The translations under genes and the position numbers were made by a program. Below, one piece after another: positions 1 through 64,000 of a stretch of DNA of 64,000 nucleotides; position 1 is the stretch's first letter, and each line of letters starts with the position of its first letter. Under the pieces are notes generated by a model that was not told the origin of the DNA, did not search any database, and saw only the letters and a program-made list of their open reading frames with translations. The stretch is taken from the NCBI RefSeq assembly GCF_011927695.1, contig NZ_JAATJE010000002.1, forward strand, positions 1 through 64,000, given 5' to 3'. The DNA comes from Sphingomonas jejuensis (GTDB taxonomy: Bacteria > Pseudomonadota > Alphaproteobacteria > Sphingomonadales > Sphingomonadaceae).

Positions 1-95
1 GCGCGAACGGCGCGCCCGTCATACCCGTCACGCTGCTCGACAAAGGGGTCCCTTTTGCACGCCGATAGGGGGTCCTTTTTGGACGCCGATTGACA
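1..95 (+). mobile_element. Right end of a probable IS21-family insertion sequence
   Basis: Two 22-nt direct repeats, 45-66 and 69-90, match at 20 of 22 positions with a 24-nt period. Each starts GGGGTCC and ends ACGCCGAT, and they are followed by TGACA at 91-95. Several tandem terminal repeats and a terminus ending in CA are typical of IS21-family ends. The rest of the element, with istA and istB, would lie to the left of the window. The receptor sequence begins directly after this end. The family assignment comes from the end structure and remembered similarity to sphingomonad IS21 ends; the left end and any target duplication cannot be seen. Confidence 0.6.
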
Positions 96-2030
96 CAGTT
101 CAATCAACTGAGCCAGATCGGGAGCACCTTCGTCACCATCCGCGGCATCGAATCGAACCCGTTCATCGTCAATCGCGCGGCGGTGTACGTTGATGGGATT
201 CCGTTTCGGGAGGTGCAGGACCAATCGCTCGGTTTCATCGAGCAGGTTGAGGTGCTGCGCGGCCCCCAGGGAACGCTCTACGGCTCGAACACCGAATCTG
301 GATTGATCGTCATTCGTACCCGGATGCCGACGGATAGTTTCGAGATGGATGCGTCGCTCACGGGAACGTTCTTCGGCAATGGTGAGGGCATCGATGCGCG
401 GTTTGCGGCGGGAGGACCACTTACCAGTACGCTCGCGGGATCGGTGGTCGTCACACACGAGGAGGCAGACAGCTTCCTGCGTAATATCGCATCGTCGATC
501 GGCGAGCCCGGATACCTTCAAAACAGTTTCGTTCAGGGCAAGTTGCGATGGAACCCCACTGAACGCCTCACGATCGACTTGCTCAGCTACTATTTCCGCC
601 AGCGCGCTCCGGGTCTCTACAAGCAGGAGTTCCTCCCGATCGATCCGGACGTCTACAATGCGAACTATTCTGGCTTCAATGGCGGCCTGACCCCCGGCCG
701 CTATCGCCTCGTTAACGACGCTCCAAAAAACACGGAGCGCGACGAATACACGGTCGGTGCCAATCTGAACTACGACCTCGGCGGCGCGCGGCTCGACGTC
801 AACGCCTCGTGGCGCAGCGACACGGATGACGCCTTCGGGACCGACATCGACTTGACCGCGCTGCCGGCGGTCGCCGGCGCTGACTTAGGAAGCGACCGGT
901 TCGTCAATATGGAGGCGCGGCTTTCGGCGGCGAGGGGCGACCCGGTGCAATGGGTCGTCGGAATGAACCACTACCGCGATCGCCGTCAGCAAACCCTGTT
1001 GACCCTGGTGGGGCCCGGAGGCCTGGCCGATTATAACCCAGCCCCTCCGCAGACCAGCCGATCGCGGGATTATGCCGTGTTTGGAAATGTCAGCGTGCCG
1101 ATTGCCGATAAGGTTCGGTTAGGTGGCGGCCTGCGGCTGGAAAGCGCCGAACGCGCGTTGAACCAGCAGGCTGGCTCGCTCGACCTTGGTCCCGCTGGTC
1201 AGTTTGCGTTCGCGGCCGAAGATCTCAGCCAAACCTTTACCGAGTTGCTCCCCCGTGTTTCCATCGACTGGAAGCCCACGGAAAATCTGCTGCTTTATAC
1301 ATCGGTCGCCAAGGGGTGGATTCCGGGAGGCTTCAACCTTGCCGCCGCGTCTGTCTCGGTAACGGAGGATTTCACGCGCTACGGAGCCGAGACACTGTGG
1401 ACATATGAGGCGGGTGCCAAGCTGACCCTGCTGAATGGCCGGGCACTGTTGGCGGGCGCTGTCTTCCATACTGACGCGCAGAATTGGCAGGAGTACAACG
1501 TCCTCGTCGACAGCTCGGGGCAGGCGGTGTCAACCAATCTCATCACTTCAAACGCCGCAATCCGAAGCCGGGGTTTTGAGGTTGAGTTGACCGCGCGACC
1601 GGACCCGACGCTGAACCTCACCGCATCACTCGGTTACGTCGACTCCATCTACACCGATTATCGCTTCTCAGCGGTTCAGGACTTCACCGGAAACCGCGTC
1701 AAGCTTGTGCCTCGGTTCGACGCGTCTCTTGCCGCGAGCTGGCGACCGTGGCGCGGTCTTTTCCTCCGGGGCGAGGCGAATGCGGTCGGTGACACGCCTC
1801 TGCACCCAGAGAATATAGCCAAACAGAACGCCTACGTTTTGCTGAACGCGCAGGTCGGCTGGGAGCAGGATGAGTGGGATTTGCGTCTGTTCGTCGACAA
1901 CATCACCGACGAGCGGGTTTTCACGACCCAAGCCTATTCGAACTTCGCGTTCGGATTTGACGGCACCTACTACGCGGGGATCGGCTCACCTCGCGTCATA
2001 GGTCTACGTTTAGCCCGTCGGTGGAGGTGA
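90..2030 (+). pseudogene. 5'-truncated TonB-dependent receptor
   Basis: The 646 codons encode most of an outer-membrane TonB-dependent receptor. The end of the plug is present (VYVDGIPF, then VEVLRGPQGTLYGSN near residues 31-74), followed by a complete beta-barrel ending in RVIGLRLARRWR. The signal peptide, the TonB box and the first part of the plug are missing. The only available start is a TTG at 90, which lies inside the IS end, so the real gene sequence begins near 96. The product would lack an export signal and is presumably non-functional. Codon use and GC are slightly lower than downstream. The original substrate is unknown. Confidence 0.8.
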
Positions 2031-2438
2031 GTGTCGCCCGATAGCTCGACGAACCAGTGATGTTTCGCAATAGCTCAGTTGCTCCGGTCGCTAGCTAAGA
2101 AGTTGCTGGTCGGACGAGGTCTGTTGCCAGATGCAACTGGCTTCTTAGGCGCTGGATGGCTGCGACGCGTTCGCCAAGTTCCACCCGCCGATCGACGCGC
2201 TTAGCTACGCTCACCACAGGGGCGAAGACCATCCCGCCGTCTGCGAACTCGACGATGTGAAGAAGCGTTGCAGTCTACAAGCTTCGGTCGTCGGCCGCGC
2301 TTGGCGGCGCACGGCGGTCCTATAGTAGCACAAACGGCGACACATATTCGTTATGCTTTTCCAGTGGGGGGCGCCATCCGCCACCTGCATGCGTCGGCAG
2401 CGACGCGGCATTCGATACAAGTGCGAAGGATCGAGGCG
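2031..2438. other. 408-bp non-coding stretch with an imperfect hairpin
   Basis: No convincing gene is visible between the broken receptor and the helix-hairpin-helix gene. CTAAGAAG at 2095-2102 pairs with CTTCTTAG at 2141-2148, with further TTGC/GCAA pairing inside. No T-run follows it, so it is at best a weak transcription end for the receptor gene. The local GC is lower than in the flanking genes. Confidence 0.4.
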
Positions 2439-2639
2439 ATGGCCGGGCAGGTGGATGTAAACGGCGCGAGCGCCGACGAGCTGGACGCGGTGCCCGGCCT
2501 GAACGGTCACGGGTTCGAGATCGTCCGCTACCGGGAGGAGCGCGGCCGCTTCACCGACCTGCGGCAGCTGGAGGAAGTACCGGGGCTGGCGGGCAAGATC
2601 GACGACAGCCGTTCGTTCCTGACCGTTGGCGCGGACTGA
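2439..2639 (+). CDS. Small helix-hairpin-helix (ComEA-like) protein
   Basis: This is a 66-residue protein starting MAGQVDVNGASADEL. Two helix-hairpin-helix units can be seen, one around ELDAVPGLNGHGFEIV (residues 14-29) and one around DLRQLEEVPGLAGKI (40-54). The pattern resembles the C-terminal DNA-binding part of ComEA and the T2SS-K-like HhH family. No signal peptide or membrane segment is present, so it is probably cytoplasmic. ATG 2439 is chosen because AAGGA lies 8 nt upstream; an in-frame extension to 2268 has no such site. The partner or DNA target is unknown. Confidence 0.65.
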   Translation: MAGQVDVNGASADELDAVPGLNGHGFEIVRYREERGRFTDLRQLEEVPGLAGKIDDSRSFLTVGAD

Positions 2640-2657
2640 CCCGCCGGCCCGAGGCTC

Positions 2658-4298
2658 TCAGCCGCCGTGCGATCCGACGCCGGTGGGACCTTCCAGCACC
2701 TGACGCACCTTGGTTGCCAGTTCGCTGCGCTTGTAGGGTTTCTGGATCAGCTCGAACTCGGCCCCGCGCGCGTCCACGCGTTCGATCGAGGATTCCGCGT
2801 AGCCGGTGGTCAGCAGCACGCGCATCTTCGGCCGGCGGCGCTTCACCTCGCGCGCGAGCATGACGCCGTTCATGCCGCCCGGCATGATGAGGTCGCTGAA
2901 CAGCAGGTCGATTTGCCCGGCCCCGTCGAGCAGCGTGAGCGCCTCGGCCGCGTTTTCAGCGCGAAGCACGGTGTAGCCGAATTCGGCAAGCACGGTTTCG
3001 GCATAGTCGCCGACGTCCGTCTGGTCCTCCACGACCAGCACGGTTTCGCTGCCGCGCTTGTCGGCGAGCGAGCGCGACTTGCGGAGCGACCGCAGGTCGG
3101 CCTCCGCATTCTCGCACGGGAAGAGCATCCGCACGGTCGTGCCCAGCCCCTCCTCCGAATAGATCCGGAGCGACCCGCCCGACTGCTTCACGAATCCGTA
3201 GACCATCGACAGGCCGAGACCGGTTCCCTTGCCCTGGTCCTTGGTGGTGAAGAACGGCTCGGTGACGCGCTTCAGCACCTCCGGCGACATGCCGGTGCCT
3301 TCATCGGTGATGGTCACGGAGACATAGTCGCCGGCCGCGATCTCGCCGAAGCCGACGTCGCCGTCCTCGATGGTGCGGTTGCGCACCTCGATCTGGATGG
3401 TGCCGCCATTTGGCATTGCGTCGCGCGCGTTGAGGAGGATGTTGATGATCGCCAGTTCGGCCTGCGTCGGGTCGATGCGGGCGTTGCAGGTCTGCTGCTC
3501 GTGCAGGATGCGCACGGTCACCAGGCCGCCGGCGGTGCGCTCGATCAGCGGGCGGAGCTCGTCCACCAGATCGACGATGTTGATGACGCGGCCCTGAAGC
3601 TTCTGGCGGCGCGAAAAGGCCAGCAGCTGCTGCGTGAGGGTGGCGCCCCGCTCGGCCGCCTGAAGCACCGCGTTGATCGATCGGACCGCCTTGGCGCGGT
3701 CGAGCTCACGGTCGCCCTCCAGCTGGTTCTTCAGCACGTCGCCGAAGCCCTGGATGACGGTCAGGAGATTGTTGAAGTCGTGGGCGACGCCGCCTGTCAG
3801 CTGGCCGACCGCCTCCATCTTCTGCGCCTGGCGGAGCCCCTCTTCCGCATCGCGGCGGCGGGTGACGTCGAGCTGCGAGGCGAAGAAGTAGATCAGCCGG
3901 TTGTCGGCATCGAATACGGGCGAGATGAACAATGCGTTCCAGAAGGCGGCGCCGTTCTTCTTGTAGTTGAGGATCTCGACGGAGGTTTCCTGCCGCCGCT
4001 CGATCGCGCGGCGGACCTCGGCCACGGTCTCGCGGTCCGTATCCGGGCCCTGCAGGATGCGGCAGTTGACGCCGATCAGCTCATCCCAGCTGTACCCGGT
4101 CATGTTGAGGAAGGCCGGGTTGGCGAACACGATCGGGTTGTCGGGAAGGTTGGGATCGGTGACGATCATCGGCATCCGCGTCGTCTTCACCGCGGCGAAG
4201 AAGATGCTGTTGCTGTCGTCGGTCATGTCGTGGTTCGCCGCACCGGCGAGATGGGGCGGCGGAGCGCCTGGCGGTGTTTCGGTCGTGATGTCGGTCAT
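2658..4298 (-). CDS. LOV-domain hybrid histidine kinase with receiver domain
   Basis: This 546-residue blue-light sensor has no membrane segment. An N-terminal LOV/PAS domain (about 32-145) carries the flavin-binding motif GVNCRILQG, with the photoreactive cysteine at residue 79. A HisKA domain follows with the phospho-acceptor in VAHDFNNLL (His173). The ATPase domain has an N-box at [10 protein letters not shown], then DEGTGM and GKGTGLGLS. The C-terminal receiver domain (about 418-536) has its phospho-acceptor Asp469 in [11 protein letters not shown] fused receiver makes it a hybrid kinase, so phosphate may pass to a separate protein. It stands alone, divergent from the TetR gene, and has an EcfG-type promoter. 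A second possible start is Met25. Confidence 0.93.
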
Positions 4299-4351
4299 GC
4301 GCGTCCGGAGCTGGAGTGATGCTGCCCGGAGGTGCCGGCATTGCCGGCGAG

Positions 4352-4376
4352 AACGATCAACATGCCGCCTGGTTCC
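4352..4376 (-). promoter_or_regulatory. EcfG-type (general stress) promoter of the LOV kinase gene
   Basis: On the minus strand GGAAC (4376-4372) is followed after exactly 16 nt by CGTT (4355-4352). This matches the GGAAC-N16/17-CGTT consensus of the alphaproteobacterial general-stress sigma factor EcfG. It points toward the LOV kinase and would give a 5' leader of roughly 45 nt. Confidence 0.65.
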
Positions 4377-4467
4377 AACATGGATCAGTTTGCAGGTGCA
4401 GCAACCGTCGTGCCGGAGGGAAATGGTGCAGCGTCATTAACTTGCGGGCAACGTCGGAAGCCTTATA

Positions 4468-4479
4468 TACCAGTCGTTA
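4468..4479. promoter_or_regulatory. Candidate TetR operator overlapping the tetR start
   Basis: TACCAGTCGTTA matches 10 of 12 positions of the reverse complement of the operator at 5101-5112. It is preceded by TA, giving the same TATACC start as the other two sites. It ends on the first base of the tetR ATG, as expected for autorepression. Confidence 0.5.
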
Positions 4480-5090
4480 TGGAAACTGCGTCCGCCCTGC
4501 GCGTCAAAGGCCGCCCGCGTGAGTTCTGCGTCGATCAGGCGCTGGCCGCCGCGCTCGGCGTGTTCTGGGCGAAGGGTTATGAAGGCGCATCCATGGCCGA
4601 CCTGACGGAAGCCATGGGGATCACCAAGCCCAGCCTGTATGCCGCGTTCGGCAACAAGGAAGCGTTGTTTCACAAGGCGCTTGACCTCTACGAGGCCGAG
4701 AAGCTGGAATATACGCGCGCCGCGTTGGAGCAGCCGACGGCGCGCAAGGTGGCCGAGCATTTCATGCGCGGCGCCATTGATGCGCAGATGAGCAGCTGCG
4801 ACCCCAAGGGATGCCTGGGCGTGATCAGCATGACCGCGTGCGGTGCCGAGGCCGAGTCGATCAAGGCCGACGTGATCAAGCGGCGGGCCTCGTCTCAGGC
4901 CGCGCTGGTGGAGCGGTTCGAACAGGCCAAGCGCGACGGCGACCTGCCCATGCACGTGGACATCGCGGGCCTGACCAGCTTCCTTTACGCGCTGCTGCAG
5001 GGAATGGCGGTGCAGGCCGGTTCGGGCGCGACCCGCGCCGACCTGGAGCGCGTGGTGGACACCAGCATGCAGCTGTGGCCAAGCCGGTAG
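4479..5090 (+). CDS. TetR/AcrR-family transcriptional regulator
   Basis: This 203-residue protein has an N-terminal helix-turn-helix (ASMADLTEAMGITKPSLYAAFGNKEALF, about residues 42-69) typical of TetR repressors. The C-terminal part is a ligand-binding helical domain containing SSCDPKGCLG, a segment common in the AcrR-like group that controls efflux genes. ATG 4479 is preferred over upstream in-frame starts because the product then has normal family length and begins just before the HTH. It lies upstream of and in the same direction as the RND efflux operon. Candidate operators at its own start and in front of that operon suggest that it represses both. Confidence 0.85.
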   Translation: METASALRVKGRPREFCVDQALAAALGVFWAKGYEGASMADLTEAMGITKPSLYAAFGNKEALFHKALDLYEAEKLEYTRAALEQPTARKVAEHFMRGAIDAQMSSCDPKGCLGVISMTACGAEAESIKADVIKRRASSQAALVERFEQAKRDGDLPMHVDIAGLTSFLYALLQGMAVQAGSGATRADLERVVDTSMQLWPSR

Positions 5091-5100
5091 AAAAATTCGC

Positions 5101-5112
5101 TACCGACCGGTA
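5101..5112. promoter_or_regulatory. Candidate TetR operator (TACCGACCGGTA)
   Basis: TACCG and CGGTA are perfect 5-bp inverted arms around a 2-bp centre. The site continues into TAAAA, so on the minus strand it reads TATACCGGTCGGTA. It matches the site at the tetR start and lies 11 bp after the tetR stop codon. Confidence 0.5.
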
Positions 5113-5140
5113 TAAAAGCATTGACGGCAGCTGAATGCCT

Positions 5141-5162
5141 TTCTATACCACACAGTATAGAA
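5141..5162. promoter_or_regulatory. Inverted repeat upstream of the RND operon
   Basis: TTCTATAC (5141-5148) and GTATAGAA (5155-5162) are perfect 8-bp arms around 6 bp. The TATACC...GTATA core is shared with the other two candidate TetR operators. The arms are AT-rich, so an operator or promoter is more likely than a terminator. Confidence 0.5.
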
Positions 5163-5394
5163 GGCGTCGAGCGGCGGCGCCACGGCTTTCGAAGAGGATG
5201 CCGAGATGCGCCTTGCTGTCCCCGTCCCGCTGACCACCACCTGATCCCCAACCCCTTGTCCTGAGGCCGGGCACCGTGCGCGCCGCGCGCGGTGAACCGT
5301 CCCCGCTTGTCCAGATCACAGCGTCCTCCAACGTCGCCGCGGCTGATGGTCGCGGCGGCGACCGGACCGGCGCGCCCGCACAGGGAGATATCCC

Positions 5395-5784
5395 ATGGCC
5401 TATGTCGATTTCTCGAACCAGATGACCGTCCAGACCGGCCTGCAGCAGGTCGCCGCCCCCGCCGTCCCCGAGGAGCGGCTGAGCGCACTCGAATGGGCGG
5501 TGGTGGCGCTGGCCCGGCGCGACCGCGTCGCGTCGCTGAAGGCGCCCGGCGCCCTTTCGATCGCGCTTGGCAAGGTGTTCGGCTCGGCCGGGCGCGGCCC
5601 GCACCTGGCCGACCCGCGCCTGGAGGCGCTGCGCCGTATCGCCGTGCTGACCTGGCACAAGGGCTTTGCCATCCCCGCGCGCGAAGTCGACCGCTTCGTG
5701 TCGGCCGGCTTCTCGCTGGGGCAATATGAGACGCTGGCGACCAGCATCGGCATCAGCCGGACGCAACGGGGAGCCGCGGCATGA
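5395..5784 (+). CDS. Uncharacterised 129-residue protein leading the efflux operon
   Basis: I do not recognise this family. The protein starts MAYVDFSNQMTVQTGLQQ and looks soluble and largely helical, with no signal peptide, membrane segment or cysteines. Its stop overlaps the start of the membrane fusion protein gene by 4 bp (ATGA), so it is translationally coupled to the pump. GGGAGAT lies 7-13 nt before the start codon. Its place as the first gene of a TetR-controlled RND operon suggests an accessory or regulatory role, but nothing in the sequence defines one. Confidence 0.7.
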   Translation: MAYVDFSNQMTVQTGLQQVAAPAVPEERLSALEWAVVALARRDRVASLKAPGALSIALGKVFGSAGRGPHLADPRLEALRRIAVLTWHKGFAIPAREVDRFVSAGFSLGQYETLATSIGISRTQRGAAA

Positions 5785-7025
5785 CCATGCAGTCGAAGGT
5801 CGAGGCGGATGCGGCCGACCGCGCGCCGCGCGAGCATCCGCGGTCCCGCTGGCGACGCGCGGGCTGGATCGCGCTTCCCGTGGTGGCGCTGGCCGGCGCG
5901 TGGAGCCTGTTCCACGACGATGGTCCGGCAGTCGCCGCGATGCCGGTGCCGACCGTGTCCGTGGCGCAGCCGCTGGTGCGGCAGGTGACCGAATGGGACG
6001 ACTATGTCGGCCGGTTCGAGCCGAGCCGGTCGGTGGAAGTGCGCCCGCGCATTTCGGGCGCGATCACCGGCGTTCATTTCACCGACGGCGCGATCGTGCG
6101 GAAGGGCCAGCTGCTCTTCACCATCGACCCGCGCCCGGCCGCGGCCGCGCTGGCGGAAGCGCGCGCCAACGTCGCCAGCGCGGCGAGCGACGTGGCGCTG
6201 GCGCAGGCGAACCTGGACCGCGCCAACCGGCTGCGCGCGGAAGACGCGGTGTCGCAGAGCGATCTCGACCAGCTCGCCGCGCGGGTGCGGGCGGCGAACG
6301 CCGCGCTGGTGGCGGCACGCGCGCGCGTCCAGGCACGGGCGCTGGATGTGGAATTCACCCGGGTCGTGGCGCCGATTTCGGGCCGGATCTCCGACCGGCG
6401 GATCGATGCGGGCAACCTGGTGTCCGCCGGCGACACGAACGGCACGCTCCTGACCACGATCAACGCGCTTGATCCGATCTATTTCAGCTTCGATGCATCC
6501 GAAGGCCTGTTCCTAAAGGCGAAGCGCGACGGCGCGAACGGCGCGGCCGTGCAGATCCGCCTGCAGGACGAGGCGGAGCACGCCCATGCCGGGCGGCTGG
6601 ACTTCACCGACAACGGGCTTGATCCACGATCGGGCACAGTGCGGGGGCGCGCGGTGCTCGCCAATCCCGACCTGTTCCTGACGCCCGGCATGTTCGGCAA
6701 CATGCGGCTGGCAAGCGGCGGCACCGTTACCGCGCTGCTGGTGCCGGATGCGGCGATCCAGACCGACCAGGCGCGCAAGCTGGTGCTGACGGTCGGCCGC
6801 GACAACAGCGTGGTGGCAAAGCCGGTGGTGCTCGGCCCCGTGCTCGACGGGCTGCGGATCGTCCGAAGCGGGCTCGAGCCCGGCGACCGGGTGGTGATCA
6901 GCGGCACGCAGATGGCGACCCCGGGCAGCACGGTGGTGCCGCGGCCCGGCCGGATCGAACCCGTCAGCACCGCCACCGCCCCCACGACCAGCACGACCAG
7001 CGGCGCGGCGACCTTCGCCCGCTGA
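5781..7025 (+). CDS. RND efflux periplasmic adaptor (membrane fusion protein)
   Basis: This 414-residue AcrA/MexA-type adaptor would join the inner-membrane pump to the outer-membrane channel. An N-terminal membrane anchor (WRRAGWIALPVVALAGAW, about 25-42) is present without a lipobox cysteine. A lipoyl-like half-motif (VEVRPRISGAITGVHFTDGAIVRKGQLLF) and an alanine-rich coiled coil follow, then the second half-motif ending in VVAPISGRISDRRIDAGN and the beta-barrel and membrane-proximal domains. The C-terminus is a low-complexity Thr/Ser tail. It overlaps the preceding gene by 4 bp and precedes the pump gene by 51 bp. Confidence 0.93.
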   Translation: MTMQSKVEADAADRAPREHPRSRWRRAGWIALPVVALAGAWSLFHDDGPAVAAMPVPTVSVAQPLVRQVTEWDDYVGRFEPSRSVEVRPRISGAITGVHFTDGAIVRKGQLLFTIDPRPAAAALAEARANVASAASDVALAQANLDRANRLRAEDAVSQSDLDQLAARVRAANAALVAARARVQARALDVEFTRVVAPISGRISDRRIDAGNLVSAGDTNGTLLTTINALDPIYFSFDASEGLFLKAKRDGANGAAVQIRLQDEAEHAHAGRLDFTDNGLDPRSGTVRGRAVLANPDLFLTPGMFGNMRLASGGTVTALLVPDAAIQTDQARKLVLTVGRDNSVVAKPVVLGPVLDGLRIVRSGLEPGDRVVISGTQMATPGSTVVPRPGRIEPVSTATAPTTSTTSGAATFAR

Positions 7026-7076
7026 CGCCGCCGACCGACCCGTTCTCACGACATCCTCCTTGAAGGGGAGCCTGCC

Positions 7077-10000
7077 ATGCGCCTGTCGCGCTTCTTCATC
7101 ACGCGCCCGATCTTCGCGGCGGTCATCGCGGTGGTCATCACCATCGTCGGCGGCCTCGCCTATTTCGCGCTGCCGATCTCGCAATATCCCAACATCGTGC
7201 CGCCGACGGTGACCGTCGCGGCCACCTATCCCGGCGCATCCGCCGAGACGGTGGCGGAGACGGTGGCGTCGCCCATCGAACAGGAGATCAACGGCGTCGA
7301 CGGGATGCTGTACCAGTCGTCGCAGTCGACCGGCGACGGGCGCGTGACCATCACCGTCACCTTCCGACCCGGCACCGACCTGGATGCCGCGCAGGTGCTG
7401 GTGCAGAACCGCGTCGCCATCGCCACCCCGCGCCTGCCGCAGGAGGTGCAGCGGCTGGGCATCGTCACCAAGAAGACGTCGCCCGACTTCCTGATGGTGG
7501 TGAACCTGATCTCCCCCGACCGGTCGCTCGATACCGGTTACCTGTCCAACTATGCGCTGACGCAGGTGAAGGACCGGCTCGCCCGCATCGACGGCGTGGG
7601 GGACGTGCAGCTGTTCGGCGCGCGCGATTATGCCATGCGGATCTGGATCGATCCCGGCCGTGCCGCCGCGCTGGACCTGACCGCCGGCGACATCGTGTCC
7701 GCACTTCGCGCGCAAAACGTCCAGGTCGCTGCGGGCACGCTCGGCCAGCCGCCCTACAACCAGGGCAATGCCTTTCAGCTGAGCGTGGAGACGCAGGGCC
7801 GGCTGACCGAGCCGCAGCAGTTCGCCGACGTGGTGATCCGGTCCGACCCGGACGGCCGCCAGGTGCGCGTCCGCGACGTCGCCCGGGTCGAGCTGGGCGC
7901 CGCCGACTATTCCACCAACACCTATCTGTCGGGCGAGCCGACCGTGCTGCTGGGCGTGTTCCAGCGGCCGGGATCGAACGCGCTCGCCGCCGCCGAGGCG
8001 ATCACGGCGGAAATGGACGCGCTCCAGCAGAACTTTCCCAAGGGGCTGGAATATCGCGTCATCTACAACCCCACCGAATTCATCGCCCAGTCGATCGACG
8101 AGGTGATGAAGACGCTGGGCGAGGCGATCGTGCTCGTCGTGCTCGTCATCATCGTGTTCCTGCAACGCTGGCGCGCCGCCATCATCCCGGTGGTCGCGAT
8201 CCCCGTGTCGCTGATCGGCACCTTCGCCGTGCTGCTGCTGGTGGGCTATTCGCTCAACACGCTGTCCCTGTTCGGGCTGGTGCTGGCGATCGGCATCGTC
8301 GTCGACGACGCCATCGTCGTCGTGGAAAATGTGGAGCGCAACCTGGCGCAGGGGCAGACGCCGCTGCAGGCCGCCTTCACCTCGATGGACGAGGTGGCGG
8401 GCGCGCTGGTCGCGATCGTCGCCGTCTTGTGCGCGGTGTTCGTGCCCACGCTGTTCATGAACGGCCTGTCCGGCGCCTTCTACCAGCAGTTCGCGGCCAC
8501 CATCTCCACCGCGACAGTCATCTCGCTGATCGTGTCGCTGACGCTTTCCCCCGCGCTCGCCGCCTTGTTGCTGAAGCATCATGCGGAGGATCACGGCCAT
8601 CAGGGCCTGGTGATGCGCCGGGTGCGCGCCGCAGGCGACTGGTTCAACCGCGGCTTTGAAAGCATGAGCGCGCGGTACAGCCGGATGACGCACGCGCTGG
8701 TCACCCGGCCGCGCCGGGTGATGGTCAGCTATGCCGGGCTGATCGCGGCAACGGTGGCGATGCTGTGGTCGACGCCGACCGGCTTCATCCCCAGCCAGGA
8801 CCAGGGCTATTTCCTGACCGTCATCCAGCTGCCGCCGGGATCGTCGGTGGAGCGCACCGATGCCGTCATGCGCAAGGTCGCCGGCCGCATCCTGCCGCTC
8901 GACGGCGTGAAGGGCGCGGTGATGCTGGCGGGCTTCGACGGGCCGTCACAGACGCTCGCCCCCAACGCGGCCGCCGCCTACATCCCCCTGACGGATTTCG
9001 AGGATCGTCCCGGCATCACGGTCGCCGACGTGATGGCGGAGGCGCAGAAGGCGACCGCCGACATCACCGAAGCGCGGCTGATGATCGTGCCGCCGCCCGT
9101 CATCCAGGGCATCGGCGCGGCCGGCGGCTTCCGCATGATGGTGCAGGACCGCGGCGGCCATGGCTACCAGGCGCTTGCCGAGCAGGCCTACGGCCTTATC
9201 GGCAAGGCCAACCAGGCCGAGGGGCTGGCCGGCGCCTACACCTTCTTCGACACCGCGACGCCGCGCGTGTTCGCCGACATCGACCGCGCCAAGGCCGATC
9301 TGCTGGGCGTGCCGCCGGAGCGCGTGTTCGAGGCGCTGAACGTCTATCTGGGCTCCGCCTTCGTCAACGACTTCAACCTGCTCGGCCGCACCTACCGCGT
9401 GACCGCGCAGGCGGACGCGCCGTTCCGGGCGACCGAAAGCGACATCGCCAACCTGAAGACGCGGTCCAATTCCGGCGCGATGGTGCCGGTGGGGTCGGTG
9501 GCGACCTTCAACGACACGACCGGCCCCTACCGCGTCGTGCGCTACAACATGTTCCCGGCGGTGGAGGTCGACGGCAACACCGCACCGGGCTTCTCGTCCG
9601 GACAGTCGCTGGTGACGATGGAGCGGCTGGCGGCGGAAACGCTGCCCAACGGGTACAGCACCGAATGGACCGACATCGCCTACCAGCAGCAGCTGGCCGG
9701 CAACACCGCCGCCCTTGTGTTCGCGCTGGCCGTGGTGTTCGTCTTCCTGGTGCTGGCGGCGCAATATGAAAGCCTGGTGCTGCCGCTGTCGATCATCATG
9801 ATCGTGCCGATGTGCCTGCTTGCCGCGATGATCGGCGTGAACCTGCGGGGCATGGACAACAACGTGCTGACGCAGATCGGCCTGGTCGTGCTGATCGCGC
9901 TGGCCGCCAAGAACGCGATCCTGGTGGTCGAGTTCGCGCGGCAGGCGGAACAGCAGGACGGGCTGTCCCCGGTCGAGGCGGCGGTGCGTGCGGCGGGCGA

Positions 10001-10241
10001 TCGTCTCCGCCCCATCCTGATGACCAGCTTCGCCTTCGTGCTGGGCGCGGTGCCGCTGCTGATTGCAAGCGGTGCGGGGGCGGAGCTTCGCCAGGCGCTG
10101 GGCACGGCCGTGTTCTTCGGCATGCTGGGCGTCACCGGCTTCGGCCTCGTCTTCACCCCCACCTTCTATGTCGTCTGCCGCGCGCTGGGCGACCGGCTGC
10201 GCCTTCGCCGCACGCCGCCCGCGCTGCAGCCGGCCGAATAA
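7077..10241 (+). CDS. RND multidrug efflux pump, HAE1 family (AcrB-like)
   Basis: This 1054-residue inner-membrane proton/drug antiporter has the length and duplicated 12-helix layout of AcrB. The start MRLSRFFITRPIFAAVIAVVI is the typical first helix. Helix 4 carries GIVVDDAIVVVENVER, whose two aspartates (410 and 411) are the proton-relay pair. The second repeat has the matching NAILVVEFARQ segment. Two large periplasmic loops make up the docking and porter domains. A good ribosome site (GGGGAG) precedes the start. The substrate range cannot be read from sequence. Confidence 0.96.
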   Translation: MRLSRFFITRPIFAAVIAVVITIVGGLAYFALPISQYPNIVPPTVTVAATYPGASAETVAETVASPIEQEINGVDGMLYQSSQSTGDGRVTITVTFRPGTDLDAAQVLVQNRVAIATPRLPQEVQRLGIVTKKTSPDFLMVVNLISPDRSLDTGYLSNYALTQVKDRLARIDGVGDVQLFGARDYAMRIWIDPGRAAALDLTAGDIVSALRAQNVQVAAGTLGQPPYNQGNAFQLSVETQGRLTEPQQFADVVIRSDPDGRQVRVRDVARVELGAADYSTNTYLSGEPTVLLGVFQRPGSNALAAAEAITAEMDALQQNFPKGLEYRVIYNPTEFIAQSIDEVMKTLGEAIVLVVLVIIVFLQRWRAAIIPVVAIPVSLIGTFAVLLLVGYSLNTLSLFGLVLAIGIVVDDAIVVVENVERNLAQGQTPLQAAFTSMDEVAGALVAIVAVLCAVFVPTLFMNGLSGAFYQQFAATISTATVISLIVSLTLSPALAALLLKHHAEDHGHQGLVMRRVRAAGDWFNRGFESMSARYSRMTHALVTRPRRVMVSYAGLIAATVAMLWSTPTGFIPSQDQGYFLTVIQLPPGSSVERTDAVMRKVAGRILPLDGVKGAVMLAGFDGPSQTLAPNAAAAYIPLTDFEDRPGITVADVMAEAQKATADITEARLMIVPPPVIQGIGAAGGFRMMVQDRGGHGYQALAEQAYGLIGKANQAEGLAGAYTFFDTATPRVFADIDRAKADLLGVPPERVFEALNVYLGSAFVNDFNLLGRTYRVTAQADAPFRATESDIANLKTRSNSGAMVPVGSVATFNDTTGPYRVVRYNMFPAVEVDGNTAPGFSSGQSLVTMERLAAETLPNGYSTEWTDIAYQQQLAGNTAALVFALAVVFVFLVLAAQYESLVLPLSIIMIVPMCLLAAMIGVNLRGMDNNVLTQIGLVVLIALAAKNAILVVEFARQAEQQDGLSPVEAAVRAAGDRLRPILMTSFAFVLGAVPLLIASGAGAELRQALGTAVFFGMLGVTGFGLVFTPTFYVVCRALGDRLRLRRTPPALQPAE

Positions 10242-10254
10242 GGAGCCCCCCGTC

Positions 10255-11652
10255 ATGATCCGTGTCCTTCTTGGCGCATCCTCCCTGCTTGCGCTCGCCG
10301 CCTGCGCGACCGGGCCGGACTATGCCCGCCCGGCCGCGCCGCCGGCCACAACCGGCGCGTTCGTCAGCGCGGGCCCGGCGGTCGACACCGCCGCCACCAC
10401 CAACGACCGCTGGTGGCAGCTTTATGCCGATCCGGTGCTGGACGGCCTTGTCGCCGACGCGCTTGCCGCCAACATCGACGTGCGCGTGGCGGTGGCGCGG
10501 CTGGAGCGGGCGCGCGCGTCGCTGCGCGAGCGGCGGGGCGACCGGCTGCCGCAGGCGACGGCAGGCGCAAGCGCGACCTATGGCCGGCTGTCGGCGATCC
10601 AGCGCCCGCCCGGCGTCGCGCAGGAGGACTGGACGATCGATCTCGGCCTGGACGTCGCCTACGAGGTCGACCTGTTCGGCCGCGTCGGCCGCGGCATCGA
10701 GGCGGCGCGCGGCGATCTCGGCGCGGCGGCGGCCGATGCCGACGCGGTGCGCGTGGCGGTGGTGGCCGACACCACCCGCGCCTATGCCGACGCCGCCTCC
10801 GCGGCCGAGCGGCTGGCGGTTGCCACGCGCATCGTCGCGCTGCTGGACCAGGCGCTGCGCGTGACGCGAAGCCGGCAGGAGGTCGGCATGACCACGGGGC
10901 TCGACACGGCGCGCATCGCCGCGCTCCGCAACCAGCGGCAGGCCGAGGTGCCGGCGATCGCGGCCGAGCGGCAGGCGGCGCTGTTCCGCCTCGCCACGCT
11001 CACTGGCCGCGCGCCCGCCGCCCTGCCGGAGATCGCGGCGGCGCGCGACACGACGCTCAGGCTCGATCGGCCGATCCCGGTCGGCGACGGGGCGGCGCTG
11101 CTCGCCCGCCGGCCGGACGTGCGCGCGGCCGAACGGCGGCTGGCGGCCGCGACCGCGCGGATCGGCGTCGCCACCGCCGACCTCTATCCGCGCATCAGCC
11201 TGGGGGGATCGGTGGGATCCACGAGCACCGGGGTGGGCAACCTGTTCGGCGCGGGGCCGCTCAACTGGCTGCTCGGCCCGCTGATCAGCTGGGCGGTGAA
11301 CCCGGTGCAGGCGCGCGCGCGCGTCGCCGGTGCGGAGGCGGACACGCAGGCCGCGCTCGCCACCTTCGACGGCACGGTGCTCACCGCACTGGAGGAGACG
11401 GAGACGGCGCTGTCCAACTACGCCCGCGTGCTGGAACGCCGCGCCGCGCTGCAGGCGGCGCGCGACCAGGCCGCGGTTGCGGCGCGCATCACCCGTGCGC
11501 AGCAGCGCGAAGGGCAGATCGACAGCCTGGCGCAGCTTGATGCGGAGCGGACCTTTGCCGACACCGAAGCGTCGCTGGCGCTGGTGGATGCCGAGATCAG
11601 CCGCGCGCAGATCGACCTGTTCCGCGCGCTCGGCGGCAACTGGTCGGCGTGA
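10255..11652 (+). CDS. Outer-membrane efflux channel lipoprotein (NodT/OprM family)
   Basis: This 465-residue outer-membrane factor completes the tripartite pump. A lipoprotein signal ends in LLALAAC, giving an acylated cysteine at about residue 17, followed by GPDYARP, the usual family start. Two TolC-like repeats of long helices with short strands follow (DRWWQLYADPVLDGLV..., then RRPDVRAAERRLAAATARIGVA). ATG 10255 lies 13 bp after the pump gene with AAGGAG upstream; longer in-frame starts would run into the pump gene. The gene converges on psd with a 4-bp gap. Confidence 0.94.
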   Translation: MIRVLLGASSLLALAACATGPDYARPAAPPATTGAFVSAGPAVDTAATTNDRWWQLYADPVLDGLVADALAANIDVRVAVARLERARASLRERRGDRLPQATAGASATYGRLSAIQRPPGVAQEDWTIDLGLDVAYEVDLFGRVGRGIEAARGDLGAAAADADAVRVAVVADTTRAYADAASAAERLAVATRIVALLDQALRVTRSRQEVGMTTGLDTARIAALRNQRQAEVPAIAAERQAALFRLATLTGRAPAALPEIAAARDTTLRLDRPIPVGDGAALLARRPDVRAAERRLAAATARIGVATADLYPRISLGGSVGSTSTGVGNLFGAGPLNWLLGPLISWAVNPVQARARVAGAEADTQAALATFDGTVLTALEETETALSNYARVLERRAALQAARDQAAVAARITRAQQREGQIDSLAQLDAERTFADTEASLALVDAEISRAQIDLFRALGGNWSA

Positions 11653-11656
11653 GCGA

Positions 11657-12520
11657 TCAGCCGGGCAGCCGGGCGATCGGCTGTCCGGCGCGCACCGCCT
11701 CCCCTTCGGTCAGGTCGCCCAGCGCGGCGGTGGCGGGCAGGAACATGATGATGGTGGAGCCATGCTCGAACCATCCCATCTCGTCCCCGCGGTGGAGCGC
11801 CACGTCGAGCGCGCGGCGGCCCGGCCCGCCGTCCCGGAGCATCGCGGGCGTGTCGAGAAAGGTCAGCCGGATGCTCGCCACCAGGATGGCGGCGACCGGC
11901 ACGATCAGGATCGGCGTGTCGTCTGTCGTTCGCGCCTCGATCACGGCGCGTTCGTTCCGGCAGAACAGCCGCTCCACCCGCTTCAGCGCCACCGGATTGA
12001 CGTTCCAGCAGTCGCCCGACTGATAGGTCACCGCGTCCACCGTCAGGTCGGCGGGCGCATGGAAGCGGTGGTACATGCCCGCCGTCAGCCGCAACGTGAC
12101 GAACCAGCCGTCCGCGAAGCGCCCGGCCAGCGCAGGATCGGGAATCAGTTCGTCCAGCCGATAAGGGAAGCCCTTCACCTGATAGGCGCGCCCGCCCTCC
12201 ACCCGGCCATGCGCGCCGACGATCGCGTCGCACGGGCTGGCCAGCACGGTGGGATCGGGATGGAAGGGGCGCGCATCCGGCCGCAGCGCGCGGGTGAACC
12301 CCTCGCCCAGCGTCCGGTAGCGTGTGGAGGCGGCGTCCGACAGGTCGACGCCCGCGAAGAAGCGCCAGGCGGCAAGCGCGGGCCGCGCGACCAGCGGGTG
12401 GCGCGCGCGCGAGATGCGCCCCACCGCGCGGGTCGCAAGCCGGCGCGGCAGGCGGTTGGTGAGCAGGAAGTTCAGATCCTCCTGCAGGAGGACGCGCATC
12501 AGGCTGCCGCGAACTGTCAT
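11657..12520 (-). CDS. psd: Phosphatidylserine decarboxylase-type enzyme
   Basis: This 287-residue enzyme would convert phosphatidylserine to phosphatidylethanolamine at the inner membrane. It is a pyruvoyl enzyme that cleaves itself. The self-cleavage site is FEHGSTII, where Ser255 would become the pyruvoyl group; the usual motif is LGST, so His replaces Leu here. Asp98 (SPCD) and His154 (YHRFHAP) match the catalytic Asp and His. The gene is divergent from the aminotransferase gene, 32 bp away, so the two probably share a promoter region. It is longer at the N-terminus than the short PssA-linked form (about 210-230 residues). A variant substrate cannot be excluded. Confidence 0.85.
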   Translation of the reverse strand: MTVRGSLMRVLLQEDLNFLLTNRLPRRLATRAVGRISRARHPLVARPALAAWRFFAGVDLSDAASTRYRTLGEGFTRALRPDARPFHPDPTVLASPCDAIVGAHGRVEGGRAYQVKGFPYRLDELIPDPALAGRFADGWFVTLRLTAGMYHRFHAPADLTVDAVTYQSGDCWNVNPVALKRVERLFCRNERAVIEARTTDDTPILIVPVAAILVASIRLTFLDTPAMLRDGGPGRRALDVALHRGDEMGWFEHGSTIIMFLPATAALGDLTEGEAVRAGQPIARLPG

Positions 12521-12552
12521 GGGCGTGTCATCTCGGTGGGTTGTGAGGCGGC

Positions 12553-14226
12553 ATGAACCTGATCCTTGCCAGTGCGCTCGGCGTCTCCGCCGGCGCGTTC
12601 GCGCTGTCCGCCGGCCATCGGCGCCTGACCCTGTCCCGGGCCAAGCACAAATCGCTGGGCGGCCATGTCCGCATGGCGAAACGGGTGGCAGGACTGATCC
12701 CGGCCTTTGCCCATGGGCCCGACCGCTTCTTTTCGGTGGACGGCGCCGACGCCGCTGTCGCCGCGCGGCGGCAGGCCGGCTTCGATCGGCTGTCGGCGCT
12801 GTTCGGCGCGCGATACCCGAAGACGCTGGCGCTGACCCGCGCGGCGAAGGTCGGGCTGTCCGACCTGCAGTTCACCGGATCCTACCGCGTGCCCTTCCCC
12901 TTCGCCCAGCGCGTGCGTGACGCGCTCGGCACGGGTTCCTTTCTGCAAAGCTCGGACGGGCCGGTCGTCACCGACCTGGACGGCAACCGGCTGATCGACC
13001 TGACCGGATCCTACGGCGTCAACCTGTTCGGCTACGACTTCTACAAGCAGACCATCGCCGAGGGGGCGGCCGCGGTGGAAGCGCTCGGCCCCGTGCTCGG
13101 CGCCTATCACCCGGTGGTGGCCGACAATGTCGAGCGGCTGCGCGCGATCTCCGGCATGGACGAGGTGTCGTTCCACATGTCGGGCACGGAGGCGGTAATG
13201 CAGGCCGTGCGACTGGCCCGCTATCACAGCAAGCGCCCGCGCATCGTCCGCTTCGCCGGCGCCTATCATGGTTGGTGGGGCGAGGTTCAGCCCGGCATCG
13301 GCAACCCGGTGCCGGCCGATCGGACCCTGACGCTGGCCGAGGGGTCCGACCGCACGCTGAAGGTGCTGGCAACGCGCCGGGACATCGCCTGCGTGCTGGT
13401 CAACCCGCTGCAGGCGCTTCACCCGAACGGCGCGGCGCCGTCCGACAACCAGCTGGTCGACAGCGGCCGGCGCGCGGCCAAGGACCTGGACGCCTATCGC
13501 GACTGGTTGCAGCGGCTGGCGGCGGTCTGCCGGGCGCGCGACATCGTGCTGATCTTCGACGAGGTGTTCCTGGGCTTCCGCCTGTCGCCGGGGGGCGCGG
13601 CGGCCTATTTCGGCGTCCAGCCGGACCTCGTCACCTATGGCAAGACGCTGGGCGGCGGGCTGCCGGTCGGCGTGCTGTGCGGACGCGCCGCGCTGATGCG
13701 GCGGTGGCGGGACGACCGGCCGCTCGACATCTGCTTTGCGCGCGGCACCTTCAATGCGCACCCCTATGTCATGGGGGCGATGAACGCCTTCCTGCGCCGG
13801 CTGGAAACGCCGGAGGTCCAGGCGCTCTACGACGGCATCGACGATCGCTGGGACGCGCGCGCGGCGACCATGAACGCGGCGCTGGCCGAGGCCGGTGTGC
13901 CGGTGCGGGTCGAGAACCTGCAGACGGTGTGGACGGTGCTCTATACGGCACCGGCGGCCTATAACTGGATGCTGCAATATTACCTCCGCGCGGAGGGGCT
14001 GGCGCTCAGCTGGGTCGGCACCGGGCGGCTGATCTGGAGCCTGGACATCGACGACGGCCTGTTCGCGGAAGTGGTCCGCCGCTTCACCCAGGCGGCCCGG
14101 GCGATGGCGGCGGACGGGTGGTGGGACACGCCCCCCGGCCTGACCAACAAGGCGCTGCGCCGCGCGGTGATGCGGCGCGCGCTTGCCGTCCGGCTGAAGG
14201 GTCAGGCGGCGGCGGCGTCCGGATAG
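12553..14226 (+). CDS. Long class-III PLP aminotransferase, lipid-island member
   Basis: This 557-residue fold-type I PLP enzyme resembles glutamate-1-semialdehyde aminomutase. The cofactor lysine is Lys364 in TYGKTLGGGLPVG, the Asp of IFDEVFLGFR contacts the pyridine nitrogen, and FHMSGTEAVMQAVRLAR is the phosphate-binding region. It is about 100 residues longer than GSA aminotransferases: a hydrophobic segment (MNLILASALGVSAGAFALSA) and an extra domain precede the catalytic part. It is therefore unlikely to be HemL and may be membrane-associated. It is divergent from psd and overlaps the convergent Mpo1-like gene by 25 bp. A role in making or changing an amino-containing lipid is only inferred from its neighbours. 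Confidence 0.8.
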   Translation: MNLILASALGVSAGAFALSAGHRRLTLSRAKHKSLGGHVRMAKRVAGLIPAFAHGPDRFFSVDGADAAVAARRQAGFDRLSALFGARYPKTLALTRAAKVGLSDLQFTGSYRVPFPFAQRVRDALGTGSFLQSSDGPVVTDLDGNRLIDLTGSYGVNLFGYDFYKQTIAEGAAAVEALGPVLGAYHPVVADNVERLRAISGMDEVSFHMSGTEAVMQAVRLARYHSKRPRIVRFAGAYHGWWGEVQPGIGNPVPADRTLTLAEGSDRTLKVLATRRDIACVLVNPLQALHPNGAAPSDNQLVDSGRRAAKDLDAYRDWLQRLAAVCRARDIVLIFDEVFLGFRLSPGGAAAYFGVQPDLVTYGKTLGGGLPVGVLCGRAALMRRWRDDRPLDICFARGTFNAHPYVMGAMNAFLRRLETPEVQALYDGIDDRWDARAATMNAALAEAGVPVRVENLQTVWTVLYTAPAAYNWMLQYYLRAEGLALSWVGTGRLIWSLDIDDGLFAEVVRRFTQAARAMAADGWWDTPPGLTNKALRRAVMRRALAVRLKGQAAAASG

Positions 14227-14807
14227 TCCATGCGCTCACCGCGGAGCAGACGCTTGGGCGCGCTCTTGTAGAGGCGGAAGTCGCTGAACGGGTCGGTAAC
14301 GATTTTGGTCGCCCAGACCAGCCCCGTTTCCACATCGCGGATGAAGAACAGCTGCAGCGAGCGGAAGGCGATGGCGCCCACGCCCAGGAACAGCCAGCCG
14401 ATCCCGACATGGCGCAGATAGCCTTCGACACCATCCGGCTCGGCAAGCGTGCCGAACAGCGTCGGCGACAGGAGCAGGACGATCGGAACGGACGCCCACA
14501 GGCTCATCAGCACCCATTTGCGAAAGAGATTGTAGCCGATCTTGATCTCTTCCTTGTGGTCGTGGGTCGCGCCGTTGACGTGGTCGAAGGTCTTCGGCTC
14601 GAAGAAGAAATGCCCGGCCTGGCGGCTGGTCATCGCAACGCCCCAGGCGAGCAGGCTGGCCGCCGCCGGATCGACCCACACGATGGCGTAGGCGACCAGG
14701 AAGGTGCAGGCCGACACGAAGTGCAGGCTCTGGTTCACCAGGCTGTGATGGTAGAAGCGGTGATCGTCCCAGCGTTGTTCGGCAAGTTGGGCGCGAAAAG
14801 CGGTCAT
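14202..14807 (-). CDS. Mpo1-like (DUF962) multi-pass membrane protein
   Basis: This 201-residue membrane protein has about four hydrophobic segments (roughly 31-45, 50-62, 101-118 and 136-156). The pattern H20-x4-N25-x3-H29 followed by QAGH66-x3-E70 resembles the metal-binding signature of the yeast Mpo1/DUF962 family. Those enzymes are iron-dependent dioxygenases that shorten 2-hydroxy fatty acids from phytosphingosine. Sphingomonads make glycosphingolipids with 2-hydroxy acyl chains, so such an activity would fit. The start overlaps the stop of the methyltransferase gene by 4 bp (ATGA), so the two are co-translated. The family call rests on the histidine pattern only. Confidence 0.6.
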   Translation of the reverse strand: MTAFRAQLAEQRWDDHRFYHHSLVNQSLHFVSACTFLVAYAIVWVDPAAASLLAWGVAMTSRQAGHFFFEPKTFDHVNGATHDHKEEIKIGYNLFRKWVLMSLWASVPIVLLLSPTLFGTLAEPDGVEGYLRHVGIGWLFLGVGAIAFRSLQLFFIRDVETGLVWATKIVTDPFSDFRLYKSAPKRLLRGERMDYPDAAAA

Positions 14808-15460
14808 CGGGCGTGGTCCTCGGTGAGCTTCTGGTAGCGGACGAGTGAAAAATGGCCGAGCGGCGGCAGCGGGCGGTTCTCCAGCAGGCGGACGTCCGCC
14901 CGGGTCGCGGCCCAGGCCTCGTATCGGCTCCATGGAAAATCGGTGCGGAAGCCCAGCCGGCTGGTGACGGGCATCAGCGTGCGTTCGATCGCGCCGCGAA
15001 GCCCCTGCCCCGCGCCGACGCGCGTGGTGATGATGATCTCCCCGCCCGGCCGGCAGATGCGCACGAACTCGTCCAGCGCGCGTTCCGGATGCGGGCAGGC
15101 GGTGATGACATATTGCGCCACCACCACGTCGAAGCTGTTGTCGGCATATTGCAGGTTCTCGGCATCGCCGACGACGACCTGCTCGACATGGTGCAGATTC
15201 TGCTCGCGGACGCGGGCGCGCGCCTTGTCCAGCATGGCGTCCGACAGGTCCACCGCGACGATGCGGTTGCCCGGCTGATATTGCGGAAGCGAGATGCCGG
15301 TGCCCACCCCGACCTCGATGATGCGGCCGCCGACCCGTTCCGCCGCGACGATCGCGTCGGACCGGCCGCGCCGGAACACCGGGCCGAAGACAAGATCGTA
15401 GACCGGCGCCCACCGATCATAGGCGCGGGCGACACCCGCCGTACTCATCCGGGTCGCCAT
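14804..15460 (-). CDS. pmtA: PmtA-like phospholipid N-methyltransferase
   Basis: This 218-residue soluble SAM-dependent methyltransferase resembles the Rhodobacter/Sinorhizobium PmtA type, which methylates phosphatidylethanolamine toward phosphatidylcholine. SAM motif I is IIEVGVGTGISLPQY (about 47-61), the acidic residue is in IVAVDLSD, and DAENLQYADNSFDVVV is the motif II region. ATG 15460 gives the usual family start (MATRMSTAGVARAYDRWAPVYD); upstream in-frame codons reach into the promoter region. It is followed by the Mpo1-like gene with a 4-bp overlap and is divergent from plcP. A methyltransferase of the UbiE type is the alternative. Confidence 0.75.
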   Translation of the reverse strand: MATRMSTAGVARAYDRWAPVYDLVFGPVFRRGRSDAIVAAERVGGRIIEVGVGTGISLPQYQPGNRIVAVDLSDAMLDKARARVREQNLHHVEQVVVGDAENLQYADNSFDVVVAQYVITACPHPERALDEFVRICRPGGEIIITTRVGAGQGLRGAIERTLMPVTSRLGFRTDFPWSRYEAWAATRADVRLLENRPLPPLGHFSLVRYQKLTEDHAR

Positions 15461-15509
15461 CAGTCCACGCTCCGCGTCAGCTTCCGAAGATTGCTGTTTG
15501 CAGGACGCT

Positions 15510-15538
15510 GTGACGTTTTCGAGACAGATTGATGACGT
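15510..15538 (-). promoter_or_regulatory. Candidate Pho box array facing pmtA
   Basis: On the minus strand three 7-mers are spaced exactly 11 nt apart: ACGTCAT (15538-15532), CTGTCTC (15527-15521) and ACGTCAC (15516-15510). They match the CTGTCAT unit of the PhoB consensus at 5, 5 and 4 of 7 positions. The exact spacing is the main support. Confidence 0.4.
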
Positions 15539-15571
15539 TTCAGCGAAGATCAAAGACAATCTGAAACCAAA

Positions 15572-15600
15572 TTGTCATCGCGCTTTTACATAACTGTCTT
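15572..15600 (+). promoter_or_regulatory. Candidate Pho box array facing plcP
   Basis: Three 7-mers are spaced exactly 11 nt apart: TTGTCAT (15572), CTTTTAC (15583) and CTGTCTT (15594). They match CTGTCAT at 6, 4 and 6 of 7 positions. PhoB sites are direct repeats of this unit with an 11-nt period. The array ends 65 bp before the chosen plcP start. Confidence 0.5.
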
Positions 15601-15664
15601 TGACGTCGTTTAGGCAATGCTCGAAGGGACAAAGAGATCCCGGCCACTCATGGGAGAAGTCGAG

Positions 15665-16603
15665 ATGGCGTCCCAAGTGATGACTTCGCCGATCATGCCG
15701 ACCGCCCGTACCGCCCGCCCGACACCCAAGTCGCGGCAGGTCCAGTCGGTTCCCGCCTGGATGTTCGAGCCCGACGGGGAAGACAGCGGCAACGCGCCCA
15801 AGCGCACCCGCCAGCGCACCATCTTCATTTCGGACTGCCACCTGGGCACCGCCGGCGCCAATGCCGAGCTGCTGCTCGACTTCCTGAAGAAGCACGAGTG
15901 CGAGACCTTGTACCTGGTCGGCGACATCGTCGACGGCTGGCAGCTGCGCAAGGGCTGGTACTGGCCGCAGGCGCACAACGACGTGGTTCGCGCCGTCCTG
16001 AAGATGGCCAAGCACGGCACCCGCGTCGTCTACGTCCCGGGCAACCATGACGAGCATTTCCGCGACTATGTCGGGCTGGAATTCGGCGGCATCGAGCTTC
16101 TCGACGACGACGTCCACGTCACCGCCGACGGCCGCCGGCTGCTGGTGATCCACGGCGACCAGTTCGACAATGTCGTGCTCTACCACAAGTGGTTGGCCTT
16201 CCTGGGCGACTGGGCCTACGTCGCGCTGCTCAGAAGCAACCGCTGGGTCAACCGCTGCCGCCGCATGTTCGGCCTGCCCTACTGGTCGCTGGCCGCGCAC
16301 ATGAAGAAGCGGGTGAAAAACGCGGTGTCGTTCATTTCCCGCTTCGAGGAAGTGGTGGCGCATGCCGCCGCCGAACGCGGAGTGGACGGCGTGGTGTGCG
16401 GGCACATCCATTCCGCAGAAATTCGCGAATTCGGCGACATCACCTACTACAACGACGGCGACTGGGTTGAGAGCTGCACCGCGCTGGTCGAGGATGCCGA
16501 CGGCACGCTGCGCATCGTCGACTGGGCGGAGCGGGTCCGCGAGGAAACGATGCGCGAGCGCACCCGCCCGCGCCTGATCAAGGCCGAGGCGGTGCCGGCA
16601 TGA
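15665..16603 (+). CDS. plcP: PlcP-like metallophosphoesterase (phospholipase C type)
   Basis: This 312-residue calcineurin-type phosphoesterase has all five metal motifs: D57xH59 (FISDCHLG), GDIVD (86-90), GNHDE (126-130), HGDQFD (163-168) and GHIHS (246-250). The fold is that of LpxH (UDP-2,3-diacylglucosamine hydrolase), which is how such proteins are often annotated. The partner gene suggests PlcP instead. In Sinorhizobium, Agrobacterium and marine alphaproteobacteria, PlcP cleaves phospholipids to diacylglycerol under phosphate starvation, and the adjacent glycosyltransferase Agt glycosylates it. ATG 15665 is chosen for GGGAGAAG 5 nt upstream; 15617 is an alternative. It overlaps the next gene by 4 bp (ATGA). 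Confidence 0.75.
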   Translation: MASQVMTSPIMPTARTARPTPKSRQVQSVPAWMFEPDGEDSGNAPKRTRQRTIFISDCHLGTAGANAELLLDFLKKHECETLYLVGDIVDGWQLRKGWYWPQAHNDVVRAVLKMAKHGTRVVYVPGNHDEHFRDYVGLEFGGIELLDDDVHVTADGRRLLVIHGDQFDNVVLYHKWLAFLGDWAYVALLRSNRWVNRCRRMFGLPYWSLAAHMKKRVKNAVSFISRFEEVVAHAAAERGVDGVVCGHIHSAEIREFGDITYYNDGDWVESCTALVEDADGTLRIVDWAERVREETMRERTRPRLIKAEAVPA

Positions 16604-17622
16604 GGATCGCGCTGGTCAGCGATGCCTGGCGCCCCCAGGTGAACGGCGTTGTTCGCACGCTGACCACCACCGCTGCCGAGCTGGCGCGGATGGGGCATGT
16701 CGTGGAGGCGGTGACGCCCGACCAGTTCACGACGCTTCCCTGCCCCGGCTATCCCGAGATCCGCCTGGCGCTCGGCGCGGGGCGGGGCGTCCGGCGGCGG
16801 CTGGAGGCGATCGGCGCCGATGCCATCCACATCGCGACCGAAGGGCCGCTCGGCTGGGCGGCGCGGCGCTGGTGCGTGGCGGAAGGCGTGCCCTTCACCA
16901 CGTCGTTCCACACCCGCTTTCCCGATTATCTCGCGGTTCGGACGAAGCTGCCGCCCGATCTGTTCTGGTCCGCGCTTCGCCGCTTCCACGAGCGGGCGGA
17001 GCAGGCGTTCGTGGCGACGCCGACGCTAGAGGCCGAACTCAGGACCCGCGGCTTTTCGCGCCTGCACCGCTGGGGGCGCGGCGTCGACCTGTCGCTGTTC
17101 CGGCCAGATGGACCGCGCCTGCCGGAGGTGGAGGGACTTGCCGGGCCCGTCATGCTGCATGTCGGCCGCGTGGCGCCGGAAAAGAACATCGAAGCGTTCC
17201 TTGCCGCCGACGTGCCCGGGACCAAGCTGGTGGTGGGCGACGGCCCCGCACTGCCGGCGATGCGCCGCCGTTATCCCAACGCCGTCTATCTGGGCGCGCT
17301 GCATGGGGAGCGGCTGGCCGCCGCCTATCGCAGCGCCGACGTGTTCGTCTTCGCCAGCCGCACGGACACGTTCGGACTGGTGATGGCGGAGGCGATGGCG
17401 AGCGGAACGCCCGTCGCCGCCTATCCGGTCGCAGGTCCCGTCGACGTCGTGTCGGAGGGCGCGGGCGTGCTCGGCGAGGATCTGGCCACCGCCATCCACG
17501 GTGCGCTCCGCCTCGACCGTGCGGCTGCAGCAGCGGCGGGGCGCGCATTCGGCTGGGATCGCTGCACCCGCCAGTTCCTGGACGGATTGCGGCCGATCAC
17601 GCGCCTGGCAAAGGCCGCCTGA
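16600..17622 (+). CDS. agt: GT4 glycosyltransferase, likely diacylglycerol glycosyltransferase (Agt-like)
   Basis: This 340-residue GT-B glycosyltransferase has the N-terminal start MRIALVSDAWRPQVNGVVRT typical of the MgtA/PimB-like GT4 group. The donor site is shown by HVGRVAPEKNIEAFL (about 187-201) and the E-x7-E type motif in DTFGLVMAEAMASGTPV (about 257-273). No membrane segment is obvious, in keeping with peripheral attachment. It is translationally coupled to the PlcP-like gene, which would supply diacylglycerol. Glucose, glucuronic acid or galactose could be the sugar; the sequence does not decide it. Confidence 0.78.
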   Translation: MRIALVSDAWRPQVNGVVRTLTTTAAELARMGHVVEAVTPDQFTTLPCPGYPEIRLALGAGRGVRRRLEAIGADAIHIATEGPLGWAARRWCVAEGVPFTTSFHTRFPDYLAVRTKLPPDLFWSALRRFHERAEQAFVATPTLEAELRTRGFSRLHRWGRGVDLSLFRPDGPRLPEVEGLAGPVMLHVGRVAPEKNIEAFLAADVPGTKLVVGDGPALPAMRRRYPNAVYLGALHGERLAAAYRSADVFVFASRTDTFGLVMAEAMASGTPVAAYPVAGPVDVVSEGAGVLGEDLATAIHGALRLDRAAAAAAGRAFGWDRCTRQFLDGLRPITRLAKAA

Positions 17623-17624
17623 GC

Positions 17625-17644
17625 ACGGCGCGGGCGCGCGCCGT
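17625..17644. terminator. Hairpin between convergent agt and metH
   Basis: ACGGCGCG (17625-17632) and CGCGCCGT (17637-17644) form a perfect 8-bp GC stem with a 4-nt loop, directly after the agt stop and 6 bp before the metH stop on the other strand. There is no strong U-run on either side, so termination is only suggested. Confidence 0.4.
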
Positions 17645-17650
17645 CGTCCG

Positions 17651-20377
<2,727 letters not shown>

Positions 20378-20380
20378 GGA

Positions 20381-21439
20381 TCAGGCCGCCATCGTGAACG
20401 GCTCGAGCCCGGCGAGCCGGGTGCGCACGGGCTGAACGGGCACGGGGCGGGGCGGAAGCGCGCCGCAGGCGTCCGCGATCGCCTTGATGTGCGCGGGCGT
20501 CGATCCGCAGCACCCGCCAAGCACGTTGACCTGCGTCTGCGCCGCCCATTCGCGCACCAGCGCCGCGGTGGTGGCCGGCGCCTCGTCATAGCAGCCCAGC
20601 TCGTTGGGCAGGCCGGCGTTCGGATAGACCATGATCAGCGTGTCGCAGAGGTCCGACAGCGTTTTCACATGCGGGCGCAGCTGTTCCGCGCCAAACGAGC
20701 AGTTGAGGCCGATGGTGATCGGCCGCGCGTGCCGCGTCGCGTGCCAGAACGCCTCCACCGTGTGTCCCGACAGGTTGCGCCCGCTGAGGTCGGTGAGCGT
20801 CATGGACAGCATGATGGGCACGTCGCGCCCCGCCGCCTCCGCCGCCTCGTTGACCGCCATGATGCCGGCCTTGGCATTCAGCGTGTCGAACACGGTTTCG
20901 ATCAGGATGAAGTCCGCGCCGCCGGCGATCAGCGCGTCTGTCTGCTCGCGGTACACATCCTTCAGATGATCGAAGTCGATCTCCCGGTACCCGGGATCGT
21001 TGACGTCGGGGCTGAGCGACAGCGTCTTGTTGGTGGGGCCGATCGCGCCGGCCACGAAGCGGCGGCGGCCGTCCTGGGCGGTGAACTCGTCGGCGATCCT
21101 GCGCGCCATCGCCGCGCTTTCGTGATTGATGTCGCGCACCAGCGACTCCGCGCCGTAGTCCGCCTGGCTGATGCGGTTGGCGCTGAAGGTGTTGGTTTCC
21201 GCGATGTCCGCGCCGGCGGCGAAATAGGCGCGGTGGATGCTTTCGGGCACATGCGGCGCCGTCAGCGCCAGGATGTCGTTGTTGCCCTTCTGGTCGTGGC
21301 CGAGGTCGAGCGTGCCGCGATAATCCTCCTCCGACAGCTTCCAGTTCTGGATTTCGGTTCCGAAGGCGCCGTCGATGAACAGGATGCGCTCCCGCGCGGC
21401 GGCAAGAAACGCTTCGCGAACAGGAAGATCATCGGCCAT
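20381..21439 (-). CDS. metH: Methionine synthase, homocysteine-binding part
   Basis: This 352-residue zinc-dependent homocysteine S-methyltransferase domain is the N-terminal part of MetH as a separate protein. The barrel starts at ERILFIDGAFGTEIQNW. The zinc cysteines are visible in GLNCSFGAEQLRP and in the GGCCGST pair. ATG 21439 (MADDLPVREAF) is chosen; a GTG lies three codons upstream at 21448. No ribosome site is evident, and the palindrome at 21449-21468 sits directly in front, so translation may be leaderless or start slightly downstream. Confidence 0.93.
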   Translation of the reverse strand: MADDLPVREAFLAAARERILFIDGAFGTEIQNWKLSEEDYRGTLDLGHDQKGNNDILALTAPHVPESIHRAYFAAGADIAETNTFSANRISQADYGAESLVRDINHESAAMARRIADEFTAQDGRRRFVAGAIGPTNKTLSLSPDVNDPGYREIDFDHLKDVYREQTDALIAGGADFILIETVFDTLNAKAGIMAVNEAAEAAGRDVPIMLSMTLTDLSGRNLSGHTVEAFWHATRHARPITIGLNCSFGAEQLRPHVKTLSDLCDTLIMVYPNAGLPNELGCYDEAPATTAALVREWAAQTQVNVLGGCCGSTPAHIKAIADACGALPPRPVPVQPVRTRLAGLEPFTMAA

Positions 21440-21448
21440 GCCGGCCAC

Positions 21449-21468
21449 ATATAAAGAATTCTTTATAT
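21449..21468. promoter_or_regulatory. Perfect 20-bp palindrome in front of metH (SahR/ArsR-type operator)
   Basis: ATATAAAGAA is followed by its exact reverse complement TTCTTTATAT. The site resembles the ATATAAAG-type motif I recall for ArsR-family SahR regulators of S-adenosylhomocysteine and methionine genes in alphaproteobacteria. It lies 9 bp before the metH start and overlaps the btuD stop codon at 21463-21465. No arsR-like gene is in the window. Confidence 0.65.
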
Positions 21469-22206
21469 CGGCAAGTCTGTGACGATGACGGTGCCGCCGT
21501 CATGCGGAACGACCGTTGCCCGGACGCCGTAGGCAGCCGCGACGGCAGCGGCGTCCAGCACCTGCGCCACCGGTCCGTGGGCAAGCAGCCGGCCGTCCTT
21601 CAGCAGCACCACGTCGTCCGCCACCCGCGCCGCCTGGGTGAGATCGTGCAGGACGACGACCACCCCCACACCGTTCGCCGCAGTCCGGCGCAGCAGGGCC
21701 AGCGTTTCCAGCTGGTGGAGCGGGTCGAGGCTCGACAGCGGCTCGTCCGCCAGCAGCCAGGCGGGCTCCCCGGCCAGCACGCGGGCGAGCAGGACGCGCG
21801 CCCGCTCCCCGCCCGACAGCGTGCGGACCGGCCGCGCCGCCAGCCCCGCCGTGTCGGTCGCGTCAAGCGCCGCCGTGATCGCCGCCGCGCCGCCGCCGCC
21901 ATGCGGCAGCCGCCCGAGCGCGACGAGATCGCGAACCGGCAGGTTCCAGTGCACGGCGGCGTCCTGCGGCAGATAGCCGATCCGCCGCGCGCGCTCGCGC
22001 GGCTGCAGGGTGGCGATGTCCTGGCTATCGAGCATCGCACCGCGGGCCGGCACCAGGCCGGCGAGCGCGCGCAGCAGCGTGGACTTGCCCGCGCCGTTGG
22101 CGCCCAGCACCGCCGTCACCCGGCCGGCCGCGAACGCGATCGACAAATCGGCGAGCACCGTGCGGTCGCCGAGCCGCACCGACAGGGCGTCGGCGCTCAG
22201 CCCCAT
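21463..22206 (-). CDS. btuD: Vitamin B12/iron-siderophore ABC transporter ATPase
   Basis: This 247-residue ATPase would drive B12 import through the BtuC-like permease. It has Walker A GANGAGKST (about 34-42), the signature LSGGERARVLLARVLA, Walker B WLLADEPLSSLD and the switch histidine in VVLHDL. ATG 22206 is inside the end of the permease gene (10-bp overlap). The fold is shared with iron-siderophore importers (FecE/FhuC); the cobalamin riboswitch at the head of the operon and the neighbouring metH favour B12. Confidence 0.9.
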   Translation of the reverse strand: MGLSADALSVRLGDRTVLADLSIAFAAGRVTAVLGANGAGKSTLLRALAGLVPARGAMLDSQDIATLQPRERARRIGYLPQDAAVHWNLPVRDLVALGRLPHGGGGAAAITAALDATDTAGLAARPVRTLSGGERARVLLARVLAGEPAWLLADEPLSSLDPLHQLETLALLRRTAANGVGVVVVLHDLTQAARVADDVVLLKDGRLLAHGPVAQVLDAAAVAAAYGVRATVVPHDGGTVIVTDLPI

Positions 22207-23165
22207 GATCGGCCCCGTTCGCCCAGCAGCAGAGCGAGGAAGAAGGGCGCACCGATCAGCGCCATCGCGACACCCAGCCGCACCTCCCCCGCGCCCGGCG
22301 CCAGCCGGCAGAGCGTGTCGGCCGCCAGCACCAGCGCCGCGCCGCCCAGCGCGCTCGGCAGCAACAGCGCGCCCGGCCGCGCACCGACGAGCGGGCGCAG
22401 CAGATGCGGGACGACGAGCCCGACAAAGCCGACCACGCCCGTCACGGCGACGCCGGCGCCGACGCAGAGCCCCGCGCCTGCGATGACGAGGAGCTGGAGC
22501 CGGCCGAGATCGACGCCCAGCGATCGCGCCGCATCGACGCCCAGCGTCAAGGCATCCAGGCTGCGCCCGGTGAGGAGGAGCAACGCGCCACCGCCGAGCA
22601 TGAAGGGGGCGGCGCGAAGCAGGTCGTCGCTGCTGCGATCGGTGAGCGCCCCCATCAGCCAGTCGATCGCGGCGGCGACGACATAAGGGTCGGGCGCGAC
22701 CGAGATCAGGAAGGCGGTGAGCGCGGCCGCGAGGCTGGCGAGCACGGTGCCTGCGAGCACAAAGGCCGCGGGCGTTTCGGCCCGCCAGGTGAGCGCGGCG
22801 AGCAGCGCAAGGCCGCCTCCCGCCGACAGCATGGCGGCGGCGAAGATGCCCCACTGCCCGGCGCCGCCCAGCACGATCGCCGCCACCGCGCCGAGCGCGG
22901 CCGCGCTCGACACGCCGAGCACGCCGGGATCGGCGAGCGGGTTGCGCAGCCATCCCTGCAGCACCGCGCCCGACAGGCCGAGCGACGCGCCGAGGATGGT
23001 GGCGAGGCCCGCGCGCGGCAGGCGGAGCTCCGCGATGATGGCGAAGCGCGGATCGCCGGACCACCAGGCGGACAAGGGCACGCTCGCCTTGCCGACGCTC
23101 AGCGAGGCGGCGAACAGCGCCGCCGCCAGGATCGACAGCGCGAGGAGGAGGCGCCCGCGCGTCAC
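22197..23165 (-). CDS. btuC: BtuC/FecCD-family permease
   Basis: This 322-residue permease has about ten transmembrane helices. Family landmarks are LRLPRAGLATILGASLGLSGAVLQGWLRNPLADPGVLG (about 47-84), and VGFVGLVVPHLLRPLVG, a region that contacts the ATPase. GTG 23165 is preferred because it overlaps the stop of the binding-protein gene by 4 bp (GTGA) and removes a hydrophilic extension. It would form a dimer with two BtuD subunits in the inner membrane. Confidence 0.92.
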   Translation of the reverse strand: MTRGRLLLALSILAAALFAASLSVGKASVPLSAWWSGDPRFAIIAELRLPRAGLATILGASLGLSGAVLQGWLRNPLADPGVLGVSSAAALGAVAAIVLGGAGQWGIFAAAMLSAGGGLALLAALTWRAETPAAFVLAGTVLASLAAALTAFLISVAPDPYVVAAAIDWLMGALTDRSSDDLLRAAPFMLGGGALLLLTGRSLDALTLGVDAARSLGVDLGRLQLLVIAGAGLCVGAGVAVTGVVGFVGLVVPHLLRPLVGARPGALLLPSALGGAALVLAADTLCRLAPGAGEVRLGVAMALIGAPFFLALLLGERGRSWG

Positions 23166-23974
23166 GTCGCGACCTGCCGGCGGATCAGCGCCAGCCGGTC
23201 GAGCGCGGCTGGGATGGTCGGCCCGCCGCAATTGACCAGCGTACGGGGAAAGGCGACCTCACGCACCGTTGCGCCCGCCCGGTCCAGCACCCGGCGCCGG
23301 AGCGCGGCGGTGCGCCCGCCGGCATCCGGCACGAGGATGACGGCGGGCGGCTTCGCCAGCAGGCTTTCGACCGGCAGGGTCCCGGTGACGGACAGGCCGA
23401 GGTCCGCGCCGGCGTCGCGGAAGCCCGACAGGCGCATCAGGTCCGACAGCAGCGTCTGGCCGCCGTTCGCGAGATCGCCGGAAATGTAGAGCAGTGCGGG
23501 GACCGGCGCGTCCTGCCGCACCACCCGCGCCGCCGCGGCGTCGATGCGGCGGTTGAGCGCCGCGCCCCGTGCGTCGGCGCCCATCGCGCGGGCAAGAACG
23601 GTGACCTGCTGCTTGCTGGCCGCGATCGTCGTCGGAGAATCGAGGTAGAGCGTCTTCAGCCCTGCCCGCGCGAACGCGTCGCGCGTGGCCGGCGGGGTGA
23701 AGCTGGTGGCGAGCACCAGGTCGGGGGCGAGCGCGATCACCTCCTCCGCCGTGCCCGCGGTCGACGGCAGGCGCCGCGCAACCGCGAGCGGGAGCGAGGT
23801 GGCGCCCGGCTGCTGCGAATAATGGCTTATCGCCGCGACCCGCTCAGCCGGAACCAGCGCCAGCAGCAGCTGGTCCGAACAGGGGTTGAGCGACACAACC
23901 CCGCCCTGCCGCCCGCCGCCCGCCGGCTGGCAGCCGGCAAGCAGCAGGAGGAGCGGCAGGATCGCGCGCATCAT
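23162..23974 (-). CDS. btuF: BtuF-like periplasmic binding lipoprotein
   Basis: This 270-residue substrate-binding protein has a lipoprotein signal (MMRAILPLLLLLAGC), so it is anchored to a membrane. Two lobes are joined by a long helix as in BtuF and FepB; VVSLNPCSDQLLLALVPAERVAAISHYS is the family's first lobe. It would hand cobalamin or a corrinoid to the BtuC-like permease. Its start overlaps the receptor gene stop by one base (TGATG). Confidence 0.87.
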   Translation of the reverse strand: MMRAILPLLLLLAGCQPAGGGRQGGVVSLNPCSDQLLLALVPAERVAAISHYSQQPGATSLPLAVARRLPSTAGTAEEVIALAPDLVLATSFTPPATRDAFARAGLKTLYLDSPTTIAASKQQVTVLARAMGADARGAALNRRIDAAAARVVRQDAPVPALLYISGDLANGGQTLLSDLMRLSGFRDAGADLGLSVTGTLPVESLLAKPPAVILVPDAGGRTAALRRRVLDRAGATVREVAFPRTLVNCGGPTIPAALDRLALIRRQVAT

Positions 23975-25836
23975 CAGTCGAACGTCACCCGAAGGCCGCC
24001 GAACGCGGCGCGGCGGATGGTGCCATAGCCGGAGACCTGCTGGTAGCGTTCGTCGAACGCGTTCTCCAGCCGGCCATAGATCGACAGATTGTCGGCGACG
24101 GGCAGTTCGGCCCGCACGCTGACAAGCGCATAGCCGTCCAGCCGGACGGTGTTGGCCGCATTGTCGAAACTGTCGCCCACCACCTGAACGGTCCCGCCGA
24201 CCGACAGGCCGGCGAGCGCACCGCCGGGCGGCACCCGGTAGTCCGCCGACAGGCTCACCGCCTGGCGCGGACGGCGGGCGAGGTCGTTGCCCACGAAACC
24301 CGCGCTGCGGTTCTCCGCATCGATGAAGGAATAGGCGCCGGCGACCGTGAACCTGTCGGTCGGCCGCAGCACCAGGCCGATCTCCAGCCCTTCGGCCCGC
24401 GTCCCCGCGATGTTGGCATAGGTGAAGGTTAGAAGATCGAAGTCGATCTGGTTTCGCGTGTCGCGGCGAAAATAGGTGGCGGTCGCGACCAGCCGGTCGC
24501 CCGCCAGCCGCTGCTCGATGCCGGCATCCCAGCTTTCCGCCGTTTCCGGACGCAGCGACGCCGTGCCGTAGAAGGGCGCGAACAGCTGGAACAGCGTCGG
24601 TGCCTTGAACCCTTCGGCATAGCTGGCCCGCAGCGTGGTGCCGGTCGGCAGCAGATAGGCGGCGTTGGCGGCCAGCGTGGTGTTGCCGCCGAACGCCTCG
24701 TCATCATCGTGGCGGACGGCACCGGTGACCGTCAGCGCGGCGACCGGCGTCACGATCAGCTCGCCCCAGGCGCTGGTGACGCCGCGGCTGAAGCGGTCGG
24801 CCCCGTCGAAGAAGCGCTGCTCCTCATGCTCGGCGCCGACCACCATCCGCACCGGGCCGGCGGGGCGGATGTCGCCCTTGTAGGTGTACCGCTCGCTGCG
24901 ACCGCGCGCGAGGAACAGCGGCTCCGACCCGGGAACGTCCCGGTCGAAATTGTCGCGGTTGATGTCGGCGATCTGGACCGCGACCGTGTTGCGGAAGCGC
25001 GCGTCCGCCGTGTCGAGCGAAAGCCCGGCATAGCCGTAGAGCTCCTCCGCCGTTGAATATTCGCGGGTGTCGGCAAAGGCGAAGGCAGGTGCCGGAAAGC
25101 CGTCGAGGTCGGTGCGGCTATCCGCCCAGTAACCGCGCAGATCGAGGCGGATGCCGGGCGCAAACGCCACTTCCGCGCGGCCGCTGGCGCCATATTGGCG
25201 ATACCCGTCGCGCTCGGCCCCGCCGTCGAAGGCGGAGATGCCGTCCGTGCGCAGATAGCCGCCGGTGAGCGATCCGGAGACGATCCCCGCCCCGCCGGAA
25301 ACGCCTGCGCTGGTGAACAGCGTGTCCATGTCGCCATATTCGACCGTGCCGCGCGCCTGCAGCCCCGCGGTCGGCCGCCGCGTCATGATGTTGACGACGC
25401 CGCCGATCGCCTGGCTGCCCCACGGCACCGAGTTGGGGCCGCGCAGCACCTCGATCCGCTCGACGGAGGAGGACAGGAGATTGGCGAAGTCGAAGCCGCC
25501 ACCCGTCGACGAGGGATCGTTCACGCGCACGCCGTCGATCAGCACCAGGGTCTGGTCCCCTTCCGCGCCGCGCAGCCGGACGCTGGTGAGCGTGCCCAGG
25601 CCCCCGTTGCGCGTCACGGTGACGCCGGGCGTGGTCGACAGCAGGTCGCTGATGGCGATCGTCTGGCGCCGTTCGATCGTCTCGCGGTCGATGACGGTGA
25701 CGGCCTGACCGGTCGTGTCCGCGTCCTGCGCGACGCCGCTTGCGGTGACGATGATGTCGGTCGCGGGATCCAAGTCCTGCGCCCATGCCGGCGCGGCGGC
25801 GGCCCCCGCGGCCGCCAGGAGACAAGTGAGTTTCAC
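23974..25836 (-). CDS. btuB: TonB-dependent cobalamin receptor
   Basis: This 620-residue outer-membrane receptor would import B12. GTG 25836 gives a signal peptide (KLTCLLAAAGAAAAPAWA, then cleavage before QDLDP) and has AAGGG 9 nt upstream. The TonB box is near DIIVTASG. The plug has VLIDGVRVNDPSSTGGG and VERIEVLRGPNSVPWGSQAIGGVVNI, the BtuB-type plug signature, and the barrel ends in FGGLRVTFD. The cobalamin riboswitch directly upstream and the btuFCD genes downstream support B12 rather than iron. Confidence 0.92.
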   Translation of the reverse strand: MKLTCLLAAAGAAAAPAWAQDLDPATDIIVTASGVAQDADTTGQAVTVIDRETIERRQTIAISDLLSTTPGVTVTRNGGLGTLTSVRLRGAEGDQTLVLIDGVRVNDPSSTGGGFDFANLLSSSVERIEVLRGPNSVPWGSQAIGGVVNIMTRRPTAGLQARGTVEYGDMDTLFTSAGVSGGAGIVSGSLTGGYLRTDGISAFDGGAERDGYRQYGASGRAEVAFAPGIRLDLRGYWADSRTDLDGFPAPAFAFADTREYSTAEELYGYAGLSLDTADARFRNTVAVQIADINRDNFDRDVPGSEPLFLARGRSERYTYKGDIRPAGPVRMVVGAEHEEQRFFDGADRFSRGVTSAWGELIVTPVAALTVTGAVRHDDDEAFGGNTTLAANAAYLLPTGTTLRASYAEGFKAPTLFQLFAPFYGTASLRPETAESWDAGIEQRLAGDRLVATATYFRRDTRNQIDFDLLTFTYANIAGTRAEGLEIGLVLRPTDRFTVAGAYSFIDAENRSAGFVGNDLARRPRQAVSLSADYRVPPGGALAGLSVGGTVQVVGDSFDNAANTVRLDGYALVSVRAELPVADNLSIYGRLENAFDERYQQVSGYGTIRRAAFGGLRVTFD

Positions 25837-25969
25837 GAAAACATGCCCTTCGAACGGGGCCGCGACCGATGCCGCGCCAATGCGACACCGGGCCGGCCCG
25901 ACCTGTCGCTCGCTCGAGGGTTTCTGCCTCGTCCGCTCCGGCCCTCCGCCAGAACAGTGGATCGACGTG

Positions 25970-26150
25970 CGCCCGGCAGGTCTCCTGGCTCTCGGTTCGT
26001 CGTGCCGCCCGGCCTTCCCAGGGTCGCCCCCAGTGGCCGTGTCGGGCGGCACTCCCCGATCACAGTTGCGGGGGCAGCGCGGGGCTGGGGGCCGAAGCCC
26101 GTTACCCGTCTTCCCTTTTCATCCCCGTCTCCGGGGAACCGTTCGCGGCC
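25970..26150 (-). ncRNA. Cobalamin riboswitch controlling btuB
   Basis: On the minus strand the conserved parts occur in order: GATGAAAAGGGAA near 26120, GCCCCCGCAACTGTGA near 26065, GCCACTG near 26035, GGGAAGGC near 26015, and the B12 box AGCCAGGAGACCTGCC at 25990-25975. This is a complete class-I cobalamin aptamer. About 134 nt separate the B12 box from the btuB start and would hold the expression platform. When B12 is plentiful it should lower expression of btuBFCD. CobO upstream lies outside its control. Confidence 0.95.
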
Positions 26151-26179
26151 GCGCCTCTAGGCGGCGGGCGGCGGCGGCG

Positions 26180-26794
26180 TCAATATTCGACGCCCTTCTG
26201 CGCGTTGAAGCCGGCGTTGAACGGATGCTTCACCTCGCCGAATTCCGTGACGAGGTCGGCCATCGCCAGCAGCTCCGGCCGCGCGCCCCGGCCGGTGATG
26301 CAGATATGCTTGGTCAGCGGCCGGTCCGCCAGAAAGGCCAGCGCTTCGGCAAAGGGCAAGGTGTCGTCGGCCAGCACGATGTTCAGTTCGTCCAGCACCA
26401 CGAAGTCGATGGCGGGATCCATGATCAGCTGCTTGGCCCGGTCCCAGCCGCGCCGCGCCGCGGCGATGTCGCGCGCGCGGTCCTGCGTGTCCCAGGTGAA
26501 GCCCTCCCCCATGCTCTCGAAGCTGACGAGGTCGGTGGAGAGCGCGGCGAAGAAGTTGCGCTCGCCCGTTTCCCACGTCCCTTTGACGAACTGCAGGATG
26601 GCGACGCGCATCCCCCACCCGATCGATCGGATCGCCATGCCGAAGGCGCTGGACGACTTGCCCTTGCCGTTGCCGGTGTGGACGATCAGCAATCCGCGCT
26701 CGGCCGTGCGCCGCGCCTGCAGCTTGTCGCGCGCGATCTTCAGCCGCTTCATGCGCGCATTGTGGCGGGAATGGTCGTCGTCGGGTGCCGTCAT
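26180..26794 (-). CDS. cobO: Cob(I)yrinic acid a,c-diamide adenosyltransferase
   Basis: This 204-residue cytoplasmic enzyme adds the adenosyl group to the corrinoid cobalt, making adenosylcobalamin forms. The P-loop-like ATP site is HTGNGKGKSSSAFG (residues 39-52), preceded by a basic helix. VVLDELNIVL is the Walker-B-like segment of the CobA/CobO family. ATG 26794 gives the normal family length. It lies immediately upstream of the riboswitch and in the same direction as btuB. No corrin-ring synthesis genes are in the window, so a salvage role is possible. Confidence 0.93.
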   Translation of the reverse strand: MTAPDDDHSRHNARMKRLKIARDKLQARRTAERGLLIVHTGNGKGKSSSAFGMAIRSIGWGMRVAILQFVKGTWETGERNFFAALSTDLVSFESMGEGFTWDTQDRARDIAAARRGWDRAKQLIMDPAIDFVVLDELNIVLADDTLPFAEALAFLADRPLTKHICITGRGARPELLAMADLVTEFGEVKHPFNAGFNAQKGVEY

Positions 26795-26890
26795 GCCGCG
26801 TTCTTTCGGCAAGATCAGCCGCCGCGGCAAGAGCGCGGAGGTTGGCCCGCGACCAATGTCGTTGACGCGCGCGAGGTGTATGCCATAGCT

Positions 26891-26908
26891 TGCGCAATCG
26901 ATTGCATA
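26891..26908. promoter_or_regulatory. LacI operator in front of the GH31 gene
   Basis: TGCGCAATCGATTGCATA contains the perfect 12-bp palindrome GCAATCGATTGC (26894-26905) and matches 16 of 18 positions of the operator at 30621-30638. It lies 43 bp before the alpha-glucosidase start. Confidence 0.7.
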
Positions 26909-26950
26909 AGGCGCGGGCCGATCCCCGCCATAGAACAAGGTGGGAGAGTT

Positions 26951-29470
26951 ATGGTGTTTCTGAAGAAGGCCTTGCTGCTGTCGGCGGCATCCATCGGCGC
27001 GTGCGCGGCCGCCCCCGTCCTTGCGCAGCAGCCCGCCGCCACCACCCAGCAGGCGACCATCCAGGCGCTGGCGAACGGCATCGTCGTGCGTCGCGGCGAC
27101 GTGGAAACCCGCGTCACGGCGCTGACCGACGACATCCTTCGCGTGCGCGTGGCGCGCGGTGGCCGGATGCCGGAAGACGCCAGCTGGGCCGTGTCGCCAG
27201 AGGTGCGCGCCCAATCAGTATCGGTGACGGCGGCGCGCGACGGCTTTTCGACGCCGTCGATGCGGGTCAGGATCGATCCGCGGACCGGCGCCATGACGGT
27301 CACCGACAGCGCGGGCAAGGTCATCACCGCCGACGCCGTCGACCCCGTCTCCCTCGACGGCACCGCCTTCACGCTCCGCAAGGCGATGCCGCAGAGCGAG
27401 CACTATTTCGGCATGGGCGACAAGACCGGCGGCGGCCTCGACCGGCGCGGCTACAGCTATGTCAACTGGAACACGGATGCGTTCGGCTTCACCAGCAGCA
27501 CGGACCCCATCTACAAGTCGATCCCGTTCTTCATCGGCGTGGGAGCCGAATCCGGCAGCTACGGCCTGTTCCTGGACAACACGCACCGCACCTGGTTCGA
27601 TTTCGGCCACCGCGAGCAGGACGTGCTGGCGTTCGGCGGCCCGGACGGGCCGATCGACTATTATGTCATCAACGGGCCGTCCACGGCAGAGGTCGTGCGC
27701 CGCTACACCGACCTGACCGGCAAGGCGCCGCTCGTCCCCAAGTGGAGCCTCGGCTATCAGCAGTCGCGCTACAGCTACATGAGCGCGGATGAGGTGCGGC
27801 AGATCGCCAGCCGCCTGCGCACCGACCAGGTGCCGACCGACGTCATCTGGCTGGACATCGACTTCCAGGACCGCAACCGGCCGTTCACGACCAATCCGCA
27901 GACCTTCCCCGACCTGCCCGGCCTCGCCCGCGACATGGCGGCGCAGGGCATCCGGCTGGTGGCGATCACCGACCTGCACATCGCGCGCGTCCCGGGACGT
28001 GAATACCCGATCTACGAGCAGGGCCTGCGCGACAATCTTTATGTCCGGAATGCAGAGGGCGAGACCTATGTCGCCCCGGTGTGGCCGGGCCCGTCGGTGT
28101 TCCCGGACTTCACGGACAAGGATGCGCGCACCTTCTGGGCGGGCCTCTACCGCGACTTCCTGGACGCCGGGATCGCCGGCTTCTGGAACGACATGAACGA
28201 GCCGGCGATCTTCGAGACGCCGACCAAGACCATGCCGGTCGACAACATCCACCACATCGACAGCGACGACTTCGCCGAGCGCGACGCGACCCATGCCGAG
28301 ATCCACAATGTCTACGGCATGCAGAACACCCGCGCGACGCTGGAAGGGCTGGAGGCGCTTCGCCCCGACCAGCGCCCCTTCATCATGACGCGGGCAAGCT
28401 ATGCCGGCGGGCAGCGTTATTCGGTCACGTGGACGGGCGACAACCTGTCGACGTGGGACCACCTGAAGCTTGCCGTGCACCAGCTGATCAACCTGGGGCT
28501 GTCGGGCTTTTCCTACAGCGCCGCCGATGCCGGCGGGTTCGCGGGCGGGCCGAGCGCCGATCTGCTGACGCGCTGGTTCCAGCTGGGCGCGTTCATGCCT
28601 ATCTTCCGCGACCATGCCGCCAAGGACACGCCGCGCGCCGAACCCTGGGTGGACGGCGAACAGCATCTGGCGATCCGCCGCCGCTTCGTGAACGAGCGCT
28701 ACCGGCTGATGCCCTATCTCTACGGCCTGGCCGAACAGAACTCGCGCACCGGCGACCCGATCATGCGGCCGATCTTCTACGATTATCCGGCGGCCGTGAA
28801 CGCGCCGTGCGACCAGTCCATGGTGTTCACGGTGGGCGCGAGCCTCCTGGTGGCGCCGTCGCCAAACCCGGAATCGCCCCGCAGCTACGACGTTTGCCTG
28901 CCCGAGGGCGGATGGTTCGACTATTGGACGGGGCTGCCGGTCAGCGATGCGCGCGGCGAGGAAGGCCGGACGCGGCTGGCAGCGGGCGACGTGCAGGGCC
29001 GCCAGCGCGGCGTGCAGATCGTCTCCGAGACGCCGCGCATCGACCACATGCCGGTGTTCATCCGTGCAGGCACCATCCTGCCGCGCCAGCCGGTGGTGCA
29101 GAGCACCGCGTTCAAGCCGCAGGGTCCGCTGTCGCTCGACATCTACCCGGGCGAGGATTGCCGCGGCGAGATCTATGCCGATGACGAGACAACCACGGCG
29201 CACCGCGGGGGTGCGTTCCTGCGCCAGACCGTCCGGTGCAGCGTGGGCGCCAACGGCCGCCTGACGATCTCCTTTGACGAGCGCCAGGGCAGCTTCGCCC
29301 CGTGGTGGAACGAGATCGCGGTCACCGTCCACGGCTGGAGCGGAAATGCCACCGTCGGCGCGGGCCGTGACCGGTATGACGCCACCACCGACGCCACGGC
29401 ACGGACGGTGAGCTTCACCCTGCCCGACAGCGCGGCGCGCGGCGGCGAGATCCGCATCAGCCGCCGCTGA
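26951..29470 (+). CDS. Exported GH31 alpha-glucosidase
   Basis: This 839-residue glycoside hydrolase family 31 enzyme would release glucose from malto-oligosaccharides in the periplasm. A signal peptide (MVFLKKALLLSAASIGACAAAPVLA) precedes the beta-sandwich domain. The catalytic nucleophile is Asp414 in FWNDMNEP and the acid/base is Asp497 in WTGDNLSTWD. C-terminal beta domains follow (RAGTILPRQPVVQ). ATG 26951 is chosen for the signal peptide and GGGAGAG upstream. It is the first gene of the maltodextrin locus and carries the LacI operator in its promoter. Confidence 0.94.
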   Translation: MVFLKKALLLSAASIGACAAAPVLAQQPAATTQQATIQALANGIVVRRGDVETRVTALTDDILRVRVARGGRMPEDASWAVSPEVRAQSVSVTAARDGFSTPSMRVRIDPRTGAMTVTDSAGKVITADAVDPVSLDGTAFTLRKAMPQSEHYFGMGDKTGGGLDRRGYSYVNWNTDAFGFTSSTDPIYKSIPFFIGVGAESGSYGLFLDNTHRTWFDFGHREQDVLAFGGPDGPIDYYVINGPSTAEVVRRYTDLTGKAPLVPKWSLGYQQSRYSYMSADEVRQIASRLRTDQVPTDVIWLDIDFQDRNRPFTTNPQTFPDLPGLARDMAAQGIRLVAITDLHIARVPGREYPIYEQGLRDNLYVRNAEGETYVAPVWPGPSVFPDFTDKDARTFWAGLYRDFLDAGIAGFWNDMNEPAIFETPTKTMPVDNIHHIDSDDFAERDATHAEIHNVYGMQNTRATLEGLEALRPDQRPFIMTRASYAGGQRYSVTWTGDNLSTWDHLKLAVHQLINLGLSGFSYSAADAGGFAGGPSADLLTRWFQLGAFMPIFRDHAAKDTPRAEPWVDGEQHLAIRRRFVNERYRLMPYLYGLAEQNSRTGDPIMRPIFYDYPAAVNAPCDQSMVFTVGASLLVAPSPNPESPRSYDVCLPEGGWFDYWTGLPVSDARGEEGRTRLAAGDVQGRQRGVQIVSETPRIDHMPVFIRAGTILPRQPVVQSTAFKPQGPLSLDIYPGEDCRGEIYADDETTTAHRGGAFLRQTVRCSVGANGRLTISFDERQGSFAPWWNEIAVTVHGWSGNATVGAGRDRYDATTDATARTVSFTLPDSAARGGEIRISRR

Positions 29471-29565
29471 ACTGCCTTTGTCGATTGGCCGTGGAGCCGG
29501 GACGCCGATCCGTGCGAAGCAGCACGGGTCGGCGCTGTCCGCGCGAAGGTGACGAGGGGCTCGAC

Positions 29566-30567
29566 GTGAACAAACCGGTGCAGACGCTGGCCGACATCGC
29601 CGCGCTGGTGGGCGTGACCCCGGCGACGGTGTCGCGCGCGCTGGCCGACAGCCCGCGCATCAGCCAGCAGACCCGCGACCGCATCCGCGACGTGGCGCGC
29701 CAGCACGGCTTTCACATCAACCAGACAGCCCGCAACCTGCGCATGGGACGGACGCGGCTGATCGCCTGCGTCGTGCCGCTGGGCCACCAGAGCGCGCAGC
29801 GCGTGTCCGACCCCTTCTACACGACGCTGATCGGCCATCTGATGGACGGGCTCGCCCAGCGCGAGCACAAGATGCTGCTGTCCGCGGTCGCGCCGACCGA
29901 CGACAGCTGGCTGACCAGCCTGTCGCGCAGCGGCAGCGTCGATGGTGTCATCGTGCTCTGCCAGTCGGACCAGGAGGACGCGCTCCAGGCCGTCAGCCGC
30001 GACTATCTGCCGCTGGTCGTCTGGGGCGAGGCGGGCGCGAACAGCAGCTATTGCTGTGTGGGCACCGACAATCTCGTCGGCGGCCGGGTAGCGACCGAGC
30101 ATCTGTTGAACACCGGGCGGCGGCGCATCGCCTATGCCGGCATGACCGACATTCCCGAGCTGGAGGCGCGCCACCGCGGCTATCTCGATGCGCTTGACGC
30201 CGCCGGCTGCGCGCCGGGGCCGTGGATCCCCATCCCGCTCGCCTATGACGCGGCATCCGATGCCGTGCGCGACGAGCTGGCTGCCGCCGGCGACATCGAC
30301 GCGGTGTTTGCGGCATCCGACATGATCGCGATGGGCGTCGTGCGCGCGCTGAACATCCTGGGCCGCAGCGTCCCCGATGATGTCGCGGTGGTCGGCTATG
30401 ACGATGTCAGCCTTGCGGCCTATGTCCATCCGCCGCTCACCACCATCCGCCAGGACCTCCGGCTGGCCGCCGAGGTGCTGATCGAACGGCTGTTCGCCCG
30501 GATGGAAGGCGTGGCCGCTCCGTCCGTGCAGATCCCGCTCAGCCTGATCGAACGGGCAAGTGGCTGA
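29566..30567 (+). CDS. LacI-family regulator of the maltodextrin locus
   Basis: This 333-residue LacI-type repressor has an N-terminal HTH (TLADIAALVGVTPATVSRALADSPRIS, about 8-34), a hinge helix region and a periplasmic-binding-protein-like sensor domain. GTG 29566 is chosen because GAGGGG lies just upstream and the HTH begins immediately after it. It sits between the GH31 and TonB receptor genes, both of which have matching CAATCGATTG-cored palindromes. It is therefore the likely regulator of both units, with maltose or a related sugar as inducer. Confidence 0.9.
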   Translation: MNKPVQTLADIAALVGVTPATVSRALADSPRISQQTRDRIRDVARQHGFHINQTARNLRMGRTRLIACVVPLGHQSAQRVSDPFYTTLIGHLMDGLAQREHKMLLSAVAPTDDSWLTSLSRSGSVDGVIVLCQSDQEDALQAVSRDYLPLVVWGEAGANSSYCCVGTDNLVGGRVATEHLLNTGRRRIAYAGMTDIPELEARHRGYLDALDAAGCAPGPWIPIPLAYDAASDAVRDELAAAGDIDAVFAASDMIAMGVVRALNILGRSVPDDVAVVGYDDVSLAAYVHPPLTTIRQDLRLAAEVLIERLFARMEGVAAPSVQIPLSLIERASG

Positions 30568-30620
30568 TGTTGCAGATTTGAGACAGCTCTGACGTCTTCG
30601 GAATTGTTGCGGAATTTTGC

Positions 30621-30638
30621 TGTGCAATCGATTGCACA
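30621..30638. promoter_or_regulatory. LacI operator in front of the TonB receptor gene
   Basis: TGTGCAATCGATTGCACA is a perfect 18-bp palindrome, 102 bp before the receptor start and 53 bp after the LacI stop. Its core is shared with the site at 26891-26908. Confidence 0.78.
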
Positions 30639-30740
30639 ACAATCAGCAAGCCCTTAAGCGTCACCCATCGGATCGTGTCCGAGTCGATGATTGGCTTTGC
30701 TCATTCGCCGGGACAGGCGGGAGCTCCGGGGAGGAAAAAG

Positions 30741-33473
30741 ATGCGTTCTATGTCCACGCGCTCGCGTGTCGCACCGCTGTTCACCGTCAGCGCACTGGCG
30801 CTGATGACGCCCGCCGCTCTTCATGCGCAGGCCACCGTTCCCGCCGCCACCGGTCCGCAGGCGAACCCCAATGACTCCGTCAGCGAGGACACCGACGACC
30901 AGGGTCAGGGCGGCGACGAGATCATCGTCACCGGTTTCCGCCAGGCGCTGGAAAGCGCCGTGGCCGAAAAGCGCGACCGCGACCTGGTCGTCGAATCGAT
31001 CACGGCCGAGGACATCGGCAAGCTGCCGGACGCCTCCATCGCCGAATCGATCGCCCGCCTTCCCGGCCTCACGTCGCAGCGCGTGAGCGGCCGTTCCAAC
31101 GCCATCTCGATCCGCGGCTTCGCGCCGGACTTCTCGACCACCCTGCTGAACGGCCGCGAACAGACCTCCACCGGCGACAACCGCGCGGTCGAATATGACC
31201 AGTATCCGTCCGAAGTCGTCAATCAGGTGCTGGTCTACAAGACCGCGCAGGCGTCGCTGATCGGCCAGGGCCTGTCCGGCACCGTTGACCTGCGCACCAT
31301 CCGCCCGATCGATTATGGCCGCTCGGTCGTGTCGGTCGGCGCGCGCGGCACCTATGCCGATCTCGGCAAGCTCAACTCGGGTTCGGAGGAGCTCGGCTAC
31401 CGCGTCAACGCGACCTACATCGACCAGTTCGCCAACGACACGATCGGCGTGGCGCTGTCGGCCGCCTATCTGAACGAGCCGTACCAGATCCAGGAATTCA
31501 ACGCCTGGGGCTATGCCACCACGGCGGCGGGTGACTCGGTGATCGGCGGCTCCAAGTCCTATGTCACGTCGACGACGCTGCAGCGCCTGGGTCTCCAGGG
31601 CACGCTGCAGTTCCGGCCGGTGCCGGAGCTCACGATGACGCTCGACGGCTTCTATTCCGACTTCAACGACGACCAGATCAAGCGCGGCATCGAGCTTCCG
31701 CTCGGCTTCGGCGCCAACGGCACCAGCCTGCTGACCAGCACCACGGTCGAAAACGGCCTGGTGACGTCCGGCACCTTCCAGGGGGTCGAGGGCGTCGTCC
31801 GCAACGACAGCTTTGAGCGCAAGGCCAAGCTCTACTCCTTCGGCTACAACACCCGCTACGAGGGCGACGACGGCTGGAACGTGCAGCTGGACCTCAGCTT
31901 CTCGCGCACCGACCGGCAGGAGATCATCATCGAAACCTATGCCGGCACCGGCTATGGTCCCGGCAACGGCGCGACGGACAACATCGGCTTCACGACTGGG
32001 CCGGAGGGCACGGTGTTCTCGCCGACGCTCGACTATTCGGATCCCAACCTCATCCTCCTCACCGATCCGCTCGGCTGGGGCGGCGCGACGCGGCAGGCCG
32101 GCTATTTCAACAACCGCGACGTCGAAGACGAGATCCGCCAGTACCGGCTGGAGGTCGAGAAGGAGCTGAGCAGCCCGCTGTCTGCCGTCCGCTTCGGCCT
32201 GAACTACACCGACCGGTCGAAGGACCTGACGCCGATCCAGTTCTTCCTGACGCTCGCCAACGGCGCGCTGCAGCAGCAGATCCCGGCCGAATTCATCCAG
32301 CGGCCGACCAACCTGTCCTACCTCGGGCTCGGCCCGATGCTGAGCTACGACCCGCGCGACCTGATCGCCGCCGGGACCTATGCCCAGGTGCCGAACCTGT
32401 CCAACGACGTGATCTCCTCCGCCTTCCGGATCGAGGAGGACATCATGACCGCCTATCTGCAGGGCGACATCAGCCAGCCGATCGGCGCGTCGGAACTGAC
32501 CGGCAACATCGGCCTGCAGGCCGTCTTCACCGAGCAGAAGTCGTCCGGCCTGGTGTTCAACGGCACCAGCTTCAGCGACATCACGCGCGGCGACGACTAT
32601 GTGGACGTGCTCCCCAGCCTCAACCTGTCGCTGCGCCTGCCGATCGACCTCGTGATCCGCCTGGGCGCCGCCCGGCAGATGCAGCGCCCGCGTCTCGACG
32701 ACATGCGCGTGGCCCTGGGCTACGGCTACAACACGCAGGAAGGGATCATCACCGGCGGCGGCGGCAACCCGTTCCTCCGCCCGATCCGCTCCAACTCGTT
32801 CGATCTGACGATCGAGAAGTATTTCGGCACGCGCGGCTACATCGCGGCTCAGGGCTTCTACAAGGACCTGAAGAGCTTCGTGTACAACCTGGAGACACCG
32901 TTCGACTTCACCGGCTTCCCGCTGCCGCCGACGGCGCCCCCGGGCACGCCGACGCTGGGCCGGAACAACCAGCCGATCAACGGCGACGGCGGCTCCATCT
33001 ACGGTGCGGAGCTTGCCGCCACGCTGCAGCTGGGCGACTTTACCTCCGCGCTTGAAGGCTTCGGCGTGACCGGCGGTGCGTCCTACACGGAGACCGAGAT
33101 CCAGCCGACGCCGGGTGGCGAGCCGGAGGACATCCCGGGCTATTCGCGCTGGGTGGCGAACGGCACCGCCTTCTTCGAGCGGTGGGGCTTCAACGTGCGC
33201 GGCAGCGTGCGCTATCGCTCCACCTTCGTGGGTGAGCTGTCGGGCTTCGGCGCGGCGCGCACGCGGCGCCGTGCGATCGACGAGACCATCGTCGATGCGC
33301 AGATCGGCTACGACTTCCGCTCCGGCGCGCTCAACGGCCTGTCCGTGTTCCTGCAGGGCCAGAACCTGACCGACGAGCCGTTCGCCACCATCAACGGCGA
33401 CGCGCGCGATCAGGTGATCGACTACCAGACCTATGGCCGCCGCTTCCTGGCCGGCGCAAGCTTCCGGTTCTGA
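30741..33473 (+). CDS. TonB-dependent receptor, probable malto-oligosaccharide importer
   Basis: This 910-residue outer-membrane receptor is of the long Caulobacter/sphingomonad type. The signal peptide is followed by an acidic linker, then the TonB box DEIIVTGF and a plug with DLVVESITAEDIGKLPDASIAESIARLPGL, a family hallmark. The barrel ends in an aromatic residue (FLAGASFRF). ATG 30741 has GAGGAAAAAG directly upstream. The LacI operator, the GH31 and GH13 genes and the same strand make maltodextrin the likely substrate. A strong hairpin follows the stop codon. Confidence 0.93.
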   Translation: MRSMSTRSRVAPLFTVSALALMTPAALHAQATVPAATGPQANPNDSVSEDTDDQGQGGDEIIVTGFRQALESAVAEKRDRDLVVESITAEDIGKLPDASIAESIARLPGLTSQRVSGRSNAISIRGFAPDFSTTLLNGREQTSTGDNRAVEYDQYPSEVVNQVLVYKTAQASLIGQGLSGTVDLRTIRPIDYGRSVVSVGARGTYADLGKLNSGSEELGYRVNATYIDQFANDTIGVALSAAYLNEPYQIQEFNAWGYATTAAGDSVIGGSKSYVTSTTLQRLGLQGTLQFRPVPELTMTLDGFYSDFNDDQIKRGIELPLGFGANGTSLLTSTTVENGLVTSGTFQGVEGVVRNDSFERKAKLYSFGYNTRYEGDDGWNVQLDLSFSRTDRQEIIIETYAGTGYGPGNGATDNIGFTTGPEGTVFSPTLDYSDPNLILLTDPLGWGGATRQAGYFNNRDVEDEIRQYRLEVEKELSSPLSAVRFGLNYTDRSKDLTPIQFFLTLANGALQQQIPAEFIQRPTNLSYLGLGPMLSYDPRDLIAAGTYAQVPNLSNDVISSAFRIEEDIMTAYLQGDISQPIGASELTGNIGLQAVFTEQKSSGLVFNGTSFSDITRGDDYVDVLPSLNLSLRLPIDLVIRLGAARQMQRPRLDDMRVALGYGYNTQEGIITGGGGNPFLRPIRSNSFDLTIEKYFGTRGYIAAQGFYKDLKSFVYNLETPFDFTGFPLPPTAPPGTPTLGRNNQPINGDGGSIYGAELAATLQLGDFTSALEGFGVTGGASYTETEIQPTPGGEPEDIPGYSRWVANGTAFFERWGFNVRGSVRYRSTFVGELSGFGAARTRRRAIDETIVDAQIGYDFRSGALNGLSVFLQGQNLTDEPFATINGDARDQVIDYQTYGRRFLAGASFRF

Positions 33474-33481
33474 GGGCTGAG

Positions 33482-33519
33482 GGCGTGCGCGCGTCGCCGA
33501 CCGGCGGAGCGCGCACGCC
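33482..33519 (+). terminator. Strong hairpin between receptor and halogenase genes
   Basis: GGCGTGCGCGC (33482-33492) pairs perfectly with GCGCGCACGCC (33509-33519); part of the loop (CGCC/GGCG) can also pair. No U-run follows, and the halogenase start is 12 bp downstream. It may reduce read-through or stabilise the receptor mRNA 3' end. Confidence 0.5.
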
Positions 33520-33531
33520 GCGGAGTGCGGT

Positions 33532-35043
33532 GTGACCGGCAGCAGCCTGCCCTCGATCGTCATCCTTGGCGGCGGTTCGGCCGGATGGATGGTGGCGGCC
33601 GCCCTGTCGCGCTTTCTTCCCGCGCAGCGGCGCATCACGCTGATCGAGTCCGACGAGATCGGCGCGGTCGGCGTGGGCGAAGCCACCATTCCGCAGATCC
33701 GGCTGTTCAACCAGCATCTCGGGATCGACGAGAACGCCTTTCTGAAGGCGACGGCCGGCACCTTCAAGCTGGGCATCGAGTTCGTCGGCTGGGGCGCCCC
33801 GCACGACCGCTACATCCATGCGTTCGGGCAGATCGGCCGGTCGCTGGGCCTGCTGCCCTTCCACCATTACTGGCTGCGCGCCCGCGCCCGCGGGGTGGCC
33901 GACGACCTGTGGGACCATTCGGCCAGCGCCGTTGCCGCGCGCAGCGGCCGGTTCGCGCCCGATCCCGGCCGGCCCGGCCTGCCGAGCGGGCTGGCCTGGG
34001 CATACCAGTTCGATGCCTCGCTCTACGCCCGGCTGCTGCGGCAGCATGCCGAGGCGAACGGCGTCACCAGGATCGAAGGTCGCATGACGCACGCGACGCG
34101 CGATCCCGACAGCGGCGACATTCAGTCGCTGGCGCTGGATGGCGGCCGCAGCGTCGCGGGCGACCTGTTCATCGACTGCACCGGCTTTCGCGCGCTGCTG
34201 ATCGGCGACACGCTCGCAGCCCCGTTCGACGACTGGTCCCGCCACCTGCCCTGCGACCGGGCGCTGGCGGTGCCGACGGCAAGTGTCGGGGCGCCGGACC
34301 CGTTCACCCGCGCCACCGCGCGCGCCGCCGGGTGGCAGTGGCGCATCCCGTTGCAGCACCGCACCGGAAACGGCCTCGTCTATTCAAGCGCCTTCATGGA
34401 CGATGACGAGGCGGCCTCCACCCTGCTGGCGAATGTGGAAGGCCGCCCGCTTGCCGATCCGCGGCCGATCCGCTTCACCACCGGGAAGCGCCGCGCGCAG
34501 TGGACGCGCAACTGCGTGGCGATCGGCCTGTCCGCCGGGTTCCTGGAGCCGCTGGAATCGACCAGCATCCACCTGATCCAGTCGGCGATCAGCCGGCTGC
34601 TGGCACTCATGCCGGCGGGGCGGGCGCAGGACGACGAGGCGGCCGAGTTCAACCGGCAGGCCGACGCGGAATGGCAGAGCGTCCGCGACTTCCTGATCCT
34701 CCACTACCATCTGAATGGCCGGGACGAGCCGTTCTGGCGCGACCGCCGGGCCGCGGCGATCCCCGACAGTCTCAGCCGCCGCATCGCGCTGTTCCGGTCG
34801 AGCGGCCGGCTGTTCCGCGAAGGCGACGAACTCTTCACCGAAGTCGGCTGGCTGCAGGTGATGCTGGGCCAGGGCGTGGTGCCGCAAGGCTTCAACCCGC
34901 TCGCCGGCGAGCCGAGCGACCAGGCGCTAAGCGAGTTCCTGAAGCTGACGCGGCATCATGCGGGCGCCGTGGCGCGCGCGATGCCGACGCATGCCGATTA
35001 CCTCCACCGACACTGCGCGACCGACCAAAGGAAAGCCTCATGA
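33532..35043 (+). CDS. Flavin-dependent tryptophan-halogenase-like protein
   Basis: This 503-residue flavoprotein belongs to the PrnA/RebH family. The FAD-binding GGGSAGWM is at residues 13-20, and VGVGEATIP follows at 46-54. Lys79 in TFKLGIEF aligns with the catalytic lysine. The W-x-W-x-I-P motif is at 268-273, and Glu342 in FLEPLESTSIH is the second key residue. By these motifs it looks competent for halide chemistry. It is placed between a sugar receptor and an amylase, an arrangement common in this group, and its substrate there is unknown. GTG 33532 is the start, and the stop overlaps the amylase start by 4 bp. Confidence 0.88.
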   Translation: MTGSSLPSIVILGGGSAGWMVAAALSRFLPAQRRITLIESDEIGAVGVGEATIPQIRLFNQHLGIDENAFLKATAGTFKLGIEFVGWGAPHDRYIHAFGQIGRSLGLLPFHHYWLRARARGVADDLWDHSASAVAARSGRFAPDPGRPGLPSGLAWAYQFDASLYARLLRQHAEANGVTRIEGRMTHATRDPDSGDIQSLALDGGRSVAGDLFIDCTGFRALLIGDTLAAPFDDWSRHLPCDRALAVPTASVGAPDPFTRATARAAGWQWRIPLQHRTGNGLVYSSAFMDDDEAASTLLANVEGRPLADPRPIRFTTGKRRAQWTRNCVAIGLSAGFLEPLESTSIHLIQSAISRLLALMPAGRAQDDEAAEFNRQADAEWQSVRDFLILHYHLNGRDEPFWRDRRAAAIPDSLSRRIALFRSSGRLFREGDELFTEVGWLQVMLGQGVVPQGFNPLAGEPSDQALSEFLKLTRHHAGAVARAMPTHADYLHRHCATDQRKAS

Positions 35044-36881
35044 TCCCTCGTCCCCTCGCCGCCGCGCTCCTCGCCCTGACCTCGCCCGTTGCCGCCCAGG
35101 CACAGTCCCAGGTCCGCCCGCAGCCGGAGGCACCGGCGTTCAGGGATCGGCTTCCGGAAGACGAGGTCATCTACTTTGTCCTTCCCGACCGCTTCGAAAA
35201 TGGCGATCCGTCCAACGACCGCGGCGGGCTGAGCGGCGATCGGCTGGCGACCGGCTATGATCCCACCAGTCGCGGCTTCTTCCATGGCGGCGATCTGGCG
35301 GGGCTGACGGCGCGGCTCGACTATCTCCAGGGCATGGGGATCACGGCGATCTGGGTCGGACCGATCTTCAAGAACAAGCCGGTGCAGGGCCGGCCGGGGC
35401 AGGAGAGCGCCGGCTACCACGGCTATTGGATCACCGACTTCACGCAGCCCGACCCGCATTTCGGCACCGCCGACGAGTTCAAGGCGTTCGTCGATGCGGC
35501 CCATGCGCGCGGCATGAAGGTCTACATGGACATCGTCGCCAACCATACGGCCGACGTCATCCAGTACCGGGAATGCGCCACCGGCCCGTGCCCGTACCGC
35601 AACCTCGCCGACTATCCGTACCGGACGCGCGGCGGAATCGACGGCGCCGCGATCAACGACGGCTTCCAGGGGCACGACGTCCGCACCGCCGAGAACTTCG
35701 CGCGGCTGACCGATCCCACCTTTGCCTACACCCCCGTCGTCCCGGCGGCGGAGCGGGACACCAAGGTGCCGGCCTGGCTCAACGACCCCATCTTCTACCA
35801 CAACCGGGGCAACACGACCTTCCTCAACGAAAGCGCCACGCTGGGCGATTTCGCCGGGCTGGACGACCTGATGACGGAGCATCCGCGCGTCGTCGACGGC
35901 ATGATCGAGATCTTCGGCGGCTGGATCGACCGCTTCGGGATCGACGGTTTCCGCATCGACACCGCGCGCCATGTCGATCCCGCCTTCTGGGCGGCCTTCG
36001 TGCCGGCCATGCTGGAGCGGGCGACCGCGCGCGGCATCCCAAACTTCCACATCTTCGGGGAGGTGGCGCTGTTGTCCACCGATGTCGGTCAGCTCGCCAA
36101 GCACACCCGCGTTGACAAGTTTCCGGCGGTGCTCGACTTCGCCTTTCGTCAGGCGCTGGTGGAGACGGTCGCCGGGCGATCGGGAACGGTGGTGTGGGAA
36201 GGCATCTTCGCCGGCGACTCTCTCTACGAGAACGGGTACGCGACCGCGCTCCGGCTGCCGACCTTTTCGGGCAACCACGACAACGGACGCTTTGCGCACG
36301 TCATCCGCGACAGCCTGCCCGACGCGAGCGAGGAGGAGGTCGCGGCGCGCGTGAAGCTGGCGCACGCGATGCTGCTGACGCTGCGCGGCGTGCCGACCAT
36401 CTATTCGGGCGACGAGCAGGGCTTTGTCGGCGACGGCGGCGACCAGGATTCGCGGGAGGACATGTTCCCCAGCCGGGTCGACAGCTACAACGACAACAGG
36501 CTGCTGGCGACGACCGCCACCACCGCCGCGTCCAACTTCGACACCGCGCATCCCTTCTACCGGCAGATCGGCGAACTGGCGCGCGTGCGCACGGCGATGC
36601 CTGCGCTGACACGCGGGGAACAGCGGCTGCGGGTGCGCGGGGACGAACCCGGCATGCTCGCCATCTCCCGCTTCGATCCCGACACCGGCCAGGAAGTGCT
36701 GCTGGCGTTCAACACGTCGACGGCACCCGTCGAGCAGCAGGTGCAGGTGGAGGTCGGATCCGACGGCTGGCGCAGCCTGGGCGGGCCCTGCGCCGCGCGG
36801 TCGAGCGCACCGGGCAGCGTGCGCGTGGCCTTGCCGCCGCTCGGCTACGCGATCTGCGCCGCCGCGCCGGCGACGCGCTAA
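35040..36881 (+). CDS. Exported GH13 alpha-amylase-type enzyme
   Basis: This 613-residue glycoside hydrolase family 13 enzyme has a signal peptide (MIPRPLAAALLALTSPVAAQAQ). The catalytic triad is Asp307 (DGFRIDTARH), Glu341 (FGEVAL) and Asp414 (SGNHDN), with MDIVANHTAD as conserved region I. The C-terminal beta domain is short. It would cleave alpha-1,4 glucans or cyclodextrins for the GH31 enzyme and receptor in the same locus. Its start overlaps the halogenase stop (ATGA). Confidence 0.94.
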   Translation: MIPRPLAAALLALTSPVAAQAQSQVRPQPEAPAFRDRLPEDEVIYFVLPDRFENGDPSNDRGGLSGDRLATGYDPTSRGFFHGGDLAGLTARLDYLQGMGITAIWVGPIFKNKPVQGRPGQESAGYHGYWITDFTQPDPHFGTADEFKAFVDAAHARGMKVYMDIVANHTADVIQYRECATGPCPYRNLADYPYRTRGGIDGAAINDGFQGHDVRTAENFARLTDPTFAYTPVVPAAERDTKVPAWLNDPIFYHNRGNTTFLNESATLGDFAGLDDLMTEHPRVVDGMIEIFGGWIDRFGIDGFRIDTARHVDPAFWAAFVPAMLERATARGIPNFHIFGEVALLSTDVGQLAKHTRVDKFPAVLDFAFRQALVETVAGRSGTVVWEGIFAGDSLYENGYATALRLPTFSGNHDNGRFAHVIRDSLPDASEEEVAARVKLAHAMLLTLRGVPTIYSGDEQGFVGDGGDQDSREDMFPSRVDSYNDNRLLATTATTAASNFDTAHPFYRQIGELARVRTAMPALTRGEQRLRVRGDEPGMLAISRFDPDTGQEVLLAFNTSTAPVEQQVQVEVGSDGWRSLGGPCAARSSAPGSVRVALPPLGYAICAAAPATR

Positions 36882-36898
36882 GCGGCCGGGCTCAGCGC
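36875..36898. terminator. Imperfect hairpin between convergent genes
   Basis: GCGCTAAGC (36875-36883) pairs with GCTCAGCGC (36890-36898) with one mismatch. It spans the amylase stop and the end of the convergent MpaB-like gene, so it could stop transcription from either side. Confidence 0.35.
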
Positions 36899-37752
36899 GC
36901 GGGCCGCAGCGCCCAGCGCAGCACCTGCCCGCCGCCGCGCACCGCCGCGCGGATGGCGGGACGGCGAAGCGCGGACACCTGGCGTCCGTGCAGCTGCTGC
37001 GCCCATGGCGGCAACAGGTCGACGGCAGCGTCCATCAGGGTCGTGCCGGCGATCGAGTCCCGCCGCGCCTGCGTGAACAGCGCGTCTGCCACCGCCCGCG
37101 TGCGATCGTCGAAGCGCAGCGCCGGCTGCACCTCCCGGTAATAGGCCGCGATCTCCCGGCGGGAGGCGGGCACGCGCCCTGCCCCCAGCCGCCGCGCGAG
37201 CACCGTCATTTCCTGCAGGTAGCGGTCCTGGTCGCGGGCCGGGAAGTTCGGGTCGCGGTAGCGAAGATGCGCGCGCAGGAAGCTGTCCGTTTCCGCGACA
37301 TGAACCCAGGTCAGCAGATCGGGGGCATTCGCGCTGTAGGGCGTTCCGTCCGGAAGCATGCCGGACACATGGTCGTGCACACGCCGCACCCGATCAATCA
37401 GCGCGGTGGCATGGGCGGTGCCGCCAAAGGTGGTGCCGGCGATGAAGCCGGCCGTGCGCTTCAGCCGGCCGGGCATGTCGCCGCGAAAGTCGCTGTGGTC
37501 CCACACCCCGGCAAGCGCGCCGGGATGAAGCATCTGGAGGAGCAGGGCGGACACGCCGCCCACCATCATCGCGGGAAAGTCGCCATGCACCGCCCAGGCC
37601 GCGGATCCCGGCCCGAACAGTCCGGGGTCGTCCGGCGCCCGCGCCGCCGCGACGGGCGCGCCGTTCCCGACCAGCCGGTGAACATGGCCCCGGATGAAGC
37701 CGCGCAGGCCGGCGGGCGGAACGGGCGGTGCGGAGGCAGTGGACGCGGTCAT
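36892..37752 (-). CDS. MpaB-like oxygenase family protein (DUF2236)
   Basis: This 286-residue protein matches the DUF2236 family, which includes fungal MpaB and bacterial rubber-degrading latex-clearing proteins. The family's heme-pocket region is visible as TTFGGTAHATALIDRVRRVHDHVSG (about 107-131), with further conserved residues in LLTWVHVAETDSFL. No signal peptide is evident. Its stop is 10 bp from the stop of the convergent amylase gene, and it is followed by no obvious partner. The natural substrate is unknown. Confidence 0.8.
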   Translation of the reverse strand: MTASTASAPPVPPAGLRGFIRGHVHRLVGNGAPVAAARAPDDPGLFGPGSAAWAVHGDFPAMMVGGVSALLLQMLHPGALAGVWDHSDFRGDMPGRLKRTAGFIAGTTFGGTAHATALIDRVRRVHDHVSGMLPDGTPYSANAPDLLTWVHVAETDSFLRAHLRYRDPNFPARDQDRYLQEMTVLARRLGAGRVPASRREIAAYYREVQPALRFDDRTRAVADALFTQARRDSIAGTTLMDAAVDLLPPWAQQLHGRQVSALRRPAIRAAVRGGGQVLRWALRPAR

Positions 37753-37813
37753 GCGGCGTCAACGCGCGGGCCGCAGGGGACGCTCCGGCGCGGTGCCGAA
37801 GCGTCCGCCGGGA

Positions 37814-38311
37814 TCATGCCTCCGGCTTCGCCTTGGTCGCGCGCGGCTTGCGCGCGGGCTTGTCGCCCGATCCGGCAGCGGCATCGGCCGGCTCAGCACG
37901 CTTGCGGCCAAGGCCCAGCTTCTTTGCGACCTCGCGGCGACGCTCCGAATAGGCCGGCGCAGTCATCGGGTAATCGGCCTTCAGATTATAACGCTGCCGA
38001 TACTCATCCGGGGTAAGACCGTTGGCCGACAGGTGGCGCTTCAGCGACTTGTACGGCTTTCCGTCGATCATCGACAGAATATATTCCGGGTTGCTCAGGC
38101 TCTTGCGCGGGGTGACCGCCGCGGTGTGATCCTGCGTCGCGCCTTCGGCCGTGTTGTCGACGGTCGCGCCGCCGGTCAGCGCCTTCAGCGCGCCGTGAGT
38201 GTCACTGATCAGCTTCGGAAGATCATCCGCACGCACGTTATTGTTCGCGACGTAGGACGCCAGCAGGTCGACCGTCAGTGCGGTGAGATCGTTTTCGGTC
38301 TGATCAGCCAT
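37814..38311 (-). CDS. MucR/Ros-family regulator without the first zinc cysteine
   Basis: This 165-residue DNA-binding protein has the Ros/MucR C-terminal region (SLSNPEYILSMIDGKPYKSL, then KRHLSANGLTPDEYRQRYNL; residues 71-110). In most members the position of Ser80 is a zinc-binding cysteine, so this domain cannot bind zinc in the classical way. Zinc-free Ros homologues that still bind DNA are known from Mesorhizobium. The tail is rich in Lys, Arg and Ala. ATG 38311 is chosen with GGAG 11 nt upstream; a GTG four codons earlier is possible. MucR proteins act as broad repressors binding AT-rich DNA. Confidence 0.88.
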   Translation of the reverse strand: MADQTENDLTALTVDLLASYVANNNVRADDLPKLISDTHGALKALTGGATVDNTAEGATQDHTAAVTPRKSLSNPEYILSMIDGKPYKSLKRHLSANGLTPDEYRQRYNLKADYPMTAPAYSERRREVAKKLGLGRKRAEPADAAAGSGDKPARKPRATKAKPEA

Positions 38312-38514
38312 TGGTTCGGGCACTCCGACAAAGAGGAAAGGAATGATCGCTCAATTATGTCTTCTTGGGCCGAAGTCTAGGTCCGGGACGACATTGGCAG
38401 CGAATATTATGGGACAGGATCACCCGCGACCCTGATCGAAGTGAGCCGCCCGCAGCGCTGGACGCGGCTTCCGGCCGACTGCTAACCAGCGGGCACAAGA
38501 AGGGGAGCCAAGCA

Positions 38515-40371
38515 ATGGGTCGTTTGTCACTGAGCCTGAAGGCGGGTCTGATCCCGGCAGCCGCCCTGGTCATGACGGGGGGATGCGCGCCGGTGGAGCA
38601 GGGCGCCCGCCCGGCGACCGCCGCCCCGGCGGCGCAGGGTGCCGCAGACGCCACGCAGGACGCCGCCTTCAACGCCTTCCTGGACGAAGCCTATGATGCG
38701 CAGGTGGCGCTCAGCCCCGAGGCGATGACCAGCCTTGGCATCAAGCGCGACTACGGCAAGCTCGACGACATGACGGATGCGGCCGCCGACCGCAGCCTGG
38801 CCCTGGCCGAACAGCAGGTGGCCGAGATGCGGCGCCGCTTCTCTCCCGACACGCTGTCGGAACAGGGCCGCCTGTCCTATCGCCTGTTCGAGGGCGATCT
38901 TGAGCGCGACCGGCGGGCGCATGCCTTTCGCGCAAACCGCTTCCCCGTCACCAACTCGCGCAGCCCGATGGGATCGATCCCCGTCTTCCTGATCAACGAG
39001 CATGAGGTCGAAAGCGTCGCGGACGCCGAGGCCTATGTCTCGCGCCTGGTCGAGGTCGAGCGGGTGATGGGCGAGATCAGCGACACCGTGCGCCGCCGCG
39101 CCGCGGCCGGCGTGCGCGCGCCAAGCTTCGTCTATGCCCCCGTCGACCGCGACGGTCGCCGCATCATCACGGGCGCGCCATTCGGCGAGGGCGCGGACAG
39201 CCCGGTCTGGGCCGACTTCAAGAAGAAGGTCACGGCTCTCGATGCCCCGCAGGCGGACAAGGACCGCCTGCTGGCCGCCGGCCGCGACGCCCTGGTGGGG
39301 CCGTTCCGCCGCGGCTACGACCGGCTGCTGACCACCATGGCGGAGGTCGGCCGCGACGCCCCGGCCGAGGCGGGCGCATCCACCCTGCCCAACGGCCGTG
39401 CCTTCTATGCCGCCGCGCTCGCCAACGCGACCACCACCGATCTGCCCCCGGCCGAGGTCCACCGCATCGGCCTGGCCGAGGTGGCGCGCATCCAGGCGGA
39501 GATGGAGGTCATCAAGCAGCGGGTGGGCTTCACCGGCACGCTGCAGCAATTCTTCGCGCATGTGACGAGCGGCGATCAGTTCAAATATCCGAACACGGCG
39601 GAGGGGCGTGCCAGCTATCTGCGCGATGCGACCGCGTACATCGACCGCGTCATGTCGGTTGCGCCGGATCTGTTCCGGACGCTGCCGCGCGCTCCGCTGG
39701 AGGTGCGCGCGGTGGAGCCGTTCCGCGAGGCGACCGCGGGCATCGCCTTCTACAACCGTCCCGCGCCCGACGGATCGCGGCCGGGCATCTACTACATCAA
39801 CCTCAGCGACATGACGCAGGTGCTGAAGCCGCAGATCGAGGCGATCAGCTATCATGAAGGCGCGCCCGGCCACCATTTCCAGATCGCGCTGGCGCAGGAG
39901 ATCGAAGGGCTGCCCCGCTTCCGCCGCTTCGGCGGCTACGGCGCCTACACCGAAGGTTGGGGGCTGTATGCCGAGAAGCTGGCCAAGGAGATGGGCTTCT
40001 ACCAGGATCCCTATTCCGACTTCGGCCGGCTCTCCACCGAGCTGTGGCGCGCGGTGCGGCTGGTGCTCGACACGGGGCTGCACGACCAGGGCTGGAGCCG
40101 GGAGCGGGCCCAGCGTTATTTCCGGGAGAACTCGCTTCTCACCGAACGCGACATCGTGAAGGAAGTCGACCGCTACATCGTCAATCCGGGTCAGGCCGCC
40201 AGCTACAAGATCGGCGAGCTGAAGATCCTGGAACTGCGCGAGCGGGCGCGCACCGCGCTCGGCAACCGCTATGACATCCGCGATTTCCACGACGCGGTGC
40301 TCGGCGGCGGCGCGGTGCCGCTGGATGTGCTCGAGGAGCGGGTCGACGCCTACATCGCGGGCGCGCGTTGA
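38515..40371 (+). CDS. DUF885 zinc-peptidase-like lipoprotein
   Basis: This 618-residue exported protein has a signal ending in VMTGGC, which fits a lipoprotein processing site. The zinc motif HEGAPGHH is at residues 447-454, and the helix with GAYTEGWGLYAEKLAKEMG carries the downstream glutamate. This is the DUF885 family, a gluzincin-like group. It would act in the periplasm on peptides. ATG 38515 has GGGGAG upstream. Its stop overlaps the permease start (TGATG), so a peptide-scavenging pair is likely. Confidence 0.87.
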   Translation: MGRLSLSLKAGLIPAAALVMTGGCAPVEQGARPATAAPAAQGAADATQDAAFNAFLDEAYDAQVALSPEAMTSLGIKRDYGKLDDMTDAAADRSLALAEQQVAEMRRRFSPDTLSEQGRLSYRLFEGDLERDRRAHAFRANRFPVTNSRSPMGSIPVFLINEHEVESVADAEAYVSRLVEVERVMGEISDTVRRRAAAGVRAPSFVYAPVDRDGRRIITGAPFGEGADSPVWADFKKKVTALDAPQADKDRLLAAGRDALVGPFRRGYDRLLTTMAEVGRDAPAEAGASTLPNGRAFYAAALANATTTDLPPAEVHRIGLAEVARIQAEMEVIKQRVGFTGTLQQFFAHVTSGDQFKYPNTAEGRASYLRDATAYIDRVMSVAPDLFRTLPRAPLEVRAVEPFREATAGIAFYNRPAPDGSRPGIYYINLSDMTQVLKPQIEAISYHEGAPGHHFQIALAQEIEGLPRFRRFGGYGAYTEGWGLYAEKLAKEMGFYQDPYSDFGRLSTELWRAVRLVLDTGLHDQGWSRERAQRYFRENSLLTERDIVKEVDRYIVNPGQAASYKIGELKILELRERARTALGNRYDIRDFHDAVLGGGAVPLDVLEERVDAYIAGAR

Positions 40372-41774
40372 TGGCGAACTATCTCCACCGCACGCCCATC
40401 GCCGGATCGGCAGCGCCGGAGGAGCGGCTGACGCCCACGCTCGGCTGGCCGCACCTCCTGGCGCTCGGCGTCGGCGCGATCGTCGGCACGGGCATCCTGA
40501 CGCTGATCGGCGTCGGTGCCGACCGCGCGGGGCCGGCCGTCCTGCTGTCGTTCGGCATCGCCGGCCTGATCTGCGCCTGCGCCGCGCTTGCCTATGCCGA
40601 GCTTGCCAGCACCATGCCGCAGGCCGGCAGCGCCTACACCTACAGCTATGCCGTGCTGGGCGAGGTCTTCGCCTGGGTGGTCGGCTGGAGCCTGATCCTC
40701 GAATATTCGCTCGTCGTCTCGACGGTGGCGGTCGGCTGGTCGGGCTATTTCGCCGGCTTCATGACCGGCATCGGCCTTCCGCTGCCCGCCGCGATCGCGC
40801 AGGGGCCGGAGCTTGGCGGCATCGTCAACCTGCCCGCCGTCCTGATCATCGCGGTGGTGGCCGGCCTGCTGCTCGTCGGCACGCGCGAAAGCGCCCGGCT
40901 CAACACCGTGCTGGTGATCATCAAGATCGCCACGCTGATGCTGTTCGTGGGCGTCGCGCTCCCCGCCTTCGATCCTGCCAACCTGGAGCCTTTCATGCCG
41001 TTCGGCTTCGGCAAGTCGGTGAGCGCCGACGGCGTGGAGCGCGGCGTGATGGCGGCGGCGGCGATCATCTTCTTCGCCTTCTACGGCTTCGACGCCATCT
41101 CCACGGCGGCCGAGGAGACGATCAACCCGGAACGCAACCTGGCCATCGGCATCGTCGGGTCGATGGTCGCCTGCACCGTCATCTACGTCGTGGTGGCGCT
41201 GGCGGCGGTGGGCGCCCTGCCCTTCACCGCCTTTGCGCGCTCGCCGGAACCGCTGGCGCTGATCCTGCGCGAGCTCGATCGGGAGGCGGTGGCCGGCATC
41301 GTCGCCGCGGCCGCGGTGGTGGCGCTGCCGACGGTGCTGCTCGCCTTTCTCTATGGGCAGAGCCGCATCTTCCTGGTGATGGCGCGCGACGGTTTCCTGC
41401 CGCGGGGCCTCGCCCGTCTGTCGCGGCGTGGCGTTCCGGCGCGGATCACGATCGTCACCGCCGCGCTCGTGGCGGTGATCGCCGGGATCCTGCCGATCGA
41501 CGAGATCGCGGCACTCGCCAATGCCGGCACGCTGCTCGCCTTCGCCGCCGTTGGCCTGTGCCTGCTGATCCTGCGCCGGCGCATGCCGGATCTGCCGCGC
41601 GGCTTCCGCACGCCCGCCGTGTGGATCGTCGGGCCCGGCGCGATCGCCGGGTGCCTGTACCTGTTCGCCAACCTGCCGGCGAAGACGCAAGGATATTTCC
41701 TGGTGTGGAACCTGATCGGCCTCGCGCTGTATCTCCTTTATGGCGCGCGGCGTGCGGCGGCGGCCCGGGGGTAG
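40371..41774 (+). CDS. APC-family amino-acid permease
   Basis: This 467-residue inner-membrane transporter has about twelve transmembrane helices. The first helix carries GVGAIVGTGILTLIG, the substrate-binding glycine motif of the APC superfamily, and GFDAISTAAEETINPERNLAIGI marks the helix 6 region. It resembles the cationic amino-acid transporter (YfnA/CAT) subgroup. ATG 40371 overlaps the peptidase stop by one base. It probably takes up amino acids released by that peptidase. Confidence 0.9.
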   Translation: MANYLHRTPIAGSAAPEERLTPTLGWPHLLALGVGAIVGTGILTLIGVGADRAGPAVLLSFGIAGLICACAALAYAELASTMPQAGSAYTYSYAVLGEVFAWVVGWSLILEYSLVVSTVAVGWSGYFAGFMTGIGLPLPAAIAQGPELGGIVNLPAVLIIAVVAGLLLVGTRESARLNTVLVIIKIATLMLFVGVALPAFDPANLEPFMPFGFGKSVSADGVERGVMAAAAIIFFAFYGFDAISTAAEETINPERNLAIGIVGSMVACTVIYVVVALAAVGALPFTAFARSPEPLALILRELDREAVAGIVAAAAVVALPTVLLAFLYGQSRIFLVMARDGFLPRGLARLSRRGVPARITIVTAALVAVIAGILPIDEIAALANAGTLLAFAAVGLCLLILRRRMPDLPRGFRTPAVWIVGPGAIAGCLYLFANLPAKTQGYFLVWNLIGLALYLLYGARRAAAARG

Positions 41775-41778
41775 CGAC

Positions 41779-42417
41779 GTGCAGATCCGATTGTTCGATT
41801 ACTGGCGGTCCTCGGCCAGCTACCGTGCGCGCATCGCGCTGGCGCTGAAGGGCGCCCCGTATGAACGCGTGCCGGTCAGCCTGGCGGACGGGGAGCAGCT
41901 CTCCGACGCGCACCGCGCGCGCAACCCGCAGGGCTTCGTGCCGGCGCTGGAGGCCGACGGCACGGTGATCTCGCAATCGCTGGCGATCGTCGACTGGCTG
42001 GATGGCCGCATCCCCGAACCGCGCCTGATCCCGGTGGAGCCCCTGGCGCGGGCCAGGGCGCTGCAGGCGACGATGCTGATCGCGGCCGACATCCATCCGC
42101 TCAACAACCTGCGGGTGCTGAAGCATCTGAAGAACGACCTCGGCCTGTCGGAGGACGCGCGCGACGACTGGGTGCGCCACTGGGTGCGCGAAGGCTTTGA
42201 AGCGTTGGAGCGGCTGGCGGCGGCGGACGCCGGGCGGTTCCTGGGCGGCGACGCGCCGGGCATCGCCGACGTCTTCCTGGTGCCCCAGATGTACAATGCC
42301 CGCCGCTTCGCGCTCGACCTCGCGCCCTTCCCCACGCTGGTGCGGGTGGATGCGGAGGCGCAGGCGCACCCCGCCTTCCAGGACGCGCATCCCGACCGTG
42401 TGAAGCGAACCGCCTGA
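41779..42417 (+). CDS. maiA: Zeta-class glutathione transferase (maleylacetoacetate isomerase-like)
   Basis: This 212-residue protein has the zeta GST N-terminal motif in SSASYRARIALALKG (about 11-25); the usual SSCSYR has Ala in place of Cys. The glutathione contacts GFVPAL and QSLAIVDWLD are present, and a helical C-terminal domain follows. The family isomerises maleylacetoacetate with glutathione in tyrosine and homogentisate breakdown. No hmgA or fahA is next to it. GTG 41779 is the start, 4 bp after the permease stop. Confidence 0.87.
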   Translation: MQIRLFDYWRSSASYRARIALALKGAPYERVPVSLADGEQLSDAHRARNPQGFVPALEADGTVISQSLAIVDWLDGRIPEPRLIPVEPLARARALQATMLIAADIHPLNNLRVLKHLKNDLGLSEDARDDWVRHWVREGFEALERLAAADAGRFLGGDAPGIADVFLVPQMYNARRFALDLAPFPTLVRVDAEAQAHPAFQDAHPDRVKRTA

Positions 42418-42424
42418 CCCGCCG

Positions 42425-44491
42425 ATGATCATTGCCTTCATCCTCGCGCAGGCCGGCGCCGCCGCGCCGCCTGCCCCCACGGACGCCACGCCGCCGCCCG
42501 ATCCCGCCGCTGCGCAGGTGATCGTCGTCACCGGCCTGGGCCTGGCGCCGCCGATCGGCGATGCCGCCTACGCCGCGACGGAGATCGAGCGGACCCGGAT
42601 CGTCTCGTCGGCGAGCGGCCGGCTGGAGGACGTGCTGCGCGACGTGGCGGGGCTGCAGCAGTTCCGCCGGTCCGACGCACGGACCGCGAACCCGACCTCG
42701 CAGGGCCTGACGCTGCGCGGCCTTGGCGGCAACGCGTCGAGCCGGGCGCTGCTGGTCCTGGATGGCGTGCCGCAGACCGACCCGTTCGGCGGCTGGATCA
42801 GCCTGCCCGCCTATGCGCCCGAACGATTGTCGCGGGTGCGGGTGACGCGCGGCGCGGCGAGCGGCGTGTTCGGGCCGGGCGCTCTGGCCGGCACGATCGA
42901 GCTCGACAGCGCAGGGCCGGCGGAGCTGGACGGCATCTCGGCCGATGTCGCCTATGGCAGCCGCGACTCGGTGGATGCCGGCGTCATCCTGGCCGGCCGG
43001 CCGGGCGGCGGCTTCGCCAGCCTGTCGGCCGATTATGCGCGCGGCGACGGCTTCGTGCCGATCGTGCGGGACGCGCGCGGGCCAGCCGACCGCCCCGCCC
43101 CTTACGAGCAGGCGAGCGTCTCAGCGCGCGGTGTGGCACCACTGGGCGCCGCGACCGAGCTGCAGGCGAACATCCTTGCCTTCACCGATGCGCGCGAACG
43201 CGGGGTGGCGTTCACCGACAACCGCACCGATGGCGCGGATGCCAGCCTGCGCGTGGTCGGCCAGGGCGCCCTGCCCTGGTCGACGCTCGTCTATGTGCAG
43301 ACGCGCGCCTTTGCCAGCCGCTTCGCCGCGGTCTCGGCCGGGCGGCAGACCGCGACCCTGACGCTGGACCAGTACAACACGCCCGCGACCGGCCTCGGCG
43401 CCCGCGTGGAGGTGGCCCCGCGCTTCGGCGATGCCGAGCTTCGCCTGGGTGGCGACTGGCGGCGCACCTCGGGCGAGACCAGGGAGCGCTTCAGCTATCA
43501 GGCGGGTCGCCCGACCCGGCTGCGCGAGGCCGGCGGCATGACCGAGACGCTGGGCCTGTTCGCCGATCTCGGGCTGGAAGCGACCGAGGCGCTGACGCTG
43601 AGCCTGGGGGGGCGGATCGATCGCTGGTCGATCCGCGATGGGTCGCGGCAGGAGACGCCGATCGGGACGGGCACCCTCGCCCCCACACTCGCGCTGTTCG
43701 CCGACCGAAGCGGGTGGGAGCCGACCGCGCGCGCCGGTGTCGCGTTCCAGGCCACGCCCGCGCTCACGCTGCGCGCCGCCGCCTACACGGGCTGGCGCCT
43801 GCCGACCCTCAACGAGCTCTACCGGCCGTTCCGCGTCGGTGCCGATGCCACCGCCGCCAACGAGGCGCTTGCGCCCGAACGGCTGCGCGGGGGCGAGATC
43901 GGCCTGACGCTCCGCCCCGCCCCTGGCGTGCGGCTGGCGGTCACCGGCTTCGCCTCTCGGCTGGAGAACGCGATCGCCAACGTCACACTCGCGCGCGGGC
44001 CGGGCACCTTCCCGGGCGTCGGCTTCGTGTCGGCCGCCGGCAGTTACCGCGCGCGGCGCAACCTGGATGCGGTCAACAGCCGCGGCGTCGAGGTCGACGG
44101 CGAGGCGACTGTCGGTGCCCTGCGCCTGTCGGCCGCCTACGCCTTTGCCGATGCGACCGTGGAGGGCGCGGGCGCGGCCGCGGAGCTCGACGGGCTCAGG
44201 CCCGCGCAGGTGCCGCTCCACCAGGCGAGCGCGACCGTCGCCGCCGGGGGCGCATCGCTCACCGCGCGCTATGTCTCCGCGCAGTGGGAGGATGATGCCA
44301 ACCAGCGGCGGCTGGCCCCGGCCTTCACGCTCGACGCGGCCGCCCGCCTGCCGCTGACCGGGCGTTTGGCGGTCGAGGCGCGCGCCGAGAACATCTTCGA
44401 CCAGGTGGTGGAGGCGGCGATCAGCGACGATGGCGTGGTGGAGCGCGCGTCACCGCGCACGCTGTGGATCGGCCTGCGCTACGGCCTTTGA
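42425..44491 (+). CDS. TonB-dependent receptor of unknown substrate
   Basis: This 688-residue outer-membrane receptor has a short signal peptide (MIIAFILAQAGAAAPPA), a proline-rich spacer and the TonB box near VIVVTGLGL. The plug has QGLTLRGLGGNASSRALLVLDGVPQTDPFGGW and VRVTRGAASGVFGPGALAGTIEL, the latter more BtuB-like than siderophore-type. The barrel ends in LWIGLRYGL. It follows the GST gene by 7 bp and overlaps the convergent CitE-like gene by 13 bp. The substrate cannot be deduced. Confidence 0.9.
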   Translation: MIIAFILAQAGAAAPPAPTDATPPPDPAAAQVIVVTGLGLAPPIGDAAYAATEIERTRIVSSASGRLEDVLRDVAGLQQFRRSDARTANPTSQGLTLRGLGGNASSRALLVLDGVPQTDPFGGWISLPAYAPERLSRVRVTRGAASGVFGPGALAGTIELDSAGPAELDGISADVAYGSRDSVDAGVILAGRPGGGFASLSADYARGDGFVPIVRDARGPADRPAPYEQASVSARGVAPLGAATELQANILAFTDARERGVAFTDNRTDGADASLRVVGQGALPWSTLVYVQTRAFASRFAAVSAGRQTATLTLDQYNTPATGLGARVEVAPRFGDAELRLGGDWRRTSGETRERFSYQAGRPTRLREAGGMTETLGLFADLGLEATEALTLSLGGRIDRWSIRDGSRQETPIGTGTLAPTLALFADRSGWEPTARAGVAFQATPALTLRAAAYTGWRLPTLNELYRPFRVGADATAANEALAPERLRGGEIGLTLRPAPGVRLAVTGFASRLENAIANVTLARGPGTFPGVGFVSAAGSYRARRNLDAVNSRGVEVDGEATVGALRLSAAYAFADATVEGAGAAAELDGLRPAQVPLHQASATVAAGGASLTARYVSAQWEDDANQRRLAPAFTLDAAARLPLTGRLAVEARAENIFDQVVEAAISDDGVVERASPRTLWIGLRYGL

Positions 44492-45306
44492 GCGAGCGTC
44501 CGCCGCGCGCGGGCGAGGTGCAGGCGTTCCACCATCTCCCCGCCGACCCGGATCGCCCCGCGATCGGCGGCCGCCGGATCGTCGAACGCTGCGACGATGC
44601 GCATGGCCCGGGCGATCTCCTCGGGTGACGGGCTGAACGCGGCGTTGCACGGCGCCACCTGCGACGGGTGGATCAGCGTCTTGCCGTCGAACCCAAACCG
44701 CCGCGCCTGTGCTGCCTCGGCCGCGAAGAGGGCGGGATCGTCGATGGCGTTGGTGACGCCGTCCAGCACCGCCACGCCATGCGCCCGGGCCGCGAGCACC
44801 GCCTGCAGCATCAGCGGCTGGAACGGCAGGCGGTCCGCGCCCGGATGGATGCCCGTCGCCTCGGCCAGATCGTTGAGCCCGAGGACGAGCGCGGCAACGC
44901 CGGGAACCGCCGCGATGCCCGCGATGGCGAGCGCGGCGGCGGGCGTTTCCACCATCACCCACAGCGGCACCGGCGCCGCCACCGCTCCAAGCTCCGCCGC
45001 CGCCCGCACCTTTGGCAGCAGCACGGCGTCCGGCCGCGCATCGGCCACCATCGCCAGATCGTCGGCGCCCCAGGGCGTGTCGGGCGCGTTCACGCGCACG
45101 ACCAGCTCACGCGATCCGAACCCCCCGGCCCGCACCGCGTCTGCCGCGGCATGGCGGGCCGCGGTCTTCATGTCCGGCGCGACCGCATCCTCCAGGTCCA
45201 GGATCACGACATCGCAGGCAAGCGTCCGCGCCTTGGCGATGGCGCGGGCATTGGTGGCAGGCATGTAGAGCGCGCTGCGGCGCGGCCGGTCCGCCTCAGG
45301 CGTCAT
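44479..45306 (-). CDS. CitE/HpcH-like CoA ester lyase at the end of the paa operon
   Basis: This 275-residue TIM-barrel enzyme of the HpcH/HpaI aldolase (CitE) family starts RRSALYMPATNARAIAKA. Metal and CoA-binding residues are visible in DVVILDLEDAVAPDMK, VRVNAPDTPWG and VMVETPAAAL. FDGKTLIHPSQV is the C-terminal family motif. Members cleave or form malyl-, citramalyl- or beta-hydroxyacyl-CoA. It overlaps the end of paaE by 11 bp, so it is co-transcribed with phenylacetate genes. Its exact substrate is open. Confidence 0.83.
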   Translation of the reverse strand: MTPEADRPRRSALYMPATNARAIAKARTLACDVVILDLEDAVAPDMKTAARHAAADAVRAGGFGSRELVVRVNAPDTPWGADDLAMVADARPDAVLLPKVRAAAELGAVAAPVPLWVMVETPAAALAIAGIAAVPGVAALVLGLNDLAEATGIHPGADRLPFQPLMLQAVLAARAHGVAVLDGVTNAIDDPALFAAEAAQARRFGFDGKTLIHPSQVAPCNAAFSPSPEEIARAMRIVAAFDDPAAADRGAIRVGGEMVERLHLARARRTLAQRP

Positions 45307-46372
45307 AGTCGACCAGAACGTCGTCCGTCTCCGGCACCGCCTGGCAGGTGAGGACATAGCCGTCGGCGACCTCGGCATCGCTCAGGCCGTAATTGACCCG
45401 CATGTCGACCTGGCCGGTGCGCAGCCGCGCGCGGCAGGTGGCGCACACCCCGCCCTTGCACGCATAGGGTGCGGGCAGGCCGGCCGCCCGCACACTGTCC
45501 AGGATGTTCCCCGCCGCCGCGTCGAACGGCACGGTCACCCGGTGCCCTTCCAGCACGACGCCGATCCGCCGGCCGGCGGCCGCGGCCGATCGCGCAACCG
45601 TCTCCGCCGTGGGCGGGGCTCCGGCGGCGGCGAAGCGCTCCAGAAGGATGCGGCCGGTGTCGACGCCGCGCGCAAGCAGCGCCGCCTCCGCCGCCGCCAT
45701 CATCCCGTCGGGGCCGCACAGGAAGAACGCGGTGACCGCAGTTGGATCGATCAGCGTCGACAGGATCTCGTCGCATTTGCCCCGATCCAGCCTGCCGTTC
45801 AGCAGCTCGAACTCGTCCTCCTCGGCCGTCAGGAAATGATGCACGGTGAAGCGGTCGAGATGGCTGTCCTTCAGCGCGGCGAGCTGTTCCAGGAACAGGA
45901 TGCCGCCGGCGTCGCGGTTCCCGTAGAACAGGCTGACGCGCGCCTGCGGATCGGTGGCGAGCGCGGTGCGGATCAGCGAAAGGACGGGCGTGATGCCGGA
46001 CCCGGCAGCAAAGGCGGCATAATGACCGCCCGTCACCCGGCCGAAGTCCCAGGTGAAATGCCCCGCCGGCACCAGGGCGTCGAGCGTGTCGCCCACCCGC
46101 AGCCGCTCCGCGACATGGGTGGAAAAGCGCCCGCCGGGCAGCGCCTTCACAGCAACCCTCAGCTCGTCGTCCGAGGGCGCCGCGCAGATCGAATAGGTGC
46201 GGCGGACATCCTCGCCATCGATCACCGCGCGCAGCGTCAGATACTGGCCCGGCTGGAAGGCGAACAGGTCGGCAAGCTCCGGCGGCACCGCGAAGCGGAT
46301 CGACAGCGCATCGGCGGTCTCGCGCCGCACCTCGGTGACGGTCAGCGGATGGAAGGACGTGCGCGACGACAT
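45296..46372 (-). CDS. paaE: Phenylacetyl-CoA epoxidase reductase subunit
   Basis: This 358-residue iron-sulfur flavoprotein passes electrons from NADPH to the PaaA diiron site. The FAD domain has RRTYSIC (about 61-67), and the nucleotide-binding region has AAGSGITPVLSLI and FFLCGPDGMM. The C-terminal 2Fe-2S ferredoxin domain has CKGGVCATCRARL with a final cysteine in VLTCQ. It lies 50 bp after paaD. Confidence 0.95.
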   Translation of the reverse strand: MSSRTSFHPLTVTEVRRETADALSIRFAVPPELADLFAFQPGQYLTLRAVIDGEDVRRTYSICAAPSDDELRVAVKALPGGRFSTHVAERLRVGDTLDALVPAGHFTWDFGRVTGGHYAAFAAGSGITPVLSLIRTALATDPQARVSLFYGNRDAGGILFLEQLAALKDSHLDRFTVHHFLTAEEDEFELLNGRLDRGKCDEILSTLIDPTAVTAFFLCGPDGMMAAAEAALLARGVDTGRILLERFAAAGAPPTAETVARSAAAAGRRIGVVLEGHRVTVPFDAAAGNILDSVRAAGLPAPYACKGGVCATCRARLRTGQVDMRVNYGLSDAEVADGYVLTCQAVPETDDVLVDYDA

Positions 46373-46422
46373 GGCGGCCTTTCGAATGTGGTCATCGCCC
46401 TACCCGGCCGTCGTGCCGCGGC

Positions 46423-46872
46423 TCAATGGCACTTGAAGCGGTCGAACGGCTCCGCGCACGCCCGACACTGCCACAGCGCCTTGCACGGCGTCGATCCGAA
46501 CCGGCTGACCTCTGCCGTGTCGGTCGATCCGCAGTGCGGGCAGGTCGCGGTCTCCGCCTTGCCCGGCGGCGCGATGCCATAGGCGTGGAGCTTGGCGTGT
46601 CCCTCCGCCGTGATCCAGTCGGTGGTCCAGGGCGGCGACAATTCGGTGCGGATGCCGACAGCGCGAAGCCCGGCATCGTCCAGCGCGCGGCGCACCATCA
46701 GCTCGATCGCGAGCGTGGCCGGGCAGCCGGTGTAGGTCGGGGTCAGCGCGACATCGGTTCCGCCGTCGGCGCGGGGCCGCAAACCCCGGACGATGCCCAG
46801 GTCGGCAAGCGTCACGGCCGGGATCTCGGGGTCCGGCACCGCGCCCGCAACGGCAAGCGCGTCCGCCGTCAC
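46423..46872 (-). CDS. paaD: Phenylacetyl-CoA epoxidase assembly protein PaaD
   Basis: This 149-residue DUF59/MIP18-type protein is thought to mature the iron sites of the epoxidase. The N-terminal part has DPEIPAVTLADLGIVRGL (about 14-31) and TPTYTGCPA with the conserved cysteine. A C-terminal zinc ribbon is formed by CPHCGS and CRACAEPFDRFKC. GTG 46872 is chosen because it overlaps the paaC stop by 4 bp (GTGA). Confidence 0.93.
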   Translation of the reverse strand: MTADALAVAGAVPDPEIPAVTLADLGIVRGLRPRADGGTDVALTPTYTGCPATLAIELMVRRALDDAGLRAVGIRTELSPPWTTDWITAEGHAKLHAYGIAPPGKAETATCPHCGSTDTAEVSRFGSTPCKALWQCRACAEPFDRFKCH

Positions 46873-47636
46873 CAGGTCGCGTCCGGGTGGGTGCGCGGCA
46901 GCACCTGCATCTCGGCCAGAAGATGCCCCAGATGCTCGCCATGCAGCCCGTCGCGGCCGCCGCGAACAGCGTCGGTTCCTGCGGGGCGGTCGAGGCCGGC
47001 ATCCGACAGGACGGCGTCGACGCGGGCGTCCCAGGCCGCACGGATCGGTGCCGGGTCCGGCGCTTCGCCCGCCGTCGCCAGCGTTCGCTGCATCCCGTCG
47101 GCGGCGAACAGCTCGCCCGTCGTGCGCCAGCACCAGGCCAGCCCCTCCGCCATGCGGCGGCGGCTGTCCTCCGTGCCGTCGCCCAGCCGGACGACCCAGT
47201 CGCCCGCGAACTCGACATGGTAGCCGACTTCCTTCACGGCCTTTGCCGCGATTTCGGCCATGCGCGGGTCGGGCGAGCGGGCGAGCGCCTGGAACAGCGG
47301 CAGCTGCCAGGCCGAAAACAGGAACTGCCGCGCGATCGTGCGCGCGAAATCGCCGTTCGGCTGTTCCACCAGCAGGCAGTTTCGGAAATCGCGAACGTCG
47401 CGGTGGAAGGCGAGCCGGTCGGCGTTGCGCCCGGCGCCTTCCAGCTCCCCGGCATAGCCCAGCAGCAGCGTCGCCTGGCCGACGAGGTCGAGCGCGATGT
47501 TGGCGAGCGCAAGATCGATCTCCAGCGTCGGCGCATGGCCGCACCAGGCCGACAGCCGCTGTCCCAGGATCAGCGAGTCGTCGCCAAGGCGCATGGCCTG
47601 CACCATGCGGGCGGGGCGGAGATCGTCGGTCGCCAT
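46869..47636 (-). CDS. paaC: Phenylacetyl-CoA epoxidase structural subunit PaaC
   Basis: This 255-residue ferritin-like helical protein pairs with PaaA. Typical segments are LGDDSLILGQRLSAWCGHAPTLEIDLALANIALDLVGQA (about 18-56) and KAVKEVGYHVEFAGDWVVRLGDGT. It lacks the full diiron ligand set and is structural. ATG 47636 overlaps the paaB stop by one base. Confidence 0.94.
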   Translation of the reverse strand: MATDDLRPARMVQAMRLGDDSLILGQRLSAWCGHAPTLEIDLALANIALDLVGQATLLLGYAGELEGAGRNADRLAFHRDVRDFRNCLLVEQPNGDFARTIARQFLFSAWQLPLFQALARSPDPRMAEIAAKAVKEVGYHVEFAGDWVVRLGDGTEDSRRRMAEGLAWCWRTTGELFAADGMQRTLATAGEAPDPAPIRAAWDARVDAVLSDAGLDRPAGTDAVRGGRDGLHGEHLGHLLAEMQVLPRTHPDATW

Positions 47637-47926
47637 CAGATGTGCCGGATGTTGTCGGGCACCGTGTAGAAGGTCGGATGCCGATAGACCTTGTCCGCCG
47701 CAGGATCGAACAGCTGCGCGGCATCGCCCGGGTCGCTCGCCGTGATCGCGGCGGATGGCACCACCCACAGGCTGACGCCCTCCATGCGGCGGGTGTAGAC
47801 GTCGCGGGCCGCCTGCACGGCCATCGCCGCATCGGCCGCGTGGAGGCTGCCGACATGGCGGTGGGACAGGCCGCCGCGCGTGCGCACGAACACCTCCCAC
47901 AGCGGGAATTCGGACCGGTCGGGCAT
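47636..47926 (-). CDS. paaB: Phenylacetyl-CoA epoxidase subunit PaaB
   Basis: This 96-residue small subunit has the family pattern FPLWEVFVRTRGGLSHRHVGSLHAADAAMA followed by NARDVYTRR-like ARDVYTRRMEGVSLWVV. It bridges PaaA-PaaC dimers. ATG 47926 matches the usual family start; the longer reading frame runs into paaA. Confidence 0.94.
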   Translation of the reverse strand: MPDRSEFPLWEVFVRTRGGLSHRHVGSLHAADAAMAVQAARDVYTRRMEGVSLWVVPSAAITASDPGDAAQLFDPAADKVYRHPTFYTVPDNIRHI

Positions 47927-47931
47927 TCGGC

Positions 47932-48915
47932 TCAGGCGGCGCGCTTCAGCGCGCGCTTCTCGGCATGGGCGATCGCGGCATCGCGCACCCAGGCCCCATC
48001 GTCCCACGCCTTGTTGCGCGCGGCCATCCGGTCGGCGGCGACCGGGCCGTCGCCCTTCACCACGGCCCAGAACTCGTCCCAGTCGGGCTGGCCGAAATCA
48101 TACCCGTCCTTGTCCTCGTTCCAGCGGAGCGCGGGATCGGGGATGGTCAGGCCGATCGCCTCCGCCTGCGGCACCGTGACGTCGACGAACTTCTGGCGCA
48201 GCGCGTCGTTGGTGTCGCGCTTGATGCGCCAGCGCATCGATTGCTCCGTGTTCGGCGACGCATCGTCGGGCGGGCCGAACATCATCAGGGACGGCCACCA
48301 CCAGCGGTTGAGCGCATCCTGCGCCATTGCCTTTTGTTCGGGCGTGCCGGCGCACAGCGCCATCACCGCCTCGTAACCCTGCCGCTGGTGGAAGCTTTCC
48401 TCCTTGCAGATCCGCACCATGGCGCGCGCATAGGGGCCATAGGAGGTCCGCTGCAGCGGCACCTGGTTCATGATGGCCGCGCCATCGACCAGCCAGCCGA
48501 TCGTGCCGATGTCGGCCCACGTCAGCGTCGGGTAGTTGAAGATGGTGGAATATTTGGCTTTGCCGGCCAGCAGCGCCGCCGTCATCTCGTCGCGCGAGGT
48601 GCCGAGCGTCTCGGCCGCGCAGTAAAGATAAAGGCCGTGGCCCGCCTCGTCCTGCACCTTGGCGAGCAGGATCGCCTTGCGGCGCAAGGACGGCGCGCGG
48701 CCGATCCAGTTGCCCTCCGGCAGCATGCCGACGATCTCGCTGTGCGCATGCTGGCTGATCTGGCGGACCAGCGTCTTGCGGTACGCGTCCGGCATCCAGT
48801 CCTTGGGCTCGATGAACTCGTCTGCCGCGACTCGCGCCTCGAACGCGGCGAGACGCTCTGCATCGTCGCACACGACCGAGGGCGCGGTATTCCGGCTCAG
48901 CTCGGTCGTGTACAT
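47932..48915 (-). CDS. paaA: Phenylacetyl-CoA epoxidase catalytic subunit PaaA
   Basis: This 327-residue diiron monooxygenase forms the ring 1,2-epoxide of phenylacetyl-CoA. The first metal half-site includes [10 protein letters not shown] (residues 89-98), and the second is EESFHQRQG (172-180). [31 protein letters not shown] is a PaaA hallmark. ATG 48915 is the usual family start. It is the first gene of paaABCDE, and the operator 32-51 bp upstream probably controls it and the divergent paaG. Confidence 0.96.
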
Positions 48916-48946
48916 CGCATCCTCCACTCGTGCCGGGCTGTTAGCA

Positions 48947-48966
48947 TTGACCGACCGTGCGGTCAA
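48947..48966. promoter_or_regulatory. PaaR-type operator between paaA and paaG
   Basis: TTGACCG (48947-48953) and CGGTCAA (48960-48966) are perfect 7-bp inverted arms. The inner 12-mer GACCGTGCGGTC (48953-48964) has the form GACCG-N2-CGGTC also seen at 55804-55815. TetR-type PaaR sites of this ACCGACCG kind are known in other bacteria. Confidence 0.75.
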
Positions 48967-49034
48967 TTATTTCGGAGGCGGCGTTTGACCGCCCTCTCGC
49001 CCTGTCATAACCCGCCAGCCAGGGAGCGGGTGCC

Positions 49035-49826
49035 ATGAACGACCAGTCTATCCTGTTGTCGCTGGACGGCGGCGTCGCGCGGGTGACGCTCAACCGTCCG
49101 GACCGGCTGAACAGCTTCAACACGGCCATGCACGCGGCCCTCGTCGATGCGCTCGACCGGATCGAGGCGGAGGGCGGCACGCGCGTGATGCTGCTGACGG
49201 GCGCGGGCCGCGGCTTCTGCGCCGGGCAGGACCTGGCAGATCGCGCCGTCGCCGCCGACGGCCGCGCGCCCGATCTGGGTGACAGTGTGGAGCGCTTCTA
49301 CAACCCGCTGATCCGCCGGCTGGCGGCGCTTCCCTTTCCCGTGATCTGCGCCGTCAACGGCGTGGCGGCGGGCGCGGGCGCCAACATCGCGCTGGCCTGC
49401 GACATCGTCATCGCGGCCGAGTCCGCGCGCTTCATCCAGTCCTTCGCCAAGATCGGCCTGGTACCGGACAGCGGCGGCACCTGGATCCTGCCGCGGCTGG
49501 TCGGCCAGGCCCGTGCGCTCGGCCTGGCGCTGACCGGGGAGCCGCTGGGCGCGGCGCAGGCGGCGGAATGGGGCCTGATCTGGAAGGCGGTTCCCGACGA
49601 TGCCTTGGCGGCCGAGGCCGACGCGCTGGTGGCGCAGTTCGCGACCGCTCCCACCGCCGGCCTTGCCGCCACCAAGGCGCTGATCCGGGGCAGCTGGGCC
49701 AACGATCTCGACACGGAGCTCGACCTGCAGCGCGACACCATGCGCCGGCTGGGGCAGAGCGACGATTACCGCGAAGGCGTGGCCGCCTTCCTCGCCAAGC
49801 GCGCGCCCGTCTTCACCGGCCGCTGA
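49035..49826 (+). CDS. paaG: Ring-1,2-epoxyphenylacetyl-CoA isomerase PaaG
   Basis: This 263-residue crotonase-fold enzyme rearranges the phenylacetyl-CoA epoxide to the oxepin. MLLTGAGRGFCAGQDLADR (about 50-68) is typical of PaaG, and VNGVAAGAGANIALACDIVIAAESARF forms the CoA oxyanion hole. KIGLVPDSGGTWILPRLVG follows. It is divergent from paaA, followed by paaZ after 20 bp. Confidence 0.92.
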   Translation: MNDQSILLSLDGGVARVTLNRPDRLNSFNTAMHAALVDALDRIEAEGGTRVMLLTGAGRGFCAGQDLADRAVAADGRAPDLGDSVERFYNPLIRRLAALPFPVICAVNGVAAGAGANIALACDIVIAAESARFIQSFAKIGLVPDSGGTWILPRLVGQARALGLALTGEPLGAAQAAEWGLIWKAVPDDALAAEADALVAQFATAPTAGLAATKALIRGSWANDLDTELDLQRDTMRRLGQSDDYREGVAAFLAKRAPVFTGR

Positions 49827-49846
49827 CACCACCGGAGCCTGATGCC

Positions 49847-51862
49847 ATGAAGCCGATGCACCTGATGAGCTATGTCCGGGGTGGCTGGCATGCGGCCGAC
49901 ACCGGGCTGGCGGAGATCCGGTCCGCCGTGACCGGGGAGCCGATCGGCCGGATCGGATCGGACGGCATCGATTTCGCCGCCACCGCCCGTTTCGCGCGGG
50001 AAGTCGGCGGCCCGGCGCTGCGCGCCATGACCTTCCACGATCGCGCCCGCCACTTGAAGCTGCTGGCGCAGGCGGTGATGGACCGCAAGGAGGAGCTCTA
50101 CGCGCTGTCCCATCACAGCGGCGCGACGCGGGCGGATGGCTGGATCGACATTGAGGGCGGCGCGGGCACGCTGTTCGCCTACTCGTCAAAGGGCCGGCGC
50201 GAGCTGCCGGATGCACGCATCCTGCTCGATGGCCCGCCCGAGATGCTGTCCAGGGGCGGCAGCTTCGTCGGGCAGCATGTGTTCACGCCGCTGCAGGGCG
50301 TCGCGCTCCACATCAACGCGTTCAACTTCCCGGTGTGGGGCATGCTGGAAAAGCTTGCGCCGACGCTGCTGGCGGGCGTGCCCGCGATCGTGAAGCCGGC
50401 ATCGTCGACTGCTTATGTGACGGAGGCATGCGTCCGCATCCTGCTGGACACCGGCATGCTGCCCGACGGCGCGCTTCAGTTCGTGGCGGGGTCGACCGGC
50501 GACCTGATCGATCATCTGGGCACGCAGGACATCGTGTCCTTCACCGGCTCCGCCGCCACCGCCGCCACCATCCGCGCCAACCCCGTGTTCGCGGACAAGG
50601 GCGTGCGCTTCGTGGCGGAGCAGGACAGCCTCAACGCCTGCATGCTGGGGCCGGACGCGACCCCCGACAGCCCGGAGTTCGCGCTGTTCGTGAAGGAAGT
50701 GGTGCGCGAGATGACGGCCAAGGCCGGTCAGAAGTGCACCGCCATCCGCCGCAGCTTCGTGCCCGAAGCACTGATCGACGACGTGCAGGCGGCGATCTCC
50801 GCCCGGCTCGACCGCGTGATCGTCGGCGATCCGTCCGCCGAAGGCACCACCATGGGCGCGCTGGCCAGCGAGCGGCAGCTTCGCGACGTGCGCGCGGCGG
50901 TGGCCGATCTGGCGCGGGAGGCGCGGATCGTCTGGGGCGATCCGGAGGCGACACCCGCACCCGGCGGCGCCTTCATGTCGCCGGTGCTGCTGCGCTGCGA
51001 CACGCCGTGGGACGCGGCGACCGTCCACGATCGGGAGGCGTTCGGCCCCGTCGCGACGCTGATGCCCTATCGCGATCTGGCCGAGGGGGTCGCGCTCTGC
51101 AATCGCGGCCAGGGTTCGCTGGTGATGTCCTTGTTCACCGGCGACCCCGCCGTCGCCATCGCGGTGGTGGCGGGCGCCGCCGCCTGGCACGGCCGCGTGC
51201 TGATCGTCGACCAGGCCTGCGCAGGCGAATCCACCGGCCACGGCTCCCCGCTTCCGGCGCTGGTCCATGGCGGGCCGGGGCGCGCGGGCGGCGGCGAGGA
51301 GATGGGCGGCATCCGCGGCGTCCATCATTACATGCAGCGCACCGCGCTTCAGGGCAGCCCCGCGATGCTGGCGGCGATCGGCGGCCGCTGGATCGCCGGC
51401 GCGCCCGTCGACGACGCGCCGCCCCACCCCTTCCGCCTCCGCTTCGACGAGGTGGAGATCGGCCGCACCATCGTCACCGCAGAGCGTCGCGTCACGCTGG
51501 AGGATATCGAGCATTTCGCCCGTTTCACCGGCGACACATTCTACGCCCACATGGACGAGGCGGCGGCGGCGCGGAACCCGTTCTTCCCCGGCCGGGTGGC
51601 GCACGGATACCTGATCCTGTCCTTTGCCGCCGGGCTGTTCGTCGATCCGGACGAAGGGCCGGTGCTGGCGAACACGGGGCTCGACACGCTTCGTTTCCTG
51701 AAGCCGCTGTCGCCGGGCGCGACCATGCGGGTGCGGCTGACCGCCAAGTCGAAGACGCGCCGCAACGATGATTATGGCGAGGTTCGCTGGGACGTGCTCG
51801 TCACCGATGGCGACGGCGACGCGATCGCGACCTATGAGCTGCTGACCATGGTGGCAGGCTGA
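49847..51862 (+). CDS. paaZ: Oxepin-CoA hydrolase/semialdehyde dehydrogenase PaaZ
   Basis: This 671-residue bifunctional enzyme opens the oxepin ring and oxidises the resulting aldehyde. The N-terminal aldehyde dehydrogenase (about 1-520) has NAFNFPVWGMLEKLAPTLLAG, FTGSAATAA and the active cysteine in KAGQKCTAIRR. The C-terminal MaoC-like hydratase (about 540-671) has the motif FTGDTFYAHMDEAAA and GRVAHGYLILS. ATG 49847 fits the family; the upstream reading frame overlaps paaG. Confidence 0.95.
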   Translation: MKPMHLMSYVRGGWHAADTGLAEIRSAVTGEPIGRIGSDGIDFAATARFAREVGGPALRAMTFHDRARHLKLLAQAVMDRKEELYALSHHSGATRADGWIDIEGGAGTLFAYSSKGRRELPDARILLDGPPEMLSRGGSFVGQHVFTPLQGVALHINAFNFPVWGMLEKLAPTLLAGVPAIVKPASSTAYVTEACVRILLDTGMLPDGALQFVAGSTGDLIDHLGTQDIVSFTGSAATAATIRANPVFADKGVRFVAEQDSLNACMLGPDATPDSPEFALFVKEVVREMTAKAGQKCTAIRRSFVPEALIDDVQAAISARLDRVIVGDPSAEGTTMGALASERQLRDVRAAVADLAREARIVWGDPEATPAPGGAFMSPVLLRCDTPWDAATVHDREAFGPVATLMPYRDLAEGVALCNRGQGSLVMSLFTGDPAVAIAVVAGAAAWHGRVLIVDQACAGESTGHGSPLPALVHGGPGRAGGGEEMGGIRGVHHYMQRTALQGSPAMLAAIGGRWIAGAPVDDAPPHPFRLRFDEVEIGRTIVTAERRVTLEDIEHFARFTGDTFYAHMDEAAAARNPFFPGRVAHGYLILSFAAGLFVDPDEGPVLANTGLDTLRFLKPLSPGATMRVRLTAKSKTRRNDDYGEVRWDVLVTDGDGDAIATYELLTMVAG

Positions 51863-51869
51863 GAGACAA

Positions 51870-52469
51870 ATGGCGCGTACCCAATCCGCGGACTATGCCG
51901 TCCGGCGCGACGCCATCACGCGAGAGGCGGCGCGGCTTTACGCCCGGCACGGCTTTCTGGGCGCGTCCGTGGCGCAGGTCGCGGCGGCGTGCGAGACGTC
52001 CAAGTCGCTCATCTACCACTATTATCCGTCCAAGGAGGACATCCTGTTCGCCGTCATGGACACCCATGTCCAGCGGCTGGTGCGCGCGGCCAAACGCGCG
52101 GCGGGTGAGCCCGGCGACGCGCGCGCGCGCCTGGGTGCCGCGGCGCGGGCGCTGGTGATCCGCTACGAGGGCGCGGGCGACTATCAGCGCGTGCTGCTGA
52201 ACGAGCTGCGGCGCCTGCCGGACGAGAAGCGCGCCGAGATCGTCGCGCACCAGCGCGAGCTGCTCGACATCGTCGATGCGCTGATCCTCGCGCTGAAGCC
52301 CGCGCTTGCCTGCGATCTGCCCCGCCGCCGGACGCTCACCATGCTGTTCTTCGGCATGATCAACTGGATGCACACCTGGTTCGACCCGGACGGGCCGATC
52401 GACGCCACCGACGTGGCCGACATGGCGGCCACCATGCTGGTCGCAGGCGTGGAGCAGGCGGCGGGCTAG
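51870..52469 (+). CDS. paaR: TetR-family repressor of phenylacetate genes (PaaR-like)
   Basis: This 199-residue TetR protein has the HTH LGASVAQVAAACETSKSLIYHYYPSKEDIL (about 30-59). It follows paaZ by 7 bp and so is in the paaGZR transcript. TetR-type PaaR proteins respond to phenylacetyl-CoA. Two matching operators, at 48947-48966 and 55803-55816, flank the cluster and are its likely targets. The assignment is by neighbourhood and operator type. Confidence 0.83.
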   Translation: MARTQSADYAVRRDAITREAARLYARHGFLGASVAQVAAACETSKSLIYHYYPSKEDILFAVMDTHVQRLVRAAKRAAGEPGDARARLGAAARALVIRYEGAGDYQRVLLNELRRLPDEKRAEIVAHQRELLDIVDALILALKPALACDLPRRRTLTMLFFGMINWMHTWFDPDGPIDATDVADMAATMLVAGVEQAAG

Positions 52470-52484
52470 AGCCCATGCCTGATC

Positions 52485-52508
52485 GTGCTTCTGCGCAGGC
52501 AGGAGCAC
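52485..52508. repeat. 24-bp hairpin repeat (copy 1)
   Basis: GTGCTTCTGC (52485-52494) and GCAGGAGCAC (52499-52508) form a 10-bp stem with one G-T pair around GCAG. It lies between the convergent ends of paaR and the E2 gene and may act as a terminator. It belongs to the same repeat family as the copies at 58863 and 59198. Confidence 0.8.
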
Positions 52509-52517
52509 TGCGGACCG

Positions 52518-53708
52518 CTAATCCGCCGGCCAGCCCTCGATCAGCTCGACGAAGCGGGTCAGCCAGGCATTGGTCTGGTGCCCGTCGACCACGCGGTGGT
52601 CGATGGTCAGCGAGACATAGGCCATCGGCCGGATCAGGATCGCGTCCTGCCCCGCCACCTCGCGCACCACCACGCGCTTTTCAAGCTTGCCGACGCCCAG
52701 GATCGCGGACTGCGGCTGCTGGATGATGATCGGCGATGCGAACAGCGACCCCGACACGCCGTGGTTGGAGACGGCAAAGGTGCCGCCCTTCAGGTCGGCA
52801 GGCGTCATCCGGCCGTCGCGCGCGCGTCCGGTCAGATCGGCGAGCCGCGCCGCGATCCCTTCCAGCGACAGCTGCCCCACCCGCTCGACAACCGGCACCA
52901 CCAGCCCCTTGTCGCCGAGCGCCGTGCCGACGCCGATGTTCACGTCGGCGAAGATCTCTGTCCGGTCGGCATGCCAGCGCCCGTTGATCGCCGGCGCCAC
53001 CGCCATCGCCCGCGCCGCGGCGGCCAGCATGTAGGCGGTAAAGGTCAGCGGCGTCCCGGCGGCGGCGAAGCGATCCTTGTGCCGCGCCCGGTGCGCGATG
53101 ATTGCGGAGAAATCCGCCTCGAACACGGCCGTGACATGCGGGGCCACGGTGACCGAGTTCAGCATGTTCTCCGCGATCGCGCGGCGCATCCTGTCGTGCG
53201 GCACGCTGCGGCTGCCCACGCCGTCCTCCGCGCCTGCCGGGCCGCGGGCCGCAACCGCGCGATCGACATCGGCGGGGGTCACCCGCCCGGATCGGCCGCT
53301 GCCGCTGATCGTCGCAGGGTCGATGCCGTGCTGCCGCACCGCGCGGCGAACGGACGGCGACAGGCGGCGCTCGACGCTGTCCGTGGCGACGGTCGGTGGC
53401 GCGGGCACGTCGCTGTCCGTCGCGGCAAGACCGCTCTCCGCCTCCATCGCGACCGGCGCGGCGGCATCAGCCCCGGCCTCGTCGCGCAGCCGGCCGAGCA
53501 GCGCGCCCGGCGCGGCTTCCGCACCCGATTGCAGCAGGATTTCCGCCAGCACGCCCGCGGCGGGTGCCGGCACCTCCATCGTCACCTTGTCGGTTTCGAG
53601 CTCCACCAGCGGATCGTTGAGCGCGACGCTGTCGCCCGGCTGCTTCAACCAGCCGCGCACCACCGCCTGCGTGCCTTCCTGCTCGGCGGGAACCAGGATG
53701 TCGGTCAT
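52518..53708 (-). CDS. 2-oxoacid dehydrogenase E2 (lipoamide acyltransferase)
   Basis: This 396-residue E2 transfers the acyl group from the lipoyl arm to CoA. One lipoyl domain is at the N-terminus with the lipoylated lysine in ETDKVTMEVPAP (about 38-49). A peripheral subunit-binding domain follows (LSPSVRRAVRQHGIDPATISGSGRSGRVT). The catalytic domain ends with the active histidine in TIDHRVVDGHQ. It is 2 bp downstream of the fused E1 gene. Branched-chain oxoacids are the default guess; phenylpyruvate is possible given the shared operator with paa. Confidence 0.9.
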   Translation of the reverse strand: MTDILVPAEQEGTQAVVRGWLKQPGDSVALNDPLVELETDKVTMEVPAPAAGVLAEILLQSGAEAAPGALLGRLRDEAGADAAAPVAMEAESGLAATDSDVPAPPTVATDSVERRLSPSVRRAVRQHGIDPATISGSGRSGRVTPADVDRAVAARGPAGAEDGVGSRSVPHDRMRRAIAENMLNSVTVAPHVTAVFEADFSAIIAHRARHKDRFAAAGTPLTFTAYMLAAAARAMAVAPAINGRWHADRTEIFADVNIGVGTALGDKGLVVPVVERVGQLSLEGIAARLADLTGRARDGRMTPADLKGGTFAVSNHGVSGSLFASPIIIQQPQSAILGVGKLEKRVVVREVAGQDAILIRPMAYVSLTIDHRVVDGHQTNAWLTRFVELIEGWPAD

Positions 53709-53710
53709 GC

Positions 53711-55786
53711 TCAGAACGCCACCAGTTCGTCGATCTTGGCGCGGATCGCGTCGACCGACGGCAGCGCCCATTCCATCAGCACCGGATTGTGGGGGCTCGG
53801 GATGTCCGGCATCGTCAGCCGCGCGACGGGCGCGTCGAGATCCAGGAACGCCTCGTCCGCTACCACCGCCGCGATTTCCGCGCCGAAGCCGGCGGTGCGC
53901 AAATCCTCATGGACGATCAGGCAGCGGCGCGTGCGGCGAACGGACGTCAGCACCGCGTCGCGGTCCCACGGCATCAGCGTGCGCAGGTCGATGACGTCGG
54001 CGCCGCGCCGCTCCGCCGCCTCCTCGCAGCGGTGCACCATCGCGCCCCAGGTCACGATCGTGATGTCGTCGCCTGTGCGCGTCAGCGTCGCCTTGCCGAA
54101 CGGCACCACATAATCGTCGCCCGGCCACGGCCGCCGTGCCCAGCTGTGGTCCAGCATCGCGCGATGCTCGAAGAAGATCACCGGATCGTTGCCGCGAAGC
54201 GCCGTGCGCAGCAGCCCGGCGGCGTCCTCCGCATTGGACGGCACCGCCACCTGCCAGCCGGGGTTGTGGACAAAGGCGACCTCGTTGGTCTGGCTGTGCC
54301 AGGGATCGCCGCACTTGAAGTATCCGCCGGGCACGCGCAGCACCATCGGCGCTGCAAAGCGGTTGTTGGTGCGCCAGCGCATGGTGCCGCAATCGTTGAT
54401 CTGCTCGGTCGCGGGCTCGGCATATTTGCGGAACTGGATCTCGGGCACCGGCATCAGCCCGGCCAGCGCCATGCCTACCGCGCGCCCGACGATCCCTTCT
54501 TCGGACAGCGACGTGTCGAACACCCGCGCCGTGCCGTATTTCTCCTGCAGGCCCAGCGTCACCGCATGGACGCCGCCCTTGGGCCCGATATCCTCGCCGA
54601 ACAGCACGACCCGGTCGTTGATCGCCATCTCGCCATCCAGCGTGCGGCGGATGGCGGTGACCATGTTGATGCGCTGCCCGTCCGGGTGCGCATCGGGCGT
54701 CCCCGCCGGCAGCGTCGCTTCCACCCCGGCGCGGCCGCCCTCCCGCTGCATCTCGCCTTCGAAGAAGACGTGGCGGACAACGGTCTCCGGATCGGCCACG
54801 GCACGGGCCTCCGCCGCCTCGCGCGCGGCCTCCGCCTTCTCGTCCGCGGCCCGCTCCATCGCCGCCCAGTCGTCCTCAGACAGCAGCGCCGGAACGAGAT
54901 GCGCGCGCAGGCGCGGCAGCGGGTCACGCGCGCGCTCGGCCGCGACGACGCTCGCGTCCTTGTAGGTCTGCGTGTCCTGAAAGCTGTGGCCCTGCAGCCG
55001 CGGCACCGTCAGGCGCAGCAGTGCCGGGCCACGGCCCGCCCGCACATGGTCGGTCGCGCGCTCCACCAGCCGCGCCGCCTCCGCCGGATCGGTGCCGTCG
55101 CCGGACATGATCTCCAGTCCCTTCCAGGCACCCAGATTGGCGGCGATGTCGCCGCCCGGCGTCTGGAAGGTCGACGGCACCGAGATGCCGAAGCCATTGT
55201 CCTCGATGTAGAACAGCATCGGCAGGCCTTGCGTGGTGGCGATCGTCAGCGCCGCCCAGAAACCGTTGGACGCGACCGATCCGTCACCGCCCAGCACCAC
55301 CGCGATCGATCCGTCGAAGCGGCCATCGCGCAGCACATCGCGATGATAGGTGATCGCCTGCGCCCAGCCCGCGGTCGGCGTGTACTGCGCGCCGACGCCG
55401 CCGCACATCGGCAGCGCGGAGGCGCCGTCGGGATTGGGGTAGTTGAACACCACGCCGATGTCGCGTCCGTCCGAATAGCCGCCCGCGCGCCCCATCGCGG
55501 AGCCGAGCGCATCCGCCACCGGCACGCCCAGCGCCAGCAGCAGCGGGCGCGACCGGTAATAGCCGCACGCCGCATCGGTCGGCCGGTCGAGCCGCAGGCC
55601 CAGCATCGCCTGCGCCATGTCATGCCCCCGCGCGGAGAACTGGTAGAGCACCTTGCGCTCGGGGACGAGCCGCTCCTCCTCCATGCGGTCGAGCGCACGC
55701 GACAGCAGCACGGTCTCGGCGATCCGCCGCCAGTCGTGCCGCTCGTCCGGCGCATTCCGCAACTGGGTGGAGGCAGTGGCCGCCAT
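53711..55786 (-). CDS. Fused alpha-beta E1 of a 2-oxoacid dehydrogenase
   Basis: This 691-residue thiamine-diphosphate enzyme joins the E1 alpha and beta chains that are usually separate. The alpha half (about 1-330) has the TPP motif GGDGSVASNGFWAALTIATT and then FYIEDNGFGI. The beta half (about 370-691) has VLFGEDIGPKGGVHAVTLGLQEKYG and RVFDTSLSEEGIVGRAVGMALAGLMPVPEI. It decarboxylates a 2-oxoacid and loads the E2 lipoyl group. The E3 would come from lpd. A GACCG-N2-CGGTC site lies 17 bp upstream. Confidence 0.9.
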   Translation of the reverse strand: MAATASTQLRNAPDERHDWRRIAETVLLSRALDRMEEERLVPERKVLYQFSARGHDMAQAMLGLRLDRPTDAACGYYRSRPLLLALGVPVADALGSAMGRAGGYSDGRDIGVVFNYPNPDGASALPMCGGVGAQYTPTAGWAQAITYHRDVLRDGRFDGSIAVVLGGDGSVASNGFWAALTIATTQGLPMLFYIEDNGFGISVPSTFQTPGGDIAANLGAWKGLEIMSGDGTDPAEAARLVERATDHVRAGRGPALLRLTVPRLQGHSFQDTQTYKDASVVAAERARDPLPRLRAHLVPALLSEDDWAAMERAADEKAEAAREAAEARAVADPETVVRHVFFEGEMQREGGRAGVEATLPAGTPDAHPDGQRINMVTAIRRTLDGEMAINDRVVLFGEDIGPKGGVHAVTLGLQEKYGTARVFDTSLSEEGIVGRAVGMALAGLMPVPEIQFRKYAEPATEQINDCGTMRWRTNNRFAAPMVLRVPGGYFKCGDPWHSQTNEVAFVHNPGWQVAVPSNAEDAAGLLRTALRGNDPVIFFEHRAMLDHSWARRPWPGDDYVVPFGKATLTRTGDDITIVTWGAMVHRCEEAAERRGADVIDLRTLMPWDRDAVLTSVRRTRRCLIVHEDLRTAGFGAEIAAVVADEAFLDLDAPVARLTMPDIPSPHNPVLMEWALPSVDAIRAKIDELVAF

Positions 55787-55802
55787 GAAGCATCCTTATC
55801 GT

Positions 55803-55816
55803 CGACCGTCCGGTCG
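55803..55816. promoter_or_regulatory. PaaR-type operator in front of the E1 gene
   Basis: CGACCG (55803-55808) and CGGTCG (55811-55816) are perfect 6-bp inverted arms around TC. The core GACCGTCCGGTC has the same GACCG-N2-CGGTC form as the paa site. It lies 17 bp upstream of the E1 start. Confidence 0.6.
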
Positions 55817-55916
55817 GCTTTAGGATGGGAAGCGTGCTGCGCGCAATGTCGCGGACATGGGGATAGTCGCCCGTGGCATATAGAGCCGATCGACTCGACC
55901 CGACGCAGGCGTCTTG

Positions 55917-56683
55917 TCAGTCGCCGATCATCCAGACCACCGTCCCGACATAAGGGCGACGCGCACCTTCAAACGGCTCGAAGCGTGCGCGTCTCTGCAT
56001 CACGCTGCAGGTTGTTTCATCAAGTTGAGCATCCCCGCTTCCGACGAGAAGACGACAGGACGAAACCGTTCCAGCGGGCTCCACCGTCGCGAGGAACTGC
56101 GTCGCGCCGCCACGCCCGGCCCGCAACGCACGCATCGGATAGTTGGTGAAACTAAGAAAGCGTTCCGGGTTGATCGGTACTGCTGGGGGAAGCGCCGGGT
56201 CGAAGCCCCAGGAGGCAACTAATCGTTCCTCGCATGTCTCCACCGCCGCGCGAAGGCGGACTCCTCGGGGCGGATCAACGGACAGAACGGAAACGTCGCG
56301 TGACACCAGGCTCAGCCGGCTTCCGGCGAGCGCGCGGTCGACATCACTTCTGGCAAGGCGAATGCCCGTGAACGAAAGACCGGGTTCGGCTGGAACGGAA
56401 TTTGCTGCCGGTCCCCGACAGTGTCGGCGGTAGCACCCTCAATCAGTACGCGAACGGTCTGCGGCGGCTCAACGCCTTTGTCTCCGTTGACTCGGCTGTA
56501 CAAAAGGTCGGCCGTACTGCTGAGCGGCACGAGGCGATAAACAATCGTCTGACCGGGATCCGCACGCGGACGATGGATCACGGAACAGAAATTCTCGCCA
56601 TGATCGACCTGCCACACCGGCGGCGAAGGCGGCGGCTCTGCGGCCGCGCCGAACAAGAGCAGTCCCGCCAACACCATCGACAT
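55917..56683 (-). pseudogene. Frameshifted TonB C-terminal-domain protein
   Basis: Two adjoining reading frames make one family protein. 56683-56312 has a signal peptide (MSMVLAGLLLFGAAA) and PVWQVDHGENFCSVIHRP, and runs to IPFQPNPV before going off-frame. The other frame continues as GLSFTGIRLARSDVDRALAG from about 56380, through ETCEERLVASWGFDP to a TonB-like C-terminal domain (TVSSCRLLVGSGDAQLDETT, RRARFEPF), ending at 55917. One missing base in the C/G run at 56380-56386 explains it. It may be a real mutation or a sequencing error. Such small exported TonB-domain proteins are common in sphingomonads; their role is unclear. Confidence 0.75.
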
Positions 56684-56752
56684 CGATCAATCCCCCCGCC
56701 TTCAGGAAAGCATGGGATCAGCGTTGTCGCAAGTCGGCCCGCCGCTCCCGCC

Positions 56753-57427
56753 TCAGCGGCCCTGACGCTTCCGGCGGGCGGCCATGGGCATAAGGATGAT
56801 GCCGATCAGCACGCCGACCAGTGACACGGCCGCAAAGCCGATCAGGATCGGATGGCTGGTGTCCTCGCGGCTTTGCACATCCATGATGTGCAGGCCCCAC
56901 ATCAGGTCGAACCAGCGCCATTGCCGCGTCCGCAGCGCCAGCACGCGTCCGCTGTCCGCATCGACATACAGGTTGGTGCCGTCCTCGAACCGCACCTGCC
57001 ATGATGGCCGCGGCTGGCGGAGATCGATGGGCGCATCCTCCGCGGCGTGGCGCAGCACCCTGACGATGGGCGATGCGGGAACGTAGCGGGCGGCGGCGAT
57101 CACCCGCGCCTCCTGCGCGGAGACTGGCGGCAGCAGGCTGCCGTCCTCCATCCGGGCGCGCGCCACGCTGCCGTCCGCGCGGGTCGCCACCCAATAGGGT
57201 CCGGCCGGGCCGACCTCCACCTGCAGGGCCCGCAGCGGTCCGGCCGCCGGCACCACCGCCGCGCCCGTCACGAACGGCGGCGGATCGCGGCGCAGCGCCG
57301 TGCCGCGCACCTCCTCGATCGGCCGCGCGACCATGAACAGGCCGGTCGCGGTCCACAGCAGCAGCGGCACGCCCACGATCCAGCCGAGCCAGAGGTGGAT
57401 CCGGCCGAGCGTCCCGCGGACGCTCAC
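56753..57427 (-). CDS. PepSY-domain membrane protein
   Basis: This 224-residue protein has an N-terminal helix (IHLWLGWIVGVPLLLWTATGLFMV, about 10-33), a periplasmic domain with the PepSY-like pattern WQVRFEDGTNLYVDADSGRVLA (about 145-166), and a C-terminal helix (ILIGFAAVSLVGVLIGIILM). Related PepSY-TM proteins are linked to iron or reductase functions. It is 16 bp downstream of lpd and probably read from the same transcript. The function is not known. Confidence 0.75.
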   Translation of the reverse strand: MSVRGTLGRIHLWLGWIVGVPLLLWTATGLFMVARPIEEVRGTALRRDPPPFVTGAAVVPAAGPLRALQVEVGPAGPYWVATRADGSVARARMEDGSLLPPVSAQEARVIAAARYVPASPIVRVLRHAAEDAPIDLRQPRPSWQVRFEDGTNLYVDADSGRVLALRTRQWRWFDLMWGLHIMDVQSREDTSHPILIGFAAVSLVGVLIGIILMPMAARRKRQGR

Positions 57428-57443
57428 CGGCGGCGCTGCCCGA

Positions 57444-58847
57444 TCAGATGTGGATCGCCTTGCCGGTCACCGCCATCGCGGCTTCCTTCAGCGCCTCCGA
57501 ATGCGTCGGGTGCGCGTGGCAGGTCAGCGCGATGTCCTCGCTGGTCGCGCCGAACTCCATCGCCTGCGCGGCCTGCGCGATCAGCGTGCCCGCGAGCGAG
57601 GAGATGATGTGCACGCCGACCACCCGGTCGGTCGCGGCATCGGCGATCACCTTCACAAAGCCGGTCGTGTCGCGGTTGGTCTTGGCGCGGCTGTTGCCCG
57701 CAAACGGGAACTTGCCGACCTTGATCTCGCCCTTTTCCTTCGCCTGCTCCTCGGTCAGGCCGACGCCGGCGATCTCGGGGTGGGTGTAGACCACCGACGG
57801 GATGATGTCGTGGTTCACGATGCCGGTCAGCCCGGCGATGTTGTCGGCCACCGCGATGCCCTCGTCCTCGGCGCGGTGCGCAAGCATCAGGCCCGGCGTC
57901 ACGTCGCCGATCGCCCAGATGCCGTCCACCGCCGTCTCGAACTCGTGGCCGACCTCGATCTGCCCGCGGCCGTTCACCGACAGGCCGGCGGCCTCCAGGT
58001 TCAGGCCCTCCGTGTTCGGCCGCCGCCCGATCGACACCAGCACGGCATCCGCCGCCAGCGTCTCGGCCGCGCCGCCCGCCGCCGGCTCGACCGTCACGGT
58101 CGCGCGTCCGCCGTCAACCGCGACGCCCGTCACCTTGGTGGACACCTTGAGCTCGAAGCCCTGCTTCTTGAATATCTTGGTCGCTTCCTTGCGGACCTCG
58201 GCGTCGAAGCCCGGCAGGATCTGGTCGACGAACTCGACCACCGTCACCTTGGCGCCCAGGCGGCGCCACACGGAGCCGAGCTCCAGCCCGATCACGCCGC
58301 CGCCGATCACCACCAGGTGCTCCGGCACCTTGGGGAGCGACAGGGCGCCGGTGGAATCGACCACCACCTGCTGGTCGACCGTGACGCCGGGCAGCGGCGT
58401 GACGGACGATCCAGTGGCGATCACGATGTTCTTCGCGCGCACGCTGCGGCCATCCACGTCGACCGTGTCCTTGCCGGTGAAGGCGGCGCGCCCCTTCAGC
58501 CATTCGACCTTGTTCTTCTTGAACAGCATGGCGATGCCGCCGGTCAGCTCCTTGACCGCCGTCGCCTTCTCGTTGTGCATCGCGCCAAGGTCGAGCGACG
58601 CGCCCTCCAGCTTCACGCCGAACTTGGCGAGCTCGCCCGATGCGGCCTCCTCGAACAGCTCGGACGCGTGCAGCAGCGCCTTCGACGGAATGCAGCCGAC
58701 GTTGAGGCAGGTGCCGCCCAGCGTCTCGCGGCTTTCGACGCAAGCGGTCTTCAGCCCGTTCTGCGCCGCCCGGATCGCGGCGACATAGCCGCCGGGGCCC
58801 GCGCCGATCACCAGGACATCGAAATCGTAGCTCTGCTCGTCAGCCAT
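57444..58847 (-). CDS. lpd: Dihydrolipoamide dehydrogenase (E3)
   Basis: This 467-residue FAD enzyme reoxidises the lipoyl groups of the oxoacid dehydrogenases with NAD. The FAD motif is VIGAGPGGYVAA (residues 13-24), the redox disulfide is Cys47/Cys52 in GGTCLNVGCIPSKA, and the C-terminal active-site pair is in HAHPTHSEALKEA. It serves the suc complex and could also serve the E1-E2 pair at 52518-55786. A GIY-YIG gene with flanking repeats now separates it from sucB. Confidence 0.96.
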   Translation of the reverse strand: MADEQSYDFDVLVIGAGPGGYVAAIRAAQNGLKTACVESRETLGGTCLNVGCIPSKALLHASELFEEAASGELAKFGVKLEGASLDLGAMHNEKATAVKELTGGIAMLFKKNKVEWLKGRAAFTGKDTVDVDGRSVRAKNIVIATGSSVTPLPGVTVDQQVVVDSTGALSLPKVPEHLVVIGGGVIGLELGSVWRRLGAKVTVVEFVDQILPGFDAEVRKEATKIFKKQGFELKVSTKVTGVAVDGGRATVTVEPAAGGAAETLAADAVLVSIGRRPNTEGLNLEAAGLSVNGRGQIEVGHEFETAVDGIWAIGDVTPGLMLAHRAEDEGIAVADNIAGLTGIVNHDIIPSVVYTHPEIAGVGLTEEQAKEKGEIKVGKFPFAGNSRAKTNRDTTGFVKVIADAATDRVVGVHIISSLAGTLIAQAAQAMEFGATSEDIALTCHAHPTHSEALKEAAMAVTGKAIHI

Positions 58848-58862
58848 GTCTCACCTCGTTCA

Positions 58863-58886
58863 GTGCTCCTGCGCAGGCAGGAGCCC
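58863..58886. repeat. 24-bp hairpin repeat (copy 2), left flank of GIY-YIG gene
   Basis: GTGCTCCTGC, GCAG and GCAGGAGCCC form a stem-loop with one terminal mismatch. It matches the reverse complement of copy 3 at 23 of 24 positions. It lies 15 bp upstream of the lpd start. Confidence 0.85.
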
Positions 58887-58894
58887 AGGGTCGC

Positions 58895-59185
58895 TCAGAA
58901 GAGCGTTGGATATAGGTCATGCCATTGTGGATTGCCGCCCTCGATCAAGCGCAGCTTCCACGCACGTTTCCACTTCTTCATCTGCCGCTCGCGAAGACGG
59001 GCCGACTGAAGATCATCATGGGCCTCATACCAGTTGAGCAGTGTGCAGCCATGCTCCTTGGTGAACCCGTCCATTGATCCAGCACGATGCTGGTGCGCCC
59101 GGAGGATCAGGTTGCTCGTCACACCGACGTAGAGCGTTCCGTTCGGAGCGCTCGCCATCAGATAAACGAAGCCAGCCTTCTGCAC
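58895..59185 (-). CDS. Small GIY-YIG nuclease-family protein between two inverted repeats
   Basis: This 96-residue protein is nearly all GIY-YIG domain: FVYLMAS and TLYVGVTSNLILRAHQHRAG (about 4-33) hold the two motif halves with the catalytic Arg, and WYEAHDDLQSARLRERQMKKWKR carries the conserved Glu. GTG 59185 is chosen; longer frames only translate the repeat (MLLRRQEPGGR). It would cut DNA as a single-strand or structure-specific nuclease. It sits between sucB and lpd and is bracketed by inverted copies of a 24-bp hairpin (58863-58886 and 59198-59221), like a small mobile unit. Confidence 0.85.
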   Translation of the reverse strand: MQKAGFVYLMASAPNGTLYVGVTSNLILRAHQHRAGSMDGFTKEHGCTLLNWYEAHDDLQSARLRERQMKKWKRAWKLRLIEGGNPQWHDLYPTLF

Positions 59186-59197
59186 TTGTCTCCCCCC

Positions 59198-59221
59198 GGG
59201 CTCCTGCCTTCGCAGGAGCAC
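59198..59221. repeat. 24-bp hairpin repeat (copy 3), right flank of GIY-YIG gene
   Basis: GGGCTCCTGC, CTTC and GCAGGAGCAC are in inverse orientation to copy 2, with 23 of 24 positions matching. It ends 6 bp from the sucB stop codon. Confidence 0.85.
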
Positions 59222-59227
59222 GCGCGA

Positions 59228-60493
59228 TTACAGGTCGATCAGCAGCCGCGTCGGATCCTCGATCGCGTTCTTGATGGCGACCAGGAAGGTCACCGCCTCG
59301 CGCCCGTCGATCAGGCGGTGGTCGTAGGACAGCGCCAGATACATCATCGGCCGCACCACCACCTGCCCGTCGCGCACCACCGGCCGCTCCTCGATGCGGT
59401 GGAGGCCGAGCACGGCCGACTGCGGCGGATTGATGATCGGCGTCGACATCAGCGATCCGAACACGCCGCCGTTGGAAATGGTGAAGGTGCCGCCCTTCAT
59501 CTCGTCCATTTTCAGCGTGCCGTCCTTGGCGCGCTTGCCGAAGTCGCCGATCGTGCGCTCGATGCCGGCGACCGACAGGTCCTGCGCGTCGCGGATCACG
59601 GGCACGACCAGGCCGTTCGGTGCGGACACCGCAACCGACACGTCGACATAGTCGTGGTAGACGATCTCGTCGCCGTCGATCTGCGCGTTGACGCCCGGGA
59701 TGTCCTTCAGCGCCTGCACCGCCGCCTTCACGAAGAAGCCCATGAAGCCGAGGCGCACGCCGTGCTTCTTTTCAAACAGGTCCTTGTACTTGGCGCGCGC
59801 CTCCATGACCGCGGTCATGTCGACATCGTTGAAGGTGGTGAGGAGCGCGGCGGTGTCCTGCGCCTCCTTCAGCCGCCGGGCGACCGTCTGGCGCAGGCGC
59901 GTCATCTTGACGCGCTCCTCGCGCCGCTCGCCGGCGCCACCGGCAGTGGCCGGCGCGGCCGTCGACGGCGCGGGCGATGCCGCCGCGGCCTTCGCCACCG
60001 GCGCGTTCATCACGTCCTCGCGCGTCAGGCGACCGTCCTTGCCCGTCCCCTGGATGGTGGACGGATCGATGCCGCGCTCCAGGACCAGCCGGCGAACCGA
60101 CGGCGACAGGGTGGGCAGTTCACCCTCGCCGACGCTCGGCGCGGGGGAAGGCGCAGGTGCAGGTGCCGGCGCCTGGGACGGTGCCGGCGCGGACGCCGGT
60201 GCGGCAGCCGGCGTCGGCGTAGGCGCGGGTGCGCTCGCTGCGGCGGCACCGCCACCACCGGCCTCGATCGTCGCGATCGCCGCGCCGACCTGCACCGTGT
60301 CGCCGACCGCCACCAGCTGCTCGCCCATCACGCCGTCGGACGGGGACGGCACCTCGACCGCGACCTTGTCGGTCTCCAGGCTGACGATCGGCTCGTCGGC
60401 CTTCACCGGCTCGCCCGGCTTCTTCAGCCATTCGCCGACCGTCGCTTCCGTGATCGACTCGCCCAGCGCGGGCACCTGAACTTCGGTCGCCAT
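59228..60493 (-). CDS. sucB: 2-oxoglutarate dehydrogenase E2 (dihydrolipoamide succinyltransferase)
   Basis: This 421-residue E2 has an N-terminal lipoyl domain with the lysine in [13 protein letters not shown] (about 39-51). A long Ala-Pro linker (about 80-120) and the E3-binding domain [29 protein letters not shown] follow. The catalytic domain ends with the active His in [17 protein letters not shown]. It lies 42 bp after sucA. Confidence 0.96.
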
Positions 60494-60535
60494 GTCAGTC
60501 TCTTTCCTCGAGCAATGGGTGGGGCCGGCGGCGCA

Positions 60536-63493
60536 TCAGCTCGCGGCCTTGCCTGCCTTCTTGTCGCTTTCGCGGTTGCGGCGGATCTCGTCGCGGACGC
60601 TGTGGCCGAGCGCATCGGCGATCAGCGCGCCCTGCTCGGCCTGGTGACGCTTCATCAGGCCGGTGGCAGGCGACGCGGCCGCCGCACGGCCTGCATAGCG
60701 GGCGCGGGACACGGGCGCACCGGCGGCCGCCAGCGCTTCCTCGATCAGCGGCTCCACGAAGAACCAGGCGCCGTTGTTCTTCGGCTCCTCCTGGGCCCAG
60801 ACCACGTCCTTCAGGTTCGGCATGCGCGAAATGCGCTTGGCCAGCGGCTCGCCCGGGAAGGGGTAGAGCTGCTCGATCCGGACAATGGTCGTGCCGGTGT
60901 CGCCCGCCGCATCGCGCGCTTCGATCAGGTCGTAGGCGACCTTGCCCGAACACAGCACCAGCCGCTCCACCGCCTCGTCGGCAGGCGCGTTGGTGTCGGA
61001 CAGGATCCGTCGGAACTGCGTGTCGCCCAGGAACTCGTCGGCCGTCGACACCGCCATCTTGTGGCGCAGCAGCGACTTCGGCGTCATCACGATCAGGGGC
61101 TTGCGGAACGGCCGCAGCATCTGCCGGCGCAGCATGTGGAAATAATTGGCGGGCGTGGTGACGTTGGCGACCTGGATGTTGTCGCCCGCGCACAGCTGCA
61201 GGAACCGCTCCAGCCGGGCGGACGAATGCTCCGGCCCCTGCCCTTCATAGCCGTGCGGCAAGAGCATCACGAGGCCGTTGGCGCGCAGCCACTTGGCCTC
61301 GGCGGCGGCGATATACTGGTCGATGACGATCTGCGCACCGTTGGCGAAGTCGCCGAACTGCGCTTCCCACAGCACCAGCGTCTTCGGGTCGGCCATGGCA
61401 TAGCCGTATTCGAAACCGAGCACGCCATATTCGGACAGCGGCGAATCCAGCACCTCGAAACGGCCGTGCGGCAGCGTCGACAGCGGCACGAACTTGCGCT
61501 CGTCGGTCTGGTCGACCCAGACGCTGTGCCGCTGGCTGAACGTGCCGCGTCCGCTGTCCTGCCCGGACAGGCGCACGCCATAGCCTTCGGACACCAGGCC
61601 GCCGAACGCCAGCGCCTCGCCCGTTGCCCAGTCGAAGCCCTTGCCGCTCGCGAACATCTCGCGCTTGGCCTCCAGCACGCGGCCCAGCGTGCGGTGGATG
61701 GTCAGCCCCTCCGGCACGGTGGTGAGCGTCCGGCCGAGCGCATCGAACAGCTTGCGGTCAAGGCCCGTGTCAACGCTGCGCCGCGCGCTTTCCGGATCGG
61801 CCGGTCGGCTGAGGCCCGACCAGCGCCCGGCGAACCAGTCCGCCTGGTTGGGCTTGTAGCTCTTGGCGCCCTCGAATTCCTCTTCCAGCCGGTCGACGAA
61901 CTGCTTGCGCTCGCCCTCGGCGAACGCGCCGTCGATCACGCCCTCGCCCTGCAGCCGCTCGGCATAAAGCGTGCTGACCGGCGGGTGCGTCTTGATGGCG
62001 GCGTACATCAGCGGCTGGGTGAAGCTCGGCTCGTCGCCTTCGTTGTGGCCGAAGCGGCGATAGCACCACATGTCGATCACGACGTCGCGGTGGAAGGTCT
62101 GCCGGAACTCCACCGCCATCTTGGTGGCAAAGGTCACCGCCTCCGGATCGTCGCCGTTGACGTGCAGGATCGGCGCCTGGACGCCCTTCGCCACGTCGGA
62201 CGGATAGGGGGACGAGCGCGCGAACTGCGGGCTGGTGGTGAAGCCGACCTGGTTGTTGATGATGAAGTGGATGCAGCCGCCGGTGTTGTACCCGCGGATG
62301 CCGGAAAAGCCGAAGCATTCCCACACGATGCCCTGCCCGGCAAAGGCCGCGTCACCGTGGATCAGGACCGGCAGCACCTGGTTGTGGTCGGCCAGATCGT
62401 CGCGCAGCACCTGGATGGAACGCGCCTTGCCCAGCACCACCGGATCCACGGTTTCCAGGTGGCTGGGGTTCGGCACCAGCGACATGTGGACGCTGATCCC
62501 GTCGAACGCCCGGTCGGTTGAGGTGCCGAGATGGTACTTCACGTCGCCCGATCCGCCGACATCCTCCGGATTGGCGGAGCCGCCGGAGAATTCGTGGAAG
62601 ATCACGCGGAACGGCTTCGCCATCACGTTGGCGAGCACGTTCAGCCGGCCGCGATGCGCCATGCCATAGACGATCTCGCGCACGCCCTGCTGGCCACCAT
62701 GCTTGATGACCGCTTCCAGCGCCGGGATCATGGACTCGCCGCCGTCGAGGCCGAAGCGCTTGGTGCCGACATATTTGCGGCCCAGGAACTTCTCATATTC
62801 CTCGGCCTGCACGACCTTGGACAGGATGGCGCGCTTGCCTTCCGGCGTGAACTCGATCGCCTTGCCGCGGCCTTCCATGCGCTCCTGCAGGAAGCGGCGC
62901 TCGTCGAGGTCGACGATGTGCATGTACTCGAGGCCGACCGGCCCGCAGTAATTGGCCTTCAGGATCTCCACCAGCTCGCGGATGGTGGCGGTCTCCAGCC
63001 CCATCGTGCCACCGAGGTAGATCGGGCGGTCGAGGTCAGCGCCGGAAAAACCGTGATATTCGGGCGTGAGGTCGGCCGGCGTCTCGCGCTGGGCGAGGCC
63101 GAGCGGGTCGAGATTGGCCGCCAGATGCCCGCGCACGCGATAGGTGCGGATCAGCATCATCGCGCGGATGCTGTCGTTGGCCGCGCGGGCGACCGCGTCC
63201 TTGTCGACCGGGGCCGGCGCGGGCGCCGCGGGCGCGGCACCCTTCTTCGGCGGCGCCGGCGGCACCTGCATCTGCGTGGGGTCCAGCGCCGCGGTCAGCG
63301 CGTCCGTGTCGGCGATCGGCCAGTTCTTGCGCTGCCAGCTGGGGCCGGCGACCGCCGCCTCCAGCCCGCCGAAATAACGCTGCCAGCCGGCGTCCACGCT
63401 GGCCGCATCCTCCGACCAGCGCCGGTAGAGCGCCTCGACATAGGAGGCGCTGACGCCCTCCATCTCGCTGAAATCCTGGCCTTCGATGCCCAT
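60536..63493 (-). CDS. sucA: 2-oxoglutarate dehydrogenase E1
   Basis: This 985-residue thiamine-diphosphate enzyme of the TCA cycle decarboxylates 2-oxoglutarate. The N-terminus YVEALYRRWSEDAASVDAGWQRYF is typical. The TPP region has HGDAAFAGQGIVWECFGFS and HFIINNQVGFTTSP, and the C-terminal part has FEVLDSPLSEYGVLGFEYGY. An Ala-Pro-Lys insert occurs near residues 78-95. It is 42 bp downstream of sucD and precedes sucB. Confidence 0.97.
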   Translation of the reverse strand: MGIEGQDFSEMEGVSASYVEALYRRWSEDAASVDAGWQRYFGGLEAAVAGPSWQRKNWPIADTDALTAALDPTQMQVPPAPPKKGAAPAAPAPAPVDKDAVARAANDSIRAMMLIRTYRVRGHLAANLDPLGLAQRETPADLTPEYHGFSGADLDRPIYLGGTMGLETATIRELVEILKANYCGPVGLEYMHIVDLDERRFLQERMEGRGKAIEFTPEGKRAILSKVVQAEEYEKFLGRKYVGTKRFGLDGGESMIPALEAVIKHGGQQGVREIVYGMAHRGRLNVLANVMAKPFRVIFHEFSGGSANPEDVGGSGDVKYHLGTSTDRAFDGISVHMSLVPNPSHLETVDPVVLGKARSIQVLRDDLADHNQVLPVLIHGDAAFAGQGIVWECFGFSGIRGYNTGGCIHFIINNQVGFTTSPQFARSSPYPSDVAKGVQAPILHVNGDDPEAVTFATKMAVEFRQTFHRDVVIDMWCYRRFGHNEGDEPSFTQPLMYAAIKTHPPVSTLYAERLQGEGVIDGAFAEGERKQFVDRLEEEFEGAKSYKPNQADWFAGRWSGLSRPADPESARRSVDTGLDRKLFDALGRTLTTVPEGLTIHRTLGRVLEAKREMFASGKGFDWATGEALAFGGLVSEGYGVRLSGQDSGRGTFSQRHSVWVDQTDERKFVPLSTLPHGRFEVLDSPLSEYGVLGFEYGYAMADPKTLVLWEAQFGDFANGAQIVIDQYIAAAEAKWLRANGLVMLLPHGYEGQGPEHSSARLERFLQLCAGDNIQVANVTTPANYFHMLRRQMLRPFRKPLIVMTPKSLLRHKMAVSTADEFLGDTQFRRILSDTNAPADEAVERLVLCSGKVAYDLIEARDAAGDTGTTIVRIEQLYPFPGEPLAKRISRMPNLKDVVWAQEEPKNNGAWFFVEPLIEEALAAAGAPVSRARYAGRAAAASPATGLMKRHQAEQGALIADALGHSVRDEIRRNRESDKKAGKAAS

Positions 63494-63535
63494 CGCGTCC
63501 GCCTGTGCCTTCGACCTCCGGTTCGAGGTCTCCGA

Positions 63536-64000
63536 TTAACCCTTCAGAACCTCGACGAGCGTCGTGCCGAGCTCGCTGGGGCTTGCCGCCACGCGGATGC
63601 CGGCGGCCTCCATCGCGGCGATCTTGTCCTCGGCGCCGCCCTGCCCGCCGGACACGATCGCGCCGGCATGGCCCATGCGACGACCCGGAGGCGCCGTGCG
63701 GCCGGCGATGAAGCCGACCATCGGCTTCTTGCGCCCGCGCTTGGCCTCATCCGCCAGGAACTGCGCGGCCTCTTCCTCCGCCGATCCGCCGATCTCGCCG
63801 ATCATGATGATCGATTTGGTCTCGTCATCGGCCAGGAACAACTCCAGCACGTCGATGAAGTTGGTGCCGTTGACCGGATCGCCGCCGATGCCGACCGCCG
63901 TGGTCTGGCCCAGGCCGGCGTTGGTCGTCTGGAACACCGCCTCATAGGTCAGCGTGCCGGAGCGGGAGACGACGCCGACCGATCCCTTGGAGAAGATGGA
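63536..64000 (-). CDS. sucD: Succinyl-CoA ligase alpha subunit (partial)
   Basis: The C-terminal 154 codons of sucD are present; the gene runs off the right edge of the window. [48 protein letters not shown] and [20 protein letters not shown] are standard segments. The phospho-histidine is the one in GHAGAI. It leads the sucD-sucA-sucB-lpd run. Confidence 0.96.

Follow-up and report, generated by a model that had tools for sequence, protein, structure and literature searches.

Two groups of REP systems lie closest to the locus described here. In RAYT/REPtron units a transposase gene sits between inverted REP hairpins, while the CGTC REP superfamily, present in five phyla and including the dRS3 repeats of Neisseria and RPE-4/RPE-6 of Rickettsia, is apparently without a dedicated transposase (Di Nocera et al. 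2013; PMC3733652). GIY-YIG proteins are absent from that account of the CGTC REPs (PMC3733652), and a search of the open-access literature for GIY-YIG joined with REP, RAYT, REPIN or dRS3 returned no relevant paper, although such an absence is not proof. We analysed a 64,000-nucleotide stretch of Sphingomonas jejuensis DNA (the window) in which a small GIY-YIG gene lies between two inverted hairpins. Given the bracketing of related genes and the close matching of enzyme residues to hairpins, these nucleases are likely to be the missing enzymes of a widespread REP class.

A boxed GIY-YIG gene between sucB and lpd

The 96-residue reading frame in the sucB-lpd spacer matched GIY-YIG (Pfam E = 3e-12; no other Pfam match). 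Consistently with the initial annotation, which had described this gene as bracketed by inverted 24-bp hairpins, the coordinates and the identity of the repeats were confirmed: GTGCTCCTGCGCAGGCAGGAGCCC at 58863-58886 (+) and GTGCTCCTGCGAAGGCAGGAGCCC at 59198-59221 (-) agreed at 23/24 positions, and the match continued to 28 bp (Table 1). Both flanking hairpins folded into an 8-bp stem with a 4-nt loop. The window copies carried CGTG or AGTG ahead of the stem, a GTG variant of the tag, and ended in CCCAG at one copy (a tail also found in relatives) and in CCCGG at the other. A third copy proposed by the same annotation was indeed present, as a looser match than the flanking pair. The hairpin core motif had five matches in the window, compared with about 0.05 per shuffled window. 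In the genome as a whole (2.96 Mb) hairpin copies were few; they included GCTCCGGCG-type places on contig C2 and, at C1:456070-456142, a head-to-head inverted doublet whose members are separated by 33 bp. For the sole Y1_Tnp match of this genome (L059, G000 C4:63232-63588), a check for flanking inverted repeats around the middle of its locus gave a best score of 14, from repeats unlike the window hairpins.

Table 1. Features of the GIY-YIG unit and its surroundings in the window.
Feature	Position	Strand	Remarks
REP hairpin 3' of nuclease gene, GTGCTCCTGCGCAGGCAGGAGCCCAGGG	58863..58890	+	stem 8, loop 4, tag outward
GIY-YIG nuclease, 96 aa	58895..59185	-	GTG start; K70-K71-W72-K73-R74 = specificity turn
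REP hairpin 5' of nuclease gene, inverted, GTGCTCCTGCGAAGGCAGGAGCCCGGGG	59194..59221	-	
Solo hairpin between convergent genes	52485..52508	+	3/24 positions differ; without CCCAG tail
lpd, host gene downstream of unit	57444..58847	-	
sucB, host gene upstream of unit	59228..60493	-	

The protein retains the conserved catalytic residues Y8, Y19, R29, H33, E66 and N85 (alignment A1). Its AlphaFold2 model (pLDDT 94.9) places X, W and Z of a K-X-W-Z-R motif in the turn between the E66 helix and the next helix, and the nearest solved folds were the UPF0213 proteins and the structure-specific nuclease Slx1. Codon comparisons indicate that the protein is under purifying selection, with dN/dS values of 0.13, 0.04 and 0.15 for three sets of orthologues, calculated without L236 and L351 (visible indels) and with stop codons skipped, a choice biased towards purifying selection, and with dS near or above saturation in two of the three sets.

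Bracketing and a residue-to-base code in related nucleases

A protein search of genome contigs yielded 39 relatives, from Sphingomonas to Bacteroidota, some under record titles that are possibly mis-assigned (a Chloroflexota bin, a Mesoflavibacter MAG), and a profile search was positive in 128 of 398 Pseudomonadota genomes, with up to 8 copies per genome; phage records gave no match. Inverted hairpins bracketed 125/168 (74%) of the related small GIY-YIG genes, against 25/3174 (0.8%) control placements of identical geometry inside the same loci. The bracketing cut-off (score >=14) was chosen after a first look at the data, but the contrast holds at 12 (77% vs 2.2%) and at 20 (52% vs 0.03%) and is thus independent of the threshold. 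The 74% itself is a descriptive figure, since the survey part of the set consists of the stronger matches and several of the Sphingomonas loci are near-duplicates (about 95% identity). The link between GIY-YIG genes and a REP-like element suggested by the initial annotation survived this check, since the genes of the subfamily are mostly repeat-bracketed. Related nucleases in several bacterial phyla are each boxed by their own hairpin type; genome G450 alone held six units, every hairpin fitting the class of its enzyme.

Among the weaker GIY-YIG matches (GAKYTRGR, HTAKxxPW and WSRAKK types), which were read for part of the genomes, the six GAKYTRGR-type (YhbQ-like) and three HTAKxxPW-type loci had no bracketing (best scores <=11). 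The small WSRAKK-type group (L270, L274, L275, L279, L280, L283, L285, L286, L288-L293, L298, L299) was bracketed in most cases by another palindrome, which is GTTCGTCCTGAGCTTGTCGAAGGAC-like. Two further arrangements were observed on the side. In L277 (G359) and L361 (Novosphingobium aromaticivorans plasmid pNL2) the GIY-YIG gene was flanked by the same 31-bp repeat, and the motif region of the two was near-identical; in L364, on a Planktothrix plasmid, a GIY-YIG gene had MmeI-type restriction genes on one side and DISARM genes on the other and was surrounded by many GTCATTCTGAGTGAAACGAAGAATCTC repeats.

Within the bracketed units, residues X and Z of K-X-W-Z-R predicted the variable base of the CCNGCG stem (G with E; A with A or S; failing these, T where Z is K and C with any other residue) in 56/58 units scoring >=14 with a hairpin fitting CCNGCG, an in-sample figure, the rule having been written on these units, which falls to 50/58 if the six units whose two hairpins differ, one being C and the other T, are taken as misses instead of being scored as T. 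L116 and L173 were the in-sample exceptions, and L140 was left out of the sample (its motif was misread by the pattern). In the controls, among pairs less than 45% identical outside the motif, the base was the same in 208 and different in 10 of those with the same motif, vs 4 and 401, respectively, of those with different motifs. Disjoint nearest-neighbour pairs comprised 21 same/same, 8 different/different and 0 discordant. Permutation confined to protein clusters gave p <= 5e-5 at three thresholds. The code held both between orthologues at one locus and between paralogues in one genome. Outside the rule set, residue and base switched together among sucC-sucD orthologues of one genus (8 new units), and L272, L273, L284, Neisseria gonorrhoeae (KKWNR with the dRS3-type CATTCCCGCG) and Azospirillum lipoferum (KKWNR with CCCCGCG) all fitted, while two units in the sucB-lpd spacer, L065 (KWR, frameshifted) and L069 (KWQ), did not, both having G. 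L268 (KQWHR with G) carries a residue outside the rule's coverage. In L065, L069 and L116, where the code is broken, EYxMK precedes the motif and the hairpins are of GTGCTCCGGCG type; in these three, residues besides X and Z may add to recognition. This covariation gives strong grounds to infer that each nuclease recognises its cognate REP hairpin.

The same results bear on whether the REPs merely land beside small genes as passengers or serve as terminators. REPs do prefer intergenic space and gene ends (PMC3733652), but such coincidence would predict neither the gap between 0.8% in the in-locus controls and 74% at the genes, nor the bare YhbQ-like and other distant GIY-YIG genes, nor a code at the level of single residues. 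We consider it extremely improbable, and the coincidence and terminator readings were set aside on the in-locus controls and the residue-to-base code.

Occupied and empty sites, and REP copy number

Comparison of 30 loci around lpd agreed with the expectation of empty sucB-lpd spacers in relatives: the unit was missing from most of the Sphingomonadaceae genera examined, several spacers measured 14-136 bp, some held two inverted REPs with no gene between them, and some held other sequence. For sucC-sucD, the 30 loci ranked best among 81 genomes of one genus were read: 13 sites were contiguous and empty (48-97 bp), eight carried the unit (apparently frameshifted in L236), two a REP pair only, two other short spacers and five unrelated sequence. 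At murC-murB we searched 196 genomes of genus g74, with L185 as the query. The 30 best contiguous matches comprised 29 spacers of 5-20 bp and a single hairpin in 82 bp (L315), and 20 further loci, chosen mainly for flanks lying apart, comprised the unit in nine (L339, L341, L344, L345, L350, L351, L352, L353, L356; the query is not counted), a different insert in ten and a truncated left hairpin alone in L355; these counts are not frequencies for the genus because the loci were selected. Three of the units had defects: an in-frame stop in L344, a 6-bp shortening in L351, and a motif arginine changed to cysteine in L353. The alternative insert (L338, L340, L342, L343, L346-L349, L354, L357) gave spacers of about 270-325 bp and had CCCCTCTCCCCAACCCTCCCCCGCAAGGGGGGAGGG arms.

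Full, REP-only and empty sites thus coexist within a genus or family. At the sites compared the flanks were too diverged for the exact insertion junction or a target duplication to be resolved, and many of the units at sucC-sucD and murC-murB appear to be orthologues passed on vertically, which makes movement rare or old. Two candidate comparisons were rejected: L203 and L210, a near-identical pair in one genome, as a recent transposition (the similarity runs about 100 bp beyond the left hairpin), and L102 with L205 (L102 sits at a contig end of short tandem repeats).

Long vertical inheritance at fixed sites, murC-murB among them, together with strong purifying selection and the Slx1-like fold, would suit a nuclease that serves the host, processing REPs as cruciforms or replication-stalling hairpins without mobilising them, the flanking REPs being regulatory or target sites. 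We regard this as unlikely, given the presence/absence polymorphism, the REP pairs that occupy the same spacers without a gene, the occurrence of up to 8 copies per genome with differing hairpins, and a copy number that tracks the enzyme. The recurrence of units in the same spacers of related genera and species might instead reflect homing, in which the nuclease would cut alleles that are empty or bear REPs, and recombinational repair would then copy the unit in. The GIY-YIG family does include homing enzymes, some of them free-standing, but recognition here tracks the element's own hairpin and not the host flank, and gene-free dispersed REPs are common, which makes a homing-like element distinctly improbable.

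The relation of copy number to enzyme type was examined by counting four hairpin patterns (C, A, G and T) in 54 genomes, a non-random set mostly picked for a known unit, plus 19 without a GIY-YIG match; a reversed-pattern control gave 0 in nearly all rows. Unit type was assigned from the flanking repeats, and two copies per unit were subtracted before the test. Genomes with a matching unit had more REPs of C type (p = 4e-6), A type (p = 8e-7) and G type (p = 3e-3, with a pattern looser than the other three), while for T type, whose pattern misses the window's GTGCTCC form, the difference across the 54 genomes was not significant (p = 0.08). None of the four REP types occurred in 13/19 GIY-negative genomes vs 2/35 positives. 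Some genomes departed from this relation: G001 had 70 C-type REPs but no unit of that type, the REPs of G341 and G326 likewise had no unit to match them, and G091 (L306) had 82 G-type REPs with no GIY-YIG match at E <= 1e-3, for which possible readings are that the enzyme was lost, that it diverged, or that another mobiliser acted.

A putative mechanism and its relation to known REP systems

We favour, with a probability of roughly 0.6, the reading that the unit is a hairpin pair with a cognate GIY-YIG enzyme that reads its own REP and nicks it so that REPs spread; in slightly wider terms, the nuclease probably nicks its own REP to spread or maintain it. The protein would bind the hairpin in single-stranded or cruciform-extruded DNA, the K-X-W-Z-R turn after the catalytic glutamate reading it and X and Z reading the variable CCxGCG base pair, and would nick beside the outward-facing tag, after which host repair would copy or insert the REP pair elsewhere. 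The gene would be kept between the hairpins in autonomous copies, and REP pairs and solo hairpins would be non-autonomous derivatives or remnants. Several points count against this reading. GIY-YIG chemistry passes through no covalent intermediate, and rejoining DNA would be beyond the enzyme by itself; in addition, the window genome holds few copies, the T-type test gave p = 0.08, some genomes hold REPs without a matching unit, and L065, L069, L116 and L173 break the code. We hold it to be an even bet that, across phyla, the CGTC-REP superfamily is mobilised by a family of GIY-YIG nucleases in which two residues spell out the hairpin that is recognised. If true, the CGTC REPs, including the Neisseria and Rickettsia repeats, would gain a candidate enzyme, and an unrelated enzyme class would join the RAYT transposases in REP biology. 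This would also go some way to account for the abundance of such repeats in some lineages and their lack in others, and would provide small nucleases that read sequence by a simple rule.

Comparison with described proteins and repeats places the unit as follows. YhbQ/UPF0213 proteins (1zg2, 1ywl) are likewise small stand-alone GIY-YIG proteins and come closest in sequence profile, with folds that are also among the closest, but their GAKYTRGR-type relatives have neither the K-X-W-Z-R turn nor REP bracketing. Slx1 has its fold in common with the window protein and acts on branched DNA; unlike it, however, Slx1 is eukaryotic, larger, partnered by Slx4 and has no known link to repeats. The CGTC REPs have stems of 8-9 bp and loops of 4-5 nt, a range that includes the window hairpins (8 and 4), and their CCA tail and head-to-head dimers were both found here too. 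Many of the repeats surveyed here around related genes read CGTCAT...ATCCA, the window copies carry the GTG tag variant, and the superfamily was reported as transposase-less, whereas here a gene sits between the repeats. RAYT/REPtron units share the layout of a single gene flanked by inverted REP hairpins, and their gene-free REP dimers elsewhere in the genome (REPINs) have a counterpart in the gene-free REP pairs seen here. Their enzyme, in contrast, is an HUH/Y1 tyrosine transposase and not a GIY-YIG protein, for which a covalent intermediate is not expected, and their hairpins are GTAG-tagged, as opposed to GTG in the window and CGTC-like in many relatives. The contrast that the initial annotation drew with RAYT systems consequently stands for the enzyme, which is GIY-YIG and not Y1, and needs amending for the repeats, which resemble CGTC REPs and not GTAG REPs (PMC3733652). 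Because enzyme and repeats both differ from those of RAYT/GTAG units, we rate the pairing as categorically new; greater weight on the common layout could class it with the REPtron kind.
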